This document shows, one piece after another, positions 1-37,522 of a stretch of 37,522 nt of DNA. The position numbers were made by a program, and so were the translations under genes. Positions within the stretch are counted from its first letter, which is position 1. Every line of letters begins with the position of its first letter. The notes under the pieces are model-generated. The model was not told the origin of the DNA. It did not search any database and worked only from the letters and a program-made list of their open reading frames with translations. The stretch covers positions 1 to 37,522 of the forward strand of contig JARWMV010000138.1 in NCBI GenBank assembly GCA_030998015.1. Reading direction: 5' to 3'. Source of the stretch: Ceratorhiza oryzae-sativae. Taxonomy: Eukaryota > Basidiomycota > Agaricomycetes > Cantharellales > Ceratobasidiaceae.

Positions 1-153
1 CTAGTGCGCGGCATAATATCGATATTTAGCCGCCGGCTGAAAATGACGAACGGTCGTCATTTTCTACGAGGGAATCTTTATGGGAGGTAGCCTGGACCAT
101 GAGACTCATGGTCAAGGCTACCTCATCTGAGGATTCCCTCTAACGCCGGCGGG
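1..153 (+). repeat. 173-bp multi-hairpin element, copy A1 (cut by window start)
   Basis: This is the 3' part of the large palindromic element (family A) that recurs ten more times. Seen in order: the ATCGATAT block, the hairpin GAAAATGACGA/TCGTCATTTTC, the hairpin GAGGGAATC/GATTCCCTC, and the terminal block ending CGCCGGCGGG. The GAGGGAATC loop carries an extra ~50-bp hairpin (GGTAGCCTGGACCATGAG and its complement), as in copies A2 and A9. It abuts the C-terminal end of a HEG. Confidence 0.9.
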
Positions 154-195
154 GATTTAATGCCATCTATGATGATGTATAAATTAGGTCTTTAG
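154..195 (+). pseudogene. C-terminal tail of a LAGLIDADG_2-type HEG
   Basis: The frame ends DLMPSMMMYKLGL then TAG. Other HEGs in this window of the same type end in nearly the same way (DIMPSMMLYRIGL at 23749, MHPTMLYKLGL at 31247). Only this tail is in the window, and element A1 sits directly upstream, so the gene was either interrupted by A1 or continues beyond the window. No function can remain in this piece alone. Assignment to the family rests on the motif match. Confidence 0.7.
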
Positions 196-531
196 GCTTA
201 AAGTCCGTCGCCGGTGACCCCCAATGATTGCAATGCGCGCCACAAAACTTGTGGCGCCAGCGCGGCCGGCGTCTGATTCCGAGGTACCCTGGAACTTAAA
301 GTTCCAGGGTACCTCGCAATACCTCGCCGAGAATCGAATGATTTGCGAAGGCAAATCTGCATCGATTCTCGAGGGAAATATTTAATTTTCCTAAACCCCT
401 CCTAATAAAACCTTGGTTGGGGACTATATTTGAGTGAAGGTGGTATGAAGACTTTATTAATTCATATAAAAGAGAACAACATAAAAAGCTTTTCAGCACC
501 AGCGTCAATTTGAACATTTGTTAGCCATATT
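196..531 (+). other. cox1 upstream spacer with hairpins
   Basis: No gene was found. It contains a GCGCCACA/TGTGGCGC hairpin near 237-257, a 35-nt palindrome at 281-315 (GAGGTACCCTGGAACTT and complement) and a hairpin at 325-372 (GAGAATCGA...TCGATTCTC) that recurs at six or more places. From about 390 the sequence is AT-rich. It contains CCCCTCC, which also follows several HEG stops in introns here, so this may be the 3' tail of an intron. No promoter motif was recognised. Confidence 0.5.
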
Positions 532-762
532 ATGACTCGATGGCTATTCTCGACAAACGCAAAAGATATAGGGACATTGTATTTAATATTTGCAGTATTT
601 AGTGGTATGTTAGGTACCGCATTCTCCGTATTAATTAGATTAGAACTTTCTGCACCAGGAGTACAATTCTTGGCAGGAGACCACCAGACCTACAATGTGA
701 TCATTACTGCTCATGCATTCTTAATGATTTTCTTTATGGTTATGCCAGCAATGGTAGGTGGG
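532..762 (+). CDS. cox1: Cytochrome c oxidase subunit 1, first exon (residues 1-77)
   Basis: It encodes the N-terminus of COX1, the catalytic haem-copper subunit of respiratory complex IV in the inner membrane. The protein starts [18 protein letters not shown] and contains [20 protein letters not shown], where the His of TAHAF is the low-spin haem a ligand. It runs to MPAMVGG. The usual NHKDIG motif reads NAKDIG, an odd change at a very conserved His. After MVGG the expected Phe-Gly-Asn codons are recognisable (GATTTGGAAAC), but one extra G shifts them out of frame. The open frame then runs into a HEG fragment. No second cox1 exon and no group I intron core follow before rnl. Either this is exon 1 of a trans-spliced cox1, as reported for Gigaspora mitochondria, or it is a stranded duplicate 5' end. 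Confidence 0.85.
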
Positions 763-890
763 ATTTGGAAACTCCTGTTGTCTTTAGCCTACTGGCTAGC
801 TGATGATGGTTGTTTCCACATTAGAGATTCCGATATTTATATCTGCACTAATGGATTTACCTTTGAAGAAACAAATCTATTAATAAGGAG
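763..890 (+). pseudogene. LAGLIDADG_2 HEG fragment fused in frame to cox1 exon 1
   Basis: The frame that starts with cox1 continues as [18 protein letters not shown] and [14 protein letters not shown]. This matches the second LAGLIDADG motif region of the other two-motif HEGs (for example LALCYWLCDDGSY at 23495-23530). The first half of the endonuclease is absent, and there is no intron core between it and cox1. It ends at hairpin element C1. The combined open frame (532-1011, 159 aa) is a chimera. It could mark a recombination joint or an in-frame intronic HEG remnant. Confidence 0.7.
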
Positions 891-953
891 AATGCTTTGC
901 ATTCTTACCCCTGCCAAGACGTGCGCTAAAGCGCAGTTGCCTAGGCAGGGCGA
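889..953 (+). repeat. Hairpin element C1 (CCCCTGCC...GGCAGGG family), composite form
   Basis: It has a short hairpin AGAATGCTTTGCATTCT followed by CCCCTGCC...GGCAGGG with an inner stem TGCGCTAAAGCGCA. The same two-part form recurs at 19266-19331. The frame stays open through it. The HEG sequence on its left belongs to the second-motif region, while that on its right aligns better with the region between the two motifs, so it may be a recombination joint. Confidence 0.85.
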
Positions 954-1010
954 GAAATTTAAACCATACTCCACTAGTTCCCCATTTTTTAACCAAGTGC
1001 CGAAGTCATA

Positions 1011-1309
1011 AACTGGTGTCTAAAGGATACACAGTGTATGACGACTGGAAGTAGACCCCCAACAAGGAGTAGGGTCAACCAGCATTGTATTTATATATAA
1101 ATACATGCTGTTGACCCGAGGGGTAATGGATATCGAGGCCGCGTTCGCGGCGAGGTATTGCGAGGTACCCTGGAACTTTAAGTTCCAGGGTACCTTGGAA
1201 TCAGACGCCGCGCGCACGCCAGGGCCGCCTTGGCTTGATTATTGACCTTAAGGTCAATATGAGCCAAGCTTGCTTGGCTTAAGCCAGGGCGTTCGCAGGC
1301 GTGCACGGG
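1011..1309 (-). repeat. Family E element (copy E1), enlarged by nested hairpins
   Basis: It carries the family E parts in reverse orientation: the stem GGGTCAACCAGCATTGTATT and its complement, the GCCGCGTTCGCGGC hairpin, the CGCGCGCACGCCAGGGC block, and the end GCGTGCACGGG. A 35-nt GGTACCCTGGAACTT palindrome (about 1163-1197) and a TTGACCTTAAGGTCAA hairpin are nested inside. TCATA occurs at both 1006-1010 and 1310-1314, and HEG sequence aligns across the two. The left end (1011-1040) does not match the normal family end, so the left boundary is uncertain. Confidence 0.6.
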
Positions 1310-1379
1310 TCATAAAGATTATTTATGGCATTTGTATGAACGATTTAGTGAGTTTTGTTTGGCAGCCCCGAAAACAATT

Positions 1380-1459
1380 GACCCCCCAAACATATGCAGC
1401 TACGCTGCATTGTTTGGGGGGGGCAATTGCCCCCCAACATGCTGTAAGGCATTGGGGGT
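1380..1459 (+). repeat. 80-bp palindromic insertion flanked by CAATT direct repeats
   Basis: The body is GACCCCCCAAACATATGCAG...GGGGGT with internal TGCAGCTACGCTGCA and GGGGGCAATTGCCCCC stems. CAATT is present on both sides (1375-1379 and 1460-1464). Removing one copy plus the insert restores the HEG frame as PKTIVRLPDKKTG, matching PKISDRLPSKVTG in the intact homologue. An almost identical 81-bp insertion lies at 5680-5760. Confidence 0.8.
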
Positions 1460-1660
1460 CAATTGTTCGCCTTCCAGATAAAAAAACAGGGAAAATTTAT
1501 AGTAGTATAAGATTTAGTACTCGAGCATTGCCTTGCTTTAATAAGTTGTATGACCTGTTTTACCCTGACGCTACTAAAATAGTGCCGGCAATTATCAGTG
1601 ATCTTTTAACTCCCCTGGGTTTAGCTTATTGGATCTGCGATGATGGGAATTTCAGGGCCC

Positions 1661-1714
1661 AAAACCACCCCCAAACAATGCAGCGTAGCTGCACATGTTT
1701 GGGGGTGTTTTTGG
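1661..1714 (+). repeat. Family B hairpin (CCCCCAAACA...TGTTTGGGGG)
   Basis: AAAACCACCCCCAAACA pairs with TGTTTGGGGGTGTTTTTGG around an inner TGCAGCGTAGCTGCA stem. Copies or variants occur near 4376, 4784, 5026, 5290, 5980, 6390, 8380, 19380, 21005, 26570, 29340, 29940, 30525, 31850 and 31940. Here it interrupts a HEG just after its second motif. Confidence 0.85.
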
Positions 1715-1749
1715 GTATAGCTTTTCAGAACAAGATGTTAAACTTTTGG

Positions 1750-1972
1750 CCCGCCGGCGTTAGAGGGAATCCTCAGATGAGGTAGCCTTGACCATGAGTC
1801 TCATGGTCCAGGCTACCTCCCATAAAGATTCCCTCGTAGAAAATGACGACCGTTCGTCATTTTCAGCCGGCGGCTAAATATCGATATTATGCCGCGCACT
1901 AGCAATCGCAAACGGTTGCGATTGCTCACGTTGGTTGGTGGGACAAGTCCCACCAGCAACTAACGCGCGCGG
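1750..1972 (-). repeat. Family A element copy A2, 223-bp form
   Basis: Full element in reverse orientation from CCCGCCGGCG to CGCGCGCGG. It is 50 bp longer than the usual 173 bp because the last hairpin loop contains the nested GGTAGCC hairpin. HEG codons flank it on both sides (VKLL upstream, TDKFNLK downstream). Confidence 0.92.
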
Positions 1973-2280
1973 ATTGACTGATAAGTTTAATTTAAAAACA
2001 AGCACTTATAAACACAAAGATGGTTTTATAGTCTCAATATCGGCTAAGTCATTGCCGACATTACAAAACCTTTTAGTTGGCGTAATGCCTCCAATGATGA
2101 AATACAAAGATTGGTTTCCAAAACTACCTTTACGGTGGTTTTGGGTTTTTAAATTGAATAATTTTCAAATTGATCTTCAGGATTTACTCAAGCAGATGGA
2201 TCTTTTGTAGTTGGCTTTGAAAAAAGAAATCAAGGTTTAATACCTTACCGACCACGACCTATGTTTGTTTTATCACATCC

Positions 2281-2397
2281 GCCTCAAGCTTCGGATCCGT
2301 CTGTGTACGGCTTAAGCCGCACACATACGTCTCCTCTACAAGCGTGAAGTTGTTGCACGTACGTGCAACAATTTCAGCTAGAGGACATGTGAGAGAG
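2281..2397 (+). repeat. Cluster of short hairpins inside HEG
   Basis: It contains the near-palindrome GTGTACGGCTTAAGCCGCAC and GTTGCACGTACGTGCAAC (about 2351-2368), plus arms CCTCTACAAGCGTGAAGTT and AGCTAGAGG that reappear near 5910-5940. GTTGCACGTACGTGCAAC recurs at about 3030. Confidence 0.7.
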
Positions 2398-2467
2398 GAG
2401 AACTTATTTCGAGAAATTCAAAAACATTTAAATGTTGGCCGAATTCAAATTACTCGAAACGAGGTAA

Positions 2468-2507
2468 ACTCCGCCTCCTGGATCTCTAGAGATCCAGGGA
2501 GCGGAGT
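2468..2507 (+). repeat. 40-nt palindromic element D1
   Basis: ACTCCGCCTCCTGGATCTCT followed by its near-complement ending GGAGCGGAGT. Five copies of this element occur (D1-D5). This one sits inside a HEG. Confidence 0.92.
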
Positions 2508-2769
2508 TTCTTCTTTAGAAGAAATAACTAATGTAATTATTCCTCTGTTTGATAAACATCCTGTTAGAGATGGAAAATATCGTTCATTTTTGCAGCGCGC
2601 TATGCGGCTGCCCAAGTTTTCAAAGAAGTAGTAGAAATGATGAACCAAAAAGAGCATACAACTTTACAAGGTTTTATGACTATTTTGGAGTTATCTTATT
2701 TTACCCATAACACATCAAATCGAACATTGGAAAGTAAACAAGAGATTTTGACAAACGAACCGCCTTCTC

Positions 2770-2942
2770 CCGCGCGCGTTAGTTGCTGGTGGGACTTGTC
2801 CCACCAACCAACGTGAGCAATCGCAACCGTTTGCGATTGCTAGTGCGCGGCATAATATCGATATTTAGCCGCCGGCTGAAAATGACGAACGGTCGTCATT
2901 TTCTACGAGGGAATCTTTCAGATTCCCTCTAACGCCGGCGGG
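2770..2942 (+). repeat. Family A element copy A3 (173 bp)
   Basis: Complete + orientation copy from CCGCGCGCG to CGCCGGCGGG, inside the HEG pseudogene. The flanks are CCTTCT on the left and AGAAGG on the right, which are complementary rather than a direct duplication. Confidence 0.93.
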
Positions 2943-2997
2943 AGAAGGAGTTCCTGGCTTAAAAATAAATTTAAAGTTTTACCTACTATCTATGAAG

Positions 2998-3122
2998 AAT
3001 CTTTAAGATTCTTGACCCGTCCCCTAGGTTGTTGCACGTACGTGCAACAATTTCACGAGGGTGAATACTCTTCCCTTACAGGCAGCGTGTACTTGTACAC
3101 GCTGACGACAGGGTTAGGGTAG
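2998..3122 (+). repeat. Hairpin cluster interrupting HEG
   Basis: It includes GTTGCACGTACGTGCAAC, the stem GCGTGTACTTGTACACGC, and GACGACAGGG as found at the end of the ACCCTGT...ACAGGGT family. HEG codons resume after it (PLDKEFVRGL). Confidence 0.6.
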
Positions 3123-3534
3123 AAAATTCATCTTCAGCAATACCTTTGGATAAAGAGTTTGTCCGAGGTTTGGTTGAATTTTTCTTTCAAATCATCTAGA
3201 AGACGAGTAGTTCCCAACTTTACGGTAACTATGGGTAAAGGAGATGAGCAAGTTCTTCATGATCTTGTGAAATTTTTCGATTGCGGAAAAGTTTACCCTT
3301 TACCAAGTCAATCTAGTCGATTCCAGATAGAAAATGTAACACCTTCACGGTGGTTTTGGGCCCTTCGGGCATTACACCGCGCGGGCTAATCATTCTTTAA
3401 CTGATGATGTATTAAAACAGCTAGTAGATCTTGTTTACAACATGAATCAAGGTGGTAAATCTCGAAAACTAACTAAAACACAATATCTAGCCAAATTTAT
3501 CCAAAATTCAATATCAAATTAAATACACAATCAC

Positions 3535-3574
3535 ACTCCGCTCCCTGGATCTCTAGAGATCCAGGAGGCGGAGT
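3535..3574 (-). repeat. 40-nt palindromic element D2
   Basis: Reverse-orientation copy of the ACTCCGC...GCGGAGT palindrome, 12 nt after the HEG stop codon. Confidence 0.92.
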
Positions 3575-3575
3575 T

Positions 3576-3671
3576 ATTGAACCCCTCCCGCTAATGTTTA
3601 AAATTAAAATTAATTTGCTAAGGCAAGAGTAAAGTTGAAGGTATAGTCTGAGCCTTAATGAAAATTAAGGA
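3576..3671 (+). other. 3' part of a group I intron preceding rnl exon A
   Basis: It has CCCTCCC after the HEG stop and the S-type core element GAAGGTATAGTCTGAG (3637-3652), as in the complete introns here. The partner R element (a TCAGAGACTA or CAACGACTA type) and the rest of the core were not found upstream. The sequence upstream of the HEG is another HEG and cox1, with no 5' rnl exon. This looks like half of a discontinuous intron. Confidence 0.65.
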
Positions 3672-4011
3672 TTAACTTGGAAAGGCCATTCTGACCTCGA
3701 GATAGCTGATATTCCACGAAACATTTTTTAGAATGACACTTACGATTATATTTTTTTTAGATTTATGCAGGTACAGCACTATGAATTCCATACTCTGTGT
3801 TATAGCACAGGTTAAATTGGGGGGTGTTGCAACTCTACCATTGGAAATTAATCTCGGAATGACATAAATTGATAGTAAGTATTCAGACTGTTCATGATAA
3901 GGTGGGCAGTCAAAACGGAAACAGCCGTGAGCATGTATTAAGGTCCCCAAATGGTTATTAAGTGAAACAAAGGAAGTTACTCTCTAAATACAGCTATAAA
4001 GTGAGCTTGAA
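3672..4011 (+). rRNA. rnl: Large-subunit rRNA exon A (E. coli ~790-1065)
   Basis: Part of the mitoribosomal large-subunit RNA. It contains GAAAGGCC-like GGAAAGGCCATTCTGACC, GAGATAGCTGATATTCC (E. coli GAGATAGCTGGTTCTCC) and AAGGTCCCCAAATGGTTATT (E. coli AAGGTCCCAAAGTCATGGTT), ending near GTGAGCTTGAA. This is the first rnl exon in the window, so roughly the first 790 E. coli positions are missing. They do not occur elsewhere in the window as far as could be read. Confidence 0.88.
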
Positions 4012-5019
4012 TTTAAAAGTTCTAATGGCGCAGTCTCCATGATTTTTCTCATGGTGGGTGTGCCATTTTCGACTGTTGAGCTCAGATGAAAAACTAAGCT
4101 ATATGCTAGAACCCCCTAAAGATGTTTTGCTGTATTATTATTTACAGAAAAATTAAACATATGCAATGTCGTACCTCGACATCAATGGGATACTAGCAAG
4201 AAAATTCATCTCCAACGACTAATACGCTAGAACTCTCTTAAGAGAGTTATGACATAGTCTATCTGCTATAAAAGTAGCAGATTTTAGGATTCAATCGGAA
4301 TCCGAAAAATTTAGCTAAAAATAAATTGCTATTAACCCTGGGTATAGAAATGTTGTTGCCTTTTCTTAACCTTTGACCCCCCAAACTGATGCAGCTATGC
4401 TGCATTGTTTGGGGGGGGTAATGGCTCTCCCAATACGTTGGCCCGTAGGGCGGGCCTTACAGGCTTGGTAACGCATTGGGAGGCCTTTGTGATTTCCCCT
4501 GATTCCATCGGGAGTTAAATCACAGTGCACTAAGTGAAGATTTTTCTTCCAAGCACTTTACCTTGTAGTTCTAATCAAATGCGTTAACGCTACCAAGATA
4601 TTTGTCTACAGTATCCCCGTCAGTAGGATTTTGGACTCTGATTCCGAGGTAGCCTGGAACCTCTGGGGTCCAGGCTACCTCGCAATACCTTGTGCTGGTC
4701 TGTCTCCATGCAAGATTTATAAAATCTTGCTGGACATTAGACCAGAGAAACTACCTGGCGTACAAATTTTTAAAAGCAATAACCAAAAACACCCCCAAAC
4801 ATGTGCAGCTACGCTGCATTGTTTGGGGGTGGTTTTGGAACTTATCCTTTTAATTAATTACACATGAAAAACATAAACAATATTCTTAATTTTGATTTGA
4901 CACCAGATTATATTAGTGGTTTAACTCAATCCGACGGTTCTTTCTTTTGTACTATTAGTTTAAGTCCCAACCATTTGTTTGGGCTTCAATTTAGACCTAA
5001 GTTTTCTATAACAGGTGAC

Positions 5020-5158
5020 CCGGAAATGGACCCCCAAACTGCCATTTCTTGACAAGGTATTGCGAGCTCGCAATACCTTGGCACAGATATGCAGCTTGCG
5101 CTGCATTGTTTGGGGGGTAGTTGCCCCCCAATAATGCAATCATTGGGGAGCAGCTGAT
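5020..5158 (+). repeat. Nested family B hairpin
   Basis: A family B palindrome (GACCCCCAAAC...GTTTGGGGGG) has an AAGGTATTGCGAGCTCGCAA hairpin inside it and a GCCCCCCAATAATGCAATCA arm after it. It interrupts the intron 1 HEG after FRPKFSITG. Confidence 0.7.
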
Positions 5159-5175
5159 TTAGATTCTAAACACGT

Positions 5176-5215
5176 ACTCCGCTCCCTGGATCTCTAGAGA
5201 TCCAGGAGGCGGAGT
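5176..5215 (-). repeat. 40-nt palindromic element D3
   Basis: ACTCCGCTCCCTGGATCTCT plus complement, inside the intron 1 HEG. Confidence 0.92.
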
Positions 5216-5679
5216 ATTCAATCTTATTTTGGTTGCGGTAAAGTTTTCAACCTAGTCTGTGGTCTTGTTCCATGAACACGACCGCAGACTTCTGCCCCCC
5301 AAACATGTGCAGCTACGCTGCCCGGAGCCTGTGGGCGGCTAAAGCCGCCCACAGTCGAGGTTGAAAATAAACTGCAGAACTTGTAGTAAGTAGCCTTAAA
5401 GATCTTAAAGATATCATTATTCCTCATTTTCACAATCATCCTGTTCATTGCTCTAAACTACATGCATTTAAATTGTTTGATTTAATTGTTAGTGCTTTAG
5501 GTGAAAGAGGATCTAGAACAATCGAAGGAAGACGGAAATTGTTAGGTATGGCTTTATCTATGAATCAAACTACAAACAGAAAAGAGGACCGAATTTCAAC
5601 ATCCTCCTCAAGCGTAGCTAGAGGTTGTGTAAATGTTTATCAATGGATGTTAAAGATCTTGAGCTTATATCTAACAATT

Positions 5680-5760
5680 GACCCCCCAAACATATGCAGC
5701 TACGCTGCATTGTTTGGGGGGGGGCAATTGCCCCCCAACATGCTGTAAGGCATTGGGGGT
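5680..5760 (+). repeat. 81-bp palindromic insertion flanked by CAATT direct repeats
   Basis: The same element as 1380-1459 with one extra G in the G-run. CAATT occurs at 5675-5679 and 5761-5765. It lies between two halves of the intron 1 HEG. Confidence 0.8.
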
Positions 5761-6477
5761 CAATTGTTTGAATATGCAGACTTCAATAACTCCGGCCTTT
5801 ATTTCTGGTGTAGTAGACGGCGATGGGTCATTTTTTGTCTATTTCCTGTCTAATGGAGAGATTAAAATAGGTTTTACCATCGTTACTGATAAGGCATCTA
5901 AGGTTATCCTCTAGCTGAAATTAACTTCACGCTTGAGGCGGAACTGTAGACCCCCAACAAGGCAACGCATTGGGGGGGCCTCCCAAGGATGCAGCGTAGC
6001 TGCACATGTTTGAGGGGTAGTAGGAATAAACCAAATAGTTGACGTACTAGTTCCATTTATGGATGCAAATCCTATATTGTCTGAACGAGCTTTACATTAC
6101 GACAAATTTAAGAAAGTTAGTTTGTTGCTTAAAGAAAATAATCCTCTACCTCTTTCTGTTAAACTAGAAATAGTAGAATTATGTTACGACATGAATAAAG
6201 AAGGAAAACGACGAGTAATGAGTAAATCACAATATATCGAGTTACTAAATCAAAAACACAAAGCCTAGATAAATGACTAAACCCCCTTACCCTGTCGTCA
6301 GCTCATAAAATGCTGCAGGGACAGGGTACAGGGCCGTCGCCAAATCCACTAGAGCGACGAGGGTTATAAATGTGAAATTTTTAGCAAATTAACACCCCCA
6401 AACATGTTGTTTGGGGGTGGTTTTGGTTGGGTAAAATATTCGCCAGTAAAATGGCGGGTTATTAAAGGTATCAATGG

Positions 6478-6951
6478 GCAGTCGCTACCTTTTAATGATC
6501 GTGTAACAACGCAGTAGTCTAATGGAGTTTAGCACCGAAAATTTAACGGGTCTAGATAACCTACCGAAATCATGCCGCTTTGACATATTGCGCCCCTGGT
6601 TTAATATAATATGTTAAAGTTGGGTAGTGGAACATTCAGAACGGATGAAGAACAGTGTTTCATTGTTTGGACGTAACTGAAGAGATAATGCTGACATGAG
6701 TAACGTAGAAAGAAGTTATAATACTTCTCGCCGAATACGAAAGGGTTGTCCAGTAAAGTTAAACTGCCGGACGTTATAGCGGCCTCTAAGCTACAAAACC
6801 AATGTTTTGTGTGATGAGTTTTTCACAGAAAGTCTATTAGACCAGGAAAAGAATGTGAATTGCTACCGTACCCTAAACCGACACAGGTTCGTTGGTAGAG
6901 AATACTAAGGCGTAGAGATAATGCTTGTAAAGGAACTCGGCAAGTTGTCCT
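6478..6951 (+). rRNA. rnl: Large-subunit rRNA exon B (E. coli ~1066-1690)
   Basis: It starts GCAGTCGCTACCTTTTAATG (E. coli GCAGCCATC...TTTAAAG) and continues with GTGTAACAACGCAGTAGTC. It includes TAATGCTGACATGAGTAACG (E. coli AATGCTGACATAAGTAACG), AAACCGACACAGGT and GGTAGAGAATACTAAGGCG, ending at GGCAAGTTGTCCT. This covers the GTPase-centre region and domains II-III in a reduced mitochondrial form. Confidence 0.9.
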
Positions 6952-6981
6952 GCTGAGCGTTTTGGGAAGACGCTCGCGTGG

Positions 6982-8217
6982 GTGAAACTATCAAACTCCG
7001 GGGACACCCTAAAGCCTATGGTACCAAGCTATAGTGGAAACGCTATAAGTGGCTGGAGTAATTACCCAGGTATGGTAACAAGCCATATGATGAATGAAAA
7101 TGAAATGGGTTATCGCGGATCTAAGTCAAATTTCACATCGAAATTTGTAAAAGAGCAACGAGTAGACGGTAGTTATTGCATCAACTTGATGCAATTAAGG
7201 TGTACTCTAATGGGTTTCGAAAGAAATTATCAATTCAAAATCCCTTCTAACCAATTAAACAAAGCACCATTTTCAACTTTTATTCCGGAACCTAAATTAA
7301 ATCCGTGGTTGGTGTCAGGATTTGCCGACGCAGAGAGCTGCTTCTCTGTCTCAATTCGCCCAAGCACAAATATGAAAACTGGTTGGAGAATTTCACCTAG
7401 TTTTTTGATAAAACTCCATATAAAGGATATTGCAATATTAGAAAAAATCAAATATACTCTAGATGTAGGTACAGTAAGAAAAGCCGGAACAGATATGGCA
7501 GTGTTTGCCGTGGAATCTGTTAAAGACTTACAAGTAATTGTAAATCATTTTGACAAATACCCGCTTCTAACCGCCAAGTCGTCTGATTTTTTAATATTTA
7601 AACAATGTTTTGAAATCATTAAAGAGAAAAGACATTTAACACCGGAAGGTTTGTTAGATTTAGTGGCTTTAAAAGGTTCTCTAAATTGGGGTCTTTCGGA
7701 TGGTTTAGTAAAAGCTTTTCCAAACGTTGTTTCTGTTAAAAGACCTGAGTATGTTTTTGAAAGTATCAGCGACCCTAATTGGGTAGCGGGTTTCACTAGT
7801 GGTGATGGATCTTTCCATATAACCACTGGCCCAGCTGGTCCAGGTAATACAGTTTCTAACGTAAGGTTAAGATTTTCTATAAATTTAAATATCAGAGAAA
7901 AAGCCCTTATTGAAGGGCTGGTTCTTTTCTTTAAGTCTTATGGAACTAAGTTATTAGATTCTTCTGAAATAACTATCTCTAAAAATTATTATATCTCAGG
8001 GGAAGCCATAAATCTCCAATTTGGGAGATTTTCAGATATTGTTAATATAATAATTCCATTTTTCGAGGAATATGGAATAGTAGGAGTAAAAAGCTTGGAC
8101 TTTATTGATTTTAAGAAAGCTGCTGATATCGTTAAAAATAAAGAGCATTTAAATCCTGAGGGTTTCAATGAAATACTCAAATTAAAATCAGGTATGACTA
8201 AAAATAGAGAGTGGTAA
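6982..8217 (+). CDS. LAGLIDADG homing endonuclease, rnl intron 2
   Basis: Two-motif LAGLIDADG (LAGLIDADG_1) intron-encoded endonuclease of 411 codons. Such proteins cut an intronless allele so that the intron is copied in by repair, and some act as maturases. Motif 1 is WLVSGFADAESCF (about residue 110) and motif 2 is WVAGFTSGDGSFHI (about residue 268). Each is followed by the usual DKYPLLTAKSSDF- and HLNPEGF-type helices. The first ~90 residues (MKLSNSGDTLKPMV...) are simply the translated intron core, so the mature protein may begin later, near NPWLVSG. No inserted element lies in the frame. It is homologous to the broken HEG in rns intron 1. Confidence 0.88.
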   Translation: MKLSNSGDTLKPMVPSYSGNAISGWSNYPGMVTSHMMNENEMGYRGSKSNFTSKFVKEQRVDGSYCINLMQLRCTLMGFERNYQFKIPSNQLNKAPFSTFIPEPKLNPWLVSGFADAESCFSVSIRPSTNMKTGWRISPSFLIKLHIKDIAILEKIKYTLDVGTVRKAGTDMAVFAVESVKDLQVIVNHFDKYPLLTAKSSDFLIFKQCFEIIKEKRHLTPEGLLDLVALKGSLNWGLSDGLVKAFPNVVSVKRPEYVFESISDPNWVAGFTSGDGSFHITTGPAGPGNTVSNVRLRFSINLNIREKALIEGLVLFFKSYGTKLLDSSEITISKNYYISGEAINLQFGRFSDIVNIIIPFFEEYGIVGVKSLDFIDFKKAADIVKNKEHLNPEGFNEILKLKSGMTKNREW

Positions 8218-8339
8218 TTATTAATTCTAAATTTGTAAATCTCTGTCTCCAGTTTTATCCCGTCATTGGGAGGTATCTTGGATACCTTAATAATGCACCC
8301 TCTAGCCAACATTGGGATAAACAAATGGAATAGAAAAGT

Positions 8340-8430
8340 ATGGCCCGTAGGGCGTGCCTTACAGGCTTGGCCAAAACCACCCCCAAACAATGCAGCGTAG
8401 CTGCACATGTTTGGGGGTGTTTTTGGAAAC
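8340..8430 (+). repeat. GCCCGTAGGGC hairpin plus family B hairpin
   Basis: GGCCCGTAGGGCGTGCCTTA is followed by CCAAAACCACCCCCAAACAA and its complement ending GTGTTTTTGG. The same pair forms the core of the composites at 19336, 26525 and 29255. It is in the 3' part of rnl intron 2. Confidence 0.85.
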
Positions 8431-8489
8431 ATATTTTAGGGTTAGCTCCCACCAAAGGGAGTTTGTTTAATTGTATGATAAATTTGAAC

Positions 8490-8698
8490 GCCGTGCATAA
8501 GTTTGGCAATAAGAGGAGCCATTGGCAAATCGACAAGATTTTAAATGGTGTCACAGAATCGGAGGCCACGACTGTTTAATTAAAACACAGACATCTGCTA
8601 CGATTAATTTATTTGTATAGGTGTTGAATTTTGCCCCATGCCATCAACATAAGGTCTGCGAGTTAAAATATGCGGATTGAAAGTCTGGTTAATGGCGG
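8490..8698 (+). rRNA. rnl: Large-subunit rRNA exon C (E. coli ~1690-1917)
   Basis: GCCGTGCATAAGTTTGG aligns with E. coli GCCGTAACTTCGG. CGACTGTTTAATTAAAACAC aligns with CAACTGTTTATTAAAAACAC. The exon ends TTGAAAGTCTGGTTAATGGC GG (E. coli TCGAAGCCCCGGTAAACGGCGG), just before the 1917-1925 intron hotspot at the subunit interface. Confidence 0.9.
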
Positions 8699-8719
8699 TC
8701 TGTTAAGGCCGTGTGTAAT

Positions 8720-8759
8720 ACTCCGCCTCCTGGATCTCTAGAGATCCAGGGAGCGGAGT
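8720..8759 (+). repeat. 40-nt palindromic element D4
   Basis: Full copy inside rnl intron 3, flanked by AT on both sides, about 20 nt downstream of the 5' splice site. Confidence 0.92.
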
Positions 8760-8993
8760 ATAAAACACTATTCACTGTATGCTTGAAATCTTTAGCAGCT
8801 ATCAAGGATAGCTTTGCTTGCTTCTAGCTTTGCTAGGGTCAGTAAATATTAACTTAATACTCATAAGGAGTGATAATTTAAAGTTAGTAAAAAGATAACT
8901 AGCAGGAATAAAAATTCCCCAACGACTACACGTGAAATAAAAAGATATAGTCTAACGACTCGAAATTAAATGAATATTTATAAAAGAAGCATT

Positions 8994-9010
8994 AAGTCAT
9001 AAGATCGATA
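8994..9010 (+). promoter_or_regulatory. 17-nt motif upstream of HEG start, shared with atp6
   Basis: AAGTCATAAGATCGATA lies 13 nt before the ATG of the GIY-YIG HEG. The identical 17 nt lie 14 nt before the atp6 ATG (22082-22098). This could be a translation or processing signal, or a trace of recombination. Confidence 0.35.
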
Positions 9011-9023
9011 CCAAAAAATTAAA

Positions 9024-10001
9024 ATGAAAACAATATTTACCACAAAATTGTTATCTAGACCCTGCTTGGCAACTGCGCTTTTAGCGCACGTCAGGGCAGG
9101 GACATTTATCAAAAACAATGTTTCATCTTCTGGGTTTATATTTACTCGAAATTTGTCTAGAGGTTTCCCAAAGTTTAATTTAAATCCTGTTTTAAGTTTT
9201 AACAATCCTAAAGAACAAAAAGAATCAATTTTTCAAATATGTAAAGATAGATCTTTTGTTTATAGATGGGTTAATAAAAATAATGGAAAGGATTACTTAG
9301 GGAGCACATCAAATGCCAAAAGTAGATTATCTCAATATTTTGATTTAAAAACCCTAAGCATTTTCAATATGCCAATTTATAAAGCTATATTGAAATATGG
9401 ACATTCTGATTTTATCTTTGAAGTTGTTGAGTTTTGCGAGCCTGAGAATGCTATTCAAAGGGAGCAATATTATTTAGACCAATTTGATTTTGATTACAAT
9501 GTATTAGAGAAAGCTAATTCCCTTTATGGGTTTAAACACTCAGAAGAAACATTAGAAAAAATGAAAGGTCGACAAAACGCGTTAGGATTTAACCACAGTT
9601 TAGAAACTCTAGAGAAATTGAGAGATGCTCAAACTGGTAAAACCCATTCAACAGAAGTTTTAGATAAAATGAGAGAACAATGGGCAATTAGAAAATTAGA
9701 AGTAAATTCATCAGTTGAAGATAACAGCAATTTGTTAAATTCTAGAAAAAAAATTAAGGGTACATTGATAATTGCTACAAATGTAGAAAATAACTTATTT
9801 ACTGAATACTTGTCTATCACTGAAGCAGCGAAAGCTTTGAATGTCACTCGAACTACTTTACGAACTTACCCCTGCCTGGGTAACTGCGCTTTAGCGCACG
9901 TCTTGGCAGGGGTAATTAAAAATAAGAAGGAACTTGTTTTATTTAAACAAGTTGGTAGCGAAACAGTCAAAAGTAGATATTTAGTAACAGTGAAAGAATA
10001 A
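9024..10001 (+). CDS. GIY-YIG homing endonuclease, rnl intron 3
   Basis: A 325-residue intron endonuclease. The GIY-YIG nuclease core is FVYRWVNKNNGKDYLGSTS (residues ~73-91), with FVY and YLG in place of GIY and YIG, followed by SRLSQYF and the downstream Glu region REQYYLDQFD. Repeated NUMOD3-like segments follow (GFKHSEETLEKMKG, GFNHSLETLEKL, GKTHSTEVLDKM). A NUMOD1/helix-turn-helix segment YLSITEAAKALNVTRTTLRT is near the C-terminus. Two hairpin elements of family C (9060-9101 and about 9869-9912) are translated in frame, adding PCLATALLAHVRAG near the N-terminus and [14 protein letters not shown] after the helix-turn-helix. Domain order is that of other intron GIY-YIG enzymes. Whether the inserts are tolerated is not known. 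Confidence 0.88.
   Translation: MKTIFTTKLLSRPCLATALLAHVRAGTFIKNNVSSSGFIFTRNLSRGFPKFNLNPVLSFNNPKEQKESIFQICKDRSFVYRWVNKNNGKDYLGSTSNAKSRLSQYFDLKTLSIFNMPIYKAILKYGHSDFIFEVVEFCEPENAIQREQYYLDQFDFDYNVLEKANSLYGFKHSEETLEKMKGRQNALGFNHSLETLEKLRDAQTGKTHSTEVLDKMREQWAIRKLEVNSSVEDNSNLLNSRKKIKGTLIIATNVENNLFTEYLSITEAAKALNVTRTTLRTYPCLGNCALAHVLAGVIKNKKELVLFKQVGSETVKSRYLVTVKE
9060..9101 (-). repeat. Family C hairpin C2, translated in a HEG
   Basis: CCCTGCTTGGCAACTGCGCT...AGGGCAGGG. It is a diverged, reverse-orientation copy that keeps the reading frame open. Confidence 0.8.
9869..9912 (-). repeat. Family C hairpin C3, translated in a HEG
   Basis: CCCCTGCCTGGGTAACTGCG...GGCAGGGG, with TA directly outside both ends. 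It lies in the last part of the GIY-YIG HEG frame. Confidence 0.88.
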
Positions 10002-10088
10002 CAAGCAGAATTTTAAATATTCATTTGATTAGAACAATATTACTATGTACCCCTCCCAATGGTACTATCCACAGTAATTTGAGTCAAT

Positions 10089-10103
10089 GCTTAACTATAA
10101 GGA
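10089..10103 (+). rRNA. rnl: Large-subunit rRNA micro-exon D (E. coli ~1918-1930)
   Basis: GCTTAACTATAAGG aligns with E. coli GCCGTAACTATAACGG between exons C and E. It is only about 15 nt, flanked by group I introns on both sides. Boundaries are uncertain by a few bases. Confidence 0.6.
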
Positions 10104-11062
10104 TTAGTTTCTAATATTACTACCATATTAGGGTCCTTTTTAAATTTAACTATATGCTGGAACATCTTTTTAATAAGTTGTTTTGCTTTGGTTTTATATT
10201 AATCTTAGCTTAATATGCTAAAATAATATTTAAACTACGATAGTCGTGCAATTTTAAGCACGGCAAATACAATTTAGAACGTACAAAAGTAATCCATCAA
10301 AATATTTTCATGAACACACTTATTTTTAAAGACAATCAGCAGGGAATTACTAGAGATATCAACCAAAAAGAGTACTTGTCATGGTTGGGCGGATTTTTCG
10401 AGGGAGAGGGTTCTGCTTCAGTATCAATTAGCATAAGTTCAACTTTCAAATTCGGAGTTCAATTACAACCTACTTTCAACGTATCACAACATGAAAACGG
10501 GTTACCTATTTTACAATCTTTTAAAGATTTATTTGATTCAGGCTATTTAGTTAAAAAATCTGGATCTGATCTAGTTTGGGTTTATACTCTTAAAGGGTAT
10601 AAAAACATGATAGAAAAAGTTATACCCTTCATTGAAACATACGTTAGCCCTTTTAGCTGTAAAAGACATGAGTATGCAGTGTTTAAAGAAATAACTCTTA
10701 GACTGAATTCTCAAGAGCACTTAACGCAAGAGGGTTTAATTAAATTAGTAGAATTGGCGTACACATACCAAGGAAAAGGTAAGTTTAGAAAAAGAACTCT
10801 GAATGAGATTATTGACATCATTAAAGATAAAGAAAGCTTCTTCCAAAAAGAATCTGCAACTTCACGAGAAGTGTAGGTTAGTATCCAAGTTCCCTCAGAG
10901 ACTGAACGTTAAACAAAAACTATATTTCATTAATTTCTTACTCTTAGAATATATAATAATTCATTTCATATATTATATAATTATAACCCCTTCTTGGGGT
11001 AAACAAATTAATTTGTTTTTGAAGATATAGTCCAAATATTTATAACATTATAAATATAAAAG
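10104..11062 (+). other. Group I intron 4 of rnl (near L1931)
   Basis: The core is split around the HEG: TTAACTATATGCTGGAACAT lies upstream (about 10147), then CCCTCAGAGACTGAACG (from 10892) and GAAGATATAGTCC (11021-11033) lie after the HEG. It ends just before CCTAAGGTAGCG. Confidence 0.8.
10310..10876 (+). CDS. Single-motif LAGLIDADG endonuclease, rnl intron 4
   Basis: A 188-codon HEG with one LAGLIDADG motif, LSWLGGFFEGEGSASVSIS (residues ~26-44). The acidic catalytic residue is Glu in FEGEG. One DNA-contacting domain follows, ending ITLRLNSQEHLTQEGLIKLV. Single-motif enzymes of this size normally work as homodimers; a two-motif enzyme would be near 300 residues. No inserted elements are present. 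Its ATG at 10310 is the first in frame and is preceded by AT-rich sequence. It is probably active. Confidence 0.88.
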   Translation: MNTLIFKDNQQGITRDINQKEYLSWLGGFFEGEGSASVSISISSTFKFGVQLQPTFNVSQHENGLPILQSFKDLFDSGYLVKKSGSDLVWVYTLKGYKNMIEKVIPFIETYVSPFSCKRHEYAVFKEITLRLNSQEHLTQEGLIKLVELAYTYQGKGKFRKRTLNEIIDIIKDKESFFQKESATSREV

Positions 11063-11110
11063 CCTAAGGTAGCGAAATTTATTGTCCGTTAAATGCGGTC
11101 CCGCATGAAT
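11063..11110 (+). rRNA. rnl: Large-subunit rRNA exon E (E. coli ~1930-1974)
   Basis: CCTAAGGTAGCGAAATTTAT is almost identical to E. coli CCTAAGGTAGCGAAATTCC. GTCCGTTAAATGCGGTCC and CGCATGAAT follow. This is the universally conserved helix 69-71 region. Confidence 0.93.
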
Positions 11111-12568
11111 AATAGACCCCAAAGTTATGTTATTCTAAAATTATCCTATATGTTGGAACCACTTTAAATGTAAATACTAATTTCTATAGTCAAAATTTTA
11201 CATTGTTCTAGTCAGGAGAAAGTAAACCAACAGCAGCAGTTGTTAAAAATATAATATTTCGTATAAAAGTAATAATCATTGGTGTTTTTACAAACCATGA
11301 TTATTCATTTTCGTGTTTATCACGACCCGCCAAGATTTGTTTCTTGTTCTTTTTATTACACATCCACGCCAATGGTTCGTTGGCGTGTTATCCTTAGATA
11401 TTTTGTAAATGCTTAAGCATTTTTAATTAACATACAATATTATGAAAACAATAATTATTAACAATAAAACTTTTAAACTGTCTTTAGATTATATTCTGGG
11501 GTTGTTCGAGGGCGATGGTTCGTTTATAATTCAACTTAAACCCAATTCTTCGCACAAATCAGGTAATCAGGTAATCTTGAAGTTTATAATTCACCAGCAC
11601 GTAGTAGACGTGGATTTATTAGAGGCAATTTCAGTTTACTTGGGTTACGGGAAAGTAGAAGTGGGGAAAAGAACTGGAAGCCCTGAAACATGGGTTTACC
11701 GGTTTAATATATCGCGACAAGCGGATATTTTAAATTTCTGCTCTTCAGTTTTACTTTCTCAACACATGGTTCTGAAAAAAAGACAAAATGATTTAAATCT
11801 ATTTATTAAGGCTTGTTCATTAGTATCGGAAAAAAGCCATTTAGAGTCTCAGGGTCAATTGGAAATTAGTAAATTAGCTTCCATGTTGGCAAGTAAGCTA
11901 TCTGTTGAAGATAAGTCAAAGCTCCCTGAAATAAGTTCTTCATTAAGTAATGAAAGAATTCTCGGTTTTGTCGATGCTGAGGGCAATTTTTCTTACTCTT
12001 TCAGATATAGTGACTCTAATCCTAACTACGTAGGAGTGAATTTCAATTTCAATGTAACCCAAGAAAAATCTGAATTAAAATTCCTAGAAAGTCTAATTGG
12101 TTTTTTTGGTTGCGGCAATGTGTTTGTTGATAAAGAAGGTATTGGTCGATTTGTAGTTAACAACAAAAAAGATTTACTAGAAAAAATTCTCCCGTTTTTT
12201 GAAGTTAACGAGTTACAAACTATAAAACAAGTTTCCTTCTTGAATTTTAAGAAAGCCTTAAACATTTGTTTAAACAATAAACCTTTGCAGCAAATTCATA
12301 TTGCTGAATTGAAATCTTTGAAATCAAATATGACTAATAATCGAATTTAAATTAAACACCAATCAATCCCCTCCCCTTAGTAGCCGAATCCACCTAAAGT
12401 TGATTACGGAAATTATTTTAAAGACCTTTTATCGCGCCAATGGTCTACCAGGCGCGGACAAGTTTTAACTGTTGCTTAGAGACTATACGGATAAAATTTT
12501 CTTCTTAGATGAAAATAAGATATAGTCCAATATTAGTTTAAATATAATTAATTAGACTAATCATTTTT
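11111..12568 (+). other. Group I intron 5 of rnl (near L1974)
   Basis: CCTATATGTTGGAACC (about 11147) lies before the HEG. GCTTAGAGACTATACGG (12474-12490) and AAGATATAGTCC (12517-12528) lie after it. The exons join as GCATGAAT|GGTAACGATGG. Confidence 0.82.
11442..12350 (+). CDS. Two-motif LAGLIDADG endonuclease, rnl intron 5
   Basis: 302 codons. Motif 1 is YILGLFEGDGSFIIQL (residues ~18-33) and motif 2 is RILGFVDAEGNFSYSF (about residue 170), each with an acidic residue at the catalytic position. Each half carries the usual GYGKVEVGKR and GCGNVFVDKEG strands and a final helix (LNLFIKACSLVSEKSHLES; LNFKKALNICLN). The length is typical of monomeric I-SceI/I-AniI-type enzymes. No inserted elements interrupt it. 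It follows ~280 nt of 5' intron sequence and ends 120 nt before the 3' core. Confidence 0.9.
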   Translation: MKTIIINNKTFKLSLDYILGLFEGDGSFIIQLKPNSSHKSGNQVILKFIIHQHVVDVDLLEAISVYLGYGKVEVGKRTGSPETWVYRFNISRQADILNFCSSVLLSQHMVLKKRQNDLNLFIKACSLVSEKSHLESQGQLEISKLASMLASKLSVEDKSKLPEISSSLSNERILGFVDAEGNFSYSFRYSDSNPNYVGVNFNFNVTQEKSELKFLESLIGFFGCGNVFVDKEGIGRFVVNNKKDLLEKILPFFEVNELQTIKQVSFLNFKKALNICLNNKPLQQIHIAELKSLKSNMTNNRI

Positions 12569-12655
12569 GGTAACGATGGTCTCACTGTCTCTACAAGCAT
12601 CTCAGTGAAATTGAACTAGCCGTGCAGATGCGGCTTACCTCCGGGTGGACGGGAA
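12569..12655 (+). rRNA. rnl: Large-subunit rRNA exon F (E. coli ~1974-2059)
   Basis: GGTAACGATGGTCTCACTGT, CTCAGTGAAATTGAACTAGC (E. coli CTCAGTGAAATTGAACTCGC) and GGGTGGACGGGAA. It ends within the peptidyl-transferase loop sequence GACGGAAAGACCCC. Confidence 0.92.
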
Positions 12656-13426
12656 GAGTATAACGCGACTAGCAAAGCTTATTGTAATAATGTGGTGAAA
12701 ACCCACCAGGTAATCCATTACCTGAGCCTAAACAGCATGCTACCGAAGTAATTTTGTAGCGTGAAGCCTGTGAATTCTCTAATAAAAATAACTCTTTAGA
12801 GTGGCTAGGTGCCTAAGGGCAAGTTAATTGAATCCATGTTTGAAGCGTGCAACAAGTTGTAGAAAGTTTTTCCCGTGACTTTCTTAATGGGTCTTAATAC
12901 TGTGCACGTATAGTGGGGCCCTAAGGGTATTATAAAAGTATTACAATAGGAACTAGGTAAGCCCAATGGTAACCACAATCTCCGAAGGGGAAGTGGAGGT
13001 TTTATTGTGAAATAGAATAACTACCAGTGGGTAAAGGATGTTCAAAAAAGCGAATGCTTTACTGTAATGGTAAAGATAGGTCGGATAAATAGTTTTAGGC
13101 AACTAAGCTAAATCTAATGGCTGTTTCGAAAGAAAGCAGACTTTGAACTGATACTCGATAAAAGTAACACAAGTTGTTCCTTTGGAATTTGTGTTTTACT
13201 TATTTTTTCTTTTTCTATTTAAACTACAAGGACAAGTTATTTGAGTAGAGTTACCCGTAGCAGCTACAAGCAAGTCCATTGAGGAATTGGATCGGGTCGC
13301 AGAAGGCTGATCCCCTTACCTGCGATAGAGACTTGAAATTTTAACTTGAGTTTAAATTACTAAAAATTATAATTATAGCCGGTTACACTTTTTATTTTAT
13401 TCCTCTTTATTTTTGTTTTCACCTTA

Positions 13427-14488
13427 TTGCTGGATAGCTTAAGTGAACACAACTTATTCTTTGACAATTCTTTTTATTACCCCTGCCAAGACGTGCACTT
13501 TAGTGCAGATCTAATGGCAGGGTTATATTTAGCTTCTAGTTCTCCTGTAATGGCTAAAGAACCGACAAACAGAGACATGGCTAAAGGTGATCCAGAATTG
13601 GAATTAAAACCTATGTGGGTTACTGGTATAACGGATGGTGAAGGCCATTTTTCAGCCAGTGTTACCCAAGGTGCCAATAAGCCCAAAATAGCTCTAACAT
13701 TTAAAATAGATCAAAAGGAAGATTCTGCTGGAATACTTTATGACCTGGCTCGATATTTCAATTGTGGTAGAGTAGTTGCCGATAACAGAGGATTTAAAAG
13801 CTATAGAGTTACGAAATTGGTGGATATTTTAGATGTTGTAATACCTCATTTTGACAAATATCCCTTGGTTACTTCAAAACAATTAAATTTTCAATCATTT
13901 AAAGAAATTGCTTTAATTCTAAATAGCAATCCGGCAATCTCAGACATTGATAGAATTCGAATTGAGGAATTAATTGGTAACATGAATTCTCGTAGAAGTT
14001 TTATAGAGAAATGGACTTATCTTTCCGAATCCACAATATCTGCTTTAGAACCGAACTGGGTGCAAGCATTTATAGACGGCGAGGGGTCATTCCAATTCGG
14101 TATTGCTGATAGAATCAGTAGAGGATCTTCTTATGTCGCAACAACTCCTACTCTAGAAATAGCTCAAAACACGCATGATGTTAAAGTATTGGATCTTATT
14201 AAACAATACTTTGAAGGTGGTTATATAAAACCAAAATTTAATATCTCTAGTGTGGAAGAAGCTCAATCAGTCAGAGGTGTTTCAAGATTTGTTTTGAGGG
14301 ATAGTGCTAGAATAATCCAATTTGTAGATCAATTTCCCATGCTTACCAGAAAGCATGAGGATTATCTAAAATGGAAAAATTTGGTGTCTCTTAAGGAATC
14401 TAGGGCTTTTGACTCTACAGAAGGAAGAGCTTTAATGGAATCCATTAAGGCTTCTATGAACAGGGGTAAATATAATAAATCTGAATAA
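13427..14488 (+). CDS. LAGLIDADG endonuclease in the rnl group II intron
   Basis: 353 codons. Motif 1 is WVTGITDGEGHFSASV (about residue 64) and motif 2 is WVQAFIDGEGSFQFGI (about residue 209). LAGLIDADG genes usually sit in group I introns; a few fungal rRNA group II introns carry them instead of a reverse transcriptase, as here. Such proteins may home the intron by DNA cleavage, and some may assist splicing. A family C hairpin (13480-13522) is translated near the N-terminus, adding YPCQDVHFSADLMAG in frame. The true start could be the 13427 TTG or a later ATG, such as the one in MAKEPTNRDMAKGD. Both catalytic motifs look intact. Confidence 0.85.
   Translation: MLDSLSEHNLFFDNSFYYPCQDVHFSADLMAGLYLASSSPVMAKEPTNRDMAKGDPELELKPMWVTGITDGEGHFSASVTQGANKPKIALTFKIDQKEDSAGILYDLARYFNCGRVVADNRGFKSYRVTKLVDILDVVIPHFDKYPLVTSKQLNFQSFKEIALILNSNPAISDIDRIRIEELIGNMNSRRSFIEKWTYLSESTISALEPNWVQAFIDGEGSFQFGIADRISRGSSYVATTPTLEIAQNTHDVKVLDLIKQYFEGGYIKPKFNISSVEEAQSVRGVSRFVLRDSARIIQFVDQFPMLTRKHEDYLKWKNLVSLKESRAFDSTEGRALMESIKASMNRGKYNKSE
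13480..13522 (+). repeat. Family C hairpin C4, translated in a HEG
   Basis: CCCCTGCCAAGACGTGCACT...TGGCAGGG, with a diverged inner stem GTGCACTTTAGTGCA. TA precedes it and TTA follows. The net insertion is 45 nt and in frame. Confidence 0.88.
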
Positions 14489-14597
14489 TAAATGAATAAC
14501 AAATTGATATCAATTATACAACTAGTTAGTCCCCTCCCGGGTAGATAATTATAAATTTTACATATGGTTTATCCAGATTACAGAAAACCGAGTATGT

Positions 14598-14631
14598 GAG
14601 CCGTATGCGATGAAAGTCGCACGTACGGTTC
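14598..14631 (+). other. Group II intron domain V (rnl)
   Basis: GAGCCGTATGCGATGAAAGT followed by CGCACGTACGGTTC: a 34-nt hairpin with the AGC triad side, GAAA tetraloop and bulge typical of domain V. It differs from the rns copy at one position. Confidence 0.95.
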
Positions 14632-14669
14632 GAGCAGTTAAAATTTTTGCGATAAAATTAGACTGAAAC

Positions 14670-15084
14670 AGACCCTATGCAGCTTTACTGTAGTTAGTTA
14701 TCACATTCTCATAAACTTTGTGTAGCGTATAAGGTTAATGTTTGTTTTTAATAAACAAAAAGTCGATAGACACAGTTGAAACACCTTTCTTAGTTTTATG
14801 TTAATGTTCACCTAATCTATTTTATTAAGTAAAAGTTTAGTGATTAGGGATAAATGACTAATTGGCAGTTTGTCTGGGGCGGACGTCTTTAATAGAGTAT
14901 CAGAGACATCCACAAGGTATGTTTTAAATTGGATGGAGACCAAGAAAGCCATAGGCGGCATAATAAGGTATAATGACTTAAGCATGCTTAACTGAGAGAC
15001 CCATAAGTCAATCAGATACGAAAGTAGGGCATAATGATCCGGCGGTATATTATGGAATAGCCGTCGCACAATAGATAAAAGTTA
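14670..15084 (+). rRNA. rnl: Large-subunit rRNA exon G (E. coli ~2060-2440)
   Basis: AGACCCTATGCAGCTTTACT (E. coli AGACCCCGTGAACCTTTACT), GGCAGTTTGTCTGGGGCGGA (GGTAGTTTGACTGGGGCGG), GGCATAATGATCCGGCGGT and GATAAAAGTTA (GATAAAAGGTA). This is domain V, reduced in its peripheral helices. Confidence 0.93.
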
Positions 15085-15552
15085 TAAATTTTCAATTATT
15101 ACTTAGCCATCGTTGAGATATTTAAATTGAACAAGTGTTGCACAAAAGATAAATAAAACCCCACGGAATCGGCGCTTGCCTTCGCAAGCGCAACGATTCC
15201 GTAGGAGTTCTCAGCGCTTAGGTGAGAATTTGTATCAGGCTAAATAATTATCATAAATTGAAAAGGCGTGACCACTGGTTTTCTTTATTTGTGATGTCAA
15301 ATACGGATTAACTGTGCACTTGGCACGGATCAGTGAATAGCCATTATATGCGGGGAATTTCTTTTGTGTAGCTAGTATTTATTAATTACTCATAATGCGA
15401 ATCAATATAAGAAATATCCGCAAGCCCTGACAGGAAGTTTAATTGTAAAACTACCTTGGGCTTCAGAGACTATACATGGCTCGAATTAATTCACAAAATT
15501 AGTTTGAAGATATAGTCCATTTTATATTAACGATCAAAAATCGTTTCCCTTA
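15085..15552 (+). other. Group I intron 7 of rnl, no ORF (near L2440)
   Basis: About 470 nt without a HEG. The core is CTTCAGAGACTATACATGG (15461-15479) and GAAGATATAGTCC (15506-15518). It contains two palindromes probably of mobile origin: CGGAATCGGCGCTTGCCTTC...GATTCCG at 15160-15200 and GTTCTCAGCGCTTAGGTGAG at ~15203-15228, the latter related to hairpins at 31110 and 32130. It lies about ten nt upstream of the omega (I-SceI) intron site. Confidence 0.78.
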
Positions 15553-15701
15553 TGACGCTAGGGATAACAGGCTGATAGTCCGCGAGAGTACATATTGTCC
15601 GGACTGTTTGGCACCTCGATGTCGACTCATCCTATCCTCCGGGTGCACAAGCTTGGAAGGGTTCGGCTGTTCGCCGATTAAAAGGGTACGCGAGTTGGGT
15701 T
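15553..15701 (+). rRNA. rnl: Large-subunit rRNA exon H (E. coli ~2441-2500)
   Basis: CGCTAGGGATAACAGGCTGA, GTTTGGCACCTCGATGTCGA and GTACGCGAGTTGGGT are near-identical to the universal peptidyl-transferase sequences. The TAGGGATAACAGG omega site is uninterrupted. Confidence 0.95.
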
Positions 15702-16131
15702 CTTTTTTCCTCTAACGAAGGAAAACAGTTTAATATAATTAATTATTTTTTAAAAAAGTGTAAACCCTATAAAAGAAATAGTAATCCAAAATTTATGATA
15801 AATAAACTTTTGGAACTAATCTTAGTTACGAGGCTAACTTTTTCTAAAAGTTTATTTCTGAAGTCTTCTGGAATGTAATTTTTACATTTTTATTTTAGTA
15901 GACATGCCTTTGTTACCCAAATCTCTACAGACGACCCTTAGACTCGACAGAGTCTCCCGGTCCGGGACCACCCGGGCGGAAGGGTTGGGCAGCAGATGAT
16001 CCAAATTTTCGCACCAGATTCCGATGTTTGGGGAAAGTTTTGAGTCTTATAATCGCCTGAATCATAAATTGTGTGGCAAATAGGGCATTCAAAATAACAG
16101 AACTCGTGTTTTCACTTTATAATTTAAAAAT

Positions 16132-16773
16132 ATGCCAAATTCAAATACATTACTACCTGGATCATTGAATTCAGTGTTAATAGGAATCCTGCTTGGGGAC
16201 GGATACATTTCGAGAACTAGTTCTACTAGAAATAGTAGATTTGAAATGAGTTTTGGTCAACATTCACTATCATTTGCTGAAAAAATTGGAGAATTATTTA
16301 AAGAATTTATGAGTAATCCGGTTAAAGCAGTAAATTTAAAGTTAAGAGACAAAACTTATGTGAATTATAGATTAAAAACATCTACTTTGCCTGTATTTAA
16401 TCAGTATCATGACATGTTTTATAGTTGGAACTCTGAAAAAGGTAAATATGTAAAAGTAGTGCCAAAAAATATCTCAGAGGTTATGGACCCCATTGTTCTA
16501 GCATACTTGATTATGTCTGACGGAAATTTTGATAAAAACAGAAACAGAGTACGTATTTATTCTAATAGTTTCACCAAAGAAGAAGTTCAAACTCTAGCTG
16601 ATGCTATTAACTCTAAATTAGGAATTTCTGTAGGAGTATTACATGATCGGAAAGATCAATGGATTATAACTATTGGAGCTAAACAATTAGATTTATTGAG
16701 ACAAACAGTGTCAATACATTTTACTCCATGTATGCTATACAGACTAGGTTTATGCCGCTCCCTGGATCTCTAG
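16132..16773 (+). CDS. LAGLIDADG_2 endonuclease, rnl intron 8
   Basis: 213 codons. Motif 1 is NSVLIGILLGDGYISR (residues ~13-28) and motif 2 is IVLAYLIMSDGNFDKN (residues ~121-136). A C-terminal signature CMLYRLGL matches the family ending. The normal stop seems to have been displaced: immediately after LGL the frame enters element D5 and ends CRSLDL, adding about six residues. The fold half-lengths match I-CreI/I-MsoI-like paired domains of this subfamily. Both Asp residues of the motifs are present, so it is probably functional. Confidence 0.88.
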   Translation: MPNSNTLLPGSLNSVLIGILLGDGYISRTSSTRNSRFEMSFGQHSLSFAEKIGELFKEFMSNPVKAVNLKLRDKTYVNYRLKTSTLPVFNQYHDMFYSWNSEKGKYVKVVPKNISEVMDPIVLAYLIMSDGNFDKNRNRVRIYSNSFTKEEVQTLADAINSKLGISVGVLHDRKDQWIITIGAKQLDLLRQTVSIHFTPCMLYRLGLCRSLDL

Positions 16774-16791
16774 AGATCCAGGAGGCGGAGT
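16754..16791 (-). repeat. 40-nt palindromic element D5 (left end trimmed)
   Basis: GCCGCTCCCTGGATCTCTAG plus complement ending GGCGGAGT. It lacks the first ACT of the family and overlaps the 3' end of the intron 8 HEG, supplying its stop codon. Confidence 0.88.
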
Positions 16792-17219
16792 ATTTCACTT
16801 AATCAATTATCAAATTAAATTAGAGCCCCTCCCCAGATTGTTGAAATTAAATTATGCGCTCATGGCGCAGGGCAACAACATCAGGGAGAAAACTGGAGAA
16901 ATTGCAAGGAAAACTTTAAAATAAAGTCAATTTGCAGCCGAGTGCGATAAGTGAAATTTAAGAGTCATTTGCTTATCCCTATCACAGGTGGGAAGGGTGA
17001 ATACCCTCCCACCTGTGATAGGGTCGAAGTTCATTTGGCGGCTTAAAATTATCGTAAAGGTTCAACGACTACCAGGTGAGCATTCACAGCAATAATCCTG
17101 GCACGAATTTCCAGCATTAATTAATCTTAAGTTCCTTGGGTTTGATTAATGATGACATAGTCTGAACAGTAGTGTGAATTACTGAAGTAGCGATTAAATG
17201 TCGCTACGATAACAAAATT

Positions 17220-17232
17220 GTTAATACGACGT
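17220..17232 (+). rRNA. rnl: Large-subunit rRNA micro-exon I (E. coli ~2501-2508)
   Basis: TTAATACGACGT aligns with E. coli TTTAGAACGTCGT, and the next exon resumes with GGAGTCAGTATGGTCCC (E. coli TGAGACAGTTCGGTCCC). It is about 13 nt between two group I introns. Confidence 0.6.
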
Positions 17233-17442
17233 AAAATATTTTATAAAATATTTGTTCCCTTAATTATTAAAGAAAATCTTACCTCTGTCAGTTGCATTTG
17301 CGGAGTTTGCCATATGAGGGACCATACCCCATATAAAAGAGAGGTTAGTAAAATAACCTTTTAGCAGCACAACATATTTATTTAACCGCTTTGCGGGATT
17401 GAGGTTCTGAAACTAGTAGTTTTATCCCTTTAATATTTTAAA

Positions 17443-18492
17443 ATGAAAACAAATAAAAATCAATTCGCCATCATAGAGCGAATTAAACGAGAAGGTTCTC
17501 TTCTCTACCCCTGCCAAGACGTGCGCTAAAGCGCAGTTCTCTAGGCAGGGTATAATTTATTCCCTATTAACCAAAGAACTAAATATCCGATTTTCTTCGA
17601 TAAACTGCTTGAAAGAGTTAACACTCTTAAAGATAAATATAACATACAAGGTTTGTTCTATATTTATGAAAATGCAGAATTAAGTAGAAAAGAAATAAAT
17701 AAGGATCTTATCAACAAAGGAGGAATTTATATCTGGTGGTGTAAAATTACTGGTTTGTTTTACATTGGTTCTGCCAAGTCCTTTGTTGGTAAAAATGGTA
17801 GACTCAATGAGTATTTCCAAAAAAGCAGGTTGGAGCTTATTAATAAGACCAAAATAAGTTCTAATTTGGCTAAGGATATGTTAAAATATCCCAAAGAAAA
17901 TTGGAATCTCATTATTCTCGAAGCTTCCGAAGGTTTACCCTTTGAAACTTTAAGAGAAAAAGAACAATTTTGGATGCTTTTGGTTCCTACCTATAATAGG
18001 AGTTTTGTGATAGGATCAAATGAAGGTTTACCTATCTCAGAAGAAAGACGACAAATTATTTCTACTTTGATCTACATTTATGAAATTTCAGCCGATGGTA
18101 GACTAGTACCTAACTCTGAACAACAAATATTTGGTGTCAAAAATTTAGCCAGAACGGGAATTGTGTCTTCTAATCAGTATGATAAAACAATTACTTCTGT
18201 AGCTTCTTGGGATGTCCAAGCACATCTTAAATCTGGAATGCCATTTAAAAACAAATTTATATTTTCAGCTGTTCCTTTGAGTGCTGAAGAACAATTAAAT
18301 TGGCAAATGCCAGTTGAAGTGAAAGATTCAGGAGTATGGGTCTATGAATTTGAGACTTTGAAATTTGTAGAATATTTTGAAAGTGTCAAACTTTGTAGAG
18401 AAAAATACAACATACCTTCCTCAACGTTCAAACGAGTTAGAAAACATCGGTTAAATTGTAAAGGCTATTTGTTCAGTAATTCTAAGTTATAG
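17443..18492 (+). pseudogene. GIY-YIG endonuclease, rnl intron 9, split by a 45-nt insert with stops
   Basis: The frame starts MKTNKNQFAIIERIKREGSL (ATG 17443), passes through family C element C5, then continues in the same frame as LFPINQRTKYPIFFDKLLER and onward to a TAA at 18492. The nuclease core is GGIYIWWCKITGLFYIGSAK (about 17720-17780), with later elements NLAKDMLKYPKENWNLIILE and REKEQFWMLL. A C-terminal NUMOD-type DNA-binding part ends KLCREKYNIPSSTFKRVRKH. C5 brings in TAA and TAG, so an ATG-initiated protein would stop after 28 codons. Everything else is open. An internal start at TTG 17653, leaving 279 aa, would keep the whole nuclease domain. I call it interrupted but possibly still active. 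Confidence 0.75.
17508..17550 (+). repeat. Family C hairpin C5 with TA on both sides
   Basis: CCCCTGCCAAGACGTGCGCT...TAGGCAGGG, with TA at 17506-17507 and 17551-17552. Removing the element and one TA (45 nt) rejoins the HEG frame as SLLYNLFPI. Confidence 0.9.
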
Positions 18493-18783
18493 GAAATATT
18501 TTAATATATAATTCCCCTCCCGGGGATCTACAAAACTGACTTGCGTCGTCAAAGGAAACTTAATGCTGGAAAACCCTTATAACTTTTTTTGTACTGCTTA
18601 AATTTAAGTAGCAGTGATAATCTAAAAGAGATTGGGCAATCAGCAGGAAAATTTTATTCCTCAGAGACTTTACGTTTCCATCTTTATTGTCTCAGCACTC
18701 CAAAGAAGTGTTGAGTTAGAGATAAGATATAGTCCGCCTTGTTTGATTGCTGACCTGAATTCCAGGTCACACAAACATTCAAT

Positions 18784-19095
18784 GGAGTCAGTATGGTCCC
18801 TATCTTCCGGAGGGACAAATAGTAAACAGAGGTTGGCCTCTTCGTACGAAAGGATCAGATGGCTGTGTTTCTATAGTGTACCAATTGTTGGCTAAAGCTG
18901 GCACAGTTGGGTAGCCACAAACATAACGGATAAGCGCTGAAAGCATATCAAGCGCGAAACCGCCCTCTAGATACTATCTTTAGTTTTCAAAACTAAATAG
19001 ATAAGAAATAGAACATTTCTTGAATAGGGTGCAAGTTAAATTGTTGTGAAACATTAAGCTTAGCACTACTAATTTATCAATTGGCTGAGTGTTAT
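18784..19095 (+). rRNA. rnl: Large-subunit rRNA exon J, 3' end
   Basis: GGAGTCAGTATGGTCCCTAT, TGGCCTCTTCGTACGAAAGG (E. coli GCTGCTCCTAGTACGAGAGG, sarcin-ricin loop) and GCGCTGAAAGCATATCAAGC. The 3' end is GCACTACTAATTTATCAATT (E. coli GGTACTAATGAACCGTGAGG). The exact 3' terminus is uncertain, near 19085-19105. Confidence 0.92.
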
Positions 19096-19177
19096 CATAT
19101 CATTTTTTTTTTTAATTTCAAATTCCGGATTCTTCGAATCTTCTTCGAATCGCGTAACTTACGTTTACGTATCTTAC

Positions 19178-19249
19178 GTATTGGCGGCCGTGTCAATTTC
19201 ATTGGTGTCAATTTCATTGGTGTCAATTTCATTGACCGGGCGCCAATAC
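19178..19249 (+). repeat. GTATTGGCGGCC hairpin with a 15-bp tandem triplication
   Basis: The stem GTATTGGCGGCC...GGGCGCCAATAC encloses three head-to-tail copies of GTGTCAATTTCATTG (19190-19234). The same stem with one copy occurs near 19584-19634 and 21304-21345, and reversed at about 30223-30264. Confidence 0.88.
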
Positions 19250-19265
19250 TTAGAACCCCTATTTT

Positions 19266-19331
19266 GAGAATGCTTTGCATTCTTACCCCTGCCAAGACGT
19301 GCGCTAAAGCGCAGTTGCCTAGGCAGGGCGA
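19266..19331 (+). repeat. Family C composite hairpin C6
   Basis: AGAATGCTTTGCATTCT followed by CCCCTGCC...GGCAGGGCGAG. Nearly identical to 889-953. Confidence 0.9.
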
Positions 19332-19335
19332 GTAC

Positions 19336-19518
19336 CGTCGCGCTGGGACCGCCCGAATGGATGCCCGTAGGGCTTGGCCAAAACCACCCCCAAACAATGC
19401 AGCGTAGCTGCACATGTTTGGGGGTGTTTTTGGAAATCGCATTTCGGGCGTCCCCAGCGCGGCCGGCTCGCCGAGAATCGATGATTTGCGAAGGCAAATC
19501 TACATCGATTCTCGAGGG
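19336..19518 (+). repeat. Composite element F1 (nested hairpins)
   Basis: The outer arms CGCGCTGGGA...GCCCGAA and TTCGGGCGTCCCCAGCGCG enclose GGATGCCCGTAGGGC and a full family B hairpin. A GAGAATCGATGATTTGCGAA hairpin completes it. Related composites are at 20976, 26525, 29255 (reverse) and 31898 (reverse, no terminal hairpin). Confidence 0.88.
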
Positions 19519-19750
19519 TGGTTTTACCGTCTCGTGTCAACATAGTTGACCGGACGGTAAAACTAACGGGTATTGGCGCCAATACTTTTAGCGTATTGGC
19601 GGCCGTGTCAATTTCATTGACCGGGCCGCCAATACTTCTTCGGTCCTTAGACAAAATGGGGTTATTTTTTGGCTTCATCAGTCAAAATTCTCCGGGGTCC
19701 CTGTGGAAGTATATATTCTACTACTGCAGCTGCCTCGTAGGGCTCCTAAC

Positions 19751-19845
19751 CCCGCCGATGGAGGATCGTGCTAGCACGATCGTAATCGGCGGATCCGCGG
19801 CATCCAGTCATGCTTGCAGCGCGCTATGCGGCTGCCCGGCAAAAC
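19751..19845 (+). repeat. GGATCGTGCTAGCACGATC hairpin plus GCAGCGCGCTATGCGGCTGC
   Basis: Two adjacent stems, GAGGATCGTGCTAGCACGAT and GCAGCGCGCTATGCGGCTGC, with CCGCGGCATCCAGTCATGC between them. They recur at 20828-20918 and, in part, at 28246, 30390 and 32080. The second stem alone is inserted in HEGs at ~2594 and ~26404. Confidence 0.85.
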
Positions 19846-19985
19846 TTGCAAAAACACTGTTTTACCGTCTCGTGTCAACATAGTTGACCGGCCGGTAAAA
19901 CTAAAACCCCTCAAAACGTTTTACCGTCTCGTGTCAACATAGTTGACCGGCCGGTAGAACTAAAACCCCTAAATGACCTAACCCT

Positions 19986-20215
19986 GTAGACCCCCAACAA
20001 GGCAATGGCCTCCCAATGCGTTGGCCCTACGGGCCAACGTATTGGGGGGGCCATTACCTTATTGGGGGGCGGATGGGGGTAATGGCCCTCCCAATACGTT
20101 GGCCCGTAGGGCGTGCCTTACAGGCTTGGTAACGCATTGGGAGGGCCATTGCATTATTGGGGGGCAGTAGCAGCATGTACTAGTACATGCTGACGACAGG
20201 GTACTGCCGCGGGGT
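19986..20215 (+). repeat. ACCCTGT...ACAGGGT array (family T1)
   Basis: ACCCTGTAGACCCCCAACAA, CCAATGCGTTGGCCCTACGG stems and GCAGCATGTACTAGTACATG, then GACGACAGGGTACTGCCGCG GGG. Shorter versions occur at 27767, 29847, 30435 and (reverse) 31803. Confidence 0.8.
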
Positions 20216-20827
20216 GAAACAACAGTTTTTATTTCAAATCAAACCCTACCCTATCTCGTGTCAACTATGTTGACCGAGATAGAGTCCAGACTAAATTTTG
20301 TGAGGACTGCACTTTGTGCAGCCCATCAAAATTTCCGGGTGCTAGTTCTATCCTGGGTGGGGGTAGATCTCAGCGCACATTTGACCCGTGGGTTTGTTGG
20401 ACGAGGCCGCGCTTCTCGCGGCGAGCCCGCTATCTGTGATGCCAGGGCGGCCCTTAGCTCCAAAGGCCATTGAAACAACAAATTATCAAAGTCTGAAGTA
20501 ATTAAAACATTTCTCGCTTTATTACAATAAATTATCAGGGTCCCTGTATATTTTGCTTCGCAAAATGACTTTTTCGCTTACTCCTTTGCCTTTGCCAGGA
20601 GCTAGAGAAAACCGCGAAAATATGAACGGGCCATAGTGTTCTCCGATTGGCTTAGCCAATCGGGCTCGGTCATCTCTGATGTCCGGCAGCCTATACTTCG
20701 CAAATGGTCCCCTTTGCGAGGTCCAAATTTTCGGGAGAGATTCCCTGTAATTAGGGGGAATAATCCATTTTTGCTGCAGCTACGTTGCAGTATTTCCAAA
20801 AGTTGCTGGGCCGCCAAGTCCTTAACC

Positions 20828-20918
20828 CGCCGATGGAGGATCGTGCTAGCACGATCGTAATCGGCGGCTCCGCGGCATCCAGTCATGCTTGCAGCGCGCT
20901 ATGCGGCTGCCCGGCAAA
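20828..20918 (+). repeat. Second copy of the GGATCGTGCTAGC/GCAGCGCGC hairpin pair
   Basis: Same order and nearly the same sequence as 19751-19845. It is followed by a GTTTTACCGTCTCGTGTCAA hairpin as there. Confidence 0.88.
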
Positions 20919-20975
20919 ACACTGTTTTACCGTCTCGTGTCAACATAGTTGACCGGCCGGTACTGTTTTACTACT

Positions 20976-21101
20976 CGTCGCGCTGGGACCACCCGAATGG
21001 ATGTCCAAAACCACCCCCAAACAATGCAGCGTAGCTGCACATGTTTGGGGGTGTTTTTGGAAATCACATTTCGGGCGTCCCCAGCGCGGCCGACTCGAGG
21101 G
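20976..21101 (+). repeat. Composite element F2
   Basis: Same outer arms as F1 with a family B hairpin inside. The GCCCGTAGGGC and GAGAATCGAT parts are absent. The reverse counterpart is at 31898-32025. Confidence 0.85.
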
Positions 21102-21455
21102 TGTTTTACCGTCTCGTGTCAACATAGTTGACCGGCCGGTACTGCCGCGGGGAGAAATATCAGGGTCTCTCTAAATCTAATTAGATTAAGAGGGATTCCC
21201 TGTGTTTCGCGTCTTTCAGGTGAAGATTCTTCTCCATCCCATAAGACCTTACCATTACTGCAGCTGCCTCGTAGGACTCCTTTGGAGTCCGAAGAGGGCT
21301 AGGGTATTGGCGGCCGTGTCAATTTCATTGACCGGGCGCCAATACTTGGACGCGTTACGCACAGGAGCGCTGTCGTACTCCAGATGGTGAAGGGCTTTAG
21401 TCAACAAGTCCTAACACCATTTTTTTGAAATATTTATAAGTTATGGGGTCCCTCT

Positions 21456-21499
21456 AACCGCGTCATGTGTATACTCACGGCACGGGGGATTTTCCTTAC
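21456..21499 (+). repeat. Diverged direct repeat, first copy
   Basis: AACCGCGTCATGTGTATACT...GGGGGATTTTCCTTA matches 21958-22000 (AACCGCGCCATGAGTATACT...GGGGGATTCTCCTAA) with a few differences. Confidence 0.75.
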
Positions 21500-21621
21500 A
21501 CCCCCTCCTCGGGCGTCAATTGACGTCCCGCCCTTTTTCAACCCTATGTTCAGTACGTCGGGCCCCCGTCGAAGGCGGGGGATTGGCGGGGTAAAATCTA
21601 CAAAAATCCAAAGCGCCACCT

Positions 21622-21713
21622 GCCGGACAAGCCCCCCAATAAGGTAATGGCCCCCCCAATACGTTGGCCCGTAGGGCCAACGCATTGGGAGGCCATTGCC
21701 TTGTTGGGGGTCT
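21622..21713 (+). repeat. CCAATACGTTGGCCCGTAGG hairpin array
   Basis: GGACAAGCCCCCCAATAAGG, then the CGTTGGCC...GGCCAACG stem and CCTTGTTGGGGGTCTAC. Related to the family T arms. Confidence 0.75.
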
Positions 21714-21957
21714 ACGATGACCGAGCAGGTAACGCGAGGTTATACTTTAGTATACCTAGGATTTTTCCGGCGGCGTTCCCGCAGGATTGCTTGGCAATTT
21801 TTGGGTCAGGAGCAGCTTAGCCAATCGGGGTAACTGAACAAAAAAACAGGGCGGTCGTTCCTATTTCTAAGTTCTGGGGTCCCTCTTAATTTTGACTGAT
21901 GAAGTCAAAAACATAATTGCGACACAGGCGTCAAGGGTAACGTCGTCGTGCCGTCTT

Positions 21958-22000
21958 AACCGCGCCATGAGTATACTTCCGGCGCGGGGGATTCTCCTAA
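21958..22000 (+). repeat. Diverged direct repeat, second copy
   Basis: Partner of 21456-21499. Confidence 0.75.
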
Positions 22001-22081
22001 CGCCCTTTTCCGGCAGGGCGGATGCTAGAATAAGGCAGGCTTTATAAAATAAGTCAGCCAAATATAGGAACACAAAACATG

Positions 22082-22098
22082 AAGTCATAAGATCGATA
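22082..22098 (+). promoter_or_regulatory. 17-nt motif upstream of atp6, shared with intron 3 HEG
   Basis: AAGTCATAAGATCGATA, 14 nt before the atp6 ATG. The only other exact copy noticed is 13 nt before the HEG ATG at 9024. Confidence 0.35.
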
Positions 22099-22112
22099 AA
22101 TCAAATCATACC

Positions 22113-22886
22113 ATGCTAAACACAACACACTTTATTAGTTCTCCTTTAGAACAATTTGAAGTTACAAACTTAATAGGAATTAATGCACCTATATTAGGTT
22201 TTTTTAATTTAACTTTAACAAACTTAGCTCTTTACTCTATTGTATTATTATTTTTAACACTAGGTCTACACTTCGTGTCAAGTAATAATAGAAAATTAGT
22301 TCCATCTAAATGGTCTATTGCTTTAGAAAGTTCATTTGCAAGTATAAACACAATGGTTAGAGATCAAATAGGAACAACGAATGAAGTATACCTTCCATTC
22401 ATCTATTCTCTATTCTTTTTCATTATCATTGCTAATCTTATCGGAAACGTTCCGTACAATTATGCAATTGCAACTTCCTTAGTGGTAAGTTTAGGGTTAA
22501 GTGTAACTATTTTCCTTGGGGTAACCATCTTGGCTTTGTCAATCCACAAAGCAAGATTTTTCTCTTTCTTTATCCCTAGTGGTTGCCCATTAGGGTTAGT
22601 GCCATTATTGGTATTAATCGAATTAGTTTCTTATGTGGCTAGAGCCGCATCTCTAGGAGTACGGTTATTTAGTAATATTATGGCCGGTCACGCATTAGTT
22701 AAAATTCTATCTACTTTCTTATTCCAATTAATGAGTAGTGGAGTGATTATTGCCATAGTAATGTTAGTTCCGTTCGCACTTTTCGTTGCAATTCTTGGTC
22801 TAGAAATTGCTGTTTCTGTTATCCAAGCTTATATTTTCTGTTCATTAACTTGCTCGTACTTAAAAGACGCTATCGATCTACATTAA
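22113..22886 (+). CDS. atp6: ATP synthase F0 subunit a
   Basis: 257 residues, full length for a fungal ATP6. The protein forms the proton half-channels of F0 against the c-ring in the inner membrane. It starts MLNTTHFISSPLEQFEV and has several hydrophobic helices. The conserved block ASLGVRLFSNIMAGHALVKI carries the essential Arg, and it ends SYLKDAIDLH. No inserted element or frameshift is present. A HEG starts 12 nt after the stop, and two further partial copies of the C-terminus lie downstream (23839-24276, 27568-27951). By analogy with Rhizophagus mitochondria, the present C-terminal half may have come in with a HEG and displaced the native one. The first downstream copy starts at VPYNY, residue 113, which would mark the junction. 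Confidence 0.96.
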   Translation: MLNTTHFISSPLEQFEVTNLIGINAPILGFFNLTLTNLALYSIVLLFLTLGLHFVSSNNRKLVPSKWSIALESSFASINTMVRDQIGTTNEVYLPFIYSLFFFIIIANLIGNVPYNYAIATSLVVSLGLSVTIFLGVTILALSIHKARFFSFFIPSGCPLGLVPLLVLIELVSYVARAASLGVRLFSNIMAGHALVKILSTFLFQLMSSGVIIAIVMLVPFALFVAILGLEIAVSVIQAYIFCSLTCSYLKDAIDLH

Positions 22887-22897
22887 ATATAAAAGTA

Positions 22898-23749
22898 ATG
22901 ACAATGTTAATGCGACTAAGAAACACAGCATCAATATTTAACTCAATAAATGTTATGCAAAATCAATATTTACAACTAGTACGGTTTAACTCTTCTAATA
23001 GTAAATCAAGTATTATCAGCACAATTAAACCTTCAAGTTTGTCTAATGATACTGATACAACTTCTTCAGAGGTAACGCTATTAGGCCCAGTGCAAAATTC
23101 GAAATTGAGTAATGGCTTTTTAACTAAAGAACAAAGAGCTGCCATTACAATTCCACAAGCAAAGGAGGAAATCCTGGTAGGTCTGGCCCTTGGTGATCTA
23201 AGCATGAAAAGACACCAAGCTAAAACAAAAACAGCAAATCCTGTATTACTTTTTGAGCAAGGGTTAATCCACAAAGATTACCTTTTACACCTTTACGGTA
23301 TATTCCAGGATTTTTGTACCACACCCCCGAAAATTTCTGACAGATTGCCCAGCAAAGTAACAGGTAAAACCTATAGCCGAATAAGATTTCAAACTGTATC
23401 ATTGCCCTGCTTTAACAACCTGTTTGATAGTTTTTATTCTGAGGGAATTAAAACAATCCCATCAAATATAGGGCAACTGGTTACTCCTCTGGCCCTTTGT
23501 TACTGGCTATGTGACGATGGTTCTTACTGTAAAACAACATCTAGAATTATTATTTGTACCGACTCTTTTTCTCTAGAGGAAGTAAATTTATTGGCTAATA
23601 TTCTAAATGACAAATGGAATTTTGAGTGTTACGTCAATAAATATGGTAATAATTATAGAATACGAATTCCGAAAAAAAGCTTGGCTAAAGTGCAAGTTTT
23701 ACTGAGAGACATAATGCCAAGCATGATGCTTTATAGAATTGGTCTTTAG
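22898..23749 (+). CDS. LAGLIDADG_2 endonuclease next to atp6
   Basis: 283 residues from the first ATG after the atp6 stop; the frame is open further upstream into atp6. Motif 1 is EEILVGLALGDLSMKR (about residue 90) and motif 2 is ALCYWLCDDGSYCK (about residue 200). The ending MPSMMLYRIGL is typical. The first ~85 residues (Ser/Asn-rich) have no recognised domain. It lies between the complete atp6 and a displaced atp6 C-terminus, the arrangement expected for a HEG that moves with a gene tail. It carries no hairpin insertion and serves as the intact reference for the pseudogenes at 954, 24960 and 30265. Confidence 0.9.
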   Translation: MTMLMRLRNTASIFNSINVMQNQYLQLVRFNSSNSKSSIISTIKPSSLSNDTDTTSSEVTLLGPVQNSKLSNGFLTKEQRAAITIPQAKEEILVGLALGDLSMKRHQAKTKTANPVLLFEQGLIHKDYLLHLYGIFQDFCTTPPKISDRLPSKVTGKTYSRIRFQTVSLPCFNNLFDSFYSEGIKTIPSNIGQLVTPLALCYWLCDDGSYCKTTSRIIICTDSFSLEEVNLLANILNDKWNFECYVNKYGNNYRIRIPKKSLAKVQVLLRDIMPSMMLYRIGL

Positions 23750-23838
23750 TGAAATTTCCTATCTGGGTGCCATTAAACTGCACACATTCCCTTTGAAAAA
23801 TGATTCTTCACTCCCCTCCCTTTTGTGCCCGGGCGCGG

Positions 23839-24276
23839 GTGCCTTATAACTACACTATAACTACATCTATCGTAGTAAGTTTAGGACTAAGTTTAACAAT
23901 CTTTATTGGAGTTACAATCTTAGCTTTATCAATTCACAAAGTAAGATTCTTCTCATTCTTTATTCCATCCGGGTGCCCGCTGGGATTAGTTCCCTTATTA
24001 GTATTAATCGAGTTGATCTCTTATTTCGCACGAGCTGTGTCTTTAGGAGTTCGATTGTTCGCTAATATGATGGCCGGTCATACTTTAGTAAAAATATTGT
24101 CTACATTCCTATTCCAAATGTTCAGTAGCAGTGTACTGGTTGCAGTATTTACTTTAATACCATTTGGTATATTTGTAGCAATCATTGGATTGGAGCTTGC
24201 TGTTTCAATCATACAAAGTTATGTATTCTGTACTCTAACTTGCTCATACTTAAGAGATGCTATTGAATTACACTAG
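23839..24276 (+). pseudogene. atp6: Displaced atp6 C-terminal copy 2 (from residue 113)
   Basis: VPYNYTITTSIVVSLGLSLT to SYLRDAIELH then TAG, 145 codons, open throughout and 3'-coterminal with atp6. It includes [19 protein letters not shown] with the key Arg. Many codons differ from the complete gene, as expected for a separate lineage rather than a recent duplicate. Upstream is CCCCTCCC and a GC-rich TGCCCGGGCGCGGGTGCC stretch, with no ATG at the joint. It probably is not translated, but its intact frame over 145 codons suggests recent displacement, or use as a donor or trans-spliced part. Confidence 0.88.
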
Positions 24277-24281
24277 TGAAA

Positions 24282-24348
24282 ATGATGTCAAATATTAATC
24301 CTTGGTTTATAACCGGTATCACGGACAGTGAATTCTTCATCAATGTCT
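24282..24348 (+). pseudogene. 5' end of a LAGLIDADG HEG cut by element A4
   Basis: MMSNINPWFITGITDSEFFI, six nt after the atp6 copy 2 stop. The motif ITGITDSEFF resembles the first LAGLIDADG motif of other HEGs here. Element A4 follows, and the continuation was not recognised with confidence. Confidence 0.6.
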
Positions 24349-24521
24349 CCGCGCGCGTTAGTTGCTGGTGGGACTTGTCCCACCAACCAACGTGAGCAAT
24401 CGCAACCGTTTGCGATTGCTAGTGCGCGGCATAATATCGATATTTAGCCGCCGGCTGAAAATGACGAACGGTCGTCATTTTCTACGAGGGAATCTTTAGG
24501 ATTCCCTCTAACGCCGGCGGG
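24349..24521 (+). repeat. Family A element copy A4 (173 bp)
   Basis: Complete copy, with TCT before and AGA after. Confidence 0.95.
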
Positions 24522-24685
24522 AGATTGTAGTTATAAAATATTGTATTTTGCCACAATTATGTGTCAGGATATAAATACTTTGAGTTTGGCGTATTTTATG
24601 GTTTTCTCTCAATAGAAGCTATTAAACCCCAAACCTGTGGAGTGGCTCTAATGTTAGATGCCCCCTATTCAAACTATCAAGAAAT
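24522..24685 (+). other. Unassigned open stretch between two family A copies
   Basis: One frame is open from about 24548 with no stop: CHNYVSGYKYFEFGVFYGF, then IEAIKPQTCGVALMLDAPYS. No family recognised. It may be the interrupted middle of the HEG that begins at 24282. Confidence 0.4.
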
Positions 24686-24858
24686 CCGCGCGCGTTAGTT
24701 GCTGGTGGGACTTGTCCCACCAACCAACGTGAGCAATCGCAACCGTTTGCGATTGCTAGTGCGCGGCATAATATCGATATTTAGCCGCCGGCTGAAAATG
24801 ACGAACGGTCGTCATTTTCTACGAGGGAATCTTTAGGATTCCCTCTAACGCCGGCGGG
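24686..24858 (+). repeat. Family A element copy A5 (173 bp)
   Basis: Complete copy in the same orientation as A4, 164 bp downstream of it. Confidence 0.95.
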
Positions 24859-25174
24859 CCAAGTCTTTTGACAAAATAAACTTCAGCTGTTTTCTTTCTT
24901 AATTTCCCAATAAAGAAATTAAGCCTAAAACATCGTGAGTATTGAGATTTAGAGACTATCACAATAATATATTTTTATACATGTTTTATTTTTCAAATCT
25001 TACAATCTTAGCGATTGTGCCCTATTTTTTAGTAATTGCATTTTTTTACGTTGTTGTAATTCCAACAATCGGATCTGGCTTGGATATCATTAGCGGGTTG
25101 GTAATTTGTTCTCTAGTACCTGTTAAACCTCAAAGGCTAACTAAGCAGGAACGAGAAGCTTTTTCACTTTCAAA

Positions 25175-25348
25175 CCCCCGCTTAGGGTCATCCAGCATTG
25201 TATTTATATATAAATACATGCTGTTGACCCGAGGGGTTTGGTTATCGAGGCCGCGTTCGCGGCGAGCCGCGCGCACGCCAGGGCCGACTTGGCTTGATTA
25301 TTGACCTTAAGGTCAATATGAGCCAAGGCGTTCGCAGGCGTGCACGGG
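25175..25348 (-). repeat. Family E element, 174 bp, flanks TCAAA/TCAGA
   Basis: CCCCCGCTTAGGGTCATCCA to GCGTGCACGGG, with the ATGTATTTATATATAAATAC stem, GCCGCGTTCGCGGC and a TTGACCTTAAGGTCAA hairpin. Direct 5-bp flanks TCAAA (25170-25174) and TCAGA (25349-25353) differ at one base. The HEG frame is restored across the join. Confidence 0.85.
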
Positions 25349-25753
25349 TCAGAATTGTTACAACAAATTATAGTTGGGACAATAATGGGTGACCTGAATA
25401 TCCAAAAACGAACTATTAACAGTAATGCTCGTTTAAGATTTCATCAGGGAATAATTCACGAACAATACCTTATTCACTTGTACGAATTGTTCAGAGCCTA
25501 TTGTTCATCATCACCCAAAACATCTGATCGGCTTCCCGATAGACGAACGGGTGAGATATACACTCAAATTGTATTTAATACCCTTGCGCTACCGTGCTTT
25601 AACAAATTTTACAACCTATTTTATTTGGATGGTAAAAAAATAGTTCCAACCAACATAGGTGATCTTCTTACACCTGTTGCTTTAGCCTATTGGATTGCAG
25701 ATGATGGAGGTTTTTGCAAATCTACTCAAAGAGTTACATTATCAACACATTCT

Positions 25754-25926
25754 CCGCGCGCGTTAGTTGCTGGTGGGACTTGTCCCACCAACCAACGTGA
25801 GCAATCGCAACCGTTTGCGATTGCTAGTGCGCGGCATAATATCGATATTTAGCCGCCGGCTGAAAATGACGAACGGTCGTCATTTTCTACGAGGGAATCT
25901 TTAGGATTCCCTCTAACGCCGGCGGG
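25754..25926 (+). repeat. Family A element copy A6 (173 bp)
   Basis: Complete copy inside a HEG just after its second motif. Confidence 0.95.
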
Positions 25927-26237
25927 CTGAAGTTGAACTTCTAATGAACGTTTTGGGGGACAAATTCGGTTTAAATTTTGCTCTTGACAAACAAGTTTCT
26001 GGTTTTAGAATTCGAATTTCAGTTAAATCATTAGCTGATCTTCAAAGATTATTATCGCCGCACAGGCCTCCTATGATGTTGCATAAAATAGGTTTATAAT
26101 CGCGCTGGGGTATTTTTTTCCACTTCCTAAAGAAATCCCTAAGGGGACCCCTCCCGGAGTTTACAGGGTTTTAGACAACCTAAAAAGTTTCTTACAATGT
26201 ATAGATCTTAAACAAAATTTACATGAAGAGGTAAGTT

Positions 26238-27316
26238 TACAGTGATGGTTCTTTTTATGTTACAATATCTAAAAGTACCAAAAATATAGTAGGTTGGTCA
26301 GTTGCTGTTAATTATCAGATTGTATCTTCTATTAACAGTGCTAATCTTGCAATGATGGAACAAATAAATTCATTTTATGGTAATATCGGAAATATTTCTG
26401 AGCAGCCGCATAGCGCGCTGCAAACATGAAAAAGATAATACTTTAAGATTTACTGTAAGTGGTTTATCAAATTGCAAAATAGTTCAGAATCATTTTTTAA
26501 CCTATCCCTTATTAACTTATAAAACCGTCGCGCTGGGACGCCCGAATGGATGCCCGTAGGGCTTGGCCAAAACCACCCCCAAACAATGCAGCGTAGCTGC
26601 ACATGTTTGGGGGTGTTTTTGGAAATCACATTTCGGGCGTCCCCAGCGCGGCCGGCTCGCCGAGAATCGATGATTTGCGAAGGCAAATCTACATCGATTC
26701 TCGAGGGTTAGTTTATTTCCAATTATGGTCTTCTATATTAGACATTATGTCAACTGGGGCTCACTTTACTTTAGAGGGATTATTAAAAATAGTTTCACTT
26801 AAAGCTCAATTTAAAAAGGGCTTATCTGAATTACTGGGAACTAGTTTTCCCAATGTCAGTCCGGCCATTAAACCATCTTTTGAGCCTAACCTGGCCTTAA
26901 TGAATATTCATTGGCTTTGTGGGTTCATAAACGGGGATGGCCACTTTGGACTTAGAATTAGACATAACACTAAAACTTCTTTGGGTTCTAGTTGTGATGT
27001 TATTATTTCTATTAGCCAAGACGATGTAAGTTTAATTACTTTGGAAAATATTGTTGAATTTTTAGGTGTGGGTAGAGTTCATTCTTCTGGAAGAACAACT
27101 TATGTCTATTTTTTAGGTTCCCTTAAAGATATAAACATTTTTATTAACAAGTTTAAAGAAGTGAATTTATTGGGTGCCAAAGCTCTAGATTATGCTGATT
27201 TCTGTAAAGGGATCGAAATAATCAATAGTAGAGAGCATCTAACTCTAGAAGGTTTTAATAAGCTTGAGATTCTTTCCCAAAATATGAACTCTAAGAGAAC
27301 TAATTTTGGAAATTAA
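26238..27316 (+). pseudogene. LAGLIDADG_1 HEG interrupted twice
   Basis: It starts inside the first motif (SDGSFYVTISKSTKNIVGWS). After a GCAGCCGCATAGCGCGCTGC hairpin (26404-26423) it continues HEKDNTLRFTVSGLSNCKIV to TYPLLTYK, then composite F3, then LVYFQLWSSILDIMSTGAHF. The second motif is WLCGFINGDGHFGLRI (about 26911-26958). It ends HLTLEGFNKLEILSQNMNSK and RTNFGN then TAA. The N-terminus before SDGSF is not convincing, so the first motif lacks its hydrophobic half. The 3' half is open for over 550 nt. CCCCTCCC follows the stop, as after other intron HEGs. Confidence 0.8.
26525..26707 (+). repeat. Composite element F3 inside a HEG
   Basis: Full F1-type composite. HEG codons on the two sides (LLTYK and LVYFQLW) join sensibly when it is removed. 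Confidence 0.88.
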
Positions 27317-27396
27317 ATAAATATAATGTCGCACTAATCCCCTCCCTGTCTAATTGGTTAAGGTCCCTCATAGAGGGACCCTACCTCGAAGTCATA

Positions 27397-27546
27397 CCCT
27401 AGGTGGGCTAGAAAGGCCCATGCCCACCTAAGGGCGCCGAATCGAAGATTCCTATGCCCCGTGGGTATGGATATCGAGGCCGCGTTCGCGGCGAGCCCGC
27501 TATCTCGCCCGGGCCAGCGCTCTGCGCTGATCCAGGCGAGAACGGG
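27397..27546 (-). repeat. Family E element, 150-bp form, TCATA duplicated
   Basis: CCCTAGGTGGGCTAGAAAGG ... GCGAGAACGGG, flanked by TCATA at 27392-27396 and 27547-27551. It is the inverted partner of 31253-31402. It shares the GAGGCCGCGTTCGCGGCGAG hairpin and terminal GGG/CCC with the longer-known form, but has different arms. Confidence 0.92.
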
Positions 27547-27567
27547 TCATATTAAATATAACGTTGG

Positions 27568-27951
27568 AGCTAAAGGTAACCTAAAAGGAACACCTTTAGC
27601 TTTAGTACCTTTATTAGTTTTAATTGAATTAATTTCTTACTTAGCTAGAGCCGTTTCTTTAGGAGTACGATTATTTGCTAATATTATGGCCGGGCACACT
27701 TTAATGAAAATCTTGTCTACATTCTTATTCCAAATGTTCACAAGCAGTGCTTTAATGTTTGTACCCTGTAGACCCCCAACAATTGATAGCAGCATGTACT
27801 AGTACATGCTGACGACAGGGTAATAACACTTGTTCCATTTGCATTATTCACATGTATTATCGGACTAGAAATTGCTGTTTCATTTATCCAGGCCTACGTA
27901 TTTAGTATTTTAGTTTGTTCTTATCTAAAAGACGCTATAGATCTACACTAA
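27568..27951 (+). pseudogene. atp6: Displaced atp6 C-terminal copy 3 (from about residue 159)
   Basis: [20 protein letters not shown] to TSSALMFV, a 59-bp palindromic insertion, then ITLVPFALFTCIIGLEIAVS to SYLKDAIDLH and TAA. It contains [19 protein letters not shown]. It is shorter than copy 2 at the 5' side and frameshifted by the insertion, so it is not translatable as such. It is an older displaced tail or a donor relic. Confidence 0.88.
27767..27825 (+). repeat. 59-bp ACCCTGT...ACAGGGTA insertion in atp6 copy 3
   Basis: CCCTGTAGACCCCCAACAAT...GACGACAGGGTA with the inner stem AGCATGTACTAGTACATGCT. GTA occurs at 27764-27766 and at the end of the insert. Removing it restores MFV|ITLVPFALF. 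Confidence 0.9.
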
Positions 27952-28024
27952 TAAAGTTTAAATTAGTTATATCTGGGCTAACTCGGTACGGAAAGACATG
28001 TCAAATTTGTAAATCCAATATAAT

Positions 28025-28242
28025 AAATAGTAATCCAGACTTTATGACCCGTGCACGCCTGCGAACGCCTTGGCTTAAGCCAAGGCGGCCCTGGCGTGCG
28101 CGCGGCTCGCCGCGAACGCGGCCTCGATAACCATACCCACGGGTCAACAGCATGTATTTATATATAAATACAATGCTGGTTGACCCTAAGCGGGGGTATG
28201 ATAAATAAATTCTTGGAACTAATCTTAGTTACGAGGCTTACT
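28025..28242 (+). repeat. Displaced copy of rnl intron 8 5' sequence, split by an E element
   Basis: AATAGTAATCCAGACTTTATGA (28025-28047) and TAAATAAATTCTTGGAACTA...ACGAGGCT (28202-28240) match 15779-15834 in rnl intron 8 (AATAGTAATCCAAAATTTAT, GATAAATAAACTTTTGGAAC). The intron copy is the empty site for the family E insertion. Confidence 0.85.
28048..28196 (+). repeat. Family E element, 149 bp, TATGA duplicated
   Basis: CCCGTGCACGCCTGCGAACG ... AAGCGGGGG. TATGA is at 28043-28047 and 28197-28201. Internal stems are CGCCTTGGCTTAAGCCAAGG, CCGCGAACGCGG and GGGTCAAC...ATTTATATATAAAT...GTTGACCC. Confidence 0.95.
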
Positions 28243-28244
28243 CC

Positions 28245-28700
28245 GCCGGCGGAGGATCGTGCTAGCACGATCGTAGAGGAGCCGGCGGTTCCGCGGCCTC
28301 CAGTCATGCTTGCACTGTTTTACCGTCTCGTGTCAACATAGTTGACCGGCCGGTAAAACAAACATGACCTTATGGCCGCGGAGTATTGTTCTGAGGTCTT
28401 CGTTGTTAAGAATCCAGCATTTTTGGATTATAAAAATAAAATTATAACCCCTCCCTGAGTTAGAGTGAGAAGTTATTCAAACTCCATTTAGAGGTTATTG
28501 GACCATTCCATGAGGGTTGGAGTGTGAAGTTATTCAGACTCCATAGACCGGATTCGTATTGTGGTTATTTCCCAAATTGGGACAACTAATTTACCCTACA
28601 GGACAATTGGTAGGTAAAATTTGCGGAAAATTGATCTATACGAGTTGCAGAACGCCCAATTTATTAAAATTATTACATCTTGTTATGTAAAACTCTTAAG
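28245..28700 (+). other. Hairpins and unassigned sequence
   Basis: A GGATCGTGCTAGCACGATC hairpin (28254-28272) and a GTTTTACCGTCTCG hairpin (28317-28358) come first. A short open frame EYCSEVFVVKNPAFLDYKNK follows, then CCCCTCCC. Two imperfect direct repeats (GAGTGAGAAGTTATTCAAAC near 28462 and GAGTGTGAAGTTATTCAGAC near 28518) and an open frame LYELQNAQFIKIITSCYVKL just before A7 complete it. No gene recognised; probably HEG and intron debris. Confidence 0.45.
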
Positions 28701-28873
28701 CCCGCCGGCGTTAGAGGGAATCCTAAAGATTCCCTCGTAGAAAATGACGACCGTTCGTCATTTTCAGCCGGCGGCTAAATATCGATATTATGCCGCGCAC
28801 TAGCAATCGCAAACGGTTGCGATTGCTCACGTTGGTTGGTGGGACAAGTCCCACCAGCAACTAACGCGCGCGG
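28701..28873 (-). repeat. Family A element copy A7 (173 bp)
   Basis: Complete reverse-orientation copy. Confidence 0.95.
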
Positions 28874-28989
28874 GATCCCTAATAAGTTTAAGGGTGGGCA
28901 AAGTTTAGGGTTTAATTACAAAGGCCCACACCTGGCATCCTATACAAGATACACAGGTAGGCCGACTTCTAAAGGTCGGCAGTTGGGTG
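28874..28989 (+). other. Unassigned open stretch between two family A copies
   Basis: A frame without stops reads KGGQSLGFNYKGPHLASYTR then YTGRPTSKGRQLG. After A8 a possible continuation is GEHPFELNYSK then stop. No family recognised. It could be the middle of an ORF split by A7 and A8. Confidence 0.4.
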
Positions 28990-29162
28990 CCCGCCGGCGT
29001 TAGAGGGAATCCTAAAGATTCCCTCGTAGAAAATGACGACCGTTCGTCATTTTCAGCCGGCGGCTAAATATCGATATTATGCCGCGCACTAGCAATCGCA
29101 AACGGTTGCGATTGCTCACGTTGGTTGGTGGGACAAGTCCCACCAGCAACTAACGCGCGCGG
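28990..29162 (-). repeat. Family A element copy A8 (173 bp)
   Basis: Complete reverse-orientation copy, 116 bp after A7. Confidence 0.95.
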
Positions 29163-29254
29163 GGAGAGCATCCCTTTGAATTGAACTATTCTAAATAAAA
29201 TAACTCGTGTTTTCCCGATACAAAAAAAATAAATGAAAAATATAAACAAAATAA

Positions 29255-29436
29255 CCCTCGAGAATCGATGTAGATTTGCCTTCGCAAATCATCGATTCTC
29301 GGCGAGCCGGCCGCGCTGGGACGCCCGAAATGTGATTTCCAAAAACACCCCCAAACATGTGCAGCTACGCTGCATTGTTTGGGGGTGGTTTTGGCCAAGC
29401 CCTACGGGCATCCATTCGGGCGTCCCAGCGCGACGG
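29255..29436 (-). repeat. Composite element F4
   Basis: Reverse complement of the F1/F3 type, including the terminal GAGAATCGATGTAGATTTGC hairpin. It follows a possible HEG start (MKNINKIT at 29233). Confidence 0.9.
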
Positions 29437-29439
29437 TTT

Positions 29440-29836
29440 TTAAACTAGAGACAGCTAAAAAGGAATTGGAATTAGCTCTAAAATCCTATAAACCTCTTTC
29501 TTTATGTGAAACTCAGAATTTTAGAGAGCTTGTAAATGGATTCTTTCAAGCCGAAGGGACTATCAGTGCTTCTTTTTTAGGATCTTCTTCGGCTAAAGTT
29601 AATCCATACTTCATGACCCGTGCACGCCTGCGAACGCCTTGGCTTAAGCCAAGGCGGCCCTGGCGTGCGCGCGCTCGCCGCTTCGCGGCCTCGATACCCA
29701 TTACCCCTCGGGTCGTCGACCCTAAGCGGGGGCATGATTAGTCAAAATTATAGTGCTGAAAGCCTAAATTTCTTCGTTCAAATTTTCTATGAACTTAATC
29801 AAGTCGGCAGAGTTACTGTCTTTTTAAATCAATATC
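29440..29836 (+). pseudogene. LAGLIDADG_1 HEG remnant
   Basis: FRELVNGFFQAEGTISASFL is a degenerate LAGLIDADG motif, followed by SSSAKVNPYF. A family E element intervenes, then ISQNYSAESLNFFVQIFYEL and NQVGRVTVFLNQYP. It resembles the first domain of the single-motif HEG at 10310. Sequence after 29836 is repeat, so the rest of the domain is lost. The preceding ~45 nt may be its N-terminus, with the ATG at 29233 upstream of F4. Confidence 0.7.
29617..29732 (+). repeat. Family E element, 116-bp form, CATGA duplicated
   Basis: CCCGTGCACGCCTGCGAACG ... AAGCGGGGG, lacking the ATTTATATATAAAT stem. CATGA is at 29612-29616 and 29733-29737. The HEG frame joins as VNPYF-MISQNYS across one copy. Confidence 0.95.
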
Positions 29837-29846
29837 CGCGGCATAA

Positions 29847-30007
29847 CCCTGTAGACCCCCAACAAGGCAATGGCCTCCCAATGCGTTGGCCCTACGGGCC
29901 AACGTATTGGGGGGGCCATTAGCTTATTGGGGGGCGGATGCCCCTCAAACAATGCAGCGTAGCTGCACATGTTTGAGGGGCAGGAGACGACAGGGTACTG
30001 CCGCGGG
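29847..30007 (+). repeat. Family T array upstream of tRNA-Arg
   Basis: ACCCTGTAGACCCCCAACAA ... GACGACAGGGTACTGCCGCG GGG, with CCAATGCGTTGGCCCTACGG and CCCCTCAAACAATGCAGCGT stems. Confidence 0.85.
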
Positions 30008-30018
30008 GTGAGTTAATT

Positions 30019-30090
30019 ATTCTCTTAGCTCAATGGTTAGAGCTACATTCTTCTAAAATGTCTATTTTGGTTCGAGTCCGAAAGAGAATA
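30019..30090 (+). tRNA. trnR(ucu): tRNA-Arg (anticodon UCU)
   Basis: A complete 72-nt cloverleaf. The acceptor stem is ATTCTCT/AGAGAAT (7 bp) with discriminator A, and the D arm is GCTC/GAGC with loop AATGGTTA. The anticodon stem is ACATT/AATGT with loop CTTCTAA. The T arm is TTTGG/CCGAA with loop TTCGAGT. The anticodon TCT reads AGA/AGG arginine codons, which are common in the genes here. It is the only tRNA found in the window. It sits between hairpin arrays in a region of dead HEGs, so it either escaped disruption or moved there with flanking repeats. Confidence 0.95.
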
Positions 30091-30264
30091 TTGCCCTACC
30101 CTATCTCGTGTCAACTATGTTGACCGAGATAGAGGCCAGACTAAATTTTTCTATGTTTACCCTTCTGATCCATAACCGAAGGGAAGGGGGAAACTCGCTT
30201 TCGCTTTCTTTGGACCTCCAAGTATTGGCGCCCGGTCAATGAAATTGACACGGCCGCCAATACC
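30091..30264 (+). repeat. Hairpins downstream of tRNA-Arg
   Basis: CTATCTCGTGTCAACTATGT...GAGATAG (30104-30134, also at about 20254) and a reversed GTATTGGCG...CGCCAATAC hairpin (30223-30264). Confidence 0.75.
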
Positions 30265-30683
30265 CTACGGCTACAACTCTTGACAATAGAACAGGAAAAT
30301 TTTACCCTAGTATTAGATTCAATACCTGAACATTTGCTTGCTTTAACGAGTTATATGAACTTTTCTATCCTGAAGGTAAAAAATACTATGGAGGATCGTG
30401 CTAGCACGATCGTAATCGGCGGCTCCGCGGCATAACCCTGTAGACCCCCAACAAGGCAATGGCCTCCCAATGCGTCACAAACGTATTGGGGGGGCCATTA
30501 CCTTATTGGGGGGCGGATGCCCCTCAAACAATGCAGCGTAGCTGCACATGTTTGGGGGGCAGTAGACGACAGGGTACTGCCGCGGGGTGAACTATTAACA
30601 CCTTCAGGTTTAGCATACTTTCACCAAAATGGTGGCCCTACGAGGCAGCTGCAGTAATTCTGGCCGACGGAAGTTGAACATGA

Positions 30684-30799
30684 CCCGTGCACGCCTGCGA
30701 ACGCCTTGGCTTAAGCCAAGGCGGCCCTGGCGTGCGCGCGCTCGCCGCTTCGCGGCCTCGATACCCATTACCCCTCGGGTCGTCGACCCTAAGCGGGGG
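30684..30799 (+). repeat. Family E element, 116-bp form, CATGA duplicated
   Basis: Near-identical to 29617-29732. CATGA is at 30679-30683 and 30800-30804. Confidence 0.95.
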
Positions 30800-31029
30800 C
30801 ATGAAGTAACACTAGTGACAAACAATTTTACCAAAGACGAAGAAGAGCTTTTATATCAAGTTTTAGTAAATAACCCTCGAGAATCGATGTAGATTTGCCT
30901 TCGCAAATCATCGATTCTCGGCGAGCCGGTTATTAAATTAAAATGCACTATTCGAAGAGATATAAATGTTTATTTAATTGATATTTCTTACCCGTATACT
31001 CTTCCCTTACAGGCCCCCGCTAATCGATA

Positions 31030-31072
31030 CCCCTGCCAAGACGTGCGCTAAAGCGCAGTTCTCTAGGCAGGG
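31030..31072 (+). repeat. Family C hairpin C7 nested in another hairpin
   Basis: CCCCTGCC...GGCAGGG inserted within TAATCGAT...ATCGATTA, a variant of the GAATCGATGTAGATTTGCCT hairpin seen intact at 29258 and 30877. This shows one family landing in another. Confidence 0.85.
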
Positions 31073-31106
31073 TGTAGATTTGCCTTCGCAAATCATCGAT
31101 TAGTGG

Positions 31107-31155
31107 GAGCCCTCCGCGCTTAGGCCGCCCTGCGGGCGATCAAAGAGCGCGGAGG
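31107..31155 (+). repeat. CCTCCGCGCTTAGGCCGCCC hairpin
   Basis: CCTCCGCGCTTAGGCCGCCC...GGGCGATCAAAGAGCGCGGA GG. A sister copy is at about 32128-32175, and a reduced one is in rnl intron 7. Confidence 0.8.
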
Positions 31156-31252
31156 GGAAGAGGTTAGGGTCTAAATCTATGCCTCTATTGCGAGACTTGA
31201 TAAAAGTCACTATGCACCCAACGATGCTTTACAAGTTAGGTCTTTAATATGA

Positions 31253-31402
31253 CCCGTTATCGCCTGGATCAGCGCAGGGCGCTGGCCCGGGCGAGATAGC
31301 GGGCTCGCCGCGAACGCGGCCTCGATATCCATACCCACGGGGCATAGGAATCTTCGATTCGGCGCCCTTAGGTGGGCATGGGCCTTTCTAGCCCACCTAG
31401 GG
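31253..31402 (+). repeat. Family E element, 150-bp form, TATGA duplicated
   Basis: CCCGTTATCGCCTGGATCAG ... CTAGCCCACCTAGGG. TATGA is at 31248-31252 and 31403-31407. It is an inverted copy of 27397-27546. It inserted at the stop-codon end of the HEG above. Confidence 0.95.
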
Positions 31403-31564
31403 TATGAAAATGAATTTTCTTGACTTTGGCTCGTGCCAAAATCACCCTGGTATCTATGAAGAGGGCCCATACAGGCACCCCTCTGTTTTAATTTATTTTC
31501 ACATATGAGCCTATTGTTGAAGGTTATACTGAAAATCTTACTTCAATTCCCCACAGAATCGTCG
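31403..31564 (+). other. Unassigned sequence before A9
   Basis: Partly open frames only (DFGSCQNHPGIYEEGPYRHP; EPIVEGYTENLTSIPHRIV). These may belong to the GIY-YIG remnant ending at 32431, but no motif supports that. Confidence 0.35.
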
Positions 31565-31787
31565 CCCGCCGGCGTTAGAGGGAATCCTCAGATGAGGTAG
31601 CCTTGACCATGAGTCTCATGGTCCAGGCTACCTCCCATAAAGATTCCCTCGTAGAAAATGACGACCGTTCGTCATTTTCAGCCGGCGGCTAAATATCGAT
31701 ATTATGCCGCGCACTAGCAATCGCAAACGGTTGCGATTGCTCACGTTGGTTGGTGGGACAAGTCCCACCAGCAACTAACGCGCGCGG
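31565..31787 (-). repeat. Family A element copy A9, 223-bp form
   Basis: Same length and nested 50-bp hairpin as A2. Confidence 0.95.
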
Positions 31788-31802
31788 GCCTTCGCAAAGC
31801 AC

Positions 31803-32128
31803 CCCGCGGCAGTACCCTGTCGTCAGCATGTACTAGTACATGCTGCTACTGCCCCCCAAACATGTGCAGCTACGCTGCATTGTTTGAGGGGCATCCGCCC
31901 TCGAGTCGGCCGCGCTGGGGACGCCCGAAATGTGATTTCCAAAAACACCCCCAAACATGTGCAGCTACGCTGCATTGTTTGGGGGTGGTTTTGGACATCC
32001 ATTCGGGTGGTCCCAGCGCGACGAGTAGTAAAACAGTACCGGCCGGTCAACTATGTTGACACGAGACGGTAAAACAGTGTTGCCGGGCAGCCGCATAGCG
32101 CGCTGCAAGCATGACTGGATGCCGCGGA
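31803..32128 (-). repeat. Array of family T, F5, GTTTTACCG and GCAGCGCGC hairpins
   Basis: In reverse orientation this repeats the order seen at 20828-21145 and 19986-20215. Composite F5 is at 31898-32025, the GTTTTACCGTCTCGTGTCAA hairpin at ~32035-32075, and GCAGCGCGCTATGCGGCTGC at ~32085-32110. It is a long inverted repeat of the rnl-atp6 spacer. Confidence 0.8.
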
Positions 32129-32173
32129 GTTCTCAGCGCTTAGGCCGCCCTTCGGGCGATCAAAGAGCGGTGA

Positions 32174-32431
32174 GAAGAAGCTTTAGTAGATTTAATCGAA
32201 GAGGAACGATCTTTACGCGCTCATGAGATTCAAACTTCAGAAGCCCAGCCAAGCAGTAGAGCCATTTTGGTTGAAAATGTAAAGACACCCGGTTTAAGTA
32301 TAAAATACCCTTCTGCTACAAAAGCAGCTGCGGCACTGGGATGTCGTCCTAATACTGTATTAAAATATTTAAATAATCCGTCTTTATTGTTCAGGGATCA
32401 ATTTAAATTTACAGAGATAGTGAAGAAATAG
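32174..32431 (+). pseudogene. C-terminal remnant of a GIY-YIG HEG (NUMOD1 domain)
   Basis: 86 codons to a TAG: EEALVDLIEEERSLRAHEIQ ... YPSATKAAAALGCRPNTVLK, YLNNPSLLFRDQFKFTEIVK. The segment SATKAAAALGCRPNTVLKYL matches the helix-turn-helix NUMOD1 segment of the GIY-YIG HEG at 9024 (SITEAAKALNVTRTTLRTY). No nuclease domain lies upstream, only repeats. It is a dead fragment left in the spacer just before rns. Confidence 0.75.
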
Positions 32432-32621
32432 TATACAAAAATCCCCTTACTTCGTCTCTGCGCACCTACGTGCATAGGTACACAAAGATGGTAATAATTT
32501 TTGAAATATTAATAAAAGAGACAGAAATATCGCATTAAAGCGCATACAATACGACAAATTTTTCCCAACGCGGAGGCTGTGTCTTAACCGCACTCTGACT
32601 TTGCTAGGGAAAAGTATGTTT
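32432..32621 (+). other. Spacer immediately upstream of rns
   Basis: No gene. AT-rich, with weak hairpins (GCACCTACGTGCATAGGTAC). Probably holds the rns promoter and 5' processing site, but no consensus was recognised. Confidence 0.45.
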
Positions 32622-33079
32622 AATTTTAAGGAAGAGTTTAATTTTGGCTCAGACTGAACGTTCTCCAGTGGTCTCTTTAAGGCATGCAAATCGTTGTTAA
32701 CTTCGGTTAATAAGGTGTACGGGTGAGTAATAATAAATAAGATACCCTACAGACTTCGGAAATAGAGGATAGTTCTGTTTTTGTTCTTTAGACGAAAGAA
32801 AACAAGAATAAAGGGACTCTTCCTACTGTAGGATTCTATTTATCTTGAATAGGTAGTTGATAGGGTAATGGCCTACCAAGCCTACGATCAATAGCCAGCT
32901 TGACAGAGGGATTGGCCACATTGGGTCTGAAATTTACCCAAGTAGTGCATAACTACCAGCAGCCGAGAATATTTGTCAATGCTCGCAAGAGTGAACAAGC
33001 CAACTGGAATCACAAGAACTTGTGATAAAGTAAGGGAGGATAATGACGTTACCTTACTATTAGTGTCGTCTAAACTTGT
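32622..33079 (+). rRNA. rns: Small-subunit rRNA exon 1 (E. coli ~1-516)
   Basis: GAAGAGTTTAATTTTGGCTC (E. coli GAAGAGTTTGATCATGGCTC), GCATGCAAATCG, GGTGTACGGGTGAGTAATAA and GGCCACATTGGGTCTGAAAT (E. coli GGACATTGGGACTGAGA). CGAGAATATTTGTCAATG (GGGGAATATTGCACAATGG) and TGACGTTACC follow. It ends CTAAACTTGT, aligned to CTAACTCCGT before the 530 loop. The 5' terminus is approximate. Confidence 0.9.
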
Positions 33080-33202
33080 ATTGTTGTGGTAGGAACACAA
33101 CATTTTATATGAGTTCAACTATCAAACTCCGGGGACGCCCTAAAGCTCAAGGTACCAAGCTGTAGTGGAAACGCTACAAGTGGCTGGAGTAATTACCCAG
33201 GT

Positions 33203-34556
33203 ATGGTAACAAGCCTTGAGATGATTGAAAATGAAATGGGTTATCGCGGATCTAAGTCAAATATTTTAATTACCTTAATGAAATGTTTATTTTTATTATT
33301 TATAATTATGGTATTTGTAAAAGAGCAACGAGTAGACGGTAGTTATTGTATTACAGAATTAGGTGCACATTTTTCGTTGGTAATGCAATTAAGGTATACT
33401 CTAACGGGTCTTGAAAGAGACTATCCAATCAAAATCCTATCTAAACCATTAAATAGAACATATTCTTCTAAAACTAATGATTCCAAAGTTATGCTTAGTC
33501 CTTATTTTGTTACCGGATTCTCAGACGCTGAGGCATATTTTCATACTCCGCGCGCGTTAGTTGCTGGTGGGACTTGTCCCACCAACCAACGTGAGCAATC
33601 GCAACCGTTTGCGATTGCTAGTGCGCGGCATAATATCGATATTTAGCCGCCGGCTGAAAATGACGAACGGTCGTCATTTTCTACGAGGGAATCTTTAGGA
33701 TTCCCTCTAACGCCGGCGGGAGTACCTAAATTAAGAATGGGCTGGAGGGTAAGATCTTATTTCGAAATTGGATTAAATTTAAAGGATAAAGATTTACTAT
33801 ATCAGTTACAGGATTTTTTTGGGGGAATAGGAACATTTAGAATAGACAATACAAATGATGCTATTAAATACTCAGTAGCAGATTTAAACGATCTGCAAAG
33901 TGTTATAATACCTCACTTTAATAAATTTCCACTCTTAACGCAAAAAAGAGCAGATTTCCTGTTATTTGAGCAAATTATTGAGTTAATGAAAAATGGAGCT
34001 CACTTATCTGACGAAGGTTTAAGAAAAATAATAAACATTAAAGCTTCTATGAATCTAGGCATCAATGATAATATAAAATCAAATTTTGTTGACATCAGTC
34101 CAGTCGATAGACCTGTAATTAATACTGAAAATATACCAGACCCTAATTGGGTGGCTGGGTTTGTGACAGGGGATGGAAATTTTGACGCAGGAATTAGAGA
34201 ATCCCAAACCAAACTGGGCCAAAAAGTTTATTTGAGATTTAGAATTTCCCAACACGCCCGAGATAATCAATTACTTGAATTGTTGATAGATTACCTTGGA
34301 GCTGGAAGATTGGAGAAAAATAAAACTAATACTTTGACTAGTTTAGTAGTAGGTAACTTTTCTGATTTAAATGCAAAAATTATACCCTTTTTTAACAAAT
34401 ACCCCGCCAATGGAACATTGGCGGGGTATTAAATTATTAAATTATCAAGATTGGTGTGAAATAGCCAAACTAATCGCTGAAGGATCTCATCTGACAGCTG
34501 AGGGACTAGAAAAAATTAACAAAATTAAACTGGGGATGAATACAGGAAGAATATAG
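33203..34556 (+). pseudogene. LAGLIDADG HEG of rns intron 1, broken by A10 and a hairpin
   Basis: Motif 1 is YFVTGFSDAEAYFHT, cut by element A10 (33548-33720). It continues VPKLRMGWRVRSYFEIGLNL, FNKFPLLTQKRADFLLFEQI. Motif 2 is WVAGFVTGDGNFDAGI (about 34147-34194), and it then reads ISQHARDNQLLELLIDYLGA. A small palindrome (CCCCGCCAATGGAACATTGG CGGGG, 34402-34426) causes a frameshift, and the end KLLNYQDWCEIAKLIAEGSH to MNTGRI then TAG is in another frame. It is homologous to the intact rnl intron 2 HEG. As there, the core sequence is translated upstream (VFVKEQRVDGSYCITE), but the frame also contains extra sequence. Confidence 0.82.
33548..33720 (+). repeat. Family A element copy A10 (173 bp)
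   Basis: Complete copy just after the first LAGLIDADG motif. Flanks ATACT and AGTAC. Confidence 0.95.
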
Positions 34557-34663
34557 GGAACAGTTTTTGTTCTGTTCTGTTTAGGATTGCGAGGTAATAT
34601 GGCCCCCTTTAAGAGGGCCACATTACCTCTGAATCATGGCACGATGAATTTGAGACCAGTGGG

Positions 34664-34886
34664 TGCCAGAAGACTCGGTAATACCAAATACACAAACGTT
34701 AGTCATCATAAATAGGCGTAAAGGGTTTGTAGGCTGCTCTTACCGGAGCTAGAATCAAATAGGGGTTAATATCATACCTAGTGAAAGGATTAAATCTGTA
34801 AATATTAGGGGGAATACTAGAAGCGAAGGCGATTTTCTATTTAATGATTGACGCTGAGACACGAAGGTTGGGGCAGGAAATAGGAT
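34664..34886 (+). rRNA. rns: Small-subunit rRNA exon 2 (E. coli ~517-788)
   Basis: GTGCCAGAAGACTCGGTAAT (E. coli GTGCCAGCAGCCGCGGTAAT, 530 loop with GCAGCCGC changed to GAAGACTC), AGGCGTAAAGGGT and AGCGAAGGCGATTTTCTA follow. GACGCTGAGACACGAAGGTT and GGCAGGAAATAGGAT (GGAAACAGGAT) complete it. The change in the otherwise very conserved 530 loop is notable. Confidence 0.9.
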
Positions 34887-35491
34887 GTGCGACCAGCAAA
34901 GCCTTTTTAAGTATAGCGGATTCAGTCCGTCTTGTAATCTATCTTGCATGAGTTCACCTTGATAGGCATAATTGGTAACGATTTTGTCTAAAGCTCAAGG
35001 CATAAGTTAAAGTAAACTCTTTAATTTGAACTGTTTTCTATGGTTAGAGAAATCGAATCTATGTAATTAAAATTTTTAAAATTAGGATCTTAGCGTGTCC
35101 TTGGTTAGGATCAGATAGACATAAAGTTTTAAAAATAAAGTAGGAACCTAAGGAAAACTAACGTACTTAATAAGGAACTGGGTAACCCCTATAATCTGCT
35201 ATTTCATATATCAATTTGAATTAGCCAGGATGACTGTAAAGTTCTCCGCAAGATTAGAGGGAATGAGACAGCGTTAAAAGCGAATGCCTTGATGTAATGT
35301 CAGGGATAGGCTTCTATAAGCTAATCTGAAAGGATGCAGACTAACGCATGGGTGACTCTAAAGCATAAATAAAAGTTTAATGGACATGGTAAAAACTTTT
35401 AACAATTTAATAAGCAATAATTGGTTAGAATGGTTTATAGGTTTTTGCGACGCCGATGGAAACTTTCAAGTTTTTCCTAAATTACGATCTT

Positions 35492-35664
35492 CCGCGCGCG
35501 TTAGTTGCTGGTGGGACTTGTCCCACCAACCAACGTGAGCAATCGCAACCGTTTGCGATTGCTAGTGCGCGGCATAATATCGATATTTAGCCGCCGGCTG
35601 AAAATGACGAACGGTCGTCATTTTCTACGAGGGAATCTTTCAGATTCCCTCTAACGCCGGCGGG
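35492..35664 (+). repeat. Family A element copy A11 (173 bp)
   Basis: Complete copy inside the HEG. Confidence 0.95.
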
Positions 35665-35818
35665 ATGGTTCAACTTCTAATTATTATAATATTGGTTATG
35701 GGTTCCATATTAGTTTAAGCTCTAAAGATTTGCCTCTACTGCTTGATATACAAAAACGATTGAATAATGCCCCCGCTCTATCGGCTAAAATCTTAGGTGT
35801 AACCCAAGATTTCAGCCG

Positions 35819-35861
35819 CCCTGCCTAGAGAACTGCGCTTTAGCGCACGTCTTGGCAGGGG
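35819..35861 (-). repeat. Family C hairpin C8
   Basis: CCCTGCCTAGAGAACTGCGC...TTGGCAGGGG, immediately left of a family E fragment. Confidence 0.88.
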
Positions 35862-35871
35862 TAATAAAGCG

Positions 35872-35982
35872 GAGGGTCAACGACCCGTGGGCATTGTTAA
35901 CGAGGCCGCGTTCGCGGCGAGCCGCGCGCACGCCAGGGCCGCCTTGGCAAGCCAAGGCGTTCGCAGGCGTGCACGGGTCATA
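35872..35982 (-). repeat. Family E element, rearranged copy
   Basis: GAGGGTCAACGACCCGTGGG, GAGGCCGCGTTCGCGGCGAG, GCCTTGGCAAGCCAAGGCG and the end GCGTGCACGGG followed by TCATA. The left end is joined to C8 and no matching left TCATA was found. Confidence 0.8.
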
Positions 35983-36623
35983 TAGGTCACATCTATGAAT
36001 ATCCTTCAAGAGATGAGGCCCGATTCTCTGTTACAAAACTAGAAGAATTGAAATTTTTGATTGAAAATGTTTTTGATCTTGGTCATTTAATTACTGAGCA
36101 TCAAAGAAGCAGATACGCTGTATTAAGATATGGTGTTTTAAACAAATTCAACAGAGTGGAAACTATGGAAGAATATAAAGAATTTTTAAATTCTAAATAT
36201 GAGCTAAGCCCCGTATTAGAAAACTATTATAAAGAAGGAACAGCTTTTGATAATTGGATTATAGGCTTTATAAATGGTGAGGGTTGTTTTAATTTACACA
36301 ATAAAGGTCATTTGGTTTTCTACATAGAGCACACGGATAAAAATTCTCTAGATCTAATTAAAAATAGATTAGAGGCAGGACCGAATGTTCTAGATAGGGG
36401 AAATAGAAATAATACACGACAAAACACGTATTCATTATCTTTATCTTCTAAAAAAGATTTATTATCTTTAAGAGAACTATTAAACAATCCTTTATTGAAT
36501 AGATTGGAAGGTTATAAATTAATACAATACAACAACTGGCACCTTAATAAAAGTATCGAGTAATTTAGTGTCGAGTATCGCACGTCTTCCGAAAGGAAGA
36601 TATAAATTTCATTTATATTCAAT

Positions 36624-36703
36624 GGCGAGGCCGCGTTCGCGGCGAGCCGCGCGCACGCCAGGGCCGCCTTGGCAAGCCAAGGCGTTCGCAGGCGTGCACG
36701 GGT
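36624..36703 (-). repeat. Family E fragment (about 80 bp)
   Basis: GGCGAGGCCGCGTTCGCGGC to GCGTGCACGGG. The CCCCCGCTT end is missing and the flank is TAATA, so the insertion joint is degraded. It lies in the group II intron after the HEG stop. Confidence 0.85.
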
Positions 36704-36920
36704 AATATTAGCCAATGTGCTACTTTTTCTTCGAATAACTATACTATTATTGCGGATAGAAACTAAAGTATTTCTTTATACCGTGGCAGTATTTATTATT
36801 GTCATTTATATTCAGGCAATTGGATCTGGTATAGGAACCTTTAGAAGACTATTCGTGTAAATTTACCTCAGTTGGTCAAATTTACGTCCATATTTCAATA
36901 AAATTGCTTTAGTGTTGCTT
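36704..36920 (+). other. Group II intron sequence between HEG and domain V
   Basis: AT-rich. One short frame is hydrophobic (FLYTVAVFIIVIYIQAIGSG) but has no recognisable family, so I treat it as intron sequence. Confidence 0.4.
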
Positions 36921-36954
36921 GAGCCGTATGCGGTGAAAGTCGCACGTACGGTTC
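36921..36954 (+). other. Group II intron domain V (rns)
   Basis: GAGCCGTATGCGGTGAAAGT followed by CGCACGTACGGTTC. One base differs from the rnl copy. Confidence 0.95.
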
Positions 36955-36993
36955 TTAGTGGGGGAAAGGCTTAGAGGCCCTACCTATCACAAT

Positions 36994-37489
36994 TAGATAC
37001 CCTAGTACTCCCAACTGTAAACGATGAATGGTAGGTATTAATTATATGAAAGTTAGTACCAATGTGAACACGTTAACCATTCCGCCTTGTGAGTATACTT
37101 GCAAAAGTGAAAACAAAAAAAATTAGTCGGCCCCGAAGCAAACGAAGTGAAGCATGTTGTTTAATACGATAATCCGCGTAAAATCTTACCATGGCTTGAA
37201 TATAACTTTTCTAAGAATGTTTCTTGTTCACAAGTTAAATGTTCATTTATTAAAATAATTTGATTGAAAAATTAAAATTGTTTAATGGAGAAAAGGAATA
37301 ATTACTATTATTCATTTACAGGTGTTGCATGGCTGTCGTCGGTTCGTATCGTGAGATGTTTGGTTAATTCCGCTAACGAACGCAATCCCTATTGTTAATT
37401 TACACTTAACACTAGCTTACCCTGAAAAAGGGAAGTTGTTTGGGGCTATGACAAGCCGTTATGACCCTCATGCCGTGGGCTGATATGTG
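36994..37489 (+). rRNA. rns: Small-subunit rRNA exon 3 (E. coli ~789-1222)
   Basis: TAGATACCCTAGTACTCCCA (E. coli TAGATACCCTGGTAGTCC), AACTGTAAACGATGAATGG and GGTGTTGCATGGCTGTCGTC (near-identical to E. coli GGTGCTGCATGGCTGTCGTC). CTAACGAACGCAATCCC and GACAAGCCGTTATGACC follow, ending GGGCTGATATGTG. A long AT-rich expansion lies around 37200-37310. The 3' end of rns is outside the window. Confidence 0.92.
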
Positions 37490-37522
37490 TTTTGGGAAAA
37501 CACTAAATTGGCCAAAACTATC
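37490..37522 (+). other. Start of a third rns intron (cut by window end)
   Basis: GTTTTGGGAAAACAC...CAAAACTATC resembles the start of rnl intron 2 (GTTTTGGGAAGACGC...GAAACTATC). This suggests a further member of that group I family near S1222. Confidence 0.55.

Follow-up and report, generated by a model that had tools for sequence, protein, structure and literature searches.

A short hairpin element in fungal mitochondrial DNA with a putative internal guide to its insertion sites

To our knowledge, the spread of GC clusters, double-hairpin elements, and small inverted repeats in fungal mitochondria follows no settled enzyme or rule. The window described in this article (the whole analyzed stretch of 37,522 nucleotides from Ceratorhiza oryzae-sativae) contains several copies of such a hairpin-forming repeat, termed family E, most of them bordered by the same 5-mer on both sides. 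The locus hence raises the question of how a short element finds its sites, and whether its two 5-mers are a duplicated target, as claimed in an initial annotation, or whether one of them belongs to the element itself.

Copies of family E

The DNA bearing family E is likely fungal mitochondrial DNA, as it contains rRNA, cox1, nad, and LAGLIDADG sequences. Five copies in the window are flanked by exact 5-mers and were found on re-check precisely where they had been annotated (Table 1). The sixth, annotated with TCAAA/TCAGA, reads on its minus strand as left TCTGA and right TTTGA. A seventh, proposed for 1011–1309, is rated as possible only: its intact head with the adjacent TATGA and the distant TCATA are present, but family-F-like sequence has taken the place of the GCGGGGG tail. 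An eighth copy and a truncated head, both of E3 type, are additional to these. Between the two CATGA copies the bodies are identical and the flanks unrelated, so these are separate insertions. Other parts of the annotation are borne out as well, namely a defined element without an ORF in discrete length forms and a site preference, which is oriented and mostly WW-[T/C][A/T]TGA.

Table 1. Family E features and paralogous empty sites in the window
Feature	Position	Strand	Left 5-mer	Right 5-mer	Guide	Remark
E1a body, 149 bp	28048..28196	+	TATGA	TATGA
E1a left 5-mer	28043..28047	+	TATGA			read as target, from empty site 15777-15807
E1a guide	28132..28135	+			CATA	reverse complement of right-flank TATG
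E1a right 5-mer	28197..28201	+		TATGA		taken as 3' terminus of the element, by extension from E3
E2 body, 150 bp	27397..27546	-	TATGA (27547-27551)	TATGA (27392-27396)	CATA (27466-27469)
E2 body, 150 bp	31253..31402	+	TATGA (31248-31252)	TATGA (31403-31407)	CATA (31330-31333)
E1s body, 116 bp	29617..29732	+	CATGA	CATGA	CATTA region (29699-29703)	incomplete pairing with CATGA
E1s body, 116 bp	30684..30799	+	CATGA	CATGA	CATTA region (30766-30770)
E1b body, 174 bp	25175..25348	-	TCTGA (25349-25353)	TTTGA (25170-25174)	CAAA (25237-25240)	left on CCCG side, right on GGGGG side
E3 body, 208 bp	35770..35977	-	TATGA (35978-35982)	CATTA (35765-35769)	AATG (35892-35895)
E1a head	1298..1309	-	TATGA (1310-1314)			family-F-like sequence in place of tail; TCATA at 1006-1010
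Truncated E3-type copy, head	36691..36702	-	TATTA (36703-36707)
Empty version of 28048 site	15777..15807	+				one TATGA
Empty version of TTTGA site filled in L005/L010	16083..16105	-
Empty version of TATGA site filled in L019 (8245)	16054..16075	-

In the 48.8-Mb assembly, the 22-base head has 785 + 758 matches at up to two mismatches, compared with 0 for the reversed control, which excludes chance. Sampling of the same assembly yielded 56 distinct insertion sites; before counting, heads with no listed tail in the next 600 bases and five headless tails were set aside. Copies headed CCCGAGCACG are missed by the head pattern and lie outside the counts. The bodies, which span 116 to 262 bp, contain three hairpins and a variable guide, and their ends are exact across dozens of sites, with CCCG at the start and GGGGG or GGG at the finish. 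Like fungal GC clusters, double-hairpin elements, and small inverted repeats, family E is a dispersed hairpin-forming repeat of mitochondrial DNA with filled and empty sites. Composite and chimeric copies with families C, D, and F occur, and at 9 of the 56 sites the left flank is CGGGA, the end of family C, which matches no guide. The core pattern of E has no exact match in viral_contigs and genome_contigs; 63 plasmid records match it partially, none covering 80% of the query (five listed).

Architecture of the element

By sequence and folding, the element is built, from 5' to 3', of a left hairpin from its base 1 onward and a small hairpin (CGCGAACGCG), followed by a linker, the guide plus CCC, a right hairpin, GGG plus the complement of the guide, and a final A. 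The linker reads CTCG[A/T/G]TA with one or two further bases. The guide comprises the four nucleotides just 5' of the last hairpin and is followed by CCC, and the 3' end after this hairpin consists of GGG, four letters complementary to the guide, and A. In minimum free energy folds of the single strand, the 7-bp stem of guide-CCC and GGG-flank closes in all five right ends folded, although their upper hairpins differ, and the left hairpin begins at base 1 in three types. By eye, the two termini have only CCC/GGG in common; terminal inverted repeats as in a MITE of a DDE transposon were not found at these ends.

Guide and right flank

At 36 of 46 sites, the guide is complementary to the right flank in all four positions, with the guide/flank pairs CATA/TATG, CAAA/TTTG, CACA/TGTG, and AATG/CATT; these counts take in the sites whose right flank is not replaced by family C. 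Guide CATA is accompanied by right TATGA at 20 of 21 sites, CAAA by TTTGA at six of six, AATG by CATTA at seven of seven, and CACA by TGTGA in three of three rows, all from one nested locus. Two tails of the CCCGAGCACG-headed copies carry CAAA and TTTGA and also fit. None of 20,000 shuffles reaches the observed pairing sum, a significance that is overstated because the copies have common ancestry. Where left and right 5-mers are discordant, it is the right copy that is the exact complement of the guide (11 of 12 rows). Hence, with the right repeat complementary to four internal letters at most sites, the element could choose its own insertion sites.

The remaining sites depart from this pattern in two ways. 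A bulged class with CCATTA (9 of 46 sites) matches its flank without gaps at two of four positions at seven TATGA sites and at one of four at two CATGA sites; by eye, TATG pairs here only if a T is looped out. At one site (L005/L010), guide CATA occurs with TTTGA on both sides. A pairing of the left junction, TGA/CCCGT, with the internal ACGGGTCA was also considered by eye and dropped, since E3 does not follow it.

Left flank and target

The two flanks are best told apart in E3. Its row set comprises every listed tail in contigs C67–C102, as far as the listed heads extend. Of 38 paired CATTA tails, five (CATTATCC, 296–307 bases from the head) were dropped, since a complete copy in L016 is followed downstream by a tail-only one; 16 tails of TGTGA type (TGTGA in 15, TGATT in one) come with an E1-type head and were left unpaired. 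The first tail pattern demands a non-G eighth base, so that copies with a family C right flank are absent from it, and the second demands A at -1 and non-G at -5. In the resulting 33 rows, the right 5-mer is always CATTA and never identical to the left one, which is TATTA in 23 rows (five distinct right 8-mers), TATGA in six (again five), and CGGGA in four. A right 5-mer that stays constant while the left is TATTA or TATGA indicates that the right one is borne by the element and that the left one is the target. For E1 and E2, the 5-mers are best read in the same way, by extension from E3.

The target also follows the guide. The left flank ends in TGA in 33 of 33 cases with C-guides (three rows being one nested locus) and in TTA in 11 of 13 with AATG (Fisher, 6e-9), even though TATTA outnumbers TATGA 2.7-fold in low-GC host sequence. 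A second Fisher test, with the shifted site ATGAA removed, gives 3 T of 4 versus 2 of 26 (p ~0.009, by hand).

Paralogous empty sites exist for three filled sites, each with one intact 5-mer, and at three further empty sites the 5-mer has diverged; for six E3 sites, none was found among 40 scored of 582 candidates. A left flank without duplication, retained from the target as in IS200/IS605, is therefore seen in the 33 E3 rows and in these three single-5-mer sites, and would extend to E1 and E2 by analogy. At the nested 262-bp copies, the left flank is GGTGA, as opposed to TGCGA at the same place in a D-family relative and TGTGA in the D copy of the window (by eye), so the left copy there is not an unchanged target. 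Among ten discordant or shifted sites from which the element and one 5-mer were removed, sites 37 and 55 give a reading frame that continues over the junction in alignment with GIY-YIG or LAGLIDADG ORFs; at site 11 the alignment is patchier. This result is compatible with either copy as the ancestral one.

The annotated 5-bp target-site duplication is not supported by these data. Classical transposition at YATGA by a staggered cut, with a 5-bp (or 4-bp) duplication and an imported transposase, would account for the identical 5-mers at 27 of the 39 distinct sites with both flanks, for the identical last four bases at 36 of 39, for the single 5-mer in the three empty sites, and for the C with which both flanking 5-mers begin at both E1s sites. 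The agreement of this first base, taken as an argument for duplication, holds for the exact copies seen at that time and fails for E3, where the TATGA/CATTA rows rule out a plain 5-bp or 4-bp duplication, and with it that hallmark of a MITE of a DDE transposon. Unless all E3 rows are recombinants, they argue against this mechanism, as do a right copy that follows the guide and an asymmetric, singly oriented target next to termini that share only three bases. We therefore consider it unlikely.

Slightly less likely is a spread without any dedicated enzyme, in which the hairpins stall replication and the nascent strand moves, through a TATGA-like microhomology, to another template, copies the element, and returns. 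An element-borne right copy, tolerated mismatches on the left, and the composites with families C, D, and F would all follow from it; the exact ends at dozens of sites, the target of just 5 bp, and a target choice that shifts with the guide would not.

Candidate enzymes

In the 48.8-Mb assembly, a search for the transposase or integrase suggested by the initial annotation gave 0 matches to Y1_Tnp (PF01797; Y1 HUH transposase, control detected in 5 of 14 genomes) and 0 to Phage_integrase (PF00589; tyrosine recombinase). DEDD_Tnp_IS110 (PF01548; DEDD recombinase) has 0 matches as well. Twenty mitochondrial ORFs, from 130 ORF clusters, were scanned: 19 of them have matches to LAGLIDADG, GIY-YIG, or respiratory families, and the other has none. 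Helitron_like_N occurs at 11 places, on contigs other than those where E is listed; Helitrons were rejected as a source, as their ends do not fit E either. Among known RNA families searched at a lax threshold, 28000–31450 matches a tRNA once and microRNA families ten times, below the respective cut-offs.

These searches bear on two further explanations. Site-specific recombination of a circle through core homology, by a Crypton-like tyrosine recombinase, would place the right core in the element and the left one in the target, but Cryptons are not known to have a guide. Complementarity of guide and flank across unrelated right hairpins is not predicted by it, and PF00589 is without a match in the assembly, so that this explanation is less likely again. 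Its appeal lies in a short, oriented direct repeat of fixed length that is element-borne on one side and single in empty sites; terminal direct repeats of 4 to 6 bp fit the 27 of 39 identical 5-mers, and fungal Cryptons are described with 4- or 6-bp repeats and with TATGG termini common to most CryptonS (PMC3212892). Least likely of all is an RNA route in which the guide of a transcript pairs with the target before reverse-splicing or reverse transcription: guide pairing would work equally well, a G-U wobble fits the finding that base 1, opposite guide G, can be T or C, and RVT_1 is abundant (150 scored of 811 candidates), but the listed RVT_1 matches fall on contigs other than those where E is listed, the E copies of the window match no group I or group II intron model (Rfam), and neither a tail nor a variable-length duplication is seen.

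Discussion

On balance, and with caution, we favor a reading of family E as a hairpin element, non-autonomous and resident in (likely fungal) mitochondrial DNA, with a right 5-mer that is guide-complementary at 36 of 46 sites and probably element-borne; the element is probably moved as a folded single strand which finds its target by the same guide. Comparison of sites shows insertion 3' of a 5-mer resembling the complement of the guide, in a single orientation, and a guide, right end, and target that differ together between subtypes. A single strand, preferably ssDNA, possibly RNA, is presumed to be cut at either end, in each case after the 5-mer. The ends would then be joined, TATGA to CCCG, and transferred to a new TATGA-like site by an enzyme supplied from elsewhere. 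The predicted excised joint, circular or single-stranded, is GGGGGTATGA followed by CCCG, and for E3 GGGGGCATTA followed by CCCG. More tentatively, and as a possibility somewhat short of probable, these mitochondria may host a guide-addressed transposon whose own 4-nt address pairs with both right end and target and was re-addressed at least three times (TATG, TTTG, TGTG, CATT) as guide and end changed in concert.

The closest likeness is to IS200/IS605. In IS608, the target is kept as the left flank, the right cleavage site is element-borne, a guide tetranucleotide 5' of the subterminal hairpin pairs with the cleavage site, and altering the guide alters the target (PMC5934647). Family E likewise inserts 3' of a short target and has a probably element-borne right end and a guide beside a subterminal hairpin; this guide pairs with the putative cleavage site at 36 of 46 sites and in the folds. 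In contrast, E is mitochondrial, lacks an ORF, finds no Y1 transposase in its assembly, and has one guide instead of GL and GR, with a guide stem continuous with the hairpin. For REP/BIME palindromes, which are cleaved by TnpA-REP, a tetranucleotide beside the hairpin is proposed as a guide in one account (PMC8266576). Both are short ORF-less palindromes with such a tetranucleotide, but the 20- to 40-bp bacterial REPs (PMC3733652) have a conserved GTAG, whereas E has 116 to 262 bp, three hairpins, and a varying guide.

Other systems share less with E. GC clusters, double-hairpin elements, and small inverted repeats are, according to excerpts of four reports, located in intergenic DNA and homing-endonuclease ORFs and optional between relatives, and a yeast M4 GC cluster is tied to a TAG motif (PMC2800124, PMC6140425, PMC7218506, PMC4464245). 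They resemble E as hairpin repeats inserted in mitochondrial DNA, but an internal guide matched to the flank is not described for them in these excerpts. Cryptons share the short direct repeats at both ends (PMC3212892), but the E assembly is without a recombinase match. The bridge RNA of IS110 pairs with target and donor (PMC11208160) and is hence also a case of base-paired addressing by an element-encoded nucleic acid; the guide of E is instead four nucleotides inside the element, and no DEDD_Tnp_IS110 was matched.

Family E appears to state its own rule, as guide, right end, and target change together, which makes the mechanism testable with oligonucleotides and by comparison of isolates. 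If true, base-paired target choice of the IS200/IS605 kind would also work in an organelle.

Setting and distribution of family E

The assembly comprises 48.8 Mb in 253 contigs, and the window corresponds to C138:1-37522. It contains mitochondrial rRNA pieces, group I and II introns, a cox1 exon, and LAGLIDADG and GIY-YIG ORFs read under code 4, as well as atp6-like ORFs recognized by eye. Three such atp6-like stretches (22113-22886, 23749-24276, and 27461-27802; by eye) adjoin LAGLIDADG ORFs, which suggests repeated 3'-end replacement. Family E is a short ORF-less hairpin element that begins with CCCG(T) and ends with GGG. All 22 matches of one search lie within contigs C81-C231 and all 57 of a zero-mismatch search within C67-C205; among the matches listed by these two assembly searches, none falls in C1-C66 or C232-C253. 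The E coordinates of the initial annotation were all correct on re-check, and an E3 copy and a truncated head are added here.

Insertion sites were collected from the window, from four further contigs (200 kb in total), and from the search loci (altogether ~328 kb, overlaps included) by taking every CCCGT-type head with one of four tail types at most 600 bases on. Because redundant and mirror-image stretches are common, copies with identical 18-base flanks were merged, giving 56 distinct sites. Long mirror-image stretches occur in contigs C67, C77, and C81 (e.g., locus L012 versus L013, 8.3 kb, 99.9%) and reflect either genuine inverted duplications or long-read chimeras. An end of family C, another repeat, lies on the left of E (CGGGA) at 9/56 sites, and on the right (CCCGC) at 9/56, with 2 of these sites flanked by C on both sides. 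After removal of the family C-flanked sites and one shifted site (ATGAA), 39 of the 56 sites had both flanks.

The guide and its flanks

Directly 5' of the CCC before the last hairpin, E carries a 4-nt guide reverse-complementary to the right flank, i.e., to the bases on the GGG side. CATA is found with right TATG at 20/21 sites, CAAA with TTTG at 6/6, AATG with CATT at 7/7, and CACA with TGTG in three rows of one locus. Guide and flank covary: three of the four positions differ, on both sides each time. Pairing extends over 4 of 4 bases at 36/46 sites. The CCATTA guide class (9/46 sites; seven TATGA, two CATGA) has an unbulged match of 2 or 1 of 4, and the remaining exception, the L005/L010 site, combines guide CATA with TTTGA on both sides. 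When five right ends were folded as DNA with unconstrained structure, the same 7-bp stem closed in all five; the upper hairpins differ among subtypes E1, E2, and E3.

The left 5-mer, on the CCCG side, tracks the guide: C-initial guides have left TGA in 33/33 cases, versus left TTA in 11/13 for AATG guides (Fisher 6e-9). Background cannot explain the TGA preference, since the low-GC host sequence contains 2.7 times as many TATTA as TATGA 5-mers. Left-side mismatches are mostly at base 1, where T faces the G in the AATG guide, as wobble pairing would permit. A or T occupies positions -7, -6, +6, and +7 in 44, 42, 46, and 43 of 47 cases (raw counts, without host-composition control).

The right 5-mer probably belongs to the element

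The flanking 5-mers are identical at 27/39 sites and their last four bases at 36/39, and the initial annotation had proposed a 5-bp target duplication. This is contradicted by the 12 discordant rows, especially by E3: six AATG-guide sites have right CATTA with left TATTA (5) or TATGA (1). The remaining rows comprise one nested locus present in three copies (GGTGA/TGTGA) and the singles GTTGA/TTTGA, TCTGA/TTTGA, and TTTGA/TATGA, the last of which looks like a recombinant because its right flank is common to another copy.

Assembly-wide, the E3 tail is followed by CATTAT or, at the nested locus, by TGTGATTT or TGATTTAT (100 listed of 235 places), and the head is preceded by TATTA (63), CGGGA (22), TATGA (10), or CATTA (5) (100 listed of 482). 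Among the E3 matches listed, T directly follows CATTA in every CATTA copy, and later bases vary. Each listed tail of contigs C67-C102 was paired with the nearest head, and five mispaired rows were removed. In the pairs that remain, the right 5-mer is CATTA; the left one is TATTA in 23 rows, TATGA in 6, and CGGGA in 4, with 5, 5, and 3 distinct right 8-mers, respectively, and left and right are identical in none of these rows. The constant right CATTA beside a varying left 5-mer therefore shows that the right 5-mer of E3 travels with the element. By extension from E3, the right end would also be element-borne in E1 and E2.

Three filled sites have a paralogous empty version with exactly one intact 5-mer, and at three further loci the empty versions are diverged at the 5-mer (TCCGA, AACTC, TGCGA); these comparisons are between paralogs within one assembly, not isolates.

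Empty sites and additional family E features in the window
Feature	Position	Remark
Paralogous empty site	15777-15807	one intact 5-mer
Paralogous empty site	16083-16105	one intact 5-mer; also in L022
Paralogous empty site	16054-16075	one intact 5-mer
E3 copy	35770-35977	
E head, truncated	36691-36702	

Families C and D

In the sampled loci (L001-L050) and the window, family C reads CCGCGCGCGTTAG...GCCGGCGG with a length of mostly 172 or 222 bp. The two flanks of C tend toward mutual reverse complements, e.g., gaagtc[C]gacttc and cagcatgt[C]acatgctg, as if it inserted at palindrome centres. Of 79 sites free of E at either side, 13 have a flank arm of at least 3 bp, and some of the 13 are paralogs; 2000 shuffles gave a mean of 4.3 and a maximum of 13 such sites. 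C + E composites recur (L012 2258, L014, L015, L016, L019, L027, L030) with joints GGCGG-GA-CCCG or GGGGGC-CCGCGCG, as if C inserted with small deletions at the ends of E, or E at the ends of C. At L030 1500, an E2-type head is fused to an inverted E1-like head (CCCGAGCACG), a head-to-head dimer without tails. A 262-bp E with guide CACA lies inside hairpin family D (L002 1858, L004 1500, L018 4742(-)) and has been carried with it.

Probable mechanism

Mobile hairpins known from fungal mtDNA include double-hairpin elements, GC clusters, and small inverted repeats (PMC2800124, PMC6140425, PMC7218506, PMC4464245, as excerpted). No description of guide-to-flank pairing in them was found in the open-licence papers and passages searched, which does not establish its absence. 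The right end of IS608 consists of guide, hairpin, linker, and cleavage site; the target is retained on the left and the donor is sealed precisely (PMC5934647, in the part available). The right end of E has the same layout, with a putative cleavage site.

A profile search of the assembly gave no match to PF01797, PF00589, or PF01548. Among 20 scanned mtDNA ORFs, 19 have a LAGLIDADG, GIY-YIG, or respiratory-family match, accompanied in one by NUMOD/HTH motifs and in one by a sub-threshold BpuSI_TRD match; the twentieth has no domain match. Hence, E is not classed as an IS200/IS605 element, yet it likely acts like one: a single strand would fold, be cleaved at each end after the 5-mer, the presumed cut position, and be joined again to a new 5-mer by way of pairing between that 5-mer and the guide.
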